Origin: an uncultured Porphyromonadaceae bacterium
GTDB lineage: Bacteria > Bacteroidota > Bacteroidia > Bacteroidales > Muribaculaceae
Direction: 5' to 3'
DNA length: 64,000 nucleotides
Assembly (NCBI GenBank): GCA_947177185.1
Contig: CAMWTJ010000001.1
Location: 62,001 to 126,000 of the forward strand
Of the stretch, positions 1 to 64,000 are shown piece by piece. The translations under genes and the position numbers were made by a program. The notes under the pieces were generated by a model, which searched no databases, was not told where the DNA came from, and was given only the letters and a program-made list of their open reading frames with translations. Position 1 is the first letter of the stretch; the number at the start of each line of letters is the position of its first letter.

Positions 1-80
1 TCGACGGCGCCAAGATATCGAAGGGTCGGCTGGTGGTTGACATGCCGGCCATGTCGATTGTGACCCTCGAGCTTAAATAA
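1..80 (+). CDS. C-terminal fragment of a CDS, possibly GH51-type alpha-L-arabinofuranosidase
   Basis: Frame 3 reads DGAKISKGRLVVDMPAMSIVTLELK*; the MPAxSIVTLEL ending resembles GH51 C-termini. Truncated by window edge. Confidence 0.45.
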   Translation, partial: DGAKISKGRLVVDMPAMSIVTLELK

Positions 81-101
81 GCGCGCTGCGCGCAAAAGCC
101 G

Positions 102-131
102 GGCGGGCGAGGCTGTGGAGTCTCGCCCGCC
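102..131. terminator. Stem-loop terminator between convergent genes
   Basis: GGCGGGCGAG (102-111) / CTCGCCCGCC (122-131), followed by tgtgtgttt. Confidence 0.6.
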
Positions 132-153
132 TGTGTGTTTCAGAAGGTGCGGG

Positions 154-921
154 TCAGCGGCCGGGGCGGTAGTCGAGAGTGGCGCTGTCGAAGCGCACGG
201 CCGATGTGCGGAACACGCGGTCCATGACTCCTGTGGCGATGACTTCGTCGCGCGTGCCGCACACGAGTGTGCCGGTCGCGCTGTCCATCACCCAGAGGTC
301 GTCGGCCACATCGAGCGCGGGCGCGATGTCGTGGGTTGACAGCAATATGCTCTTGCCATGCTCGCGGCAGAGCTTCCGCAGGAGCTGCATTATCTCGATG
401 CGGCTGGCGGCGTCGAGGAAGCTCGTGGGTTCGTCGAGCAGCATTATCGGCGTGGCCTGCGCCACGGCGCGTGCTATCATGGTTTTCTGGCGTTCGCCGT
501 CGCTGAGGGTGGCGGTTTTGCGGCGGCGCAGCGAGTCGATGCCTACGGCGCGTATGGCCGCGTCGATTTCGGCATGGTCGGATGCCGAAAGGCGTCCGAA
601 CACGCCTGTGTGGGGATGGCGTCCGAGTGCCACGACCTCTTCGGCCGTGAGGTCGTCGGCGCTGCCGGGGTCGGTGTACACCAGGCTCATGCATTGCGCG
701 AGGCGCCGGCGCGACAGGCTGCGTATATCCTCGCCGCCGATGCACACCGTGCCGCCTATCGGTGGCTGGGCTCCGGCGAGCGTGCGCAGGAGGGTGGATT
801 TGCCGGTGCCGTTGGCGCCTATGAGCACAGTGGTGGTCAGCGGCCGGAGCGTAAGGTCCGACGGCCCGGTCACTGCGTGTCTGCCGTATCCGGCTATGAG
901 CTTGCTGGCTGAGAGCGTCAT
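154..921 (-). CDS. ABC transporter ATP-binding protein (FecE/BtuD-like)
   Basis: Walker A GANGTGKST, signature LSDGERQ, Walker B IMLLDEPTS. Start MTLSASK at 921 gives a 4-nt overlap with the upstream permease. Confidence 0.9.
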   Translation of the reverse strand: MTLSASKLIAGYGRHAVTGPSDLTLRPLTTTVLIGANGTGKSTLLRTLAGAQPPIGGTVCIGGEDIRSLSRRRLAQCMSLVYTDPGSADDLTAEEVVALGRHPHTGVFGRLSASDHAEIDAAIRAVGIDSLRRRKTATLSDGERQKTMIARAVAQATPIMLLDEPTSFLDAASRIEIMQLLRKLCREHGKSILLSTHDIAPALDVADDLWVMDSATGTLVCGTRDEVIATGVMDRVFRTSAVRFDSATLDYRPGR

Positions 922-1916
922 TGTTGTCGGCGTCCGTTGAAGATTATGTATAAGATTACCGGCACTCCGAGTATGGGGGTAATGGCGTTGACGGGCAGTA
1001 TGCCCCATCGCGCCGGCAACACGCTGAGCAGTGCCGTGAGCAGCCCTGTGGCCGCCCCTATAAGGGCTGTGGCCGGTATGAGCCATCTGTGGGCCGATGT
1101 GCCGAGGCTCAGGCGCGCCATGTGCGGCACGGCAAGGCCTATGAACGAAATGGGGCCGCACCACGCGGTGACAACGGCTGTGAGAGCGCCGCTCACCAGC
1201 ATGATGCCGGCGCGCACGGCTTTGAGGTTAACACCCATATTGGCCGCATAGCGCTCGCCGAGCAGCAGGGCGTCGAGGGGTTTTACAAAGAGTACGGCCG
1301 AGAAAGAGAACGCCGACGTGAGCGCGGCGAACCAGGGCAGGCCCGAAGCGGTGACGCCGGAGAAATTGCCAAGACCCCAGACCATGAATGTGTGCACGCT
1401 TTTTTCGGGAGCGAAGAAATTGAGCAGCGATATGGCCGATGATGTCAGATAGCCTGTGAGCACGCCCACTATGAGCAGCATGGCCGCCGAGCGCACACGC
1501 GTGCCGATGGCGAGCAGCAGCAGCATTATGGCCAGCGCTCCGGCGAGCGCTCCCGTGAGAGTGCCGGCGCCGATGGCGGCGCCTCCGCCTATGCCAGCGA
1601 GCACCACGAGCGCCACTCCGAGCGACGCGCCGGAGGAGATGCCCATAATGGACGGCCCGGCGAGCGGATTGCGGAACAGTGTCTGCATGAGCAGGCCTGC
1701 CACGGCGAGCGCCATGCAGCCTGTGGCTGCGGTCACAGCCATGGGCAGGCGTATGTCGCGCACTATCACGGACCACACCTCGCGACCTGTAGGCCGCCCG
1801 CATATGGCGCGCCACACGTCGGCCGCAGGTATGTCGACCGAACCTGCGGCAAGGCAGGCCGGAAACATCAGGGCTATAGCCGCAAGCGCAAGGATAATGG
1901 TGGCGGGGCGGCGCAT
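918..1916 (-). CDS. FecCD-family iron/cobalamin ABC transporter permease
   Basis: Multi-TM protein with FecCD motifs (NPLAGPSIMGISSGASLG, GLAVPHMARL). Confidence 0.92.
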   Translation of the reverse strand: MRRPATIILALAAIALMFPACLAAGSVDIPAADVWRAICGRPTGREVWSVIVRDIRLPMAVTAATGCMALAVAGLLMQTLFRNPLAGPSIMGISSGASLGVALVVLAGIGGGAAIGAGTLTGALAGALAIMLLLLAIGTRVRSAAMLLIVGVLTGYLTSSAISLLNFFAPEKSVHTFMVWGLGNFSGVTASGLPWFAALTSAFSFSAVLFVKPLDALLLGERYAANMGVNLKAVRAGIMLVSGALTAVVTAWCGPISFIGLAVPHMARLSLGTSAHRWLIPATALIGAATGLLTALLSVLPARWGILPVNAITPILGVPVILYIIFNGRRQQ

Positions 1917-1920
1917 GGCA

Positions 1921-3051
1921 TCAGAGTCTTTCGAAATAAATCAGAGCCGAATCCGGCGCGGTGGCACCCGGGTGCAGTATCTCCACGTAGTCGTGCAGCA
2001 CGCGCTCGGGATGGAACGCGATGTCGTTGAATATGTTTTTGCGCGAGGTGTCGCACACGTATATATTCTTGTTGCGGAAAGCCTTGATATGCGCCGCGGC
2101 GGGGTTGTCGCGGCGGAGTGCGGCGTAGTCGGGCACGCTTCCGTAGCACCGTATCAGCCACACATCGGCGTCGGATGCACGGTCGAGCACCATGGAGGCG
2201 TCGAGCGAGAGCGAGCCTTCCGAGTCGGTGTCGCTCCACGGATAGTCTGCTCCGGCGTCGGAAAGCAGGCGTGCCATATAGCTCTTGCCGGCCGGGACGT
2301 ACCACACGCCGCCGGTGATGTTTTCGGTCAGAACCCTGGGCCGCGCGGATGTCTGCTCCGCGCGCCGGCACATGCTGCTGTAGTCGGCCACGACGGCATC
2401 GTAGATGCTGTCGGAGCGCTCTGCGCAGCCGTACAGTATGCCGAGCAGTTTTATCCACTCGGCGCGCCCGAGAGGCGTCTGCTCCATGTAGTCGGCCATG
2501 GGTATGGCGGCTATGCCCGAGCGTGCGAGCACGCCGTTGTCCACGCCCTGCATGGGCGAGAGCAGCACGGCGTCGCAGTCGAGGGCGAGCAGACGCTCGA
2601 CAGACGGTGAGGACGACGAGCCCACGTCGGCCACCCGGCCTTCCGCAAGCAGTATGCCGACGGTGTCCGACGGGGGGAAATACGAACCGTCGGCCACGGC
2701 AGTGAGCGCATGTCCGGCACCGAGCTCAAACATCGGCGCGGTGTGCACCGACGAGAACACGGCACTGCGCGTCAGCGGCACCCGCACGAGTATGCCGTCG
2801 TCGGCATCGGCGGGCACGTCGGCGTCGCGGTCCACGAGCGCGAGCCTCGCCATCACGGCGCCTTTTTCGCCCCAGGGGTCGGAAATGACAGCCTCGGTGT
2901 AGGAACCGTGGTCCACGATGGTAAGAAGCGTGGCGTTGGACGTGAGCGTGTCGCCCGGCGTGCCGCCGTTGTCGGCGCTCTGTCTGCCGCACGAGGCAAA
3001 GGTGCCGGCGAGTGCCATGCCGGCAAAGAATCCGATTATGAGTCTGCGCAT
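1921..3051 (-). CDS. ABC transporter substrate-binding lipoprotein (FecB/BtuF-like)
   Basis: Lipobox-like FASC at N-terminus, periplasmic-binding fold motifs, operon with FecCD and ATPase. Confidence 0.85.
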   Translation of the reverse strand: MRRLIIGFFAGMALAGTFASCGRQSADNGGTPGDTLTSNATLLTIVDHGSYTEAVISDPWGEKGAVMARLALVDRDADVPADADDGILVRVPLTRSAVFSSVHTAPMFELGAGHALTAVADGSYFPPSDTVGILLAEGRVADVGSSSSPSVERLLALDCDAVLLSPMQGVDNGVLARSGIAAIPMADYMEQTPLGRAEWIKLLGILYGCAERSDSIYDAVVADYSSMCRRAEQTSARPRVLTENITGGVWYVPAGKSYMARLLSDAGADYPWSDTDSEGSLSLDASMVLDRASDADVWLIRCYGSVPDYAALRRDNPAAAHIKAFRNKNIYVCDTSRKNIFNDIAFHPERVLHDYVEILHPGATAPDSALIYFERL

Positions 3052-3074
3052 GCGATGCGGTATGTGGGGTTGAA

Positions 3075-3368
3075 TCAGAATTCGTAGTCGACGCAGCCGC
3101 GCATGTCCTTGTTGGCTCCGAGCAGTGCTGCGGCAGCCACATGGGCGGGGTGGGCGGCATATACGGCCACGTCGGCCATGGTGGGCACGACGGCGGTCAG
3201 CACCACATCCCAGTCTTCGGCGGGGTTCTGGTTCAGACCTACTTCGATGCTCTGCAGCACGTCGATCTGTGCGGGAAGCGCCTCGAGGGCGTTTTTAAAG
3301 TCCGATGCCACACGCAGACGCTCCTCGGCGCTGCCTTTGAGGCGGAACATTACGATGTGTTTTACCAT
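3075..3368 (-). CDS. Dabb (stress-responsive alpha/beta barrel) domain protein
   Basis: MVKHIVMFRLKG... with GLNQNPAEDWDVVL typical of Dabb proteins. Confidence 0.85.
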   Translation of the reverse strand: MVKHIVMFRLKGSAEERLRVASDFKNALEALPAQIDVLQSIEVGLNQNPAEDWDVVLTAVVPTMADVAVYAAHPAHVAAAALLGANKDMRGCVDYEF

Positions 3369-3372
3369 AGCT

Positions 3373-6014
<2,642 letters not shown>

Positions 6015-6048
6015 TTTTTCTGCTATATATCTGTTTTGCAAAACAAAG

Positions 6049-6071
6049 ACCGCCTCAGAGTCCGGCGGCCG
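6049..6071 (-). terminator. Probable terminator of crp-like gene
   Basis: Minus strand GGCCGCC...GGCGGTC stem (imperfect) followed by ctttgtttt. Confidence 0.4.
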
Positions 6072-6086
6072 CTTGAAAGCTCGGTG

Positions 6087-6785
6087 TCAACCGTATTTGC
6101 TTATTTTGCGCAGTTGCGCTTCGTTTGTGATTTTGATGCGCCGTCCGTCCACTACTACCAGACGTTCGGCTACGAATGTGGAGAGGGTGCGTATGGCGTT
6201 GCTTGTGGTCATGTTGGAGAGGTTGGCCAGGTCTTCGCGCGCCATATATATTTTCAGGGTGGCGCCGTCGTCCTCATAGCCGTAGTTGTCGAGCAGCACG
6301 ATGAGGGCTTCGGCCAGGCGTCCGCGGATGTGTTTCTGCGTGAGGTTGACAATGCGTGTGTCGGAGCCGCCGAGATTGCGCGAGAGCTCCTGGATAAAGA
6401 ACCAGGCGAGATTGTTGTTGTTGCTGATCATGTCGCGCACAAGGGTCAGCGGTACTGCGCCGAGCATGGAGGGCTCGAAAGCCGAGGCGCTGCTCACATA
6501 GGATTCCTGGGCGAAAAAAGCGCGGTAGCCGAAATATTGCACGGGGCGTATGAGCCGCAGTATCTGCACGCGTCCTCCGACTCCTTCTTTAGTTTTCTTG
6601 ACCTTGCCTTTGAGGAGCACCCAAAGAAACTCAGGTTCGTCGCCTTCGGCGTATATCAGCTGGTTTTTCTTGAAGGTGTGCACCTCCATGTTTTCCACCA
6701 CCAAGCGGCGCTCTTCGCTGTTGAGGCGTGCCCATATTTCGGCCATGTCCTCATTGATTACTTTCTCGAGTGCAGCTTTAATCAT
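6087..6785 (-). CDS. Crp/Fnr family transcriptional regulator
   Basis: Cyclic-nucleotide-binding-like N-terminus and HTH (ARE DLANLSNMTTSNAIRTLSTF). Confidence 0.88.
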   Translation of the reverse strand: MIKAALEKVINEDMAEIWARLNSEERRLVVENMEVHTFKKNQLIYAEGDEPEFLWVLLKGKVKKTKEGVGGRVQILRLIRPVQYFGYRAFFAQESYVSSASAFEPSMLGAVPLTLVRDMISNNNNLAWFFIQELSRNLGGSDTRIVNLTQKHIRGRLAEALIVLLDNYGYEDDGATLKIYMAREDLANLSNMTTSNAIRTLSTFVAERLVVVDGRRIKITNEAQLRKISKYG

Positions 6786-6917
6786 TCCTATGTTGTATTG
6801 TTATGTTTTATAACATGCAAAATTACGATTTTTTTTCATAAAAACTGCATTTCGACACTAAAAAAGTACTTTTGGGCAATAAACAGACTATTTTTAAGGC
6901 AAAATTTGCAATAAAAA

Positions 6918-9341
6918 TCAAAAATCCACAGTCAGGCGCACGTTGAACTGGCGGCGCGTGAGATAGTTCGGCACGGCGTACTGTATGTTGTTGACATCCG
7001 TGACCCAGTAATATGAGCTGACATTGCTGATGTCGAGAAGGTTGAACACGTCGAATCCGAGCCACACGCTCTTGAGCTTTCCGGCTATGCCCGAGCGCGG
7101 CGCCGACGAATCCGTGCGTGGCTGCAGCAGGGCGTAGCTAAGGCCTATGTCGACGCGCTTGTAGGCCGGTGCGCGGAAATATCCTTTGTCGCGTGTGCTC
7201 TGCGGCGCCGTCATGGGCAGTCCGTCCATGAAGATTCCGCGCAGGCTGAATTTGAGTTTCGGGAATTTCGGGAAATAGTCGGTGAAATACAGTGCCATGC
7301 TGTAGCGGCGGTCGGTGGGTCGCGGCACTTTCACGCCGTTGAGGTTCTCCTGCGTTTTCATCACGGAGAAACTGATCCATGAGTCGGAGCCCGGCACGAA
7401 CTGCCCGAAAAGCTTCAGGTCGAGTCCGGCGGCGTAGCCGCTGCTCAGGTTTTGTCCGGCATACACGATTTTCAGGTTGTCGATTTCGTAGGGGATAAGA
7501 TTGCCGAGGTTTTTGTAGTACGCTTCGGCCGAAAATCTGAACGGGCGGCTGAAGGCCCGGAACGTGTAGTCGCCGCCGGCTATCACCTGAAAGCTGCGCT
7601 GCGATTTGATATCGGGATTGAGGTTTATCACCGTGTTGCCGTGGCTGTCGGTGACCGGGCGCCGGAATTCCTTGAAGAACGGCGACTGGTAGTAGAGGCC
7701 CGTGGCGAGCCGGAACGCCCATCGTGGCGCGGCGTCGGGCACAAATCCCACGCTTACGCGCGGGCTGACAAGAAACTCGCGGTTGTAGTCCCAGTAGCTC
7801 ATGCGCACGCCGCCGTTGATGTTGACATAGCCAGCGGAGGTGGAGAGGCGGTAGGTGTCCTGGATGTATGCCGATATGCGGTTGCTCGACAGGTCGTTGC
7901 GCGAGTCGAGATTGTAGATTACGCGCAGGGCCGAGGGGTCGGATGGCAGCGAGAAGCCCGCGCTGTCGCGCAATTCCCACTCGCGTGTGCGGTCGTAGAT
8001 GGTTTCGTGGTTAAGTCCGATGCCGAAAGCCAGATTGTGGCTTTTCAGCATTGTGGCGCCGCGCAGCTGTGCGGTGAACACGCTGGCTTTGAGTCTGTTT
8101 CGTGCGTGTTCGTGGTATTTACCCACTCCCAGTTCGCCGCCTACGGCCGGGCCTTCGCCACCGCCGTCGGCACCGGCCTGGTCGAGCCAGTATTCGCCGC
8201 TTATGTCGTAGGCTACGAGTTCGTTCGACAGAAAGCCGGACATGAGCAGCTCGACGGTGGTGTTCTTGTCGGGTGTGAAACTCAACGTTCCGGCCCCGAA
8301 AAAGGTTTCGAAACGGTCTTTTTCCGCTCCGTCGAAATATACTTTGAACTGCTTGGCGTCGTCGCTCGTGCCGAACGATGTGGTGCGGTCGTGCGGCACA
8401 AACTTATAGTTGTTGATGGATATGTTTCCGAGCGCGCTCACTTTCCATTTGGGCGAGAAAGTGAGTGTCATGAACGTCTGATAGTCAAAATATTTAGGAT
8501 CGTATTCGCCTTTGTCGTCCATGGAGCTCAGGAGAGAGGCGTTGCTTTTGTAGCGCACGCCGTGCAGCTGCGAGAAGCGGCCTGATGCGGAACCGATGGC
8601 CAGGCTTCCGCCCATAAGGCTTATGTCGGCGGTGCCTTCGAACGCTTCGGGCCTGCGGTAAGTGATGTCGAGCACGCTCGACATGCGGTCGCCGTACTGC
8701 GCTCCGAAACCGCCTGTGGAAAAGCCTATGGCTCCCACCATGTCGGGGTTGATGATGCTGAGCCCTTCCTGCTGGCCCGAACTCACGAGCTGCGGGCGAT
8801 ACACCTCGATGCCGTTGATGTAGACGCTGTTTTCGTCGTAAGATCCTCCGCGCACGGAGTATTGCGACGACATCTCGTTGCTGCCCGTCACGCCCGCCAT
8901 GGTGGACACCAGTCCCTCGACACTGCGTCCGCCGGCTGCGGGCGCGAGCTTATAGCTGTCGGCGTCGAGGCGCTGCAGGGCGTCGGTCTGCTTGCGATAG
9001 TCGGTGACTTCTATGGCGTTGAGGGCGTACGACGCCGGCTCCATCTTCACGTTGAGAGTGATGTCGCCTTTGGGTTTTATGAGTTTGCGCCGCGCTTCCT
9101 GATAGCCTATGCATGTGAACTCGATGCGTATGGTGTCCTGACCTTCGGGCACGCTGAACTCGTAGTTGCCGTCGAGGCCGGATGTGGCGCCAATGGCAGT
9201 GCCGTGCAGGCGTATTGATACGAATTCGAGCGCCTCGTTGTTTTCGTCGGTGATTTTTCCGCGTATTTTCACGGCTGCGTTGGCGGCCAGGAGCAGTGTG
9301 GCTGTCAGCGAAACTATTATGATGGCAAATAATCGGTTCAT
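6918..9341 (-). CDS. TonB-dependent receptor with carboxypeptidase-regulatory-like N-terminal domain
   Basis: KIRGKITDENNEALEFVSIRL, plug domain (GGSYDENSVYINGIEVYRPQ), beta-barrel ending in aromatic residue (LTVDF). Confidence 0.93.
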   Translation of the reverse strand: MNRLFAIIIVSLTATLLLAANAAVKIRGKITDENNEALEFVSIRLHGTAIGATSGLDGNYEFSVPEGQDTIRIEFTCIGYQEARRKLIKPKGDITLNVKMEPASYALNAIEVTDYRKQTDALQRLDADSYKLAPAAGGRSVEGLVSTMAGVTGSNEMSSQYSVRGGSYDENSVYINGIEVYRPQLVSSGQQEGLSIINPDMVGAIGFSTGGFGAQYGDRMSSVLDITYRRPEAFEGTADISLMGGSLAIGSASGRFSQLHGVRYKSNASLLSSMDDKGEYDPKYFDYQTFMTLTFSPKWKVSALGNISINNYKFVPHDRTTSFGTSDDAKQFKVYFDGAEKDRFETFFGAGTLSFTPDKNTTVELLMSGFLSNELVAYDISGEYWLDQAGADGGGEGPAVGGELGVGKYHEHARNRLKASVFTAQLRGATMLKSHNLAFGIGLNHETIYDRTREWELRDSAGFSLPSDPSALRVIYNLDSRNDLSSNRISAYIQDTYRLSTSAGYVNINGGVRMSYWDYNREFLVSPRVSVGFVPDAAPRWAFRLATGLYYQSPFFKEFRRPVTDSHGNTVINLNPDIKSQRSFQVIAGGDYTFRAFSRPFRFSAEAYYKNLGNLIPYEIDNLKIVYAGQNLSSGYAAGLDLKLFGQFVPGSDSWISFSVMKTQENLNGVKVPRPTDRRYSMALYFTDYFPKFPKLKFSLRGIFMDGLPMTAPQSTRDKGYFRAPAYKRVDIGLSYALLQPRTDSSAPRSGIAGKLKSVWLGFDVFNLLDISNVSSYYWVTDVNNIQYAVPNYLTRRQFNVRLTVDF

Positions 9342-9399
9342 TACGTAGTTATAACGTGAGTCAATAAAAAAAATTGCCTTACGCTACGGGGTAATAAAA

Positions 9400-9437
9400 C
9401 GCACCCCGAAAGCCGTGGTGGAAACTTTCGGGGTGCG
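9400..9437 (-). terminator. Intrinsic terminator downstream of rho
   Basis: 13-bp perfect stem CGCACCCCGAAAG/CTTTCGGGGTGCG; minus-strand T-rich gttttatt follows. Confidence 0.75.
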
Positions 9438-9469
9438 GAGTGCATTTGAGTGGCTGCGCGTGCGGCGGA

Positions 9470-11359
9470 TCAGTCGCCCATGGTGCGCAGCAGCTCGTCG
9501 TTGTCGCGCGTGCGCTCCATGCGGTCTTTGATGAACTCCATGGCCTCGATGCTGTTTCTGTCGCCGAGGAAGCGGCGCAGAATCCACATCCTGTTGAGGG
9601 TTTCGGGGCGCAGCAGCAGGTCGTCGCGGCGTGTGCTGGAAGCTGTGATGTCCACCGCGGGGAAAATGCGCTTGTTGGAGAGCTTGCGGTCGAGCTGCAG
9701 CTCCATGTTGCCTGTGCCCTTGAATTCTTCGAAGATTACCTCGTCCATTTTCGAGGATGTTTCGGTGAGCGCTGTGGCTATGATGGTGAGCGAGCCTCCG
9801 CCTTCGATGTTTCGTGCCGCGCCGAAGAAGCGTTTGGGTTTCTGCAGGGCGTTGGCGTCGACACCGCCGCTCAATATTTTGCCGGATGCGGGAGCGCAGG
9901 TGTTGTAAGCGCGTGCGAGGCGTGTGATGGAGTCGAGCAGAATCACTACGTCGTGGCCACATTCCACCATGCGTTTGGCCTTTTCGAGCACTATGCCTGC
10001 TATGCGCACGTGGCGGTCGGCCGGTTCGTCGAATGTGCTGGCTATCACTTCGGCGTTGACGCTGCGCTGCATGTCGGTCACCTCTTCGGGGCGTTCGTCG
10101 ATAAGCAGGATAATGATGTAGGTTTCGGGATGGTTTTGTGCTATCGCGTTTGCCACATCTTTAAGAAGCAGTGTTTTACCGGTCTTGGGAGGTGCCACAA
10201 TCAGGCCTCGCTGTCCCTTGCCGATAGGCGAGAACATGTCGACCACGCGGGTGGAGATGTTGCAAGTGGGGCCGCTTGTGATGTCGAATTTTTCGTCGGG
10301 GAAGAGCGGGGTGAGGTGCTCGAACGGCACGCGGTCGCGTATGAAATCGAGCGAGCGACCGTTCACTCGGAGCACCTCGGTGAGGATGAAATATTTGTCG
10401 TTTTCGCGCGGCGGCCGTACGGATGCCTCAACCACATCGCCCGTCTTCAGGTTGCAGCTCTTGATATGTGACTGCGACACGTATATGTCGTCGGGGCTCG
10501 GCATGTAGTTGAAATCGCTCGAGCGGAGGAAACCGTGGCCCTGGGGCTCGACTTCCAGCACGCCGGCAGCTTCCAGAAGGCCTGAGAAGTCGAAGCGCTG
10601 GTTTTGCTGCTGATTGCGTTCCTTGCGGTTTTTGTTCTTTTTGCCCTGCTGTGCGGCGGGAGCCGGCTGTCCGGGCTCGGTGATGGTGATGGGAGCCTGC
10701 GCCACAGCCTTTTCGGCTTCTTCGCGTTCGCGTTGCGAGCGCGGCACAAATTTGCGTCCTTCGCTGCGGGGGAAGAAGGTGCCGAGCGAGGTTTCGGTAT
10801 TGTTGTCGTGGCGGAAATCGCGCTGCGGCGCGTCGGTATTGCTGTCGGCCACGGCGGCAGTTGCGGTGTCGGCGGCCGCTGTGTCTGCTTCGGCTGCCGG
10901 CTGGTCGGACGGAGCGGTGGGTGCGGCGTTTTCAGCTGCGTTGCGTTCTTCGATTTCTTTTTTCGAAGGGCGGCCGCGGCGCTTGCGAGGGGCTGTTTCT
11001 GCGGTTTCCGGCTCGGCGTCGGCTGCCTTTTCTGCAGCGGGTGCCGGAGCGGCGTCGGCAGCCTGCTCTTCGGCCTTTGCCTTTTTAGAGCGGGTCTTGC
11101 GTGCTTTCGGTTCTTCGCCGGCCTGTGCGGCGGGTTCTTTTTTCTTTCGGGTGCGCTTTTGCGGCTCTGTTTCGCCGGCGGCTTCTGCGGCCCTGCGGCG
11201 TTCTGCTCCGGCTGAGGCGCGGTCTACGGCCTGCTGGTCGAGAATCCGATAGATAAGTTCTTCTTTTTTTGAGGGGTCAATTTTCTTGAGTCCCATGTTT
11301 TCGGCGACACTTTTGAGTTGGTCGTCGCTCATTTCGTTCAATTCGGAAATGTTGTACAT
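9470..11359 (-). CDS. rho: Transcription termination factor Rho with long disordered insertion
   Basis: Rho core ([40 protein letters not shown]); N-terminal SAP-like region [23 protein letters not shown]; about 200 aa Ala/Glu/Lys-rich insert. Confidence 0.96.
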
Positions 11360-11526
11360 AAAATGTATGATGGGGGAGTGCACTTGGACGCGTAAGCCGC
11401 AAGCGGGGCATAATATGCCTGTCGGGGCCTTACGGGGTCCTGTTCTGCAAAGGATGCAGCAGTCGGTTTACAATAATAGGGGGGAGGAGGTAGTAAAAAG
11501 TCAGTTCTAAAGTGCTTTTTACGGCA

Positions 11527-11534
11527 CAAAATTA
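11527..11534 (-). promoter_or_regulatory. Candidate rho -7 element (TAATTTTG)
   Basis: Matches Bacteroidetes TAnnTTTG; implies leader of about 160 nt. Confidence 0.45.
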
Positions 11535-11593
11535 CTATTCTTTTGTCTAAAAAACAAGCGCTGAGCGCTAAAAGTTTGCGCAAAGCGGCATTT

Positions 11594-12586
11594 TTAAAGC
11601 ATTTCCCCGAGTTCGGCCATGGTGAGGCGGCGTATTTTGCCTGTGGGCGTGTGTGCGAAGCGTGCCACGCGCACCACCGCTTTCGGGCGGCGTATGCTGT
11701 CGGGGTATAGCGCGAGTGCTTTGCGCACTGCATCGGCGTCGGCTTCGGAGCCTTCAATCACTACCACGGCCATGCAGCCCCATTTTCGGCTCGGAGCTCC
11801 CGCCACGTAGAAAGGCACGTCTATCAGCGGCGCCAGTTCGCGCTCAAGCATTTCCGGGTGTATTTTTATGCCGCCGCTGTTGATGGCGTTGTCATAGCGC
11901 CCCGTCCACACGAATTTGGAAGGGGAGATAAGCTGCACGATGTCGTTGGTGACCAGGCCGTCGAAACTATAGCCGGGAGCCTGCACCGTCAGACACCCGC
12001 GGCTGTCGGTTTCAAACGTTATGCCCGCGTTGGCTGTGAAATGCTTTTCAGGAGCGTGCCTCAGGGCCACGTTGCTGCACGTTTCGGTCATGCCGTAGGT
12101 TTCATACACGCTGTAGCCTGCGTCGAGCAGGGCGCTTTCTCTATCCTGCGAGAGCGGGGCGCCTCCGACGAGCAGGGTGTCTATGCGCGTGCTGAGCGCG
12201 GGGCGCGCGCTGAGGCTGTCGCACTGCGAGGGACCCACCGACAGCATGGTCACCGCCTCGGGCAGTTCCACCGTGTTCGACGGCCGCACGGCACGGTAAC
12301 GTCCGCCGCAGGCAATGGCGCGTACGATGGCCATTTTCGTGGCTATGCTGCGCAGTGGCAACGCCGAGGACAGGACGCTGCCGGAGTTGAGCGAAAACAT
12401 TGCCGCCATGGTCTGCGCCGAGCGCAGCATGTCGCTCTTGGGCAGGCGCACCGGCTTGGGCGTCCCGGTGCTTCCTGACGTGTGCGCTTCGATGAAGGCG
12501 CAGCCGGAGTCGCGCCACGCAGTCAGAAAGGCTTCGTAGTCCAGTCGAGCTTCGGCAGAATCCATGGTCGCTGCGGGTTGAAACAT
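11594..12586 (-). CDS. menE: o-succinylbenzoate--CoA ligase
   Basis: AMP-binding motif TSGSTGTPKPV, GGIKIHPEMLE, PTGKIRR; in men cluster. Confidence 0.88.
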   Translation of the reverse strand: MFQPAATMDSAEARLDYEAFLTAWRDSGCAFIEAHTSGSTGTPKPVRLPKSDMLRSAQTMAAMFSLNSGSVLSSALPLRSIATKMAIVRAIACGGRYRAVRPSNTVELPEAVTMLSVGPSQCDSLSARPALSTRIDTLLVGGAPLSQDRESALLDAGYSVYETYGMTETCSNVALRHAPEKHFTANAGITFETDSRGCLTVQAPGYSFDGLVTNDIVQLISPSKFVWTGRYDNAINSGGIKIHPEMLERELAPLIDVPFYVAGAPSRKWGCMAVVVIEGSEADADAVRKALALYPDSIRRPKAVVRVARFAHTPTGKIRRLTMAELGEML

Positions 12587-13566
12587 ATTTTATCGCCGGA
12601 ACGGTAAACGGGTCCCTCTACATTATTTATATATAGCTCTCCTGTCCCGAGGCCCTGGGGCATGGACACTCCGCATCCGGCAGCGAGGCCGGCTATGGCA
12701 TCGAGGCCTATGTTGCTTTCGAGTGCCGAAGTGAACCAGTAGCCTGTGCCGGTGGCTTCGGCTGCCGCCACCCATCGGCGTGCGCCGCTCAGGCCGCCGC
12801 ACAGGGCGGGTTTCAGAATAATGTATGCCGGACGTATGTATTCGAGCCTTTGCCGCATTTCCGCTTCGGGAGTGACGCCTATAAGCTCTTCGTCGAGAGC
12901 TATGGGTATGGGCGACGAGGCGCACAGGCGCGCCATAAGCTCGGGCTGACCGGCCTTTACGGGCTGCTCGATGGAGTGTACTGCATATGGTGCAAGCGCT
13001 TCCAGGCGCCGCATGGCGTCGGAGCCGGAGAACGAGCCGTTAGCGTCGAGGCGCAATTCGAGCCGGTCCGGCGCGTATTGCGAACGCACGTATTTCAGCA
13101 GATCGAGTTCGTCGTCGAACGATATTCCGCCTATTTTGAGTTTCAGCACCTTGAAGCCTTCGGCGAGTTTGGCGTCAATGCGTCGAGTCATCTCAAGTTT
13201 GTCGCCCATCCATATCAGTCCGTTGATGGGGATAGGCAGCTCGCCGCTTTTCCACATCCGGGTGCCTGCGGCGAGCGATGCCGGAGCCGACAGGGACTCC
13301 AGCGCGGTTTCAATGCCGAAACGTATCGAACTGTAAGTGCAGTCGGCTATGCTCTCGGGCTCGGCGCAGCGCCGGGCCAGTTCGTGCTCGTAATCGTCGC
13401 AATCGTCGGCGCTGAGTCCGCGAAACAGCGCGCACTCGCCGCAGGCGCTGCGTCCGTCGCTGTCGCTCACGCGCACAAAATACGTGTGCTTATGGCGCAT
13501 GCTCTCGCGCGAGGTGCGCGCGAGAAAGCGAAAATCGAGCCTGTATGGCGCCCATTGCGCACGCAT
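12523..13566 (-). CDS. menC: o-succinylbenzoate synthase
   Basis: Enolase-superfamily motifs (LKLKIGG, RLDANGSF, EQP, ALDEELIG, LKPALCGG). Confidence 0.92.
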   Translation of the reverse strand: MRAQWAPYRLDFRFLARTSRESMRHKHTYFVRVSDSDGRSACGECALFRGLSADDCDDYEHELARRCAEPESIADCTYSSIRFGIETALESLSAPASLAAGTRMWKSGELPIPINGLIWMGDKLEMTRRIDAKLAEGFKVLKLKIGGISFDDELDLLKYVRSQYAPDRLELRLDANGSFSGSDAMRRLEALAPYAVHSIEQPVKAGQPELMARLCASSPIPIALDEELIGVTPEAEMRQRLEYIRPAYIILKPALCGGLSGARRWVAAAEATGTGYWFTSALESNIGLDAIAGLAAGCGVSMPQGLGTGELYINNVEGPVYRSGDKICFNPQRPWILPKLDWTTKPF

Positions 13567-13569
13567 CGT

Positions 13570-14388
13570 TCAGCCCGGAAACTGCGGAAAACGTCCGAAG
13601 TCGGGGTCGCGTTTTTCCAAAAACGCGTTTTTGCCTTCCTGAGCTTCGTCCATCAGGTAATACATCAGAGTGGCGTCGCCGGCAAACTCCATCAGTCCGG
13701 CCTGTCCGTCGAGTTCGGCATTGAGGGCGCGCTTGATCATGCGTATTGCAAACGGACTGCGCTTCTTGATGGTTTCGCACCACTCGATGGTTTCGTCCTC
13801 CAGGCGCTCGGGGGGCACCACTACATTGACCATGCCCATGGCCAGAGCCTCCTCGGCGGTGTACTGGCGGCACAGGAACCATATCTCGCGAGCCTTTTTC
13901 TGACCGACGCATCGCGCCAGATACGACGAGCCGAATCCGGCGTCGAAGCTGCCCACTTTCGGGCCGGTCTGTCCGAAGCGTGCTGTCGACGAGGCTATGG
14001 AGAGGTCACATACCACATTGAGCACGTTGCCGCCGCCGATGCTGTAGCCGTTGACCATGGCTATTACGGGTTTGGGTATGGAGCGTATGGCTTTATGCAG
14101 CTCCAGCACGTTGAGCCTCGGCGTGCCGTCGCTGTCGCGGTATCCGCCACGGCTTTTGTAGTTCTGGTCGCCGCCGCTGCAGAAGGCCTTGTCGCCTGCG
14201 CCGGTGAGCACAACCACGCGCACTTCGGGCGTGCGGCGGCAGTAGTCCATGGCGTCGAGCATCTCGGCGTTGGTCTGCGGACGAAAGGCGTTGTACACCT
14301 CCGGGCGGTTGATGGTGATGCGTGCGATACCGTTGTAGAAATCAAAGAGTATGTCGCTGTAGTCTTTTATTTTTTTCCAGTCTTTCAT
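13570..14388 (-). CDS. menB: 1,4-dihydroxy-2-naphthoyl-CoA synthase
   Basis: Crotonase fold; [57 protein letters not shown]. Confidence 0.96.
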
Positions 14389-16049
14389 GATTGACGTTTG
14401 AAATATTTGCTGATTGTAGAAGCGCTTTCGCCGGCCGGGGTGATTATGTTCAGTATGGCCGGGCGCGTGTGAGTGTCGAAAAATCCGTCGAGGCAGGCGC
14501 TCAGGGAGTCGGCGTCGGTGGCTTCGAAGTAATCGAATCCGAAGCCTGCCGCGAGTTCGCGGAGCGGCAGGCGCACGTCGGCTGCCAGGAAGCGCTCTGT
14601 TTCAGGCAGAGAGCGTGTGGCGGCTATGAAACGGAATATTCCGCCGCCGCCGTTGTTGAGCACTGCCATGCGGAACGAGGATGGTATGCCGGCCATGGCC
14701 AGGGCGCCGATGTCGTACTGCGCGCTCATGTCGCCCGTCACGAGCAGGGTGGGCGCGTCAGCCGTCATAGCGGCTCCGATGGCTGTGGATGTGCATCCGT
14801 CGATGCCGCTCACTCCGCGGTTGCAGTCGGCGCGCGCACAAGTCAGCGGTGCGAAAAGCTGCGCATAGCGCACGGCTGTGCCGTTGCTCAGATGCAGATT
14901 GGTATCGGACGGAACGCTGCGCAGCAGCAGTCCCATGGCCTTATAATCGCTCCAGGGGGCTGCGTCGAGCCATGCTGCCGAGCGTTCGCGGCCACGGCGC
15001 GAGGCGTCGAGCCACGCCTGACGGTATGAAGATTCGGCCGGCCGGCAGTCGAGGGCCTCGAAAAACTGCGTGGCATCGCACTCGATGCGTCGTTCGAGAT
15101 GCAGCAGCGGGTCTATGCAGTGGTCGGTGTGCCCTATGCTCCAGTGTCTGACGGGCAGTTCCCGCAGGTATGTCTTCACCATGCGCGAGAGCAGGGCGCC
15201 TCCTATTGTAATCACGATATCCGGGGCGAGTCCGGCGGCAGAGTCCGATTCATTCACGGCCTGCAGAGTGGCGTCGATATTGTGGACGAAATCTCCCTTC
15301 AGATTGCTTTGCGCCTCGCAGAGCACCGCCACGTTGTCCGGCAAGTCCTCCAAAAGTCGCGACAGACGGCCGTCAGGCGGCATGAATCCTGCCACGACCA
15401 TTACTTTCTTTCCGTCCATGTCGCGGGCGCATCGGACTATGCTTTCGGCCGGCAGCGGCGTGGTGCCGCATATGCGCTCTGGAAATGTGAAACTGTCGGC
15501 GCTGTCGTCGGCCATACTGCCGATGGGCTCGTCTATCTGCACGTTCAGGTGCACGGGTCCGGGCGCCGGAGCTGTCGCGAGCATGATGGCGTCGCATATC
15601 CTCCGGCGGCACAGGCGTTCAAGCCCCTTGTCGCCACGGCACACCGGCACGTCGAAGCATCCTTTGGTCACTGCCGACAGTGCGCCTGCCTGCCTGATGG
15701 TCTGACTGTCGTCCTGGTCAATCCACTCTTCAGGGCGGTCGGCGGTGACGGCTATCAGCGGCACGTGCCGGTAGTATGCCTCGGCAAGAGCCGGCGCATA
15801 GTTGAGCGCCGCGCTTCCGCTGGTGCATATCATGGCCACCGGGCAGCCCGTCTGCACGGCTATGCCTAAGGCTACAAAAGCTGCCGAACGCTCATCGACC
15901 ACCACGTCGCACACGAGCTTGCGTGAGCGTGCGGCCGCTACAATCAAAGGCGCGTTGCGCGACCCCGGCGATACCACGACTCTGCGCACGCCATATCGCT
16001 CCAATGCGGCCACAAGGTAGCGGCAACTGTATTTGTCGGTCGTTAACAT
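14385..16049 (-). CDS. menD: SEPHCHC synthase
   Basis: ThDP enzyme; [51 protein letters not shown]. Start [13 protein letters not shown] at 16049. Confidence 0.94.
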
Positions 16050-16054
16050 AGGTG

Positions 16055-16062
16055 CAAAAGTA
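16055..16062 (-). promoter_or_regulatory. men operon -7 element (TACTTTTG), 5 nt from menD ATG
   Basis: Exact TAnnTTTG match on minus strand. Confidence 0.55.
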
Positions 16063-16153
16063 CAAAAAATACAGCTTTCGGCCATGCGCGGCGAGGTTTT
16101 TATGGCGCTTCAGATGTCGAACGGGCTCTTTGGTGTTTCATCCGAGGCGCAAA

Positions 16154-16489
16154 TCAGAGGTAATCCTCACGCAGTGGAGTGAACACGTCAACAACCTCAC
16201 CGCCTTCGAGCACCTCGAATGAATGTGGCGTATTGCCCGGGATAGCATATGAATCGCCGGCCGTCAGTATTGCGTCTATGGCAGGCTCGGTTTCCACTAT
16301 AAGCCTGTAGCGCCCGGATATCACATATCCGCACTGCTCGTGAGGATGTTTGTGGAGTGTGGCAAAATTGCCTTTCACATAATTCATTTTTGTCACCATC
16401 GATTTTTCGCCTACAGCCAGCGAATCGAGGTTTACGCCCTTGAACGCACGCTGCAGCGCATTTTCGCGTTTTACTACTGTCTTTAGCAT
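16154..16489 (-). CDS. Cupin domain protein
   Basis: LHKHPHEQCGYVISGRYRL...GDSYAIPGNTPHSFEVLEGGEVVDVFTPLREDYL. Confidence 0.88.
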   Translation of the reverse strand: MLKTVVKRENALQRAFKGVNLDSLAVGEKSMVTKMNYVKGNFATLHKHPHEQCGYVISGRYRLIVETEPAIDAILTAGDSYAIPGNTPHSFEVLEGGEVVDVFTPLREDYL

Positions 16490-16507
16490 ATCGTTTTATT
16501 TATTTTA

Positions 16508-17458
16508 TTATAGTGTCAGTTCCATCTGTATGTCGCCACGCTCATATGCCGGGTGATACTCCTTGAGCTCCGTGAAGCCCAGCTTGCGGTAGAGAGAAAT
16601 TGCAGGCTTGAGTATGGTGTTGCTTTCGAGGAATATGCGTTTGCCGCCGAGTGCTTCGGCGCAACTCAACGCAGCGCGGCACAACATTTCGCCAGCCCCG
16701 GTGCCGCGTGCTTCGGGGTCGACTGCGAGTTTGGCAATCTCAAAATCATAGTCCGCGTTGTCCATCGGGCACAGCGCCACCACGCCCATTGGCTTTCCGT
16801 CGACCAGTGCCACAAATATGCGTCCGCCTTTGGCAAGAATAGACGATTCGGGGTCATTAAGCACTTCGAGGTCGTGCGGTTCGAGCGACCAGTGGCTGTT
16901 TATCCACATTATATTCAGGCGCTTGAACACCATCAGATGCTCGGCGCGATAGTCCACAATCTCTACCTTGCGATTATCCCTGCTTTTCTTTATTTCCTTG
17001 ACGCGTCTGAGCAGCGATTTCTCTGTCAGCGCACACTCCCAGTTGTCGAGCGCAGACCACAGCCTGTCGGATGCTGTGGCGTCAATCGATGCCACAGCGC
17101 GTTCCACATCGGCACACACTTTGCGGAGCCTTTCGTTGAGCCTCACGCCCTCGGCTGTAAGGCTTACCACGGTAGAGCGGCGGTCGTCGTCAGACTTTCC
17201 GTAGTCGGCCAGGCCTGCTGCCTTAAGCTCTTTTACTATATTGCTCACCGAAGGATGCGTCTGACCGATGGCCGTAGCGATACCCGTCACCGAATGGTCT
17301 TCGCCATTTGAAAGCATGTACAGCACAGGAAACCATTTTGGTTTTATGGCAATGTCATACAGCTTGTATATTTCAGCCGCATCCCGAGTCACGGCATCAG
17401 CCAGCCATCGCAATCGGCTGCCGACAGTAAGTATGCCTGATTTTTCAAAGAGAATCAT
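16508..17458 (-). CDS. Bifunctional MarR-type HTH regulator/GNAT N-acetyltransferase
   Basis: N-terminal MarR winged helix (TGIATAIGQTHPSVSNIVKELKAAGLADYGKSDDDRRSTVVSLT), C-terminal GNAT (LAVDPEARGTGAGEMLCRAAL). Confidence 0.9.
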   Translation of the reverse strand: MILFEKSGILTVGSRLRWLADAVTRDAAEIYKLYDIAIKPKWFPVLYMLSNGEDHSVTGIATAIGQTHPSVSNIVKELKAAGLADYGKSDDDRRSTVVSLTAEGVRLNERLRKVCADVERAVASIDATASDRLWSALDNWECALTEKSLLRRVKEIKKSRDNRKVEIVDYRAEHLMVFKRLNIMWINSHWSLEPHDLEVLNDPESSILAKGGRIFVALVDGKPMGVVALCPMDNADYDFEIAKLAVDPEARGTGAGEMLCRAALSCAEALGGKRIFLESNTILKPAISLYRKLGFTELKEYHPAYERGDIQMELTL

Positions 17459-17474
17459 TATCCTAAACTATTTA

Positions 17475-17519
17475 CGTAATTAATTACGCAAAATTAGCGA
17501 AAAAAAATATATTTGCAAA
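17475..17519 (-). promoter_or_regulatory. Promoter (-33 TTTG 17516-17519, N19, -7 TAATTTTG 17489-17496) with palindrome CGTAATTAATTACG (17475-17488) at predicted +1
   Basis: Direct motif match; 14-bp perfect palindrome adjacent to -7. Confidence 0.7.
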
Positions 17520-17534
17520 ATCGGGGGGCATATT

Positions 17535-17966
17535 TCAGAAAGAAAAAAGATGTAATATCGGATAAGGCCTGCCGGCATCGTCGGTTTCGTCCCTGCCGGC
17601 CACTCTGAATCCCTTGGACTGATAAAACGCGAGGGCAGAAGAATTTTGCTCGTTAACATCCACTTTTGTCGCTCCTCTCTGTTTGGCAAACTCAATCAGT
17701 GTCGACCCATAGCCTTGTCCGCGACAAATGCTGTCGATGAACAGCATTTCAATCCTGTCTTCATGCAATCCAATAAAGCCGGCCAAAGTGCCATTGTCTG
17801 AAACTGCATAAAGATCGACAGCCGGGAAATAATCAGGTATCAGCGATGCTTTTATCTCTTGAATAGCTGCTTCACTCAAGAAATCATGTGTAGCTCTGAC
17901 CGAACGCTCCCAAATTTCGGTGAGCGTTGTATAATCAGCGTTGTTGCATTTTACAATTTTCCTCAT
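17535..17966 (-). CDS. GNAT family N-acetyltransferase (YjaB-like)
   Basis: FIDSICRGQGYGSTLIEFAKQRGATKVDVNEQNSSALAFYQSKGF. Confidence 0.88.
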   Translation of the reverse strand: MRKIVKCNNADYTTLTEIWERSVRATHDFLSEAAIQEIKASLIPDYFPAVDLYAVSDNGTLAGFIGLHEDRIEMLFIDSICRGQGYGSTLIEFAKQRGATKVDVNEQNSSALAFYQSKGFRVAGRDETDDAGRPYPILHLFSF

Positions 17967-17970
17967 ACTG

Positions 17971-17978
17971 CAAAATTA
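17971..17978 (-). promoter_or_regulatory. -7 element TAATTTTG, 4 nt from GNAT ATG
   Basis: Exact TAnnTTTG on minus strand. Confidence 0.5.
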
Positions 17979-18027
17979 ACGATTTTCGGCGGGATTTCAC
18001 TACGATTATGCGCGCGTATGTTTCAAC

Positions 18028-18082
18028 AGCCGGGACTCAGGTTCAACCGGCTATCCGCCAACCGGGTCTTAGCAGTGCGGAT
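18028..18082 (+). other. Tandem stem-loops followed by T-run
   Basis: AGCCGG...CCGGCT (18028-18052) abutting ATCCGC...GCGGAT (18053-18082), then gcTTTTTG. Confidence 0.4.
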
Positions 18083-18134
18083 GCTTTTTGTGAGCCGAAG
18101 AGGCCACAAATTAGGTAGGCTCAGAAAAAATGCT

Positions 18135-18142
18135 TAAATTTG
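18135..18142 (+). promoter_or_regulatory. nusB operon -7 element TAAATTTG
   Basis: Exact TAnnTTTG, 30 nt before ATG. Confidence 0.55.
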
Positions 18143-18172
18143 CACTCTGAAACCTCAGAAATAATCATAGAG

Positions 18173-19597
18173 ATGATAAACCGCACATTGATTCGTGTGA
18201 AAGTGGTGCAGATGCTGTATTCTTATCTGCTCACACAGAGCGATTTTCGCATCGAGCCCGCTCCCGAAGCTCCATCGGCCGACCGCAGGTTCGGCCATTC
18301 AGTATATACCAGTCTTCTTTTGTCGATAATGGAGCTTTCGGGCATAGCCACGGACCGCTCGCGCGGAGCAGCTGTGGCCGCTTCCCCGAAACTGATGCGT
18401 GAAAACAGGGTGGGAGCCGCGCTTGCCGCCACCGACGAGCTCAAGACGGTGCTCAACCGCGGAGCTTCTGATTTTGAAAAACTGCGTCCGCTGCTTGCGC
18501 GCGTGGCCGAAACAGTCGAAGCGTCTGTGGCATACCGCGACTATAAGAAAATCAAACAGCGCACGCCTGCCGACGATGCCCGTTTCTGGAGCGTTGTTCT
18601 CGAAACCGTGTTGCTGAAAGACCCCTCCGTGGTGCAGGCTTTCCGCTCCATGCAGGGCTATACCGGCAAGGGACTTGAAATGGGACTTGCGTCGGCAAAG
18701 ACCTCGCTCGCCGCTTTCGGCGAGTCGCGCCTTGGCTACATGAACGCGAAGGCCGACCTGCGCCGCTCGCTGGACAAAGCCTACGACCTGTATTTCGGCA
18801 TCTTCGAGCTCATAGTGGAGCTGACCCGCGAACAGCGCAAGCGCCTGGAAGCCGCAAAAGAGAAATATGTGCCTACGGCGGAGGACCTCAACCCTCCCAC
18901 GCGTTTTGTGGAAAATGCATTTGTGGCCCGTCTTGAGTCCGATGCGGAGCTGACAGAACGCATGGAGAAAACCCCGTCGGCATGGTCGGACGATTTCACT
19001 CTTGTTCCGCAGCTGCTCGACGAGATACTCGCATCGGATATTTACCGTAAATACATGGACGCTCCGGCCACCGACTACGCCACCGACGTAGAGTTCTGGC
19101 GCGAGATATGCAAATCGGTGCTCCTCCCGAGCGAAGCCCTTGCGGAAACAATGGAGGCACGTTCGGTGTTTTGGAATGATGACATGCAGGTGATGGGCAC
19201 GTTCGTGCTCAAGAGTCTCCGTCAGATGGCTTCCGTGTCGGAGGATGCGGAGTCGCTGCCCTTCCTCCCGCAGTTCAAGGATTCGGAAGACGAAGCCTTT
19301 GGCGACGAACTGTTCACGCTGGCGGTGAAACATCGCGACGAATACCGTTCGTATATCGACCGTTTTATCAACGCCGAACAGTGGGACCCGGAACGCATAG
19401 CGTTCATGGACATCGTGATAATGACGTGTGCCATAGCCGAGCTCATAAACTATCCCGCGATTCCCGTGCCTGTCACCATGAACGAATACGTCGAGATAGC
19501 CAATTGCTACAGCACGGCCCGCAGCGGTCAGTTTGTCAACGGCGTGCTCTATGCCGTATGCGAATACCTCCGCGGCCAGGGACTGATTACGAAATAA
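18173..19597 (+). CDS. nusB: Transcription antitermination factor NusB, enlarged Bacteroidetes form
   Basis: MINRTLIRVKVVQMLYSY N-terminus and canonical NusB C-terminus (WDPERIAFMDIVIMTCAIAELINYPAIPVPVTMNEYVEIANCYSTARSGQFVNGVLYAV); about 150 aa extra segment. Confidence 0.93.
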   Translation: MINRTLIRVKVVQMLYSYLLTQSDFRIEPAPEAPSADRRFGHSVYTSLLLSIMELSGIATDRSRGAAVAASPKLMRENRVGAALAATDELKTVLNRGASDFEKLRPLLARVAETVEASVAYRDYKKIKQRTPADDARFWSVVLETVLLKDPSVVQAFRSMQGYTGKGLEMGLASAKTSLAAFGESRLGYMNAKADLRRSLDKAYDLYFGIFELIVELTREQRKRLEAAKEKYVPTAEDLNPPTRFVENAFVARLESDAELTERMEKTPSAWSDDFTLVPQLLDEILASDIYRKYMDAPATDYATDVEFWREICKSVLLPSEALAETMEARSVFWNDDMQVMGTFVLKSLRQMASVSEDAESLPFLPQFKDSEDEAFGDELFTLAVKHRDEYRSYIDRFINAEQWDPERIAFMDIVIMTCAIAELINYPAIPVPVTMNEYVEIANCYSTARSGQFVNGVLYAVCEYLRGQGLITK

Positions 19598-19618
19598 CAA
19601 TATTTAAACATAACAACA

Positions 19619-19963
19619 ATGCTTACCAACACAATTCTCCTCCAGGCAGCCGGCGGCAGCGCCGGTTTCCTTCAGAGCTGGGGACTTATCATCATCCTCT
19701 TCGTGGTGTTCTATTTCTTTATGATTCGTCCTCAGCAGAAGCGTCAGAAAGAAATCCGCAAGTTCCGTGAGAGCCTTGGCAAAGGCGACTCCGTGGTCAC
19801 TGCCGGCGGCATACACGGAAAAATAGTCGAGGCTTCCGAAAATGCCACATATTTCCTGCTTGAAGTAGCCCCCGGCGTGCGCATCCGCATCGACAAGGGC
19901 TCTGTGTATCCCTCTGCAGCTGAAGCCAATCAGGCCGCCGAGCAGCAGGGCGACAAGAACTGA
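19619..19963 (+). CDS. yajC: Preprotein translocase subunit YajC
   Basis: One TM; FYFFMIRPQQKRQKEIRKFRESLGKGDSVVTAGGIHGKI. Confidence 0.95.
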   Translation: MLTNTILLQAAGGSAGFLQSWGLIIILFVVFYFFMIRPQQKRQKEIRKFRESLGKGDSVVTAGGIHGKIVEASENATYFLLEVAPGVRIRIDKGSVYPSAAEANQAAEQQGDKN

Positions 19964-19989
19964 CACCTATTCCTCACGGCCATAGCGCC

Positions 19990-20964
19990 ATGAAACTCAG
20001 ACTTCGCAGGCGCATAGCCGTACTAAGCAAAGCTGCCCGTACACAGCGGGGCAGAAACATACTCACCTTTTGTGTGTTTCTTGCCATATCTGCTGTGTTA
20101 TGGGTCGTTTTGTCTTTGAACGAGGAAGACCAGACAGACATGCGCATGGCTTTGCGGCTTACGCATGTGCCTGATTCGGTGACGATAGTGTCGGTGCCCC
20201 CGGAGTATATCAACGTGAGTCTGCGGGCCAGGCGCACCGACCTGCTTAAAAGCATGCTCGGACGCACTCCCGCCCTGGATGTGGACTGGCGGGGGCATGC
20301 CGCGCGTGGCATTATATCCTTGAGCTCGGCGGAACTGAAAACACTTGCGCGCGGAGTAGTGGCCGGCTCCACCGTCCAGGCCATAAGTCCCGACTCGCTC
20401 AATCTGTTGTATACGACCGCCGCAGGCCGTCTGTTGCCCGTGGTTCTTGACTATAAGGTGACTCCGGGGCCGCAGTCGGCATTGGTAGGCAAGCCGGTGG
20501 TATCGCCCGATTCGGCCATGCTGTATGCCGTCGGAGGAGCGGCTGCGAGCCTGAACGCCGTGACCACGGAGCCGATACGTATTTCCGGCCTGTCGGAAAC
20601 TGTCACCATGAGAGTACGCCTTACATCGCCGGCGCGCACGCGCCCGATGCCTGACAGCGTAAACGTCACGTTCACAGTCGAACCGCTGATTATGAAGACA
20701 AGGCGTGTGGTCATTGAGCCCACCGGGGTGCCTAAGGGCGTGAAGCTCATTACATTTCCCGCGCAGGTGGACGTGAGCTACATGCTGCCGGCGAGTGTGT
20801 ACAAGAGCGCTGTGCCGCAGTTCAGAGTAGTGGCCGACTATCGCAGTATCGATGTGAACGCGCCCACACGCAACATGCGCCTGCGTCTTGTCGACGTGGA
20901 CGACAGGCTGCAGAACGTGTATCTTTCGGCCGACAGTGTGGAATATATAATCGAGCACTTATGA
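19990..20964 (+). CDS. YbbR-like domain protein
   Basis: N-terminal TM and YbbR-like repeats; position between yajC and coaE. Confidence 0.8.
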   Translation: MKLRLRRRIAVLSKAARTQRGRNILTFCVFLAISAVLWVVLSLNEEDQTDMRMALRLTHVPDSVTIVSVPPEYINVSLRARRTDLLKSMLGRTPALDVDWRGHAARGIISLSSAELKTLARGVVAGSTVQAISPDSLNLLYTTAAGRLLPVVLDYKVTPGPQSALVGKPVVSPDSAMLYAVGGAAASLNAVTTEPIRISGLSETVTMRVRLTSPARTRPMPDSVNVTFTVEPLIMKTRRVVIEPTGVPKGVKLITFPAQVDVSYMLPASVYKSAVPQFRVVADYRSIDVNAPTRNMRLRLVDVDDRLQNVYLSADSVEYIIEHL

Positions 20965-21551
20965 GGCTGAAAGTGATAGGCATCGCGGGCGGCATAGGCT
21001 CGGGAAAAAGCGTCGTGAGCCGTATGCTTGCGTGCATGGGATACGACGTGTACGATTCCGACATGCGCGCAAAGCAGATTATGGACGGCGATGTTGAAAT
21101 AAAGCGCTTTTTGGCGCGGGAAATACACCCCGACTGCATACGCCCCGATGGCGCCATCGACCGCAGGACAGTGGCGTCGGTAGTGTTCGGCGACGAAGAA
21201 AAGCGTCTGAAACTCAACAGCTGCGTGCACTTCGCCGTAAAGGCCGACCTGTGTCTGTGGATAGAAGCTCATGGGGCAGGCGATGCGGCTGTGTTCGTGG
21301 AGTGCGCCATATTGTGCGAGAGCGGCCTTGTGGACTTGACTGATGAAATATGGGAGGTGTGGGCCCCAGATGCCGTGCGGATAGAGCGAGTGGTGAGGCG
21401 AAATGGCCTTGCCGAAGACGATGTGCGCGCACGCATAGCCTCGCAGGCCGTTGAAACTGCCGCGCTTAATGCGCTGAACCCGCGAATCATAATCAACGAC
21501 GGAGTGAGTCCGTTGCTGCCGCAGGTAGAACACCTTCTCGGGGCCGTCTGA
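20961..21551 (+). CDS. coaE: Dephospho-CoA kinase
   Basis: IGIAGGIGSGKSVVSRMLACMGYDVYDSDMRAK. Confidence 0.93.
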   Translation: MRLKVIGIAGGIGSGKSVVSRMLACMGYDVYDSDMRAKQIMDGDVEIKRFLAREIHPDCIRPDGAIDRRTVASVVFGDEEKRLKLNSCVHFAVKADLCLWIEAHGAGDAAVFVECAILCESGLVDLTDEIWEVWAPDAVRIERVVRRNGLAEDDVRARIASQAVETAALNALNPRIIINDGVSPLLPQVEHLLGAV

Positions 21552-21720
21552 CGGCAAACCGGCGCTGTGGCGCGCCTCCGGCGCAGGAATACAGGCTGTG
21601 TCCGAAGCCTGACTCTACCGGCATTAACAAATATTTGGGGGAGCGGGGTCTAAAGTGCGTTTTTGCTATTGTTCATAATCTGCTTTTTTCGTAAATTTGC
21701 AGCTAAAATAATAGACAATC

Positions 21721-22695
21721 ATGGCATTTTTCGACATTTTTTCCCGAAAGAAGAAACAGGAAAATCTCGATCGTGGACTCGAGAAAACCAAAGAAGGATT
21801 TTTTGGCAAACTGAAGCGTACCTTCGTGGGCCGACGCACCATCGACGACGATTTCCTTGACGAACTTGAGGAAATATTCATAACGAGCGATGTCGGAGCG
21901 GAAACCACGCTTAAAATCATAGACAGAATTCAGGCCCGCGCCCAGCGTGACAAATATGTGAGCGAAGAAGAACTCAACGATATGCTGTGCGAGGAAATAT
22001 CCTCGCTGCTTGTCGAAAACAAGGCTTCGACCACGCAGTTGCAGGATTTTGCGATACCCGAAGGGCAGAAGCCATACGTGATAATGGTGGTAGGCGTGAA
22101 CGGCGTGGGCAAGACCACGACCATAGGCAAACTCGCGCACCAGTACAAGGCCGCCGGCCACAAAGTGATGCTCGGCGCAGCCGACACTTTCCGCGCCGCA
22201 GCCATAGAGCAGCTCGACGAGTGGGCGCGCAGAGCCGATGTGCCTATCGTAAGGCAGCAGCTGGGCAGCGATGCTGCGGCTGTGGCTTTCGACACGCTGT
22301 CGAGCGCGGTGGCGCAAGGCTGCGATGTGGTGATTATAGACACCGCAGGGCGCCTTCACAACAAAAAAGGCCTTATGGACGAGCTTTCAAAAATCAAGCG
22401 CGTGATGGAACGCGTGGTACCGGGTGCACCGCAGGAGGTGCTGCTCGTGCTCGACGGCTCCACCGGGCAGAACGCGTTCGAGCAGGCTCGGCAATTTTCG
22501 GCAGCCACGCAGGTCACCGACCTTGCCATAACCAAACTCGACGGCACGGCTCGCGGCGGCGTGGTCATAGGCATCAGCGACATGCTTCAGATACCTGTGA
22601 AATACATCGGCCTCGGCGAGAAAATTACCGACCTGCAGGTGTTTGACAAACGCGATTTTGTGGCATCGCTTTTCGGCAAGAGAGAACAGAAATGA
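21721..22695 (+). CDS. ftsY: Signal recognition particle receptor FtsY
   Basis: GVNGVGKTTTIGKLA, DTFRAAAIEQL, IDTAGRLHNKKGLMDELSK, TKLDGTARGG. Confidence 0.97.
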   Translation: MAFFDIFSRKKKQENLDRGLEKTKEGFFGKLKRTFVGRRTIDDDFLDELEEIFITSDVGAETTLKIIDRIQARAQRDKYVSEEELNDMLCEEISSLLVENKASTTQLQDFAIPEGQKPYVIMVVGVNGVGKTTTIGKLAHQYKAAGHKVMLGAADTFRAAAIEQLDEWARRADVPIVRQQLGSDAAAVAFDTLSSAVAQGCDVVIIDTAGRLHNKKGLMDELSKIKRVMERVVPGAPQEVLLVLDGSTGQNAFEQARQFSAATQVTDLAITKLDGTARGGVVIGISDMLQIPVKYIGLGEKITDLQVFDKRDFVASLFGKREQK

Positions 22696-24014
22696 AGCGT
22701 GTGGATGTGATTACGATGGGGTGCTCGAAAAACCTCGTCGACAGTGAGCGTCTGCTCCGGCGTCTGAGCGACGGACAGATTGAGGCCGTGCACGACGCCG
22801 ACAATTTCGAGGGCGATGCCGTGGTGATTAACACCTGCGGCTTTATCGGCGACGCGAAAGAAGAAAGTATCGACATGATTTTGCGTGCGTGCGAGGCCAA
22901 AGCAGCCGGACGTGTAGGCAAAGTTTATGTGATGGGATGCCTGTCGGAGCGATATGCTGCCGAGCTGCCGGCCGAGATTCCCGAAGTCGACGGCTGGTTC
23001 GGCAAATTCGATTTCGAGGCGCTGGTGGGCAGTCTGTGTCCGGCTTTACGGCCGAGCGAAAGACCATGGGACAGAACGCTTACCACTCCTCCGTGGTCGG
23101 CATATCTGAAGATAGCGGAAGGCTGCAACAGATTCTGTGCGTTTTGCGCTATACCGCTCATCACCGGCCGCTACAAGTCAAGACCCGTAGAGGAGATAAT
23201 AGCCGAAGTGCGCACGCTCGCGGGCAAAGGCGTGAAGGAATTCAACGTCATAGCGCAGGATTTGTCGTACTATGGCCGCGACATATACGGCCGCATGGCC
23301 ATAGCCGAGCTCGTCGATGCCATGGCCTCCGTGGAGGGAGTGGAGTGGATAAGGCTGCATTATGCCTATCCGGCCGATTTTCCCTACGACCTGCTGCCGG
23401 TGATGGCGCGGCACGGCAACGTGTGCAAATATCTCGACATAGCGCTGCAGCATAGTGCCGACGGCGTGCTCGACCGCATGCGCCGGCACATCGACGGCCG
23501 TGAAACGCGGGCTTTGCTGGCGCGTATACGGCGTGAAGTCCCCGGCATACACATACGCACCACACTGATGGTGGGTTTCCCCGGCGAAACCGATGCCGAT
23601 TTCGCCGATCTGCTCGAGTTTGTGCGCGAGGAGCGCTTCGAGCGCATGGGAGCTTTCGCTTATTGCGAGGAAGACGACACGTATGCGGCTGTCAATTACA
23701 CAGACGATGTGCCCGAGGAGGTAAAACAGCAGCGCCTCGACAAGCTCATGGCGCTTCAGGAAGAGATAGCCCTCGAGTCCAACGAGTCGAAGATAGGAAG
23801 CACCATGCGCGTGCTTGTGGAACGTGAGAACGACGACTATTACATAGGGCGCAGCCAGTACGATTCGCCGGAGGTGGACCCTGAAGTGCTCATTGCGAAA
23901 AACTCCTGCGAAGAACCTTTGGCGGCCGGATGTTTCTATGAGGTGGAAATCACCGACGCCATGCCTTTTGAACTTATAGCCAAAGCATTGCACACAGATG
24001 TGTCTGCCGGTTGA
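22692..24014 (+). CDS. rimO: Ribosomal protein uS12 methylthiotransferase RimO
   Basis: TMGCSKNLVDSE, radical SAM CNRFCAFCAIPLITGRYKSR, TRAM C-terminus. Confidence 0.96.
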   Translation: MKRVDVITMGCSKNLVDSERLLRRLSDGQIEAVHDADNFEGDAVVINTCGFIGDAKEESIDMILRACEAKAAGRVGKVYVMGCLSERYAAELPAEIPEVDGWFGKFDFEALVGSLCPALRPSERPWDRTLTTPPWSAYLKIAEGCNRFCAFCAIPLITGRYKSRPVEEIIAEVRTLAGKGVKEFNVIAQDLSYYGRDIYGRMAIAELVDAMASVEGVEWIRLHYAYPADFPYDLLPVMARHGNVCKYLDIALQHSADGVLDRMRRHIDGRETRALLARIRREVPGIHIRTTLMVGFPGETDADFADLLEFVREERFERMGAFAYCEEDDTYAAVNYTDDVPEEVKQQRLDKLMALQEEIALESNESKIGSTMRVLVERENDDYYIGRSQYDSPEVDPEVLIAKNSCEEPLAAGCFYEVEITDAMPFELIAKALHTDVSAG

Positions 24015-24996
24015 CATAGCCGGGCTTTATACATCCGGCACGCCGTTTGCGATATACCGCTTCCCTGGCGACTCCGCCTTCCATGTGGCGGGGGGCGGCG
24101 CTGTGCCCGGCCGTAGTTTTCGGATAGTGCCGTGGCTGGCTGATGCAGCTGGCGCTGTGGATGCGGCGGGTGCGCTGCCGGAGCTTTCGTCGTGCGGCCC
24201 TTGGCGCGTATCTACTCCGCGCGACGAGTATATGGCCACCACCGAAGCCTTGATAGGCTCTCTGAAAGAGCGTGGCGGCAAATGCGTGCGCATGCGCACG
24301 ATTTGCTCGCCCGATGGCGTACGCCTGGACATCAACGGCGCGGTAGCGGCGCTGTTCGGGCGTTATCCTGACGCCTTCTGCCATTGCTATTACACTCCCC
24401 GGACGGGCCTTTGGGCCGGAGCTACTCCCGAACTGCTGGCGGAGATAGGCGGCGGCGAGATGCGCACGATGTCGCTTGCCGGAACACGCCGTCGCGGCGT
24501 CCCGCAGCCCTGGGACAGCAAAAACCGAAAAGAGCAGGCCATGGTCACTGATTTTATAGTGGACACTCTGCGCTCGCTCGGTCTTGAAGTGCGGCAAGGA
24601 CGGCCCGAAACACTGGCCTACGGGAGTATTGAGCATATATGCACGCGCATTTCCGCCGGGCTTACGGAAGACGTAGCGCCTTCTGCGATACTTGACGCTC
24701 TCAGCCCCACTCCGGCTGTGGCCGGATATCCGCGAGCCGCCGCCCTCGCAGAGATACAAAAGGCCGAATCCGCTCCTCGGCGCTGCTACGCCGGGTATGT
24801 GGCTGTGGACGATGCGGAGGGCAAGCTCCGCGCCTACGTGAATCTGCGTTGCGCCCAGCTGTCGGCCGACGGCTGGTGCGTATATGCCGGCGGAGGCATC
24901 ACGCCGGACAGCGACGCTTCCGACGAATGGGCTGAAACAGAAGCCAAGGCTGCGCCGCTGGTTTCAATATTACAAGACAACACTCTCTCTTTATGA
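23998..24996 (+). CDS. menF: Isochorismate synthase (chorismate-binding enzyme)
   Basis: LWAGATPELLAEI, MSLAGTRRRG, EHICTRISAGL, LSPTPAVAGYPR, YAGYVAV, VYAGGGITPDSD; overlaps rimO by 17 nt. Confidence 0.9.
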   Translation: MCLPVDIAGLYTSGTPFAIYRFPGDSAFHVAGGGAVPGRSFRIVPWLADAAGAVDAAGALPELSSCGPWRVSTPRDEYMATTEALIGSLKERGGKCVRMRTICSPDGVRLDINGAVAALFGRYPDAFCHCYYTPRTGLWAGATPELLAEIGGGEMRTMSLAGTRRRGVPQPWDSKNRKEQAMVTDFIVDTLRSLGLEVRQGRPETLAYGSIEHICTRISAGLTEDVAPSAILDALSPTPAVAGYPRAAALAEIQKAESAPRRCYAGYVAVDDAEGKLRAYVNLRCAQLSADGWCVYAGGGITPDSDASDEWAETEAKAAPLVSILQDNTLSL

Positions 24997-26399
24997 ATAC
25001 AGACAACACACCACGGCGTTCCGACAGCGGCAGCCCGTTCACGATAGTGCTCGGGGCTGTATGCCTGCTTGCGCTTATGTCGTGGTTGCCGTGGGGCGAA
25101 CTCACCGGCCGCCGGATGAAGGATTTCAACCTATTGTCGGACATATTGCACAGCGCGCCGGTAGAATACATTACGGAAGAAATCATAGATCCGGCGCTCG
25201 CGGAAGCGCTTGCGGCTACGGAACAGGAAGAAGCCGAGGCGACTGACAGCGTGCCCGCAGCGCCGGTGGCCGACACGACTCCTGCCGCGGCGCCGGCCGA
25301 ACAGAGCGCGCGAATAGACGGCGAGATGGTGATCGAGGACTACAGCGGCGGCGAGGCCGCCACGCGTCTGCGAGAAGCCGTGGCGTCGGGAACGCTGCGC
25401 TGCGCCATGATAGGCGACAGCTATATTGAGGGCGACATCCTCTCAGGCACCATAAGGCGCTACCTGCAGGACAAATATGGCGGCAGCGGAGTAGGGTATG
25501 CCGCGCCGGTATCGGCAGTGGCCGGTTTCCGGCGCACCGTGCGGCTCACGTCAAGCGGCTTCGCGGCCTGCGATATACGCCACACGCGCCATGACAGCCT
25601 GCACACCATCCCCGGCGAATTCTTCCGCGCCGAGCGCGGTGCCACAGCATCGTTCAAGGGTGAGAAAGGCGGAGCGCACACGGCGTCGTGGTCGCGTTCG
25701 CGCATAGTGTTCATTGCGCCTTCGGCCGGCACGATATCTACCTCTCCCGACGGTTCGACCTGGACCGAGCACGTCGTGGAAGCGTCGGACGGTCCGCAGT
25801 GCATAAGCGTCGACGGCGAAACATCGAGATTCGACATGCGCTGCTCAGTGCCGGGACTCGTGGTGCTGGGCGTATGGCTTGACTCGCCGCAAGGCGTTGC
25901 CTTCGACTGCATGAGTCTGCGCGGCTACAGCGGCATTTCCCACCGATTCCTCAGCATACCCACCGCAAGAGCCATGGCCGGATGGGTGGACTACGATATG
26001 ATAGTGGTCGAATACGGCATGAACGCACTCTCGTCGGAACAAAGCGATTATACGGCCTACGGCAATATAATGAAACGTGTGCTGATGCGTATCAAGGCAT
26101 GCTATCCCGATGCCGCTATTGTGATGCTCGGGGTGGGCGACAGAGGCCAGAAGCAAGGCACGGAAATAGGCTCGCTGCCTACTGTGGCGGCCATAGTTTC
26201 GGCGCAGCGCGAAGCGGCGCAGGCTGCCGGAACCATGTTCTGGGACACCCGCGAGGCCATGGGCGGCGATGGCGCGATAGCCGACTGGCGCTCGCGCGGC
26301 CTTGTAAACGCCGACTATATACACCTCAATCACAAGGGCGGCGAAGTGCTGGGCCAACAGTTTGTAGAATCACTCATGCGCTTGATAGATGAAAAGTAG
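24993..26399 (+). CDS. Membrane-anchored SGNH/GDSL hydrolase
   Basis: N-terminal TM; AMIGDSYIEGD and C-terminal NADYIHLNHKG catalytic motifs. Confidence 0.82.
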   Translation: MNTDNTPRRSDSGSPFTIVLGAVCLLALMSWLPWGELTGRRMKDFNLLSDILHSAPVEYITEEIIDPALAEALAATEQEEAEATDSVPAAPVADTTPAAAPAEQSARIDGEMVIEDYSGGEAATRLREAVASGTLRCAMIGDSYIEGDILSGTIRRYLQDKYGGSGVGYAAPVSAVAGFRRTVRLTSSGFAACDIRHTRHDSLHTIPGEFFRAERGATASFKGEKGGAHTASWSRSRIVFIAPSAGTISTSPDGSTWTEHVVEASDGPQCISVDGETSRFDMRCSVPGLVVLGVWLDSPQGVAFDCMSLRGYSGISHRFLSIPTARAMAGWVDYDMIVVEYGMNALSSEQSDYTAYGNIMKRVLMRIKACYPDAAIVMLGVGDRGQKQGTEIGSLPTVAAIVSAQREAAQAAGTMFWDTREAMGGDGAIADWRSRGLVNADYIHLNHKGGEVLGQQFVESLMRLIDEK

Positions 26400-27684
26400 G
26401 ACGTTCGCCTTTGCCGCATTTTTGATGGCGTGTGCGGTGGCGCGCGCGCAGCAGACAGAAATCAGGCTGAATCCCGATATGGGCACGGAAGCCGTGGCCG
26501 AAGCCAAACGCGACTATGGCATGTACGCGTTTCTTGATCAGGAAGCCAATGTGATAAAAATAGGCGATGAAGCTGCCGCACGCCTGCGTGAGCGCTTCGG
26601 CGGCTCTGACTCGTCGGTGGTGAGAGTGCTGCATATAGGCGACAGCCACATACAGGCCGAGGGCGCCACATCGCGCACCCGACGCGAACTGCAGACTCGC
26701 TACGGCAGTGCCGGCCGCGGCCTCACCGCGCCGTTGCGCCTTGCCGGAACCAACGCTCCGACGGACTACAGCATACGCTCAACCTCGGAATTTGTGACGT
26801 CGAGGCTGCTCAAGCGGCCGTGGCAGGGCGGCATGGGTTTCAGCGGCGTGTCAGTGTCGCCAGTGGCAAGACAGTTCAACATCACGGTGGAGTGTGGCGC
26901 GGCATTTGACTGCTTGCGGGTGTACTCGTCGCGCGCGTCGGTGGATGTGACCGGCTCGCTGCCTGCCTCCGTATTGTCGGTGCTGTCGCCTTCAGACGGC
27001 ATCACCGATATATTGCTTCTTGAGCCGCTGACAGAAATAACTCTCAATCTTGCGTGCGCAGAGGATGTGGCCATCACTGCCATAAGTCTGCAAAACGGCA
27101 GCAAAGGGGTGGAGTACAGCGCCATAGGCAATAACGGCGCCACTTTCGCATCGTATGCGTCGATACCCGATTTCGGCAAGGCTGTATCGAGCCTGGCGCC
27201 CGACCTTGTGGTGCTGAGCCTCGGCACAAACGAAGCGTTCGGACGCTTCACTGCCGACGGCCTGCGAGCCGACATAGATGCGCTGGTGGCCGACATACGC
27301 CGCCACGCTCCCGACGCCGAGATAATGCTCACCACTCCGCAGGAGTGCTACAAGCGTTCGGTGACGTACAGCCGCCGTCGTGGCAAAAAACGGCGTCGTG
27401 TGCGTTCCTATTCCGTGAACACCTCGGTAGAGCGCGTGCGTTCCATAATTTTGGGCTATGCCGAGGAACACGGCTTGCCCGTGTACGACTGGTATGCTGT
27501 GGCCGGTGGTGCCGACAGTGCCGGCAAATGGCTGGAGCGGCGTCTGATGAACACCGACAGAATACACCTCACCTGGGACGGATATCACCTGCAGGGCGAT
27601 TTGTTTGCCGACGCCTTGCTGAGGATGCTCACTGTTCAACCTGATAAAAACGAAATAGAAGATGAACCTCTCGGACATCATTAA
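26389..27684 (+). CDS. Secreted SGNH/GDSL hydrolase
   Basis: Signal peptide; VLHIGDSHIQAEG and TDRIHLTWDGYHLQG. Confidence 0.85.
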   Translation: MKSRTFAFAAFLMACAVARAQQTEIRLNPDMGTEAVAEAKRDYGMYAFLDQEANVIKIGDEAAARLRERFGGSDSSVVRVLHIGDSHIQAEGATSRTRRELQTRYGSAGRGLTAPLRLAGTNAPTDYSIRSTSEFVTSRLLKRPWQGGMGFSGVSVSPVARQFNITVECGAAFDCLRVYSSRASVDVTGSLPASVLSVLSPSDGITDILLLEPLTEITLNLACAEDVAITAISLQNGSKGVEYSAIGNNGATFASYASIPDFGKAVSSLAPDLVVLSLGTNEAFGRFTADGLRADIDALVADIRRHAPDAEIMLTTPQECYKRSVTYSRRRGKKRRRVRSYSVNTSVERVRSIILGYAEEHGLPVYDWYAVAGGADSAGKWLERRLMNTDRIHLTWDGYHLQGDLFADALLRMLTVQPDKNEIEDEPLGHH

Positions 27685-29152
27685 TATAGAATCTCTGCGC
27701 AAAGTGCTGTTGTACGACCCGCGGCAGCCTCTGCTGTTCAACACGGGATTGTTTCTGCTGCTGTTTGTCGGCTTCCTGTGTGTGTACAGGCTGCTGCGCA
27801 CGCGCCCGACGCTGAAGAAAGTGTTCGTAATACTGTTTTCAGTCTATTTTTACTACAAATCGAGCGCGGAATGTTGCTTTATACTGCTGGGCGTGTGCGT
27901 GAGCGACTATCTGCTGGGATTGTGGATGGGAAGCGAACGCCGCACTGCGGTGAAACGCATGATAGTGGCGCTCAATGTGGTGATAAATGTCGGGATGCTT
28001 GTGTATTTCAAGTATTTCAATCTACTGCTGTCGACTTTGGCGTCTGTGGCCGGCGCGCGTTTTGATGCGCTCGACATCATATTGCCGGCCGGAATATCGT
28101 TCTTCACGTTCCGCTCCATAAGCTACATAGTGGATATTTACTGCGGACAGCTGACTCCGGCACGCAGCCTGCTCGACTATACGTTCTTTCTGACTTTTTT
28201 CCCTCCGTTGCTTGCCGGGCCCGTGGTGAGGGCGCGCGACATGCTGCCGCAGGTGGCCGAATCGCCTGAGGCCACGCCGCAGATGGTGGGCGAGGGGCTG
28301 TTTCTCATAATGGCGGGCCTGGTGAAGAAAGTTATCATAGCCGACTACATCAGCGGCAATTTCGTGGACCGCATCTTCGACAATCCCTCGCTTTATTCAG
28401 GCTTCGAGAACCTGATGGGCTGCCTCGGATTCACGCTGCAGCTGTATTGCGACTTCAGCGGCTACAGCGACATGGCCATAGGCATAGCCCTGCTGCTCGG
28501 CTACCGTTTCAAAGCCAATTTTGATGCTCCTTTCAAGTCGCAGAACCCGACAGAGTTCTGGCGGCGCTGGCACATATCGCTGAGCTCGTGGCTCAGGGAT
28601 TATATATACATACCGCTTGGCGGCAACCGCCACGGCCGCACGCGTCAGCGCATAAACCTGATGGCCACGATGCTCATTGGAGGCCTGTGGCACGGTGCGT
28701 CGTGGATGTATCTGCTGTGGGGTGCCTATCACGGCGCGCTGCTTGTGCTGCACAAGGCGGCCACCAAGGTGTGGCGTTTGCCCGAAATGCTTCGTGACAC
28801 AGCTCCCGTAAGGGCTGCCAATGTGGCGGTGACGTTTGTGCTCGTGGTGATAGGGTTCACGTTTTTCCGTGCATCGGGCCCCGAGGCCCTGGGCGATATG
28901 GCCCGACAGATTTTTACTGATTTCCGGCCCGGAGTGGCCGCTCAGTTCGCCGAAGCATATCTGATGATAGTGGCTGCTCTTGCAGCAGGCTATTTCCTTC
29001 ATTTTACCCCGCGCACATGGACCACAGGCGCCGTCAGAGTGTACGCTGAGATGCCGCTTATGGCGCAGGCTGTGTTGCTGAGTGTCGTGCTGTTTCTTGT
29101 GATTCAGACACGTCAGAGCGACCTTGTGCCGTTTATATATCTGCAATACTGA
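27662..29152 (+). CDS. MBOAT O-acyltransferase (DltB/AlgI-like)
   Basis: Multi-TM; NPTEFWRRWHISLSSWLRDYIYIPLGGNRHG...MLIGGLWHGASWMYLLWGAYHG. Confidence 0.95.
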   Translation: MNLSDIINIESLRKVLLYDPRQPLLFNTGLFLLLFVGFLCVYRLLRTRPTLKKVFVILFSVYFYYKSSAECCFILLGVCVSDYLLGLWMGSERRTAVKRMIVALNVVINVGMLVYFKYFNLLLSTLASVAGARFDALDIILPAGISFFTFRSISYIVDIYCGQLTPARSLLDYTFFLTFFPPLLAGPVVRARDMLPQVAESPEATPQMVGEGLFLIMAGLVKKVIIADYISGNFVDRIFDNPSLYSGFENLMGCLGFTLQLYCDFSGYSDMAIGIALLLGYRFKANFDAPFKSQNPTEFWRRWHISLSSWLRDYIYIPLGGNRHGRTRQRINLMATMLIGGLWHGASWMYLLWGAYHGALLVLHKAATKVWRLPEMLRDTAPVRAANVAVTFVLVVIGFTFFRASGPEALGDMARQIFTDFRPGVAAQFAEAYLMIVAALAAGYFLHFTPRTWTTGAVRVYAEMPLMAQAVLLSVVLFLVIQTRQSDLVPFIYLQY

Positions 29153-29154
29153 CA

Positions 29155-31506
29155 ATGAGATTATCGGAACTGAATACCGGCGATGTGTGCGTGGTGGCCA
29201 AAATACTCGGCCACGGTGCATTCCGCAAGAGAGTCATAGAAATGGGCTTTGTGAAAGGCCGCCCAGTGCGTGTGCTTCAGCATGCGCCGCTGCGCGACCC
29301 CATAAAGTATGCCATTATGAACTACGAGGTGAGTCTGCGTGCGGCAGAGGCCAATATGATAGAGGTGGTGAAAGTCGACGACCCGGCACAGATAGCCAGC
29401 CTTGAGAGCGCCGGAACCGTTGAAGTGCACGATGTGGCCGAAAGCATAGTAAGGGACAGACACAGAATTGTGAACGTGGCCCTTATCGGCAATCCAAACT
29501 GCGGCAAGACATCGCTGTACAACGAACTCTCCGGGGCCAGTGAGCATGTGGGCAACTACAGCGGTGTGACCGTCGACGCCAAACTGCGTGTGTTTCACCA
29601 CAAGGGCTATACGTTCCGCATAGTCGACCTTCCGGGCACGTATTCGCTCACCACGTATTCGCCCGAAGAACTTTATGTGCGGCGCTATCTTCACGACAAT
29701 ACCCCCGACGTGATAGTCAACGTGGTGGATTCCACCAATCTGGAGCGTAACCTGTATCTGACCACTGAGCTTATCGATATGGACCGCCGTATGGTGGTGG
29801 CCCTGAACATGTTCGACGAACTGCGCCGCAGCGGCGCCCGATTCGACTACGAGATGCTCGGCGGCATGGTGGGCGTGCCTATGGTGCCGATTGTGGCGCG
29901 CACGGGCGAAGGTGTGGAAAAATTGCTCGATACGGTGCTCGAGGTGTACAACGACGTGCAGCCTAACGTGCGCCATATTCATGTCAACCTCGGCGCCGAT
30001 ACGGAGGCGGCCCTGCGCCGTCTGGTCGACGCACTGAAGGGCGTGCCCGGAATCCAGCGTCGCTTTTCGCCGCGCTATGTGGCCATAAAACTGCTCGAGG
30101 GCGACAGAGAGGCTGAAAACGAACTCGCCGGATGTGAGGGCGCAGATGGCATCATAGCGCTGCGCGACGAACTCCGTGCGGAGCTTTCGCAACTGCACGG
30201 CGAGGATATATCCGCCCAGGTGGCCGGCGCGAAATACGGGTTTATAGCCGGCGCCCTGGCCGAAACCATGACTGCACCCCCGGTCGATACGCGCGAGGTC
30301 ACGCGGCGAGTGGACAATGTGGTGACCAACAAAATACTCGGATTCCCGATATTCTTCGCCATCATGTTTTTCATATTCTGGGCCACATTCGTGCTCGGAC
30401 AGTACCCGATGGACTGGATAGAAAGCGGAGTGGACGGCCTGAGCGAGCTGCTGAACCGCATGATGCCCGACGGAGTGCTGAAAGACCTGATAGCCGACGG
30501 CATAATAGGCGGAGTAGGCGGAGTGATAGTGTTTCTGCCGAATATCCTCATTCTGTATTTCTGCATCTCATTTATGGAAGATTCAGGCTATATGGCGCGC
30601 GCAGCGTTCATAATGGACAAAGTGATGCACCGGGTGGGGCTCCACGGCAAATCGTTCATACCGCTTGTGATGGGTTTCGGCTGCAATGTGCCGGCTATCA
30701 TGGCCACACGCGCCATAGAGAGCCACTCCAGCAGGCTTATCACCATACTTATCAATCCCTTCATGTCGTGCTCGGCGCGTGTGCCGCTGTATGTGCTGCT
30801 CGTGGGCACATTCTTCTCGGCGCATGCGGCGCTGGTGTTCAGCGGGCTTTATGTGGCAGGCATACTGGTGGCGGTGATGACCGCGCGTCTGCTCCGCAAG
30901 CTGCTCTTCCGAAAGGAGGAAACGCCGTTTGTGATGGAGCTGCCGCCATATCGCATACCCACGCTGCGCTCGAGCCTGCTGCACACATGGGCCAAGGGCG
31001 TGGAGTACCTTAAAAAGATGGGCGGCATTATACTTGTGGCAAGCATAGTGGTGTGGGCGCTGAATTACTTCCCCCTTTCGAGCCACGACAATCCGGCGCA
31101 GGACAGTTATCTTGAATCCATAGGCAAGACCGTGCAGCCCGTTATGGAACCTATCGGTTTTTCGTGGCGCGGCTCGGTGGCAGCCTTGGCAGGCGTGCCC
31201 GCCAAGGAGATTGTGGTGTCGACACTCGGAGTGCTTTACACCGACGACGAAGCCGTGGCTCCGGCAAAACTCGGCGAGCGCCTGCGCAGTGTCAATCCGC
31301 ACACCGGGCGCCCGGACTTTTCCGGCGCGGAGGCTTTGAGTTTCATGGTATTCATATTGCTGTACTGCCCGTGCCTTGCCACCGTTATGGCGATAGCGCG
31401 CGAAACCGGCTCGTGGAGATGGGCCGCGTTCAGCATTGTCTACAACACTCTGCTGGCGTGGCTTGTGGCGTTTGCGACATATCGCGTGGCACTTCTTTGC
31501 TGGTAA
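29155..31506 (+). CDS. feoB: Ferrous iron transporter, FeoA-FeoB fusion
   Basis: FeoA-like first ~75 aa; G-domain GNPNCGKTSLYNELSG, DLPGTYSLTTYSPEE; FeoB membrane domain. Confidence 0.96.
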   Translation: MRLSELNTGDVCVVAKILGHGAFRKRVIEMGFVKGRPVRVLQHAPLRDPIKYAIMNYEVSLRAAEANMIEVVKVDDPAQIASLESAGTVEVHDVAESIVRDRHRIVNVALIGNPNCGKTSLYNELSGASEHVGNYSGVTVDAKLRVFHHKGYTFRIVDLPGTYSLTTYSPEELYVRRYLHDNTPDVIVNVVDSTNLERNLYLTTELIDMDRRMVVALNMFDELRRSGARFDYEMLGGMVGVPMVPIVARTGEGVEKLLDTVLEVYNDVQPNVRHIHVNLGADTEAALRRLVDALKGVPGIQRRFSPRYVAIKLLEGDREAENELAGCEGADGIIALRDELRAELSQLHGEDISAQVAGAKYGFIAGALAETMTAPPVDTREVTRRVDNVVTNKILGFPIFFAIMFFIFWATFVLGQYPMDWIESGVDGLSELLNRMMPDGVLKDLIADGIIGGVGGVIVFLPNILILYFCISFMEDSGYMARAAFIMDKVMHRVGLHGKSFIPLVMGFGCNVPAIMATRAIESHSSRLITILINPFMSCSARVPLYVLLVGTFFSAHAALVFSGLYVAGILVAVMTARLLRKLLFRKEETPFVMELPPYRIPTLRSSLLHTWAKGVEYLKKMGGIILVASIVVWALNYFPLSSHDNPAQDSYLESIGKTVQPVMEPIGFSWRGSVAALAGVPAKEIVVSTLGVLYTDDEAVAPAKLGERLRSVNPHTGRPDFSGAEALSFMVFILLYCPCLATVMAIARETGSWRWAAFSIVYNTLLAWLVAFATYRVALLCW

Positions 31507-31526
31507 GCGAATAATTGCTAAATTTG
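31496..31526 (+). promoter_or_regulatory. Promoter: -33 TTTG (31496-31499), N19, -7 TAAATTTG (31519-31526)
   Basis: Exact Bacteroidetes consensus and spacing; ATG at 31534. Confidence 0.7.
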
Positions 31527-31533
31527 CAGAATC

Positions 31534-31971
31534 ATGACAGAAAACACAGACAAACAGCTTCTGCTTGACTGCCGCTACCTTCGCATGGCCGCCATATGGG
31601 CCGAAAACTCATATTGCGTGCGGCGCAAGGTGGGAGCCATAATAGTCAAGAACCGCATGATCATCTCGGACGGCTATAACGGCACGCCCGCCGGATTCGA
31701 GAACGTGTGCGAGGACGAATACGGCTCCACAAAGCCTTATGTGCTGCATGCCGAAGCCAATGCCATAACCAAGGTGGCGCGCAGCAACAACAGCAGCGAC
31801 GGCGCTACGCTGTATGTGACGGCATCGCCGTGCATGGAGTGCGCCAAACTTATCATACAGGCCGGCATACGTCGTGTGGTGTTTCACGAGCTGTACCGCA
31901 TAGCCGACGGCATAGAGCTCCTGCGCCATAGCGGCGTGGAGTGTGTGCACATCCCAGAAATAACGCAATAA
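31534..31971 (+). CDS. dCMP deaminase family protein
   Basis: HAEANAITKV...TASPCMECAKLIIQAGIRRVVF. Confidence 0.94.
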   Translation: MTENTDKQLLLDCRYLRMAAIWAENSYCVRRKVGAIIVKNRMIISDGYNGTPAGFENVCEDEYGSTKPYVLHAEANAITKVARSNNSSDGATLYVTASPCMECAKLIIQAGIRRVVFHELYRIADGIELLRHSGVECVHIPEITQ

Positions 31972-33599
31972 TGAATAAAAAGATATATCGCTTTCTGCCC
32001 CTGGCCGGAGCAGTCGTACTGGCAGCCGGCATGTGGCTGGGATATATGCTTGCCGATGGCGACAAGACGTCCACCACTCAGCGCAAGCTCGCAAAAGTGC
32101 TGGAAATCATATCCGACGAATACGTGGACTATCTCGACATGGACAGTGTGCTCGAGAGCGTGATACCGCTGCTCACGGAAAATCTTGACCCGCACTCGGT
32201 GTATCTGACTGCCGAGCAGCGGGCCGAAGCCAATCAGAAACTCGACGGCTCGTTCAGCGGCATCGGCATACAGTTTCAGCAACTGGCCGATTCGGTGTGC
32301 GTGGTGGAGGTGATAGAAGGCGGCCCCTCGGAACGCGCCGGCCTCTTGCCCGGCGACAGAATAGTGGCGGCAGGCGATTCGGTGCTGACCGGGACGGGAA
32401 TAGACGCCGATGCCGTGCGTTCGATACTGCGCGGGCCGGCAGGCTCGCACGTGGAGCTGACCGTGGTGCGGCGCGGATGCGACGAACCGCTTAAAATCAC
32501 AGTGGTGCGCGGCGATGTGCCGCTAAACAGCATTGACGCGGCTTATCTCGCCGACGACGGCAGGATAGGCTATATCAAGGTGAACACTTTCGGCCGCAAC
32601 ACTTACGCAGAATTCCTTCAGAGTCTGTACGGGCTGCATCGCGAGGGCGCAAAATCATTTATTGTGGACCTGCGCGGCAACACCGGCGGCTACATGGACC
32701 CCGCCATAATGATGGTCAATGAGTTTCTTCCCGCCCAAAGCACTATTGTGGCCACACGCGGCCGCGACGAGCGGGAAAACACAATAGTAGTGAGCGACGG
32801 CACCGGGCGCTTTGACGACGTTCCGCTGGTGGTTCTTATAGACGAGTTCACCGCCAGCAGCAGCGAGATTTTCTCCGGCGCCGTGCAGGACAACGACCGT
32901 GGACTCATCGTAGGACGCCGCTCTTTCGGAAAAGGACTGGTGCAGCGTTCGTTCGAACTGCCGGACAGCAGCGAGCTGCGTCTGACCGTGCAGCGCTACT
33001 ATACGCCGTCGGGCCGATGCATACAGAAGGGATTCGCACGCGGCGAAAACGAAGCATATGAAGCGGAAATATTCGAGCGCTATGACCATGGCGAGAATTT
33101 TTCGGCTGACAGTGTGGCCATAGACTCCGCCGACGTGTACTACACATCGGCCGGCCGCGCAGTGTATGGCGGCGGCGGAATAATGCCTGACGTGTTTGTG
33201 GCGTCGGACACCACCGGGATAAACAAATTCTACATAGAGCTGGCCAACGCCAATCTGCTGGCGCGCTTCGCCTTTGAATATGTGGACCTGAACCGTCAGG
33301 ACCTCAACAAGGCGGCCAATGTGAAGGAACTGCTCGAGATGCTGCCCTCGGACAGTGTGCTGCTGTCGGCTTTCGCCACATACGCACGCCAGAGCGGGGT
33401 GCGCATGCGGTATTATTATCTCAACAATTCGCGCCGTCTGATTGTTAGACAACTGAAAGCTCTCATCGCCCGGGATGTGCTCGGTTCGCAAGCCTATTTT
33501 GAGATTTTCAATACCGAGGACCCTGTTGTGGTGGAAGCCATAAGCCAGATACGCTCGGGTGCCGCGGCCAACGTGGGCCTTGACGTGTCGAAACAGTAA
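31971..33599 (+). CDS. S41 family C-terminal processing peptidase (PDZ domain)
   Basis: FSGIGIQF, PDZ, VDLRGNTGGYMDPA, EFTASSSEIFSGAVQDNDRGLIVGRRSFGKGLVQ. Confidence 0.95.
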   Translation: MNKKIYRFLPLAGAVVLAAGMWLGYMLADGDKTSTTQRKLAKVLEIISDEYVDYLDMDSVLESVIPLLTENLDPHSVYLTAEQRAEANQKLDGSFSGIGIQFQQLADSVCVVEVIEGGPSERAGLLPGDRIVAAGDSVLTGTGIDADAVRSILRGPAGSHVELTVVRRGCDEPLKITVVRGDVPLNSIDAAYLADDGRIGYIKVNTFGRNTYAEFLQSLYGLHREGAKSFIVDLRGNTGGYMDPAIMMVNEFLPAQSTIVATRGRDERENTIVVSDGTGRFDDVPLVVLIDEFTASSSEIFSGAVQDNDRGLIVGRRSFGKGLVQRSFELPDSSELRLTVQRYYTPSGRCIQKGFARGENEAYEAEIFERYDHGENFSADSVAIDSADVYYTSAGRAVYGGGGIMPDVFVASDTTGINKFYIELANANLLARFAFEYVDLNRQDLNKAANVKELLEMLPSDSVLLSAFATYARQSGVRMRYYYLNNSRRLIVRQLKALIARDVLGSQAYFEIFNTEDPVVVEAISQIRSGAAANVGLDVSKQ

Positions 33600-33604
33600 G
33601 GTCT

Positions 33605-34168
33605 ATGAAAAAAGAGGATATCCGCGCGCGCATGCGCAACCAAAAATCACTGCTGACCGAAACCGAGCGAAACAGCGCGGCCGAAGCAGTGTTCGCTCTG
33701 CTTGAGAAAATGACAGCCTTCATATTGGCCGACAGGGTATTGCTCTACAACTCTCTCCCCGACGAACTGTCCACCCGTGCTTTTCTTGACAAGTGGCATG
33801 GCCGGAAGCGCATGTATCTGCCGCGAGTCAACGGCATAGATCTCGATATACTGCCGTACGAGCGTACGCGCACGCATCTCGGCGCTTTTCATATCGAGGA
33901 GCCCGACGGCGAAGATGTCACCGATGTGGCCGATATAGACCTTATCGTGGTGCCGGCTGTGGCTTATGATACCGACGGCTCCAGAGTCGGCCGCGGAAAA
34001 GGATATTACGACAGACTTCTCGTGGCGTCGCGGGCTGTCAAAGTAGGTGTGGCCTACGATTTCCAGCTGCTTGACAGCGGAAGCTTCGACACGGAAGCCC
34101 ACGATGTGGCCATGGACTACATCATCACCCCCGGCCGCTTTATAAGGCTGCGCCGCACGCGCGGCTGA
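33605..34168 (+). CDS. 5-formyltetrahydrofolate cyclo-ligase
   Basis: LIVVPAVAYDTDGSRVGRGKGYYDRLL. Confidence 0.93.
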   Translation: MKKEDIRARMRNQKSLLTETERNSAAEAVFALLEKMTAFILADRVLLYNSLPDELSTRAFLDKWHGRKRMYLPRVNGIDLDILPYERTRTHLGAFHIEEPDGEDVTDVADIDLIVVPAVAYDTDGSRVGRGKGYYDRLLVASRAVKVGVAYDFQLLDSGSFDTEAHDVAMDYIITPGRFIRLRRTRG

Positions 34169-34191
34169 CGGCATAGCTGCCGCAGCGCCTA

Positions 34192-34228
34192 CGCAGCCCG
34201 CACAGATGCCGAAGCTGTGCGGGCTGCG
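34192..34228 (+). terminator. Stem-loop terminator
   Basis: CGCAGCCCGCACAG/CTGTGCGGGCTGCG 14-bp perfect stem. Confidence 0.6.
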
Positions 34229-34411
34229 CGTATTATAGCTTGGATAAAGGCTCTTAAATACTGTGTATAAGTGTAAAATATTTGGTTGTGTCGAAATTTT
34301 AAGTTAATTTTGGAGCGAAATGTTAAAATGATACCCGTTTAAAAAACAATAAGGTATTTTAATTGTTAACAAAACAAAGGTTAAATCCTTAACACTCCTC
34401 CGACACCTGAA

Positions 34412-35941
34412 ATGAAGAAACAGACTATATGGATTCTGACGATTCTGATGGCAATAGCCTTCGTAGGCCTGCTGTGCATCCAGATTTTCTATATGAAGAA
34501 TATAGTAAGAATCCGCTACGAGCAGTTCTCGCAGGGCGTGCGCCAGAGTCTTGTGGCTGTGGCGCAGCGTCTTGAGCAGGACGAGGCGCGCCATTTTCTG
34601 GAAGAGGATGTGAATAGCATCCGTTCGTCGAGTATTTTTGCCCAATATCTTGGCGAAAACGTTCCCAACCTCAGCGGAGTCAAATATTCGTTCACGACAT
34701 CGACCGGGCTTGAGGCGGACCTCACCATCAAAGGCGGCGTGCAGGAGATAAGCAAACTGCAGGTGGGCACGCAGCTCGGCACCGACCACTACAGCCGCCT
34801 TCAGAACAATTACCACGACAGATATCTATATCAGAAGGGCATGATAGACGATGTGATTCTCAACATCGTTTCCTCGGCCAGCTCGCGACCCATAGCCGAG
34901 CGTGCCGACTCGGCCGTTGTGGCCAGATATCTGCGTCAGGAACTCGACACACTCGGGCTCACCGTGCCTTTTGAGTTCGCGGTGGCCAACTATGCCGGCA
35001 CCGTGCTGTACAAGAGCCGTAATTTCCGTGCGGTGGCTGCCGATCGCGACAATATGTTCGTGCAGGCTCTGTTTCCGAACGACAATACCGGCCGCCTGAA
35101 CTATCTCAAGGTATATTTCCCGACTAAAAAGGACTATATATTCTCGTCCATAAAATTCATGGTGCCGGCCTTCGCTTTCACGTTCATATTGCTGATTATA
35201 TTCGTGTTTACCATAATTGTGGCTTTCCGTCAGAAGAAACTTACGGAAATGAAAAACGATTTTATCAACAACATGACGCACGAGTTCAAGACTCCGATAT
35301 CGTCCATATCGCTTGCGGCGCAGATGCTCAACGACCCGAGCGTGCGCAAGTCGCCGGCCATGATGCAGCAGATAAGCAACGTGATAAACGACGAAACGAA
35401 GCGCCTGCGTTTCCAGGTGGAGAAAGTGCTGCTGATGTCGATGTTCGACCGTCAGAAGGTAAGCCTGAAACTGAAGGAGATAGATGCTAATTCGGCCATT
35501 GACAACATCGTCAACACGTTTAAGCTCAAAGTGGAGAAATATGGCGGACGCATACATGCCCGCCTGGATGCCGACGACGCTATAGTCAACGTGGACGAGA
35601 TGCATTTCACCAATGTGATATTCAATCTGCTGGACAATGCAGTGAAATATCGTCGCGACGAGGAACCGCTGGAGCTTACGGTGTCGACACGAAACATCGG
35701 CGACAACCGCCTCGAGATTACAGTGGCCGACAACGGCATCGGCATACGCCGCGACGACCTCCGAAAAATATTCGACAAATTCTACCGCGTCAGCACCGGC
35801 AACCGCCACGACGTGAAAGGCTTCGGACTCGGTCTGGCCTATGTGCGCAAGATGGTGGGCGACCTCGGCGGCGAAATCACAGCCGAAAGCGAATTCGGCG
35901 CGGGAACTACATTTAAAATAATATTACCTCTAACCAACTAA
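34412..35941 (+). CDS. rprX: Sensor histidine kinase (RprX-like)
   Basis: NNMTHEFKTPISSISLAAQML, HATPase N/G boxes (NLLDNAVKY, DNGIGI, GFGLGLAYV). Confidence 0.92.
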   Translation: MKKQTIWILTILMAIAFVGLLCIQIFYMKNIVRIRYEQFSQGVRQSLVAVAQRLEQDEARHFLEEDVNSIRSSSIFAQYLGENVPNLSGVKYSFTTSTGLEADLTIKGGVQEISKLQVGTQLGTDHYSRLQNNYHDRYLYQKGMIDDVILNIVSSASSRPIAERADSAVVARYLRQELDTLGLTVPFEFAVANYAGTVLYKSRNFRAVAADRDNMFVQALFPNDNTGRLNYLKVYFPTKKDYIFSSIKFMVPAFAFTFILLIIFVFTIIVAFRQKKLTEMKNDFINNMTHEFKTPISSISLAAQMLNDPSVRKSPAMMQQISNVINDETKRLRFQVEKVLLMSMFDRQKVSLKLKEIDANSAIDNIVNTFKLKVEKYGGRIHARLDADDAIVNVDEMHFTNVIFNLLDNAVKYRRDEEPLELTVSTRNIGDNRLEITVADNGIGIRRDDLRKIFDKFYRVSTGNRHDVKGFGLGLAYVRKMVGDLGGEITAESEFGAGTTFKIILPLTN

Positions 35942-35954
35942 ATTAATACGAATT

Positions 35955-36659
35955 ATGGAAGAACGTATGCGTATACTGCTATGCGAGGACGATGAAAACC
36001 TCGGCATGCTGCTCCGCGAGTATCTTCAGGCAAAAGGTTTCAACGCCGACCTCTATGCCGACGGCGAAAGTGGCTACAAGGCTTTTCAGAAAGGAAAATA
36101 CGATATCTGCGTGCTTGATGTGATGATGCCCAAAAAAGATGGCTTCGCCGTGGCGCAGGAGATTCGCACGGTGAACTCCGAAGTGCCCATAATATTCCTT
36201 ACGGCCAAGTCGCTTAAGGACGATATCCTCGAAGGCTTCAAAATCGGTGCCGACGACTATATCACCAAGCCGTTTTCCATGGAAGAACTTGTGTTTCGTA
36301 TCGAGGCCATACTGCGCCGCGTGAAAGGCAAGAAAGGCAAGGAAGTGACCATGTACAAGATAGGCAAGTTTGCTTTCGACACACAGAAGCAGGTGCTGGC
36401 CATCGGCGACAAGACCACCAAACTCACCACGAAGGAGAGCGAGCTCCTGAGCCTGCTCTGCGCCCACGTCAACGAGATTCTGGAGCGCAATTTCGCTCTT
36501 AAGACAATCTGGATCGACGACAACTATTTCAACGCCCGCTCCATGGATGTCTACATCACGAAGCTGCGCAAGCACCTGAAGGACGATCCCTCCATCGAAA
36601 TAATCAATATCCACGGCAAGGGCTACAAGCTCATTGCGCCCGACGTGGAGGCCAAGTGA
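35955..36659 (+). CDS. rprY: OmpR-family response regulator (RprY-like)
   Basis: Receiver (LCEDDENLG, DVMMPKKDGF, TAKS) plus winged helix; adjacent to rprX. Confidence 0.93.
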   Translation: MEERMRILLCEDDENLGMLLREYLQAKGFNADLYADGESGYKAFQKGKYDICVLDVMMPKKDGFAVAQEIRTVNSEVPIIFLTAKSLKDDILEGFKIGADDYITKPFSMEELVFRIEAILRRVKGKKGKEVTMYKIGKFAFDTQKQVLAIGDKTTKLTTKESELLSLLCAHVNEILERNFALKTIWIDDNYFNARSMDVYITKLRKHLKDDPSIEIINIHGKGYKLIAPDVEAK

Positions 36660-36699
36660 CAATAATCCATACGCTCAACCCGTTAAAATCTCTCCTGAC

Positions 36700-36888
36700 A
36701 TGGGCAAGCAACTGATAGCATACGTGGTGTCGCTTCTGCTGACATCGCTTATCGGATTCGCGATTCTTACGGTGGCCGGCTTTGGCCCTGTGCGCTCATC
36801 TCTGATTTGTGCGTTCAGTATCGCGGTGGTCGGAACCTTCCTTCCGCCACTATTCAAAAAACTGTTCAACCCGTCGCCCCGCAAATAA
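36700..36888 (+). CDS. Small membrane protein (62 aa)
   Basis: MGKQLIAYVVSLLLTSLIGFAILTVAGFGPVRSSLICAFSIAVVGTFLPPLFKKLF; two hydrophobic segments; precedes strong terminator. Confidence 0.5.
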   Translation: MGKQLIAYVVSLLLTSLIGFAILTVAGFGPVRSSLICAFSIAVVGTFLPPLFKKLFNPSPRK

Positions 36889-36908
36889 GCGTGGCGGCGT
36901 AAATACCA

Positions 36909-36946
36909 CAGACGGGGCCGGGAAATCAAACTCCCGGCCCCGTCTG
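36909..36946. terminator. Bidirectional intrinsic terminator
   Basis: 15-bp perfect stem CAGACGGGGCCGGGA/TCCCGGCCCCGTCTG between convergent genes. Confidence 0.85.
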
Positions 36947-36965
36947 CAGGTTTTACAGGCAGCCG

Positions 36966-37850
36966 TCACTCGCGCTTGCGACGAGCTACTGCCCGCAGCA
37001 TAAAAGCCGTGGCGATGGCGCTGACGATGGCGAGCGGCCACATTTTGCCGAGGCCTATGTTGTCCACCGTCACAGCCGGAGTGCCGTGGTTCTGGTAAAT
37101 CCACTGTGCGGTCACGTAGATGGTGTTGTTAAGCGCATGTGCCGCAGCCGGAAGCCATATGGAGCGGCTCCATAGCAGCAGGTAGCCGAAATAGGCGCCG
37201 AGAAGCAGGCGCGGCACAAATCCGAAAAACTGCATGTGGACAGCGCTGAACACTGCTGCCGCTATCCATATGGATGCGTGTGCGTTCACACCACCTGTGG
37301 AGAGCAGGCGCTGCAGGGCGCCGCGGAAAAACAACTCTTCGGAAAATCCCGCGGCCACACCTATAATCAGGATATTCAAAATGAGGTCGCCCCAGGTGCC
37401 CGAGCCCTGCATCACAGTGATCATGGCCTCGGCGTTTTCCTCCATGGTCCGCAGCTTGTCTACGAAGGCGCTCAATGCCCCCGTGGCCTCTATGTTGGCA
37501 TTAGCTTCAATCACCCAGTTCATGGCCGGTGTGGCCACCGGCACTACTGCCAGGGCGAGCCCCCACATGGCCGGGCGCACGCCTCCGCGCAATTCGAGCA
37601 ACTGTGCGGGCAGGCGCGTCACCATCATGGCTGTGACCACAGCCGGAGCTATCAGTGCCAGTATGTCTTGCGCCAGGGCCGCCACACGCAGCACGCGCGC
37701 CGATACAGAACCGAATTTATAGAGCATTACTGTGGTGAGCAGCCCGGTCAGTATATAGCCGAGCACGGCTATGCACACAAAAAGCACAAGGCGGCTCCTG
37801 CGGGTGAGCAGCAACGAGTCAGGGCGAAGGTCGGGCAGGGGAAGTGTCAT
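36966..37850 (-). CDS. CPBP family intramembrane metalloprotease
   Basis: Multi-TM; GFSEELFFRGALQRLL and SAVHMQFFGFVPRLLLGAYFGYL. Confidence 0.9.
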   Translation of the reverse strand: MTLPLPDLRPDSLLLTRRSRLVLFVCIAVLGYILTGLLTTVMLYKFGSVSARVLRVAALAQDILALIAPAVVTAMMVTRLPAQLLELRGGVRPAMWGLALAVVPVATPAMNWVIEANANIEATGALSAFVDKLRTMEENAEAMITVMQGSGTWGDLILNILIIGVAAGFSEELFFRGALQRLLSTGGVNAHASIWIAAAVFSAVHMQFFGFVPRLLLGAYFGYLLLWSRSIWLPAAAHALNNTIYVTAQWIYQNHGTPAVTVDNIGLGKMWPLAIVSAIATAFMLRAVARRKRE

Positions 37851-38557
37851 TAAAACTGGGGATGGAAATCGTGGGTTAAACTGATGTAATCGTCGGAATA
37901 GCGTCCGTCGGCAGTGCGTATGTCAAGAACAGTTTCCTCGCACAGGCCGTCGCGGGCCGAAAACTCCCAAAGGCTTCGTATAGGCGCAGCGTCCGGGCAC
38001 GGCTTTACGAGGCAGTGTCGGCGAGGCCACAAGCCGGCTATGGCGGCGTCGGCGATAGTAGCATTGTCGTGGGCGGAAGGGAGAATAACCGCGAGATGCC
38101 CGTCGGGAGCAAGGATTTCTCGCGCGCGGCGGGCCAGCGCGCCGAAACTCAGTGAGCCGGCGTGCCTGGCGACAGCTCTTGCCGAATTCGGCGAGCGCAG
38201 ATTCTCAATGAAAAACGGGGGGTTGCAGACTATCAGGCCGTAGGGAGTGCCGGCTTCGAAATTCTCGAACGGGACATTATGCAGCGCGAGCCGCGCGGCC
38301 CACGGCGAGGCGTCGAAATTGGCACGCGCGTCAATGCACGCGTCGGCGTCGCACTCTACGGCGTCAATCCCGGCCGAGGGCATCCGCTGCGCGAGCATAA
38401 GGGCTATTATGCCGCAGCCGGTGCCTATATCGGCCACTCTGCAGTCGGCAGAAGCGGGCGAAGCCCATGCCCCGAGCAGCACGCTGTCGGTGGTTATGCG
38501 CATGCCACAGTGCTCATCCGTCATGGAAAACTGCTTGAATCTGAACAACGGGCGCAT
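37850..38557 (-). CDS. tRNA1(Val) (adenine-N6)-methyltransferase-like
   Basis: RFKQFSMTDEHCGMRITTDSVLLGAW, DIGTGCGIIALML, ICNPPFF (NPPF). Confidence 0.92.
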   Translation of the reverse strand: MRPLFRFKQFSMTDEHCGMRITTDSVLLGAWASPASADCRVADIGTGCGIIALMLAQRMPSAGIDAVECDADACIDARANFDASPWAARLALHNVPFENFEAGTPYGLIVCNPPFFIENLRSPNSARAVARHAGSLSFGALARRAREILAPDGHLAVILPSAHDNATIADAAIAGLWPRRHCLVKPCPDAAPIRSLWEFSARDGLCEETVLDIRTADGRYSDDYISLTHDFHPQF

Positions 38558-38638
38558 TATTCAATGGTTTTTAATCATATTTGGCTGCGAAGTTACGAAA
38601 AAAAGCGGGTACTCGCGTGTTGTATCAAGAAAATTACT

Positions 38639-38646
38639 TAACTTTG
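38639..38646 (+). promoter_or_regulatory. tig -7 element TAACTTTG
   Basis: Exact TAnnTTTG. Confidence 0.5.
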
Positions 38647-38692
38647 CAATCCGAATTGCGCAACAAAACGAAACAATCAACATATTTATATT

Positions 38693-40066
38693 ATGAATAT
38701 AACCAAGGAGCCTCTGACGTCTACATCTGCGAAGATTGTAGTGAAACTCGACGAGGCAGACTACGCAGACAAAGTGAAGGCCGAACTCAAGCGTATCGGC
38801 CAGACCCATGTGATTCCCGGCTTCCGTAAGGGCCACATCAGCATAGACCAGCTCCGCCGCCGTTTCGGCAAGGAAGTGAAGAGCGATGTAATCAACCGTG
38901 AGTCGGCTCATGCTGTCTATGACTATATAGAGAAGGAAGGCATGCACGTACTCGGCAATCCCGTAGCGCTCAACGTGACCGAAATCAACCTCGAGGACAA
39001 AGATTATACCTTTGAGTACGAAGTGGCTCTCGCACCCGCAATCGACGTCAAGCTCGACAAGGAAGTGACTCTCCCGTTCTACAATATCGCCGTCGACGAC
39101 AAGATGGTAGAGGAGCAGGACAAGCAGCTCCGCGAGCAGTTCGGCAGCCAGGGCCCTGCTGAGGAAACCGACGAACGTGCGGTAGTGAAAGGCACCATCA
39201 TGCAGCTCGACGAAAACGGCAACGTGCTCACCACCGAAGATGCCATCCAGGTAATCGACGGAATCGTTGGTCCGTTCACTTTTGCCGATAAAGATCAGGC
39301 CGCTCTGTTTATGGGCAAGAAGGTGGGCGACAAAGTGCGTTTCAACCCCGCAAAAGCCGCAGCTGACAATGCAGCTGAACTCGCATCGATGCTCCACATC
39401 GAAAAGGATGCCGCAGCTGAGGTGAAGTCTGATTTCGAATTTGCGATATCCGAAATCATTGTCAACCGTCCCGCCGAGCTCGGAGAAGAGTACTACAACA
39501 ATGTGTTCGGTCCCGACAAAGTGCACAATGAAGAGGAATACAAGCAGGCTCTGAGCAACATGATTGCCGGCCAGCTGCGTCCCAACTCCGAAGCGTTCTT
39601 CAGCGAAACCGCCCACAAGTATCTTGTTGAGAAATATTCCGACATGGAGCTTCCCCTCGATACTCTCAAGCTCGTCCTCAAGGCCAACAACCCCGAGGAA
39701 TTCACCGACGAGAACATCGACGAACGCATGAACGAAATGGTGCCCGGCCTGAAATGGCAGCTCATCAGCGACGCTGTGTGCAAGGCTCTTGATGTGAAGG
39801 TAGAGGAAGCTGACCTGCTTTCGCGTGCCACCGCTATCGCACGCCAGCAGTTCGCACAGTACGGCATGTACAACATCGACGAAGAAACAATCGCCGACAC
39901 TGCCAAGCGCATCCTCGCCAACGACGACTATCGCAGCCGCATCTACGACGATACACGCTTCGGCAAAATGTACTACGCTATCCGTCAGGCTGTGACTGCC
40001 GACGAAAAGACTGTCACCCTCGACGAGTTCAAGAACCTCGTGGAAGAGGCTCACAAGGAAGCGTAA
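38693..40066 (+). CDS. tig: Trigger factor
   Basis: N-terminal ribosome-binding motif IPGFRKGHIS; precedes clpP/clpX. Confidence 0.93.
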   Translation: MNITKEPLTSTSAKIVVKLDEADYADKVKAELKRIGQTHVIPGFRKGHISIDQLRRRFGKEVKSDVINRESAHAVYDYIEKEGMHVLGNPVALNVTEINLEDKDYTFEYEVALAPAIDVKLDKEVTLPFYNIAVDDKMVEEQDKQLREQFGSQGPAEETDERAVVKGTIMQLDENGNVLTTEDAIQVIDGIVGPFTFADKDQAALFMGKKVGDKVRFNPAKAAADNAAELASMLHIEKDAAAEVKSDFEFAISEIIVNRPAELGEEYYNNVFGPDKVHNEEEYKQALSNMIAGQLRPNSEAFFSETAHKYLVEKYSDMELPLDTLKLVLKANNPEEFTDENIDERMNEMVPGLKWQLISDAVCKALDVKVEEADLLSRATAIARQQFAQYGMYNIDEETIADTAKRILANDDYRSRIYDDTRFGKMYYAIRQAVTADEKTVTLDEFKNLVEEAHKEA

Positions 40067-40085
40067 GCCACAAATACATAAAATA

Positions 40086-40121
40086 ATGCTGCAGGAAGCC
40101 GCGCGCGGTATCCTGCAGCAT
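40086..40121 (+). terminator. Intrinsic terminator of tig
   Basis: ATGCTGCAGGA/TCCTGCAGCAT stem followed by TTTTATT. Confidence 0.85.
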
Positions 40122-40269
40122 TTTTATTGCCTTAATTATATCGAGCATTTGCAAATTGCCGATTTTTTTATTAACTTTGAATAATTAAAATACAAAACCA
40201 ATACAATACACAACCTCTTTGCCTCTTGCTCCGCCGGAGCATTACGTAAGAAAAATCTACCAATAGGAT

Positions 40270-40962
40270 ATGACTGATAAAAATGATTTCCGCAACTATG
40301 CCGTGCACCATCTCGGCATGAACGGCCTCGCGCTCGACCAGTTTACCTCGGCTACGTCGCGGGCCATAACCTCAAGCTATATCTCTCCCACAATCATTGA
40401 GGAGCGCCAGCTCAATGTGGCGCAGATGGACGTGTTCTCGCGACTGATGATGGACCGTGTCATTTTTCTCGGCACAGACGTGAACGACTATACTGCCAAT
40501 GTGATACAGGCCCAGCTCCTGTATCTCGACAGCGCCGACCCAGGCAAGGATGTGAACATCTACATAAACTCGCCCGGCGGTAGCGTTTATGCCGGCCTCG
40601 GTATCTACGACACCATGCAGTATATTCAGAGCGATGTGTCCACCATATGCACCGGCATGGCAGCTTCCATGGCCGCCGTGCTGCTCGTGGCCGGCACAGC
40701 CGGCAAGCGCTTTGCGCTCCGCCATTCGCGTGTGATGATCCACCAGCCCATGGGAGGTGCGCAGGGTCAGGCCAGCGACATCGAAATCACCGCCCGCGAG
40801 ATACTGAAGCTCAAACATGAGCTTTACAGCATAATCGCCGGCCACAGCGGTCAGCCCATAGAGAAAGTGGAGCGCGACAGCGACCGCGACTACTGGATGA
40901 CCTCCGAGGAAGCGAAAGAATACGGCATGATTGATACAGTACTTGTAAAAGCCCAGCACTGA
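40270..40962 (+). CDS. clpP: ATP-dependent Clp protease proteolytic subunit
   Basis: [55 protein letters not shown]. Confidence 0.97.
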
Positions 40963-42203
40963 TGCCACGTAAGAAACAGATATGCTGCATGTTCTGCGGC
41001 CGTACTCCTGCCGACGGAGCTACTATGGTGCCGTCGCCCGCCGGCGATGCCGCGGTTTGTCTTGACTGTGTGGAAGCCATTCATGAAATGGTGCGCTCCG
41101 AAGCCGACGCCAAAGCCACCGGCAAGCCGATGGAGGGCAGTCTGGCGGAAGTGCCGCGCCCGCACGAAATAAAAGCGTTTCTCGACCAATACGTTATCGG
41201 TCAGGACGAAGCCAAGCGCTATCTCTCGGTGGCCGTCTACAACCACTACAAGCGTCTGATGCAGCCCGATTCGATGGACGATGTGGACATCGAGAAGAGC
41301 AACGTGATACTGGTAGGCCCGACGGGTACCGGCAAAACGCTTTTGGCCAAGACCATAGCAAGACTGCTTAATGTGCCGTTCACAATCGTGGACGCGACCG
41401 TGCTGACACAGGCCGGCTATGTGGGCGAGGATATTGAGAGCCTGCTCACACGTCTGCTTCAGGCTGCCGACTATGATGTGGACCGCGCCCAGCGTGGCAT
41501 TGTGTTCATAGACGAGATAGACAAGATAGGCCGCAAGGGCGACAATCCGTCCATCACTCGCGACGTGAGTGGCGAAGGTGTGCAGCAGGGTCTGCTTAAA
41601 CTGCTCGAAGGCTCCGTGGTGCTGGTGCCCCCGCAAGGCGGCCGCAAGCATCCCGAACAGAAAATGATAGCCGTTGACACCAAAAACATTCTGTTTGTCT
41701 GCGGCGGCGCCTTCGAAGGCATTGAGCAGAAAGTGGCACACAGGCTCAACTCGCGTGTGGTGGGCTACGCTACGGACAACAAGGTGCGACGCATCCGCCC
41801 CGAGGACTTTATAAAGTATGTGGCGCCGCAAGACCTGAAAAGCTACGGCCTGATACCTGAAATCATAGGCCGTCTGCCGGTGATTACGCATCTCGAGGCC
41901 CTCGACCGCGCGGCATTGCTGCGTGTGCTCACAGAGCCGCGAAACGCCATCACGCGCCAGTACGAAAAGCTTTTCGCTATGGACGGCGTAAAACTGAAAT
42001 TCGCTCCCGACTGCCTGGACTATATAGTCGACAAGGCTGTGGAGTTCAAGCTCGGTGCGCGCGGTCTGCGCAGCATTGTCGAAACCATAATGGTCGACGC
42101 CATGTTCGAGGTGCCGTCGCAGGATATCTCAGAATATACCGTCACACGCGAATACGCAGAAAAACGTGTCGATGCCGCACATCTTGACGCAGCATCGATA
42201 TAG
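40962..42203 (+). CDS. clpX: ATP-dependent Clp protease ATP-binding subunit ClpX
   Basis: Zinc-finger CMFCGR...[31 protein letters not shown]. Confidence 0.98.
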
Positions 42204-42285
42204 GCGAACAATAGGAACAATTTAATAATCACCCGACAGAAAAACCAACCGACTTCGCATTATCACAACGCTAAAACCGGCCACC

Positions 42286-44463
42286 ATGACAACACCCCTC
42301 TCACTCTCCGAGGCCCTGAAGCGCTACTTCGGTTTCGATTCATTCAAAGGCAACCAGCAGGCTATAATCAACAACTTGCTCGAAGGACACGACACGTTTG
42401 TGCTCATGCCCACGGGCGGAGGCAAATCCCTGTGCTATCAGCTGCCGGCCATGATTATGGACGGCACAGCCATAGTGGTGTCGCCGCTCATAGCTTTGAT
42501 GAAGAATCAGGTAGACGCGATGCGTGGCTTCAGTGAGAACGATTGCGTGGCCCATTTCCTGAATTCGTCGCTCAACCGCGCCGCCATCGACCAGGTGAAG
42601 GCCGACGTGCTGTCAGGCCGCACAAAACTGCTGTATGTTGCGCCCGAATCGCTTACGAAAGAAGACAACATAGAGTTTCTCAAGCAAGCTAAGATTTCGT
42701 TTTACGCCATAGACGAGGCACACTGTATTTCGGAGTGGGGGCATGATTTCCGCCCTGAGTACAGACGCATCCGTCCTATCATAAACGAAATCGGCCCGCG
42801 GCCGCTGATTGCTCTTACGGCAGCCGCCACCCCGAAGGTGCAGCACGACATACAGAAAAATCTCGGCATGAACGAAGCGTCGCTGTTCAAGTCGTCGTTC
42901 AATCGCACGAATCTTTATTATGAAGTTCGTCCGAAAACGAAAAACATCGACCGTGATATAATCCGCTTCATAAGCCAGCGACGCGGAAAGAGCGGTATAA
43001 TCTACTGCCTCAGCCGCAAGAAGGTGGAAGAACTGGCCGAGTTTCTGAAAGTCAATAATATAGCTGCTCTGCCGTATCATGCCGGCATGGACAGTGCGAC
43101 GCGTTCGGCCAACCAGGATGCCTTCCTGCTCGAGAAAGTGGATGTGATAGTGGCCACGATAGCGTTCGGCATGGGCATAGACAAGCCCGATGTGCGCTAC
43201 GTGATACACTACGACATGCCCAAGAGCCTCGAAGGCTACTACCAGGAAACAGGGCGTGCCGGCCGCGACGGAGGAGAAGGCTACTGCCTCACGTTCTATG
43301 CCTACAAGGACCTTCAGAAAATGGAGAAATTCATGCAGGGAAAGCCTGTCAACGAACAGGAGATAGGCAAGCAGCTGCTCCTTGAAACGGCGTCGTATGC
43401 GGAATCGTCGGTTTGTCGCCGTCGCTCCATACTGCATTATTTCGGAGAGGAATATGCCGAGGAAAATTGTGGAAACTGCGACAACTGCCGGGACACAAAA
43501 AAGAAAGTGGAAGCTAAGGAAGATTTGCTTGCGGTGCTTGACACGATCACCGCTCTTAAAGAAAAATTCAAGGCCGATTATATAGTCGACGTGATGCGCG
43601 GACATGCCAATGCTAAAATGCGCGACTACGGTCACGACGAACTTGACGTGTTCGGAATCTGCCAGGGCTCGGACCCGAGGCATATCAACGCAGTGCTGCG
43701 TCAGGCCATACTCGCCGGATACATCGAGCGCGACATAGAGAATTACGGACTGCTGCGCATCACCGACGCCGGACGGGCGTTCATGGCGCGTCCCAAGTCG
43801 TTCAAGATTGTGGAAGACAACGATTTTGAAGAAGAGGAGGAAGAGGAAGCCAAAGCAGGCTCAGGCTGCGCGGCAGACCCGCAGCTATATGCCATACTGG
43901 TGGCCTTGCGCAAAAAAACTGCCGCAAAACTCGACCTGCCGCCGTTTGTGATTTTCCAGGAACCCTCGCTGGAGGCTATGGCCACGACTTATCCCATCAC
44001 CATAGACGAGTTGCAGAACATACCCGGAGTGGGCGCAGGAAAGGCCAAACGCTACGGCGACGAGTTCATAAAGGTCATCAGAACATATGTCGAGGACAAC
44101 GAGATAGAACGCCCCGAGGACCTGCGCGTGCGCAAGGTGCCTATGCCGGGCAATCTCAAGATATCCATCATACGAAGCATCGACCGCAAAATCGACCTGC
44201 GCGAGGTGGCCTCGTTCAACGGACTGGAATTCGATCAGCTGCTGGACAATATCGAGGCTATTCTTAACGCCGGCAATAAGGTGAATATCAAATATTTCAT
44301 AGACGAGATACTCGACCCCGACGAGGAAGAAGAAATCATAGACTATTTCCGCGAGAGCCAAAACGACGACCTGCAGAGCGCCTGTGCCGAACTCTGTCCC
44401 GACTATACCGAGGAGGAGGTGCGTCTGGTACGAATAAAATTCCTTTCGGAATTCGGTCACTGA
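42286..44463 (+). CDS. recQ: ATP-dependent DNA helicase RecQ
   Basis: MPTGGGKSLCYQLPA, DEAHCISEWGHDFRPEY, QETGRAGRDG, HRDC C-terminus. Confidence 0.97.
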   Translation: MTTPLSLSEALKRYFGFDSFKGNQQAIINNLLEGHDTFVLMPTGGGKSLCYQLPAMIMDGTAIVVSPLIALMKNQVDAMRGFSENDCVAHFLNSSLNRAAIDQVKADVLSGRTKLLYVAPESLTKEDNIEFLKQAKISFYAIDEAHCISEWGHDFRPEYRRIRPIINEIGPRPLIALTAAATPKVQHDIQKNLGMNEASLFKSSFNRTNLYYEVRPKTKNIDRDIIRFISQRRGKSGIIYCLSRKKVEELAEFLKVNNIAALPYHAGMDSATRSANQDAFLLEKVDVIVATIAFGMGIDKPDVRYVIHYDMPKSLEGYYQETGRAGRDGGEGYCLTFYAYKDLQKMEKFMQGKPVNEQEIGKQLLLETASYAESSVCRRRSILHYFGEEYAEENCGNCDNCRDTKKKVEAKEDLLAVLDTITALKEKFKADYIVDVMRGHANAKMRDYGHDELDVFGICQGSDPRHINAVLRQAILAGYIERDIENYGLLRITDAGRAFMARPKSFKIVEDNDFEEEEEEEAKAGSGCAADPQLYAILVALRKKTAAKLDLPPFVIFQEPSLEAMATTYPITIDELQNIPGVGAGKAKRYGDEFIKVIRTYVEDNEIERPEDLRVRKVPMPGNLKISIIRSIDRKIDLREVASFNGLEFDQLLDNIEAILNAGNKVNIKYFIDEILDPDEEEEIIDYFRESQNDDLQSACAELCPDYTEEEVRLVRIKFLSEFGH

Positions 44464-44484
44464 TTGCATAATTGAATTAAAAAC

Positions 44485-45909
44485 ATGAACACTCTCACAT
44501 CACTATACAGAGAAACCGTCGGTTCTGACCCGACACGTATAGAAGGCCTTGCGTCGTCAGGCTCCAACCGTCGTTACTACCGTCTGTGCGGTGAGCGCAA
44601 CCTTGTGGGTGTGCTTGGCACCAGCCGCGAGGAGAATATTGCGTTTATAGAGCTTTCGCGCCATTTCGGACAGCGGGGACTGCCGGTGCCTGAGGTGGTG
44701 GCGGTCAGCGACGACGAGATGGCTTATCTGCAGAGCGACCTTGGCGACACCATGCTGTTCGACGCCATAGAGAAAGGCCGCCTTACGAGGGCTTTCTCGG
44801 CCGAGGAAAAAGAGCTGCTGGCACGCACCATACGCATGCTGCCGGACGTGCAGTTCAACGGTGCTGTCGGACTTGATTTCAGCAAGTGCTATCCGTTGCC
44901 GCAGTTCGACACGCGCACGGTGATGTGGGACCTCAATTATTTTAAATACTGCTTCCTTAAAGCCACGGGGCTGGAATTTTCCGAAGACCGTCTGGAGGAC
45001 GATTTTCAGGCCATGGCTGAGGTGCTGATGCGCTCGATGAGCAGCACGTTCATGTATCGCGACTTCCAGTCGCGCAACGTGATGCTCCGCGACGGCAATC
45101 CGTATTTCATTGACTACCAAGGCGGCCGAAAAGGCCCCTATTTCTACGACGTGGCTTCGTTTCTGTGGCAGGCCAAAGCCAATTTCCCGGAATCGCTGCG
45201 GCGCGAGCTTATAGGCGAATACATCGATTCTCTCCGGCGCTACGTGCCGGTGGATGAGGTGTATTTCATGGAGCAGCTGCGCCATTTCGTCCTGTTCCGC
45301 ACGCTTCAGGTGCTCGGCGCTTATGGCTTCCGTGGCTATTTCGAGAAAAAGCCTCATTTCATGCAGAGTGTGCCTTTTGCGGTGGCCAATCTCCGCGAAC
45401 TTCTTGAAAAACCGTTTGCCGAATATCCGTATCTCACGCAGGTGCTGCGCAATCTTTGCGACATGAAGCAGTTTTCTGCGGAAGCAGGCAAGCGCGCGCT
45501 CACTGTAAAAGTGATGAGTTTCGCGTACAAGACCGGCATACCCGCCGACGAGAGCGGCAACGGCGGCGGCTTCGTGTTTGACTGCCGCGCTGTGAATAAT
45601 CCCGGTAAATACGAGCGTTACAAGCCATTTACGGGTCTTGACCAGCCGGTGATCAAATTTTTGGAAGACGACGGCGAGATTACCGCTTTTCTGGAAAACT
45701 GCTACAATCTTGTGGATGCGTCGGTAGCCCGATATGTGGAGCGCGGTTTCACTAATCTCATGGTGTGTTTCGGATGCACCGGCGGCCGACACCGCTCGGT
45801 GTACAGCGCGCAGCACATGGCCGAACATATCAATAAGAAATTCGGCGTGAAGGTGGAGCTCATACACCGCGAGCAGCAGATAGAGCAGACACTGGCAGCA
45901 CGCAACTGA
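44485..45909 (+). CDS. AmgK-like sugar kinase fused to RapZ C-terminal domain
   Basis: N-terminus APH/COG3178-like (FMYRDFQSRNVMLRDGNPYFIDYQGG); C-terminus RapZ-like (VMSFAYKTGIP...FDCRAVNNPG...CFGCTGGRHRSVYSAQHMAEHI). Confidence 0.9.
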   Translation: MNTLTSLYRETVGSDPTRIEGLASSGSNRRYYRLCGERNLVGVLGTSREENIAFIELSRHFGQRGLPVPEVVAVSDDEMAYLQSDLGDTMLFDAIEKGRLTRAFSAEEKELLARTIRMLPDVQFNGAVGLDFSKCYPLPQFDTRTVMWDLNYFKYCFLKATGLEFSEDRLEDDFQAMAEVLMRSMSSTFMYRDFQSRNVMLRDGNPYFIDYQGGRKGPYFYDVASFLWQAKANFPESLRRELIGEYIDSLRRYVPVDEVYFMEQLRHFVLFRTLQVLGAYGFRGYFEKKPHFMQSVPFAVANLRELLEKPFAEYPYLTQVLRNLCDMKQFSAEAGKRALTVKVMSFAYKTGIPADESGNGGGFVFDCRAVNNPGKYERYKPFTGLDQPVIKFLEDDGEITAFLENCYNLVDASVARYVERGFTNLMVCFGCTGGRHRSVYSAQHMAEHINKKFGVKVELIHREQQIEQTLAARN

Positions 45910-46697
45910 TGAAAGCGATAGTTTTTGCCGCCGGCCTCGGCACGCGGCTTGGCGCGTTCACCAAAGAGCACCCGAAAGCGCTTGTGGAAATAGGCGGAGT
46001 GCCTATGCTCGAGCGTGTGTTGCTGAAACTGCGAGCGGCGGGAATAGAGGAGGCGGTGGTCAATGTGCATCATTTTGCCGGGCAGATAATAGACTTTCTT
46101 GAGTCGCGCGGCAATCTGGGCATGCGGATTCATGTGAGTCACGAGAGCGAACTTTTGCTTGAAACCGGCGGCGGGATTCTCGCTGCCGCACGCTATCTGT
46201 GTGGCGACGAACCTGTGCTGGTGCATAATTCCGACATACTCACCGATTTCCCGATAGCCGAGATGGCCGCTTGCCACAAATCGTCGGAAGCCGAGGCAAC
46301 TCTGCTCGTGGCGGAAAGGGACACATCCCGATATCTGCTGCTTGACGACTCTATGGAAATGCAGGGCTGGACCAATATTGCCACCGGCGACGTGCGGCCC
46401 GATGCGTCGGCCCGGGAGCGTGGCACGCTCAGGCGCGCGTTTGGCGGAGTGCATGTGGTTTCGCCATCGATGTTCGGCAGCCTTAAGCGGTACAACGACA
46501 TGCTTGTTTCGAAAGGAGCCGAGGCCGACAGCCGCGGCCTCTGTCGCTTCTCAATCATGAATTTCTATATCGACACTTGCCGCGACAGTCTTTTTAAGGG
46601 TTTTGAGCCTTCGGCGCCGTATATGTGGTGCGATATCGGCAAGCCGGAGAGTGTGGAGCGCGCGCAGAAAATGATTTGCGGGCTTCGGGATTCGTGA
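45909..46697 (+). CDS. MurU-like sugar-1-phosphate nucleotidyltransferase
   Basis: MKAIVFAAGLGTRLGAFTKEHPKALVEIGGVPMLE; overlaps preceding stop by 1 nt. Confidence 0.88.
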   Translation: MKAIVFAAGLGTRLGAFTKEHPKALVEIGGVPMLERVLLKLRAAGIEEAVVNVHHFAGQIIDFLESRGNLGMRIHVSHESELLLETGGGILAAARYLCGDEPVLVHNSDILTDFPIAEMAACHKSSEAEATLLVAERDTSRYLLLDDSMEMQGWTNIATGDVRPDASARERGTLRRAFGGVHVVSPSMFGSLKRYNDMLVSKGAEADSRGLCRFSIMNFYIDTCRDSLFKGFEPSAPYMWCDIGKPESVERAQKMICGLRDS

Positions 46698-46715
46698 TTT
46701 AACCATTATTTACAT

Positions 46716-46777
46716 ACGTGTGCACGCATGCGGCACACATGCTGCCATATCTTTGCCGTATAACACTAATATACGGC
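46716..46777 (+). promoter_or_regulatory. Promoter with -7 TATCTTTG (46748-46755) flanked by two inverted repeats
   Basis: IR1 ACGTGTGC/GCACACAT (one mismatch) near -33; IR2 GCCGTATA-N7-TATACGGC perfect at +1. Confidence 0.5.
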
Positions 46778-46780
46778 ATT

Positions 46781-47032
46781 ATGGCAACTATCAGCACAGA
46801 CGACATACTTTTCGCATCCGCTACCCAGGGAGGACGCTATCTGGCCAATATACGCATGAGCGGCATAAGCACTACGGGCTGTGCGCTTGCAGAGTTGCGC
46901 CGCCTGATAGGCGGTGTGTTCGGACTTGTTCAGATTACGCTGCGCAATGCCACACAGGGCTGGAGCCGTAGCATATCGCTGTATATGGACGAGACAAAAC
47001 CGGCGGAGGGTGTGCAGCTCTGCCTGTTCTGA
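46781..47032 (+). CDS. Orphan 83-aa protein
   Basis: MATISTDDILFASATQGGRYLANIRMSGISTTG...; own promoter-like motif; no family recognised. Confidence 0.65.
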   Translation: MATISTDDILFASATQGGRYLANIRMSGISTTGCALAELRRLIGGVFGLVQITLRNATQGWSRSISLYMDETKPAEGVQLCLF

Positions 47033-47059
47033 CTGCAAGCCCACTCCGGCAAAAAATAA

Positions 47060-47086
47060 CCGCGGCAGGCTCGGAGCCCGCCACGG
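47060..47086 (-). terminator. Terminator of hrb
   Basis: Minus strand CCGTGGCGGGCTC..GAGCCTGCCGCGG (wobble pairs) followed by ttattttttg. Confidence 0.65.
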
Positions 47087-47114
47087 TATTATGCACGGCG
47101 TCTGAACGGTGGTG

Positions 47115-47783
47115 CTATTTCAGCTCCCGGAAATGCGAGCGGTCTACTCCGCACAGCGGGCACACATAGTCGTCGGGCAGCTCGCCGTCCACTTCGACCA
47201 CATAGCCACACACGTCGCACTCGTAGCGGCGCTTGGTGGCGGCGTTCGGTTTTTCAGCCGGCTTCTCATCGCTGCCGTTGGAGTCGCCTGTGCAGTAGGT
47301 AGGAGCGCTTTTAGGCGCTTTGCCTTTGACCACACGGTGGTAGTATTCGTAGGTCATGGGAGTACCGCTGCCGGGTATGGTATCGGTCAGACGGGCTATC
47401 ACAAGTACGTGTGTTTCGCAGTCCACAAACTGTTCGGCCTGAAGAAACAGCCGTCCGGCAAATTGTCCTTTGACGTATGGTGCGCCTGCCGCTACCTCGT
47501 AGCCGAAATTCTCGTATTTGTCGACATCTCTGCTGCACAGGAAGCCGAAGCGGCCTATTATTTCGGGATTGGTATCCTCGGCCACAATGGAGAGTGAGAA
47601 ACGCTTGAACTCGCGTATGGCGTCGAGCGTATAGTTGCTCTTGTTCAGAGATATTGCGAGCAGCGGACGCTCTGACGTGACCTGAAAACAAGTGTTGATC
47701 ACGCAGCCTACGGCCTTGCCGTCCTTGAATGCGCCCACAACATACAGGCCGTAGGTGAGTTTTTGAAGCACGGAGAGATTCAT
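47115..47783 (-). CDS. Flavin reductase-rubredoxin fusion (high-molecular-weight rubredoxin-like)
   Basis: Flavin reductase domain plus [32 protein letters not shown]. Confidence 0.92.
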
Positions 47784-47787
47784 ACCT

Positions 47788-48330
47788 TTAAAAATTATCG
47801 GGTTTGATTTCAAAATAGCTGCGCGAGTGGTGACACACGGGGCATATTTCCGGGGCCTGCCGTCCGATTACGATGTGGCCGCAATTGCGGCAGATCCATA
47901 CGGTATCGCCCTCGCGCGAGAATACAATGCCTTTTTCGATGTTTGTGAGCAGACGGCGATAGCGCTCCTCGTGGTGGCGTTCGATGGCGGCCACGGCTCT
48001 GAATTTGGCTGCTATCTCGGCAAAGCCTTCTTCTTCAGCCTCGCGGGCCATGCGGTCGTACATGTTGGTCCACTCGAAATTTTCTCCTTCGGCTGCTTCT
48101 TTCAGGTTGGTCATAGTATCGCCGATTTCGCCGCCGTTGAGGAGTTTGAACCACATTTTGGCATGTTCTTTCTCGTTGTGTGCGGTTTCTTCGAATATGG
48201 CTGCAATCTGCTCATAGCCTTCTTTGCGCGCCTTCGATGCGAAGTAGCTGTACTTGTTGCGTGCCTGCGATTCGCCTGCGAACGCTTCCATGAGGTTTCG
48301 TTCGGTTTTTGTTCCTTTTAAATCTTTCAT
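47788..48330 (-). CDS. Rubrerythrin
   Basis: [39 protein letters not shown], rubredoxin tail [10 protein letters not shown]...CPVCHH. Confidence 0.96.
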
Positions 48331-48343
48331 AGGTCAGATATAT

Positions 48344-48778
48344 TTAGTTGTTTTGAATGTTTGCACATTGTGGGCATATGCCCTTGTAATAAACGTCCAC
48401 GCAGTCTATCACGAAGCCGGGAGTGGCGCCTCCGCACACATCGGAAGGCATCTCCATGTCGAAAATCCTGCCGCATCCGCGACACATGAAATGGCTGTGC
48501 GGAGTCTGCAGGGCCATGTCGTAGTGCATGTTGCCGCTGTCTATATCCACGGTTCTCAACAGCCCGGCGGCAGTCAGAGCGCGAAGCGAATTGTACACAG
48601 TGGTTAGTGAAAGCGATGGATATTCCGGCGACAATTCCGTATATATGTCGTCGGCGGAAGGGTGCTTGGTGGAGTGATACACACAGCTCATTATGGCTAT
48701 GCGCTGCAGCGTGGGACGCACCCCCGCCGAGTGCATCATTTCCGCCAGCCGGCTTTCTGTGTAGGTTATACTTTGCAT
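48344..48778 (-). CDS. perR: Fur-family regulator, PerR-like
   Basis: RPTLQRIAIMSCVYHSTKHPSADDIY, LTTVYNSLRAL, CRGCGRIFD and CPQCANI; operon with rubrerythrin. Confidence 0.88.
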   Translation of the reverse strand: MQSITYTESRLAEMMHSAGVRPTLQRIAIMSCVYHSTKHPSADDIYTELSPEYPSLSLTTVYNSLRALTAAGLLRTVDIDSGNMHYDMALQTPHSHFMCRGCGRIFDMEMPSDVCGGATPGFVIDCVDVYYKGICPQCANIQNN

Positions 48779-48805
48779 AGTCCGTTAACAAATTTGAAAC
48801 TATTG

Positions 48806-48837
48806 CAAAGTTATAACAATTACAATTTATATCCAAA
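48806..48837 (-). promoter_or_regulatory. perR promoter: -33 TTTG (48834-48837), N20, -7 TAACTTTG (48806-48813), overlapping PerR-box-like TTGTAATTGTTATAA (48811-48825)
   Basis: Direct motif match. Confidence 0.7.
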
Positions 48838-48932
48838 CTTTTCATACAAGAAAAACAAATAAGAACAAAAAAAGATGGCAGAAAAACAGGATTCTGCTTC
48901 TCTGCCACGGTGATGACGGGTTCATGCTTGCG

Positions 48933-49376
48933 TTATCGGAACGTCACAAGCCTGTTGTAAGCGAAATTGCACAAGGTGTAGGCCACGCTTCCCACAAGTG
49001 TGGCGATGCCGTAGCCTGAAATCACGAAAAATCCGAGGTGAAACTCTCTCGTGCCGAAGGCTCCGTGTGCTATGGCCCATACCACGGCGAACTGCACGCA
49101 ATAGCATATCCCGAAACCTGCTGCGAACCGCGCCGCTTCGCGGCAGTAGCCTTTGTCGGAGCGGAACACCCATTGTTTGTTCCACAAAAACGAGTTTATC
49201 AGACCGCAGAGATAGCCTATCGCATTTGATATGTAGGGGTTGATGCACAGCCACGACTTGCACACAAAAATCATGGCCAGAGTGACGCACGTGTTCATCG
49301 CTCCGACTATGCAGTATTTCACAAATTGCCGCATCTGCGGTGTGTCAGCCTTTTGTGTCAGTCGTGTTATTTTCAT
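48933..49376 (-). CDS. GtrA family membrane protein
   Basis: KYCIVGAMNTCVTLAMIFV...FLWNKQWVF...AYTLCNFAYNRLVTFR. Confidence 0.9.
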   Translation of the reverse strand: MKITRLTQKADTPQMRQFVKYCIVGAMNTCVTLAMIFVCKSWLCINPYISNAIGYLCGLINSFLWNKQWVFRSDKGYCREAARFAAGFGICYCVQFAVVWAIAHGAFGTREFHLGFFVISGYGIATLVGSVAYTLCNFAYNRLVTFR

Positions 49377-50001
49377 CGGGTATCACGTTAGGGTCTACTT
49401 TCAGAATGGGCAGCGACCATCCGTAGTGCACGGCCGCGATACGCAGACCGATCACGGTGATGGCACACACCATCTGCGGCACCATCTCGCTGCAGCGGAG
49501 GTAGCTCAGCAGCCAATACATCACGCCGCCTGCAAGGCAGGCTGTGGCATAGATGTCTTTTCGGAAAAACAGCGGCTGCTCGTTTATCAGGATGTCGCGT
49601 ATGATGCCTCCGAAGCTGCCGGTGATGGTGCCCATCACAATCGCCACCCACATGGGCAGCCCGGCGGCTACAGTGCGCTGCACTCCGACCACCACGAACA
49701 GCGCCAGTCCGATGGCGTCGAACAGAAAAAGCGTGCGCATGCCTTTGACGAGAGCCTGGCGGAAAACAATCACCGCCATAAGCGAAATGAATGTCACCAC
49801 CAGATATACCGGCGAGAGCATCCAGAACACAGGCAGGTCGAGCAGCACATCGCGCAGCGTGCCTCCGCCGATGGCCGTGACAAGCCCTACCACATAGGCT
49901 CCGAACCAGTCGAACTGCTTGGCCGCGGCAAGGCGGATGCCCGAAATGGCAAAAGCGGCAGTGCCGAGGATTTCTATGATTTTAATGAATAGTTCGTCCA
50001 T
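49345..50001 (-). CDS. YicG/TRIC-type membrane channel family protein
   Basis: ILGTAAFAISGIRLAAAKQFDWFGAYVVGLVTAIGGGTLRDVLL. Confidence 0.9.
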   Translation of the reverse strand: MDELFIKIIEILGTAAFAISGIRLAAAKQFDWFGAYVVGLVTAIGGGTLRDVLLDLPVFWMLSPVYLVVTFISLMAVIVFRQALVKGMRTLFLFDAIGLALFVVVGVQRTVAAGLPMWVAIVMGTITGSFGGIIRDILINEQPLFFRKDIYATACLAGGVMYWLLSYLRCSEMVPQMVCAITVIGLRIAAVHYGWSLPILKVDPNVIPDENNTTDTKG

Positions 50002-50632
50002 TTTTCTGACAGTACCTGCATAATGAACTTATTCCGCACTCTTCGCACAGAGGTTTGCGTGCCTTGCATGTGTATCGGCCGTGCAGTATAAGCCAGTGGT
50101 GTGCTTTACCTACGAGTTCGGCAGGGATGTGGCGTGTGAGCGTGCGTTCGGTGGTAAGCGGCGATGTGCTCCCGGTGGTCAGGCCGATACGCTCGGCCAC
50201 ACGGAACACGTGTGTGTCCACTGCCATGGCGGCACGACCGAACACCACGCTCAGCACCACATTGGCGGTTTTGCGTCCCACTCCGGGCAGCGATTGCAGC
50301 GCGTCGGCATCGTCAGGCACCCGGCCTCCGAAATCGGCCACGAGCTTGCGCGACATGGCGGCAAGCGCCTTGGCTTTGTTGTTTGGATACGATACTGAGG
50401 ATATGAACTCAAACAGTTCTTCAGCAGTGGCCTGCGCCATGGCTTCGGCATCGGGATATGCCTCGAAAAGAGCCGGCGTCACCATGTTTATGCGCTTGTC
50501 GGTGCATTGCGCCGACAGTATCACAGCCACGAGGAGCTGAAACGGGCTGCCGTAATGCAACTCTGTTTCGGGCGCCGGCATAGTGCGCCCGAAATAGTCA
50601 ATCACACCGGCGTATCGCTCCTTCAGGGTCAT
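49982..50632 (-). CDS. nth: Endonuclease III
   Basis: HhH LPGVGRKTANVVL, VDTHVFRV, Fe-S cluster CKARKPLCEECGISSLC. Confidence 0.96.
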   Translation of the reverse strand: MTLKERYAGVIDYFGRTMPAPETELHYGSPFQLLVAVILSAQCTDKRINMVTPALFEAYPDAEAMAQATAEELFEFISSVSYPNNKAKALAAMSRKLVADFGGRVPDDADALQSLPGVGRKTANVVLSVVFGRAAMAVDTHVFRVAERIGLTTGSTSPLTTERTLTRHIPAELVGKAHHWLILHGRYTCKARKPLCEECGISSLCRYCQKNGRTIH

Positions 50633-51657
50633 TATTGCGCAGCCGTGAACTCGTCGAGGAAACGTACGTCGTTTTCAGAGAAAAGACGCAGGTCGTTGAC
50701 GCGGTACTTGAGGTTGGCTATGCGTTCCACGCCCATGCCCAGGGCGAAGCCCGAATATACGTTGGGGTCGATGCCGCATGCGCTCAGCACATTGGGATCC
50801 ACCATGCCGCAGCCCAGAATCTCCACCCATCCTGTGTGTTTGCAGAACGAGCAGCCTTTGCCTCCGCACAGGTTGCAGCTGATGTCCATTTCTGCGGAAG
50901 GTTCGGTGAAGGGGAAATAGCTGGGGCGCAGACGGATTTTGGTTTCGGAGCCGAACATTTCCTGCGCGAAATACAGCAGTGTCTGGCGCAGGTCGGCAAA
51001 AGTCACGTCGCGGTCCACATACAGGGCTTCCAGCTGATGGAAAAAGCAGTGTGCGCGCGCCGAGATGGCTTCGTTGCGGTACACGCGTCCGGGGCAGATT
51101 ATGCGGATAGGGGGCTGCGTGTGCTCCATCACACGTGTCTGCACCGACGATGTGTGCGTGCGCAGTACCACCTCGGGCGAAGCGTTTATGAAAAATGTGT
51201 CCTGCATGTCGCGGGCGGGATGGTCTTCTGCGAAATTGAGAGCGGAAAACACATGCCAGTCGTCCTCGATTTCAGGGCCGTCGGCAATGCTGAAGCCGAG
51301 GCGGCGGAATATAGAGGTGATTTCTTCGCGCACCAGCGACAGCGGATGGCGCGTGCCTGCGGGCAGCGGTTCGGGGGTGCGTGTGAGGTCGAGGGCCGCG
51401 GCTTCGGCGCCGGCCTGCGATGCAGCCGCCATGTCGCGCAGCGCGTTGATGCGTTCGGTGGCGAAATTCTTGAGTTCGTTTATGGCCTGGCCGATTTCGC
51501 GTTTTTTATCAGAGGGAACAGTGCGGAAATCGTTCATCAGTTGCGAAATCTCGCCTTTCTTGCTTAAGTATTTTATACGCAGTGCTTCAACTTCGTCTGC
51601 CGACGATGCGATTGCGGATTCGACCTGCTCGCGCAGCGATTTTATTTTGTCTAACAT
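50632..51657 (-). CDS. pheS: Phenylalanine--tRNA ligase alpha subunit
   Basis: Class II motifs (GRVYRNEAISARAHCFFHQLE, SYFPFTEPSAEMDISC, LGMGVERIANLKY). Confidence 0.97.
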   Translation of the reverse strand: MLDKIKSLREQVESAIASSADEVEALRIKYLSKKGEISQLMNDFRTVPSDKKREIGQAINELKNFATERINALRDMAAASQAGAEAAALDLTRTPEPLPAGTRHPLSLVREEITSIFRRLGFSIADGPEIEDDWHVFSALNFAEDHPARDMQDTFFINASPEVVLRTHTSSVQTRVMEHTQPPIRIICPGRVYRNEAISARAHCFFHQLEALYVDRDVTFADLRQTLLYFAQEMFGSETKIRLRPSYFPFTEPSAEMDISCNLCGGKGCSFCKHTGWVEILGCGMVDPNVLSACGIDPNVYSGFALGMGVERIANLKYRVNDLRLFSENDVRFLDEFTAAQ

Positions 51658-51768
51658 GTGCTGTACTTGTTTTCAGAATTGAATGCAAAAGTACGCATTT
51701 TTTTGCGATTATCCTGCGGCATATATAAAAAAACAGCTGTGCGGATAGCATGTCAGCGGATAAATCCA

Positions 51769-51776
51769 TACCTTTG
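51769..51776 (+). promoter_or_regulatory. -7 element TACCTTTG, 4 nt from tilS ATG
   Basis: Exact TAnnTTTG. Confidence 0.5.
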
Positions 51777-51780
51777 CGGT

Positions 51781-53112
51781 ATGGAAACTATGATAAAGAC
51801 CATGCGGCGCACCATCAGTCGCCGGCTCGACTTGCGACGCGACCTCCCCATTGTAGTGGCAGTCAGTGGCGGTGCCGATTCGGTGGCATTGCTCGCCGCG
51901 CTGAATGAGGATGGGTACGAGTGTGTGGCCGCGCACTGCAATTTCCATCTGCGTGGCGAGGAGAGCCTTCGTGATATGCGATTTGTGGAGAATCTCACGC
52001 AGCGGCTGGGCGTAGATTTGTATGTCAGGGATTTTGATGTGCCCGCAGCTATGGCGGCCACGGGTGAAAGTGTGGAGATGGCGTGTCGCAGACTTCGATA
52101 CGAGTGGTTTGAGGAACTGCTCACAACCTTGCGTGCGTCGGATGTGGCCGTTGGCCACCACCGCGAGGACAATGTGGAAACTTTTTTTCTGAATCTTTCG
52201 CGTGGCACCGGCATTGCAGGCCTTACCGGCATTGATTACAGGCGCGGAGCGGTTGTGCGCCCGCTCCTTGACTGCTCGAGGGCTCAGATAGAGGATTTTC
52301 TGTCGGAGCGCGGCCTCGATTTCGTAACCGACAGTTCCAACATGGCGAACGACTATCAGCGAAACCGCCTGCGCAACGTCCTGCTTCCGATGTTTGAGGA
52401 GCTGATGCCCGGTTCGCTCGACGCCACGGAGCGCACCATGGCCATGCTCGGAGATGCCAGACGCCTGTACGACAGGGTCGTGGCCGATGCGGCCGACCGA
52501 TACGGGACTGTGGCATCCGGCAGCATAGATGTGGGTGCGCTGTCGGCCGACCCTGATGCGCGCATACTGCTTTTTGAACTGCTGCGTCCGGCATCTTTCA
52601 GCATGACGCATGTCGACAACATACTTGCCGACCCGATGCGTTCAGGCGCCATTTTCCGCGCCGGCGGAATGTGTGCCGAACTTAGCCGCGGCACACTGAC
52701 GATAGCTCCCGACACCGCCCCCTCGGAGCAGGAAACGGAGGTGAGTCTGCACTCCGACATCACCGAACCGTTGCATATAGTCATAGAGATGGTGACGCCT
52801 GACGGCGAGTTCCGGCCTGAAATATCGCCTGCGGTGGCGTATCTTGACGCCAAGGCCCTGGAGGGTGCTCCGCGCTGGACTTTGCGGCACTGGCGACGCG
52901 GCGACAGGATGCAGCCTTTCGGTATGAAGGGGTCGCGCCTTGTGAGCGATATCTTTTCAGATGCTAAAATGACCGCAGCGCAAAAACGCGACACATGGTT
53001 GCTGTGTCGCGATGAGAAGATAGTATGGATAGTAGGCGTGCGTGCGTCGGCGCACTACGCTGTAGGGCGCCGCACACGCCGGTACCTGGTTTTACGTATG
53101 CTGCAGAGCTGA
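51781..53112 (+). CDS. tilS: tRNA(Ile)-lysidine synthase
   Basis: VVAVSGGADSVALLAAL, HCNFHLRGEES, HHREDNVETFFLNLSRGTGIAGLTGI. Confidence 0.95.
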   Translation: METMIKTMRRTISRRLDLRRDLPIVVAVSGGADSVALLAALNEDGYECVAAHCNFHLRGEESLRDMRFVENLTQRLGVDLYVRDFDVPAAMAATGESVEMACRRLRYEWFEELLTTLRASDVAVGHHREDNVETFFLNLSRGTGIAGLTGIDYRRGAVVRPLLDCSRAQIEDFLSERGLDFVTDSSNMANDYQRNRLRNVLLPMFEELMPGSLDATERTMAMLGDARRLYDRVVADAADRYGTVASGSIDVGALSADPDARILLFELLRPASFSMTHVDNILADPMRSGAIFRAGGMCAELSRGTLTIAPDTAPSEQETEVSLHSDITEPLHIVIEMVTPDGEFRPEISPAVAYLDAKALEGAPRWTLRHWRRGDRMQPFGMKGSRLVSDIFSDAKMTAAQKRDTWLLCRDEKIVWIVGVRASAHYAVGRRTRRYLVLRMLQS

Positions 53113-54429
53113 CTTTGCCGCTATAGGCAGCAGCTCTGATAGAGTGGGGTGCCCGTGCACGAGGTCGGTGGCCAGTTCGTCGATTGTAGTCATGCCATAT
53201 ATGAGAGCGGCCGCTTCTGCCACCAAGTCGGACGCGTGCTCGCCGAGCACATGCACTCCGAGAATCAGACGCGTGGCAGGACTGTAGACTATTTTCACAA
53301 AGCCGGACGCTCCGTCGGCCAGTGCTTTTCCGCTTGCCGCATAGTTGCAGCGCACTGTGGCGCACTCCACGCCGTGTGCTTCGCACTGCTCTTTGGTAAG
53401 TCCGACCATAGAGGCCTCGGGCACGGAAAATACCGATGCCGGGATAATGTTTAACTCCGGCTCCTGTCCGTCGCTGCCGAGCGCCACGCGGGCCTGAGCC
53501 GTGGCGGCATGCGCCAGCATGCATATGCCTGTGACATCGCCGGCGGCATAAAAGCCCTCGCGCGTGGTGCGCATGCTTTCGTCTACGGCGATGAATCCAC
53601 GCTCGGTAAGCTCGATACCTGCCTCGCACACGCCAGCCGGCACAATGGGCACGCGGCCGGTAGCCATGAGCACGGCGTCTGCATCCGCTGTTTCTTCGCC
53701 GCGGCGCGTGGTGTAGTTTACCCGATAGCCCGGTTCTATGGATGTGGCCTGTGCGCCGGTGGCGAATCTCACTCCGCGCGCCTGCAGCGCCATGCGCAGC
53801 CGTTTGGCGACATCGGAATCAAATCCCGGCAGAATCTCGCGGCAGAATTCAAGTACGGTCACATCCACGCCAAGTGTGTTGTAGATGCTCGCGAACTCTA
53901 TGCCGATCACACCTCCGCCTATTATCACGAGGCGCTTCGGCAATTCGTGTGTGCCCGAGAGGAAATCGTCGCTGGTGAGAGCGTATTCCGCTCCCGGAAT
54001 CGGCAGCCTCGCCGGGCGGGAGCCTGTGGCTATAAGTACTCGGGCGGCGGAATAAGTCCTGCCGTCGACTGCTACAGAACCGTCGGGCGTGATGCTCGCC
54101 TCGCCTCGTATCACGGTCACGTTTTTCAGAGCATCGGCGACACTTTCGCGCAGACCGTCCACTACGGAGCGCATGCGCTCCGTGGCCGCCTTATAGTCAA
54201 CGGTTGCTCCATCCGTCTTGATTCCGAACTCATTGGCCGAGCGAATAGAAAGCACGCGCGAGGCCGTGGCGCAGAGGCATTTGGTCGGGATGCAGCCGCG
54301 GTTAAGACACGTGCCTCCGAGCTCGGCCCGCTCCACGAGTGCCACGCTGTGTCCGGCAGCGGCCTGTTCCGCGGCCACTTCGTAGCCGCCGGGGCCACCG
54401 CCTATTATGAGGATATCAAATTTTTCCAT
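53092..54429 (-). CDS. lpdA: Dihydrolipoyl dehydrogenase
   Basis: IIGGGPGGYEVA, GGTCLNRGCIPTKCL, YAAGDVTG, HGHPTLSE. Confidence 0.96.
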   Translation of the reverse strand: MEKFDILIIGGGPGGYEVAAEQAAAGHSVALVERAELGGTCLNRGCIPTKCLCATASRVLSIRSANEFGIKTDGATVDYKAATERMRSVVDGLRESVADALKNVTVIRGEASITPDGSVAVDGRTYSAARVLIATGSRPARLPIPGAEYALTSDDFLSGTHELPKRLVIIGGGVIGIEFASIYNTLGVDVTVLEFCREILPGFDSDVAKRLRMALQARGVRFATGAQATSIEPGYRVNYTTRRGEETADADAVLMATGRVPIVPAGVCEAGIELTERGFIAVDESMRTTREGFYAAGDVTGICMLAHAATAQARVALGSDGQEPELNIIPASVFSVPEASMVGLTKEQCEAHGVECATVRCNYAASGKALADGASGFVKIVYSPATRLILGVHVLGEHASDLVAEAAALIYGMTTIDELATDLVHGHPTLSELLPIAAKSALQHT

Positions 54430-54437
54430 GTTCGTGG

Positions 54438-55910
54438 TCAGTCTTTCAGTTCGCTGTAGGTCAGACGTGGATGCATGGCCGCCTCAGTTTCGTCGGGATG
54501 CGCCATCGGGGTGTGGTGAGGCGCCTGCTTCAGCATTTCAGGCTCGGAAGCGGCCTCGCTTGCAATCTTGCGCATAACGGAAATGAAAGCGTCGAGGGTG
54601 TCGCGGCTTTCCGTTTCGGTGGGCTCTATCATGAGCGATTCGTGAAACAGCAGCGGGAAGTAGATGGTGGGAGCATGGAAACCATAATCAAGCAGTCGCT
54701 TGGCTACGTTCAGGGTGGTCACGCCGCTTGATTTGTCCTTCAGACCGTCGAACACAAATTCATGCTTGCAAGGGCCGGGAATCGGGAGCTCGTACACATC
54801 AGACAAGGATGCCATCACGTAGTTGGCGGCAAGAGTGGCCAGGGGACCTACCTCCGACAGGCCTTCCGCACCCATGGTCAGGATGTAGGCGAGCGCACGC
54901 CGAAGCACAGTGTAGTTGCCGAGCCAAAGCGAAATGCGCCCCAACGCGTCGTCGCTGTCTGTGGTCACAGAAAGCGTGCCGTCCGCCGATTCTGTGACGC
55001 GCGGATTCGGCAGATATTTCTCAAGGCCGGCACGCACGCCCACCGGGCCGGCGCCGGGACCGCCTCCGCCGTGGGGCGTGGAGAAGGTCTTATGCAGATT
55101 TATGTGCATCACGTCGAAGCCCATATCTCCCGGTCGCGCCACGCCAAGCATCGGATTGAGATTCGCGCCGTCATAGTACAGCAGAGCTCCCGCTGCGTGC
55201 ACTGCTTCAGCTATGGCCGGAATCTCGCTTTCAAACATGCCGGCAGTATTGGGATTTGTGAGCATTACGGCCGCTATGGTATCGTCAAGTTTGGCCCGAA
55301 GGTCGTCTACATCCACTCGCCCGTCGGCCCGGCTGCGCACCTCTACCACTTCGAGGCCCGCCACAGCTGCGCTTGCAGGATTTGTGCCGTGGGCGGAGTC
55401 CGGGACAATCACACGTGTGCGGGCGGCGTCGCCCCGCTCGGCATGATAGGCGCGTATCACCATCAGCCCGGTGAGCTCGCCCTGGGCTCCGGCATAGGGA
55501 TTGAGGGTGAATTCAGCCATGCCGCCTATTTCCGCAAGAGCCTTCTCGAGTGTGCGGTACAGACGCAGCGCTCCCTGCACCGTGCACACCGGCTGTGCCG
55601 GATGCAATGCCGCCACTGAGGGCGACGATGCGAGGGCCTCGTTGATTTTAGGATTATATTTCATGGTGCATGAGCCCAATGGGTAGAATCCGCTGTCTAC
55701 TCCGAAATTGTTGGTGCTCATGTTTGTGTAATGACGCACTACGGTAGGCTCGTCGACGCGTGGCAGCCCTGGGTCGCTGTCGCGCATCAAATGGCCGGGT
55801 ATGGCGTCGGAAAGGACGCGGGCGCCGTCTTTCGCCGCCGGCAGAGCCGCACCCACACGGCCTTCGCGTGAATACTCGAAGATAAGTTTGTTATATAAGG
55901 TTCTATTCAT
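54438..55910 (-). CDS. gcvPB: Glycine dehydrogenase (decarboxylating) subunit 2
   Basis: STNNFGVDSGFYPLGSCTMKYNPK, PLP region NLHKTFSTPHGGGGPGAGPVGV. Confidence 0.96.
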   Translation of the reverse strand: MNRTLYNKLIFEYSREGRVGAALPAAKDGARVLSDAIPGHLMRDSDPGLPRVDEPTVVRHYTNMSTNNFGVDSGFYPLGSCTMKYNPKINEALASSPSVAALHPAQPVCTVQGALRLYRTLEKALAEIGGMAEFTLNPYAGAQGELTGLMVIRAYHAERGDAARTRVIVPDSAHGTNPASAAVAGLEVVEVRSRADGRVDVDDLRAKLDDTIAAVMLTNPNTAGMFESEIPAIAEAVHAAGALLYYDGANLNPMLGVARPGDMGFDVMHINLHKTFSTPHGGGGPGAGPVGVRAGLEKYLPNPRVTESADGTLSVTTDSDDALGRISLWLGNYTVLRRALAYILTMGAEGLSEVGPLATLAANYVMASLSDVYELPIPGPCKHEFVFDGLKDKSSGVTTLNVAKRLLDYGFHAPTIYFPLLFHESLMIEPTETESRDTLDAFISVMRKIASEAASEPEMLKQAPHHTPMAHPDETEAAMHPRLTYSELKD

Positions 55911-57252
55911 GGATGGGCAAGGCATTGACGAGTTCTACATAGCGTTCGATATCGGCTTCGGACTGCATTTCCGTGCAGGCCACGAGCAGACGGTCCGGCG
56001 CCACCTCTATGCCGGCGAGGATGCCATTCTGTGCGAGGCTGTCTATGATGGTGCGTGCGGTAAGCCCGTCGCCCACCTTCAGAAGCACCTCGTTGAGGTA
56101 AGGACGGTGAGGATATACGGGGCTCAACCGTTTTCCGGCTTCAAGCAGGCTGGCCAGTCTGTGCGCGCGGGAGCAGCCCGTTTCGTTGATTCGGCGCAAG
56201 CCGTCCGGGCCGATTAGAGAAAGATACGATGCCACATGCAGGGCCATGATGCCCTGGTTGGAACAGATGTTGCTGGTGGCTTTGTCGCGGCGTATGTGTT
56301 GTTCGCGCGCCTGCAGTGTGAGCACAAACACACGTTGTCCCTTGGCGTCGGTGGTGGCTCCCACTATCCTTCCCGGCATTTTGCGCATCAGCGCGCGTGT
56401 GCAGCACATGTAGCCCAGATACGGGCCGCCGTAGTTCATGGGCATGCCGAGCGACTGGGCGTCGCCTACGGCGATATCCGCGCCCCATGAGCCCGGCGAA
56501 CGGAGGACTCCAAGGGTGGATGCCACGCAGTTGAGCACAAGCAGAGCTTTAGCGGCATGCACCTCGTCGGCCACACCCGTCAGGTCTTCCACGATGCCGT
56601 AATAGTTGGGCTGCGGGAGTATCACGCCCGCCACGTCGCCGGCGCCAAGCATATCGCGCAGCGAATCGCGGTCGGTGACACCATCACGCTCAGGAATTGT
56701 GTCCAGTGCGATGCCGTGCCAGCGTGCGTAGGTGCCGCACACCTGTGCTACAGCCGGATTCACGGTGGCTGATATCAGCACGCGGTTTTTGCGCCGCGCC
56801 GAAGCCACGCACATCATCATGGCCTCGGCTGTGGCCGTCGTGCCGTCGTAAAGCGACGCGTTGCTTACGTCGAGGCCTGTAAGGCCGCACATCATTGACT
56901 GGTATTCGAAAATATACTGCAGCGTGCCTTGCGATATTTCAGGCTGGTACGGCGTGTAGGCAGTAAGGAATTCCGAACGGCTCAAAATGCTGTCCACAGC
57001 CGCAGGCGTGAAATGGTGGTAAACGCCTCCCCCGGCAAAGCATCGGAGAGGTATGTTGTCGGCATCGAGTTTGGCGAAATAGTCGCGCAGTTCGGGCTCG
57101 GTCATGGCCTGCGGGAGTGCGTACGGATGCTTGAGCTGCAGGTGCTTAGGCACATCGGCATAGAGATCGTCGACGCTCTTGGCTCCGCAGCGTTCGAGCA
57201 TAGCACTTATGTCCGCCTCGGAGTGAGGCAGATAAGGGTGGGGGGTATGCAT
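55903..57252 (-). CDS. gcvPA: Glycine dehydrogenase (decarboxylating) subunit 1
   Basis: TPYQPEISQGTLQYIFEYQSMMCGLTGLDVSNASLYDGTTA. Confidence 0.96.
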   Translation of the reverse strand: MHTPHPYLPHSEADISAMLERCGAKSVDDLYADVPKHLQLKHPYALPQAMTEPELRDYFAKLDADNIPLRCFAGGGVYHHFTPAAVDSILSRSEFLTAYTPYQPEISQGTLQYIFEYQSMMCGLTGLDVSNASLYDGTTATAEAMMMCVASARRKNRVLISATVNPAVAQVCGTYARWHGIALDTIPERDGVTDRDSLRDMLGAGDVAGVILPQPNYYGIVEDLTGVADEVHAAKALLVLNCVASTLGVLRSPGSWGADIAVGDAQSLGMPMNYGGPYLGYMCCTRALMRKMPGRIVGATTDAKGQRVFVLTLQAREQHIRRDKATSNICSNQGIMALHVASYLSLIGPDGLRRINETGCSRAHRLASLLEAGKRLSPVYPHRPYLNEVLLKVGDGLTARTIIDSLAQNGILAGIEVAPDRLLVACTEMQSEADIERYVELVNALPIHE

Positions 57253-57255
57253 CTG

Positions 57256-57633
57256 TCAGTGTTTTTCGTTGGCGCAGAGTTCCGTATATGCCTCGGGTGT
57301 GAGCAGGCTGTCGAGCTCGGATGCATCAGACAGTTCTATTTCAACTATCCATTGCTTCAGCGGATTTTCGCTGATAAGGCGAGGGTTGTCAAGCAGCGCT
57401 TCGTTCACACCGACCACTGTGCCGCTTACTGGAGCGAACAGGTCGCTGGCTGCCTTGACGCTCTCGATGGCGCCGAATTCCTCGCCTGCCACTATTTCGT
57501 CGTCGACTTCAGGCATGTCGACGTACACTACATTGCCCAGCTGGCGTGCGGCGTATTCACTGATGCCGATGCGTCCTGTCACGCCATCGGTGATGATGTA
57601 TTCGTGGGTGGGAAGGTAAAGCAGTTTTTCCAT
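57256..57633 (-). CDS. gcvH: Glycine cleavage system H protein
   Basis: GEEFGAIESVKAASDLFAPVSG lipoyl-lysine site. Confidence 0.97.
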   Translation of the reverse strand: MEKLLYLPTHEYIITDGVTGRIGISEYAARQLGNVVYVDMPEVDDEIVAGEEFGAIESVKAASDLFAPVSGTVVGVNEALLDNPRLISENPLKQWIVEIELSDASELDSLLTPEAYTELCANEKH

Positions 57634-57637
57634 GGAT

Positions 57638-58720
57638 TTATTTCTTATAGTTGGGTGTATAGAATCGTTTTTTTATCACTCGTGCGGGGAATACCTTGCG
57701 GCGAACGCGCACCTGGAGGGGGGTGTCGAGCGCAGCCACGGTGCTGTCGACAAGCGCCATGGCGAGGTTGCGTCCGAGCGAAATGGAGCGGTAGCCGGTG
57801 GTCACGGTGCCCACGACGTTGCCGTCTGTGTCAAGCACCTCATAGCCGTGGCGCGCTATGGCGGGTCCCTCAATCTCGAGGCCCACTATTTTGCGTGTCA
57901 CACCGTCGCTTTTCTGACGTGCGATGGCGTCGCGCCCTATGAAATCGGATTTGTCGAGCTTGACAAACATGCCGAGGCCCGCTTCCACGGGCGTGATTTC
58001 GTCGGACAGTTCGTCGCCGTAAAGCGGCAGGCCGGCTTCGAAACGCAGCGTGTCGCGGCATCCGAGGCCGCAGGGCTGCACGCCGGCGTCCATGAGCTGC
58101 TGCCACATGGTGTCGATTCGTTCCGGCGACGCGTATATCTCGAAACCGTCTTCGCCGGTATAGCCGGTGCGGCTCACTATCAGGCCTCCCATTTCTTTAA
58201 ATCCGTAAAACGGGATGCCGGAGCCGTCGATGCCCAGCACTCCGAGCATGGTGGCTTCCGCATCGGGGCCCTGAAGCGCTATCTCGGCCCAGTCGTCGCT
58301 GCAGTTTACTGCCCGTACGCTGAACGCCTGCGCATGGGTCATAATCCATGCCACGTCTTTCTGTATGTTGGATGCGTTTATCACAAGCAGATATGTGTTG
58401 ACACCCATGCGGTAGACGAGCAAATCGTCAACGGTGCCACCGTCGGGATGCAGCATCATGCCGTAGGCTATTCTGCCTACAGCGAGTGATTCCACATCGT
58501 TGGTGAATATGTAATTGACAAAGCGTGTTGCTTCAGGGCCTTCGACAAACACCTCGCCCATGTGCGACACATCGAACGCACCTACGCGAGTTCGTACCGC
58601 TTCATGTTCGGGCACAATTCCGGCATACTCTATGGGCATGTCGAAGCCTCCGAACGGGCTCATGTGGGCGCCGGCCTCAAGGTGGCGCTTGTGTAATGCG
58701 GTCTTTTTTAAGTTGTCCAT
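57638..58720 (-). CDS. gcvT: Aminomethyltransferase
   Basis: FGGFDMPIEYAGIVPEHEAVRTRVGAFDVSHMGE. Confidence 0.97.
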   Translation of the reverse strand: MDNLKKTALHKRHLEAGAHMSPFGGFDMPIEYAGIVPEHEAVRTRVGAFDVSHMGEVFVEGPEATRFVNYIFTNDVESLAVGRIAYGMMLHPDGGTVDDLLVYRMGVNTYLLVINASNIQKDVAWIMTHAQAFSVRAVNCSDDWAEIALQGPDAEATMLGVLGIDGSGIPFYGFKEMGGLIVSRTGYTGEDGFEIYASPERIDTMWQQLMDAGVQPCGLGCRDTLRFEAGLPLYGDELSDEITPVEAGLGMFVKLDKSDFIGRDAIARQKSDGVTRKIVGLEIEGPAIARHGYEVLDTDGNVVGTVTTGYRSISLGRNLAMALVDSTVAALDTPLQVRVRRKVFPARVIKKRFYTPNYKK

Positions 58721-58734
58721 TTATTGTGTAAGGT

Positions 58735-59718
58735 TTAGTTGGATTCTATAACGGTTGTTGATGCGGCTATACAGGCTGCCAGCGCAGCATTGTCTATGCC
58801 GGCCATTATGGGCTCGGGACCTAACGCAGCTGCGATGTCGGCTGCTGCGTGTCTTACGCCGGAAAGCCTTGCCATGGCGGCATCGAAAGGAGGCAATGCG
58901 AAAAAGTCGCCGCTCAGCCGCACATATTTTATTATGCCTTCGGGACTCAGGACGGTTTCCGCCACCACCGTGCCGGCGCCGGCCACTCGTTCGGCATGGA
59001 CGCGCGAGATGGATTCGTTGCCAAAGGTTTCAACAAAATAAGGCCTCGAAATGTTTTCAATCTCTGACGCTGCTTCATCCGGCAGGCGTATATCGCCATC
59101 GCATATATAAGCGAGCATGTGCTCCATGAACGCTTCGAGCGTGAGTTCGGGCAGGTGGCTGCGCACAGTGGTGATGCGCGAGGGTACACTCACCACCTTG
59201 TGCGACTCCAGTTTGGCGCGGGCAGGTGTGAGCGCCCCTCCCATGAGTGCGGCATCGGTGTCGTAAAGCATGGTGCCATGCACGATGCTGCGGTCGTTGC
59301 ACTTATAGTAGGCGTTGCCTGCCACCTTCTTTCCGCCCACAAGAATATCGTTGCGTCCCGAGGCTTCTGCATCGAGTCCGAGCGCGCGCAGGGCGGCCAC
59401 TACTCTTGACGTGTAGTCCGAGAACGCATCCTGTACGGCCGCGGCAGGGGCGATGTGGCTGAACATGATATTGTTGCAATCGGCGAATACAGCGCCTCCG
59501 CCGCTTTTGCGGCGGTACACATCAATGCCGTGTTCGGCACAAAAGTGAAGGTCGACTTCCGACGCCACGTCCTGATGCCTGCCGCAAATGACTGTTGGCG
59601 CGACTTGCCATGCAAAGAAATAGTCGTCGGGCGGCATGTGCCGGGCAATCCATTCCTCAGCCGAAAGATAGACCGGCAGAGGGCGCATAGAATCGAAAGG
59701 CAGATGTACGTGTAGCAT
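58735..59718 (-). CDS. lplA: Lipoate--protein ligase
   Basis: RRKSGGGAVFADCNNIMFS, GRNDILVGGKKVAGNAYY, HGTMLYDTD; start MLHVHLP at 59718. Confidence 0.93.
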   Translation of the reverse strand: MLHVHLPFDSMRPLPVYLSAEEWIARHMPPDDYFFAWQVAPTVICGRHQDVASEVDLHFCAEHGIDVYRRKSGGGAVFADCNNIMFSHIAPAAAVQDAFSDYTSRVVAALRALGLDAEASGRNDILVGGKKVAGNAYYKCNDRSIVHGTMLYDTDAALMGGALTPARAKLESHKVVSVPSRITTVRSHLPELTLEAFMEHMLAYICDGDIRLPDEAASEIENISRPYFVETFGNESISRVHAERVAGAGTVVAETVLSPEGIIKYVRLSGDFFALPPFDAAMARLSGVRHAAADIAAALGPEPIMAGIDNAALAACIAASTTVIESN

Positions 59719-59740
59719 TTCAATGGTATATTCGGATGCC

Positions 59741-59748
59741 CAAATATA
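59741..59748 (-). promoter_or_regulatory. lplA-gcv operon -7 element TATATTTG
   Basis: TAnnTTTG on minus strand, 22 nt before ATG. Confidence 0.5.
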
Positions 59749-59874
59749 ACAATAAATATGTACAGGCGGAAATTTTATGCCATAAAACTGCTTATTTTTT
59801 GCGGTAATGAAAAAAAACACAATAATATAGCCGCCAATTCAAAAAAAAGTGCGATATTTGCACTTGCAAAAACG

Positions 59875-59895
59875 CGAAACGGCGAGTCCGTTTCG
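59875..59895 (+). other. HU mRNA leader stem-loop
   Basis: CGAAACGG-cgagt-CCGTTTCG, 8-bp perfect stem. Confidence 0.55.
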
Positions 59896-59948
59896 TAATA
59901 TGCTTTAAATCAACGCTATTATCAACACATTTCTCAAAAATAACTGAA

Positions 59949-60221
59949 ATGACCAAAGCAGATCTCGTAAACGAAATCTCCAAAACTACCGGTATTGAAA
60001 AAGCAGCCGTGCTGGAGACTATCGAAAAATTCATGGAAGTTGTGAAGGATTCTCTTGCCAATGGCGAGAACGTCTACCTCCGTGGTTTCGGCAGCTTCAT
60101 CGTAAAGACCCGCAGCGAAAAGACTGCCCGCAACATCTCCAAAAACACCACCATCGTTATACCTGAGCACAAAATTCCCGCATTCAAACCCGCAAAGGTT
60201 TTCATGCAGGATGTGAAATAA
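59949..60221 (+). CDS. HU family DNA-binding protein
   Basis: MTKADLVNEISKTTGIEKAAV...GFGSFIVKTRSEKTARN...IPAFKPAKVF. Confidence 0.96.
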   Translation: MTKADLVNEISKTTGIEKAAVLETIEKFMEVVKDSLANGENVYLRGFGSFIVKTRSEKTARNISKNTTIVIPEHKIPAFKPAKVFMQDVK

Positions 60222-60292
60222 GCCGCGAACGCGACAACAAGCGCCATCGAGGCATCCCCCATTTATTCTAATAACCTAAAAGCGTAAGCATT

Positions 60293-60382
60293 ATGCCCAG
60301 CGGAAAGAAAAGAAAAGGCCACAAGATGGCCACCCACAAGCGTAAAAAACGCCTGAGAAAGAATCGTCACAAGAAGAAGTAA
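60293..60382 (+). CDS. AURKAIP1/COX24-domain (mS38/bS22-like) 29-aa basic protein
   Basis: ATG...TAA encodes MPSGKKRKGHKMATHKRKKRLRKNRHKKK; absent from the ORF track because of length cut-off. Confidence 0.88.
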   Translation: MPSGKKRKGHKMATHKRKKRLRKNRHKKK

Positions 60383-60415
60383 TGATTCTTGCATCCGACA
60401 CCGTTCGGACATAAA

Positions 60416-60478
60416 AGGACCAAGCCCACAGTTGCGGAGTCTGCGAAAGCGCCTGACGCTGTGGGGTTAGTCCTTTTG
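60416..60478 (+). terminator. Intrinsic terminator after HU/mini-ribosomal protein
   Basis: AGGACCAAGCCCACAG/CTGTGGGGTTAGTCCT stem (2 mismatches) followed by TTTT. Confidence 0.75.
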
Positions 60479-60515
60479 TTAATTTGAGCAATCCTATTTC
60501 ACCACCACACTGAAA

Positions 60516-62813
60516 ATGAAAAGTGAACTAATCGTTGACGTCACATCCTCCGAGGTGCAGATTGCACTTCTTGAGGATTCGAGGCTCGTTTCCTTGCAGA
60601 AGGAAGCGCGCAACATAGCCTATGCCGTCGGCGACATCTATCTGGCAAAAGTCAAGAAACTGATGCCGGGGCTGAATGCCGCTTTCGTGAATGTGGGATA
60701 TGAAAAGGATGCATTCCTCCATTATCTTGACCTCGGTCCGCATTTCTCCACCTACAGCGAATTCGTGCGGCAGACGCTTGACTGTCCGAAGACGCCGCCG
60801 GTATTGAGCAAACTCAAATTGCGTCCCGAAATCAGCAAGTCCGGCTCCATAGCCGACGTGCTTGAGCCCGGTCGGCCGCTGCTCGTGCAGATAGTCAAGG
60901 AACCGATATCGTCGAAAGGTCCGCGACTGACCACGGAAATATCGTTCACCGGCCGCTACATGGTGCTGATACCGTTTTGCGACAAGATATCGATATCGCA
61001 GAAAATCACCAGCACTGAAGAAAAACTGCGTCTTCGTCAGCTTGTGGCAAGCATCAAGCCCAAGAATTTCGGTGTGATTGTGCGCACGTCGGCCGAAGGA
61101 AAACGAGTGGCCGAGCTCAATCACGAGCTCAACACGCTCGTGCAGTGTTGGAACGACATGCTTGACAAAGCGCGCCGTGCGGAGGCCCCTGCTCTTGTCT
61201 TTGAGGAAGAGAGCCGCATAGTGGGCATGCTGCGCGACGTGTTCAGCCCGTCGTTTGAGAGCATTGTGGTAAACGATGCCGAAGTATATCGCCAGATAGT
61301 AAAATATGTTGAGCTCATAGCCCCCGAAAGAGCCGGTATCGTGAGTCTGTACGACAAGCCTGTGCCGGTGTTCGACCATTTCGGCATCACTCGCCAGATA
61401 AAGTCGTCGTTCGGCAAGACCGTGTCGTTCCGTTCGGGTGCCTATATAATCATAGAGCATACGGAGGCGCTGCATGTGATTGACGTCAATTCCGGCAACC
61501 GCAGCCGAGCCGCCGCCGACCAGGAGAGCAATGCCCTGGAGGTGAACCTCCGGGCTGCCGACGAAATAGCCCGGCAGTTGCGTCTTCGCGACATGGGAGG
61601 CATTATCGTGGTCGATTTTATCGACATGGCCAAGGCAGAGCACCGTCAGGAACTCTATGACCACATGCGCGAAATAATGGCTACAGACCGTGCAAGGCAC
61701 AACATATTGCCTTTGAGTAAGTTCGGCCTGATGCAGATTACACGCCAGCGTGTGCGCCCCGTGCTCGACATACACACCGAGGAGGTGTGCCCGTCGTGCT
61801 ATGGCCGCGGCGAGGTGCAGCCCTCGCTGCTGTTTACCGACACTCTGTACGAGAAGCTTGACACGCTGATCAACCACATGGGTATGCGCGACTTTATAAT
61901 GTACGTGCACCCATACGTCGAAGGCTATCTGAAACGTGGCTGGCTGATGAGCATTTTCGCCAAATGGCGCCGGAAACTCGGTGGTAATTTCAAGATTATA
62001 GCCGACGAATCTCTCGCTTATCTGCAATACCGCGTCGTAAGCAAGGACGGACACGAACTTGACCTCAAAGAGGCTAAGGACATGAATGCCGCCACAGCTG
62101 AGAAGCGCGAACAGAAAGCCAAAAAACGTGGCGACTCGACTACAGAAGAGTCAGCAAGGAATACCCGTCAGCAGAAGGCCACAGCAGCTGCGTCGCAGCC
62201 GGTATCGCCGGTTTCGGAGAATCCCGTCGTTGCAGCTGAGGAGGCTCCGGCAGCGGAAGCTCCTATGTCGAAGAGTAAAAAACGGCGTGTGCGCCGCAAG
62301 AAGGCCGCCGAAAATGCGGCAGCAATGGCTCTGGCATCGGCAGAAGCTCCTGCAAGCGCTATGAGCGCACGTGAGTCGTCGCTCCCTTCGGCCTCAATTG
62401 TGGCTACAGACAATGTCGCTCCTGCCACGGTCCCTGTGCCGGCCCCGGACGCTGTAGCTTCGGAGCCTGCTGCAGAGGAGGTCCCGACTGCTGAGGCTCC
62501 GGCCGCTGAAGTTCCTAAAAAGAAGCGCCGCAGCCGTAGCAAAAGCAAGCCGGAAAGTGATTCTGCCGCAGTCGCCACCGAAACGGCAGCAAACGCAGAC
62601 GCAGAGCCGGCTGCTGCAGCGGAGTCCACGGTAGAAGCCGCACCTCAGCCTGCCGCATCGGAAGAAGCGACTGCTGAAGAAGCGCCCAAAAAGAAGCGCC
62701 CGCGCCGGCGTAAGAAGCCGGCGGCAGATGCAGAAGCTGCCGGTGATGCCGCGGCTATGCCCGAGGAGAATTCGGCGCCCGTAGCCGGCAGCGCCGAACC
62801 CACAGAGGAATGA
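60516..62813 (+). CDS. rng: RNase E/G family ribonuclease with long low-complexity C-terminal tail
   Basis: MKSELIVDVTSSEVQIALLEDSRLVSL, LHVIDVNSGNRS, IIVVDFIDMA, CPSCYGRGEV; tail from about 62082. Confidence 0.95.
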   Translation: MKSELIVDVTSSEVQIALLEDSRLVSLQKEARNIAYAVGDIYLAKVKKLMPGLNAAFVNVGYEKDAFLHYLDLGPHFSTYSEFVRQTLDCPKTPPVLSKLKLRPEISKSGSIADVLEPGRPLLVQIVKEPISSKGPRLTTEISFTGRYMVLIPFCDKISISQKITSTEEKLRLRQLVASIKPKNFGVIVRTSAEGKRVAELNHELNTLVQCWNDMLDKARRAEAPALVFEEESRIVGMLRDVFSPSFESIVVNDAEVYRQIVKYVELIAPERAGIVSLYDKPVPVFDHFGITRQIKSSFGKTVSFRSGAYIIIEHTEALHVIDVNSGNRSRAAADQESNALEVNLRAADEIARQLRLRDMGGIIVVDFIDMAKAEHRQELYDHMREIMATDRARHNILPLSKFGLMQITRQRVRPVLDIHTEEVCPSCYGRGEVQPSLLFTDTLYEKLDTLINHMGMRDFIMYVHPYVEGYLKRGWLMSIFAKWRRKLGGNFKIIADESLAYLQYRVVSKDGHELDLKEAKDMNAATAEKREQKAKKRGDSTTEESARNTRQQKATAAASQPVSPVSENPVVAAEEAPAAEAPMSKSKKRRVRRKKAAENAAAMALASAEAPASAMSARESSLPSASIVATDNVAPATVPVPAPDAVASEPAAEEVPTAEAPAAEVPKKKRRSRSKSKPESDSAAVATETAANADAEPAAAAESTVEAAPQPAASEEATAEEAPKKKRPRRRKKPAADAEAAGDAAAMPEENSAPVAGSAEPTEE

Positions 62814-62838
62814 ATCCCCCACATAAACCCTGATATTT

Positions 62839-62872
62839 CACTGCCCGAAACCGATTGTGGTTCCGGGCAGTG
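62839..62872 (+). terminator. Stem-loop, possible terminator of rng
   Basis: CACTGCCCGAAACC/GGTTCCGGGCAGTG, one mismatch; no clear T-run. Confidence 0.4.
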
Positions 62873-62895
62873 TTGCAAGAGAGCAGAAATTAAAC

Positions 62896-62903
62896 TAATT
62901 TTG
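62896..62903 (+). promoter_or_regulatory. -7 element TAATTTTG, 5 nt from radical SAM ATG
   Basis: Exact TAnnTTTG with upstream TTG (62873-62875), 20-nt spacer. Confidence 0.55.
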
Positions 62904-62908
62904 TCGCG

Positions 62909-63814
62909 ATGAATCCGTTTTATGAAGAATATGGCGATTACCTGAAAGAGCGCTTCGGGAGAAAGATGCAGAAACTTACCGTCGATACGGGTGCGTCATG
63001 TCCCAACCGCGACGGAACACTCGGTCGCGGCGGGTGCGTGTATTGCTGCAACGAGGCTTTCTCTCCTATGGCCGGAAGCCGCGAGAGTGTGGCTGCGCAG
63101 CTTGAACGCGGGAAAGGCTTTTTCGCACGCAAATATCCGTCGATGCGCTATCTGGCATATTTTCAAAGTCATACATCCACAAATGCGGGTGCCGACGTGT
63201 TTTTGCAGCAAGTGCGCCAGGCTATGGATGTGTCAGGCGTGGCCGGTATAGTGGTGGGCACCAGGCCCGATTGCATGCCCGACGACGTGCTCTCCGAACT
63301 CGCGCATATCAATCGCGGTCATATGCCCGTGCTTGTGGAGTACGGCATGGAAAGTGCGTGCGACGCTACGTTGCTTCGCATAAACCGCTGCCACACGCAT
63401 GCCGATACAGTCGATGCTGTAAGGCGCACTGCGGGCGCAGGAATAGATTGTGGCGTGCATCTGATATTCGGTCTGCCGGGAGAGGATGAGGCTGTGATGC
63501 TGGCCGCTGTGGATGCAGTGAACGCTATGCCTGTGCGTTTTGTCAAGTTCCATCAGTTGCAGATACTGCGCGGCACAGCACTTGCCCGAAATGTGGAGCA
63601 GGGCCGGGAAAGTGTCAGGCTGTTCGGGCTGGAAGAGTATGTGGAGTTCTGCTGCCGTGTGGTAGGGCGTGTGCGTGCAGGCATAGCGATTGACCGATTC
63701 ACGGCGCAGGCTCCGGCGTCAATGGTGATCGCCCCACGTTGGGGACTGAAAAATCATGAGTTCAGAGCGCTTCTGCACCGGCGTCTGACGGAGCTCGCCA
63801 ATAGTCGTAGCTGA
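62909..63814 (+). CDS. TIGR01212/YhcC-like radical SAM protein
   Basis: [45 protein letters not shown]. Confidence 0.92.
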
Positions 63815-64000
63815 CGTCCCACAGGAATAATGCGTGAGCAGGCATCGACGTGCCTGCCGCGCACCGATTCTTGGCCTCAAGTACGGCAAGCACATCGTCA
63901 GGCGTCATTTTTCCGCGTCCTACTTCAACAAGCGTGCCCACGACAGCGCGCACCATGTTGCGCAGAAAACGGTCGGCGCGTATTTCGAAATACCATCTGT
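63762..64000 (-). CDS. truA: tRNA pseudouridine synthase A, C-terminal part (runs off window)
   Basis: [51 protein letters not shown]. Confidence 0.9.

Follow-up and report, generated by a model that had tools for sequence, protein, structure and literature searches.

Two copies of the Bacteroidia NusB module in a Muribaculaceae NusB point to an ancient tandem duplication within nusB

Introduction

NusB, a small and conserved transcription-elongation protein, belongs to the core factors of rRNA transcription. In Escherichia coli, NusB and S10 (NusE) bind boxA on the nascent RNA and are part of the rRNA antitermination complex together with NusA, NusG, SuhB and S4 (PMC7819879, PMC10931766). 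The canonical NusB proteins (PF01029), such as those of E. coli and Thermotoga, have about 139-142 aa. The NusB of the class Bacteroidia has one extra helical module of about 160 aa, which separates the first helix from the core, but this architecture is little discussed, and we found no open-access paper that treats either the architecture or a doubled module.

Here we analyzed a 64,000-nt stretch of DNA (the window) from an uncultured bacterium of the family Muribaculaceae, order Bacteroidales (GenBank assembly GCA_947177185.1, contig CAMWTJ010000001.1, positions 62,001 to 126,000). The NusB encoded in the window resembles the single-module NusBs of the class Bacteroidia (304-316 aa) in its first helix, its module, its C-terminal core and its yajC neighbor, and the signature residues of the single module are found in the second of its two module copies (copy 2). 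However, the single-module proteins have one module where the window NusB has two. The C-terminal core also matches canonical NusB, whereas about 330 additional residues separate the first helix from the core in the window protein. As we found no open-access paper describing it, the doubled-module protein is apparently an undescribed form of the Bacteroidia-type NusB.

The nusB gene of the window and its neighborhood

The nusB gene was located at positions 18173-19594 of the forward strand, with the stop codon at 19595-19597. Its translation (MINRTLIRVK...GLITK) has 474 aa, in agreement with the length of about 474 aa given in a preliminary description of this DNA. Residues 1-25 (18173-18247) form an N-terminal helix that is common to all Bacteroidia NusBs, as indicated by the matches of the short forms and by invariant columns in a 15-sequence alignment. 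The extra module directly follows this helix. It is referred to as copy 1 (residues 36-187; 18278-18733) and is lineage-specific and fast-diverged, as indicated by hhalign comparisons with copy 2 and with the short forms and by a conservation table. Copy 2 (residues 194-355; 18752-19237) represents the ancestral Bacteroidia NusB module and has the signature NP..N, W271, E328, S331, WNDD 334-337, F344 and K347. The core of the NusB fold follows at residues 373-474 (19289-19594). The preliminary description placed copy 1 at 18290-18748 and copy 2 from 18749; the resulting residues 40-192 of copy 1 are close to the measured 41-186, but position 18290 is the beginning of copy 1 and not of the gene, which begins at 18173.

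Curated families recognize only the C-terminal part of the window NusB. PF01029 matched residues 370-462 with 61.6 bits (cut-off 23.1, E 1.3e-16). TIGR01951 matched residues 363-463 with 86.1 bits and an E-value of 2.3e-24, which is 2 bits short of its cut-off of 88.35, probably because the two modules part helix 1 from the core. As this shows, long forms can escape family models that are tuned to short NusB. Solved NusB structures match the same C-terminal part by sequence, and Thermotoga NusB (PDB ID 1tzt) was matched by profile at residues 358-463 (E 7.9e-16).

Directly downstream of nusB on the same strand lies yajC (19619-19960; PF02699, E 7.9e-29), followed by the genes of a YbbR-like protein, coaE, an ftsY-type SRP GTPase and a RimO-type radical SAM/TRAM protein. 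We gathered 121 NusB proteins from the order Bacteroidales, and a tblastn search found YajC downstream on the same strand at all 121 nusB loci, long and short forms alike. Furthermore, nusB is a single-copy gene; almost all genomes sampled gave one match for each complete gene. Therefore, the window gene is the ordinary, standard nusB of its genome.

Two other features of this region were recorded. On the opposite strand, an open frame of 433 aa (18299-19600) spans nearly all of nusB and most likely just results from codon composition. At 16508-17458 on the reverse strand, a 316-aa protein combines a MarR-type DNA-binding domain with a GNAT acetyltransferase, and its gene adjoins a cupin gene and a separate second GNAT gene.

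Length classes and distribution of the two-module form

The lengths of the 121 NusB proteins are strictly bimodal, with 51 proteins of 304-316 aa and 70 proteins of 464-496 aa. The former all have a single module, consistent with the typical Bacteroidetes NusB length of near 300 aa given in the preliminary description. The short NusBs match window residues 1-24/32 and then pick up again at about residues 188-194, and therefore the long form has about 165 extra residues after the first helix. Within Muribaculaceae, the long form was present in 87 of the 114 NusB-bearing genomes sampled, representing 20 of 30 genera. The short form was present in 10 genera, and one genus (g50) has both forms. 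No two-module NusB was found in the 247 genomes of the order outside this family.

We also searched a 398-genome sample of the phylum with a module HMM representing all kinds of copies. Each of the 98 other genomes of the class Bacteroidia that were matched has exactly one module, and none has a two-module NusB, while two modules were found in the genome of the window (copy 2 at 215.8 bits, copy 1 at 120.9 bits). Outside the class Bacteroidia, there was one weak match only. The module is therefore a feature of Bacteroidia, and its doubling is a feature of the window's family.

Three long open frames were checked as possible two-module NusBs and rejected. The long open frame in genome G057 corresponds to a 308-aa NusB with an upstream open-frame extension. 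The protein L148 (G056:C84) has one module, within which an insert of about 45 aa lies next to the position equivalent to WNDD. The extra length of L147 (G182:C94), from another family of the same order, is a C-terminal tail. This tail consists of more than 150 residues of acidic low complexity, almost pure Asp/Glu (DDEDDDDED...).

The Cytophagales-like NusBs of the same class (families f129-f131; L132 and L221-L230), which have about 378-398 aa, also contain an additional segment of about 70 aa directly after the first helix. This segment was considered as a remnant module and rejected, because it is not homologous to the module (hhalign Prob below 1). It is therefore an insertion that arose independently at the same site, and the junction after the first helix seems to be a hot spot at which Bacteroidia NusB grows.

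Homology of the two module copies

Profile-profile comparison revealed that copy 1 (residues 41-186) and copy 2 (residues 194-355) of the window NusB are homologous. The copy 1 profile aligned with copy 2 over its full length (146-147 columns) with an hhalign Prob of 99.2, a score of 121 and an E-value of 9.7e-20, although single pairwise E-values should be taken loosely and the weight of the argument is borne by the shuffled and reversed controls. Reversed profiles scored 19-22.5 and the NusB core scored 12.7. The highest score was 22.6 among 200 column-shuffled versions of copy 2 and 66.8 among 200 block-shuffled versions (12-column blocks). The copy 1 profile was built from long forms, and the single module of the separate short NusBs (~308 aa) provides an independent test of the homology; the match was again clear (Prob 98.6, E 5.3e-16, score 106). 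Even within the window protein by itself, the Smith-Waterman score between copy 1 and copy 2 was 70, compared with a shuffle mean of 30.7 (sd 5.3), and none of 2000 shuffles scored as high.

Copy 1 was not recognized by Pfam and PDB sequence searches. However, an HMM built from copy 1 only, when run in six frames against 299 whole Bacteroidota genomes, retrieved both copies of the window NusB (E 5.5e-13 for copy 2) and another 19 genes, all of which are NusB. No free-standing copy 1 and no non-NusB lookalike was seen in this search. An AlphaFold model of the window NusB from the single sequence without an alignment had a mean pLDDT of 36.5 and a pTM of 0.23, which are too low to interpret; that copy 1 folds like copy 2 is our conjecture.

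The preliminary description proposed an internal tandem duplication of the Bacteroidetes-specific region from an alignment by eye. The controlled hhalign comparisons, the whole-genome search with the copy 1 HMM, the comparison of lengths and the trees described below all support this proposal, and the repeat is significant in both the profile and the Smith-Waterman comparisons. Judged from sequence, an ancient tandem duplication of the module within an otherwise ordinary single-copy nusB thus accounts for the long form.

Gain and loss of copy 1

In a protein tree built without copy 1, the distribution of the long form requires one gain and one loss. The loss is found in genome G085, whose 313-aa NusB (L084 / L146) is nested among the long NusBs of genus g50 (support 100/99) and contains the NEYTEIAADYS motif of these long NusBs. 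An RpoB tree likewise grouped G085 with two other g50 genomes (100/100), while the other short genera formed a clade. On RpoB, a single clade of all long forms was rejected (AU p 3.9e-5), and this tree is compatible with a doubling either before or after the split from the short genera. The three other g50 genomes sampled keep copy 1, while the junction in G085 reads LISREDINEVSRLQARKTLDKALAKAYELY. G085 is one draft genome, in which nusB is located well inside a 181-kb contig. With a doubling that was gained once, selected and lost once in a single-copy gene, the long, short and reverted species offer a ready comparison for studying what the Bacteroidia module does.

Conservation and selection of the two copies

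The ancestral module signature (NP, W, E, WNDD, F, K) is carried by copy 2, which keeps the residues that are near-invariant in single modules, namely K231, P241, N248, W271, Y291, Y294, W309, E328, S331, WNDD 334-337, F344 and K347. Copy 1 keeps Y45, S118 and W139 (100%) and in most cases also Y121, Y124 and D135, whereas the equivalents of K231, P241, W271, E328, S331, WNDD, F344 and K347 have been lost. It has conserved residues of its own, including G167 (97%), D37 (87%), F at position 163 (86%), where the window protein has Y, and R158 (83%). Among the long forms, copy 1 has a mean pairwise identity of 0.31, which is lower than that of copy 2 (0.47) and that of the core (0.59), and it is thus the least conserved part of the long NusB. 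Nevertheless, its dN/dS values in the four closest pairs are 0.03, 0.06, 0.09 and 0.07 (distant pairs were left out owing to saturated dS), which indicates that copy 1 is under purifying selection although it is less conserved over long times.

Possible role of copy 1

As the ancestral features persist in helix 1, in copy 2 and in the core, we infer that the core function of NusB in rRNA antitermination with S10 and boxA RNA is retained in the long form. Our best explanation as a whole, to which we assign a probability of roughly 0.58, is that the module was doubled once in the standard nusB, that the ancestral job is still done by the first helix, copy 2 and the core, and that copy 1 has become a second lobe with a lineage-specific surface. 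A module located inside a compact fold would have to begin and end close together, and a second module in tandem could be added without breaking the fold. A single duplication in an ancestor of most genera of the family would have placed the new copy after the first helix and ahead of the module already present. The ancestral parts, namely copy 2, the first helix and the core, would continue to act with S10 on a boxA-type signal of the nascent rRNA in the antitermination complex. Copy 1 retains scaffold residues without the signature, which makes a second lobe with an altered surface the most likely reading. This lobe would most likely be helical and stacked, and it may offer its lineage-specific surface to some antitermination or ribosome-assembly component.

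The suggestion of the preliminary description that the doubling could alter partner binding is plausible, and binding of a partner by copy 1 itself is our conjecture. A more specific proposal, which we put forward tentatively and with more doubt than confidence, is that copy 1 is a lineage-specific adaptor recruiting a protein or RNA element that is confined to this gut family's complexes for antitermination or ribosome assembly. If so, a core transcription complex would come in different versions among close relatives, and the reversion in G085 would serve as a built-in control.

We compared known partners of NusB between the two forms. S10 has 101 aa and is nearly invariant in long- and short-form species, and neither its length nor its sequence shows a change tied to NusB length. 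The few S10 positions that differ follow descent, with the reverted G085 having the letters of the long clade. S10 is therefore unlikely to be the partner with the change. A SuhB-type gene (inositol-phosphatase family, PF00459) was not found in the genome of the window (G000, 90.9% complete) or in G064, G076 and G085, which may bear on the antitermination factors used in these genomes. Related genomes have one, and SuhB-like genes are patchy across long and short forms. Not found in some genomes of both forms, this partner does not track the long form.

A serious rival to the lobe with a lineage-specific surface is that copy 1 is a passenger, either neutral or of structural use only. It would stem from a tandem duplication that by chance folded harmlessly, and it would be kept because it packs against the rest of the protein, without a partner of its own. 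Copy 1 is less conserved than the other parts of NusB and G085 lives without it, so that a weak or dispensable role is possible. Its fast divergence and the loss of its signature residues agree with such a role, and the different insert of ~70 residues at the same junction in other Bacteroidia families suggests that the site tolerates insertions. However, copy 1 was retained in most of the NusB-bearing genomes of the family (87/114) in strictly one length class, its dN/dS in close pairs is well below 1, and it has near-invariant residues specific to the lineage. We consider the passenger role less likely than the lobe with a lineage-specific surface.

Origin of copy 1

In a module tree, the copy 1 sequences sampled all come together in a single clade (100/99), whose stem has a length of 3.7 changes per site. 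Because of this very long stem, the origin or donor of copy 1 is unreadable beyond the single clade. As the exact donor is hidden, copy 1 might have been imported by recombination from another Bacteroidia NusB module instead of being duplicated in place. However, the module tree places copy 1 within the modules of its own family, with weak support owing to the long branch, and local duplication is the simplest explanation for an in-frame tandem copy beside its source, which makes an import improbable. That copy 1 is an unrelated helical domain with a compositional resemblance to copy 2, as might be supposed from the helix-rich nature of both copies and the silence of the Pfam and PDB sequence searches, is hardly credible given the co-linear full-length profile match (E 1e-16 to 1e-19) far above the reversed, column-shuffled and block-shuffled controls, the unprompted retrieval of NusB from whole genomes by the copy 1 HMM, and the fully conserved W and Y that align between the two copies.
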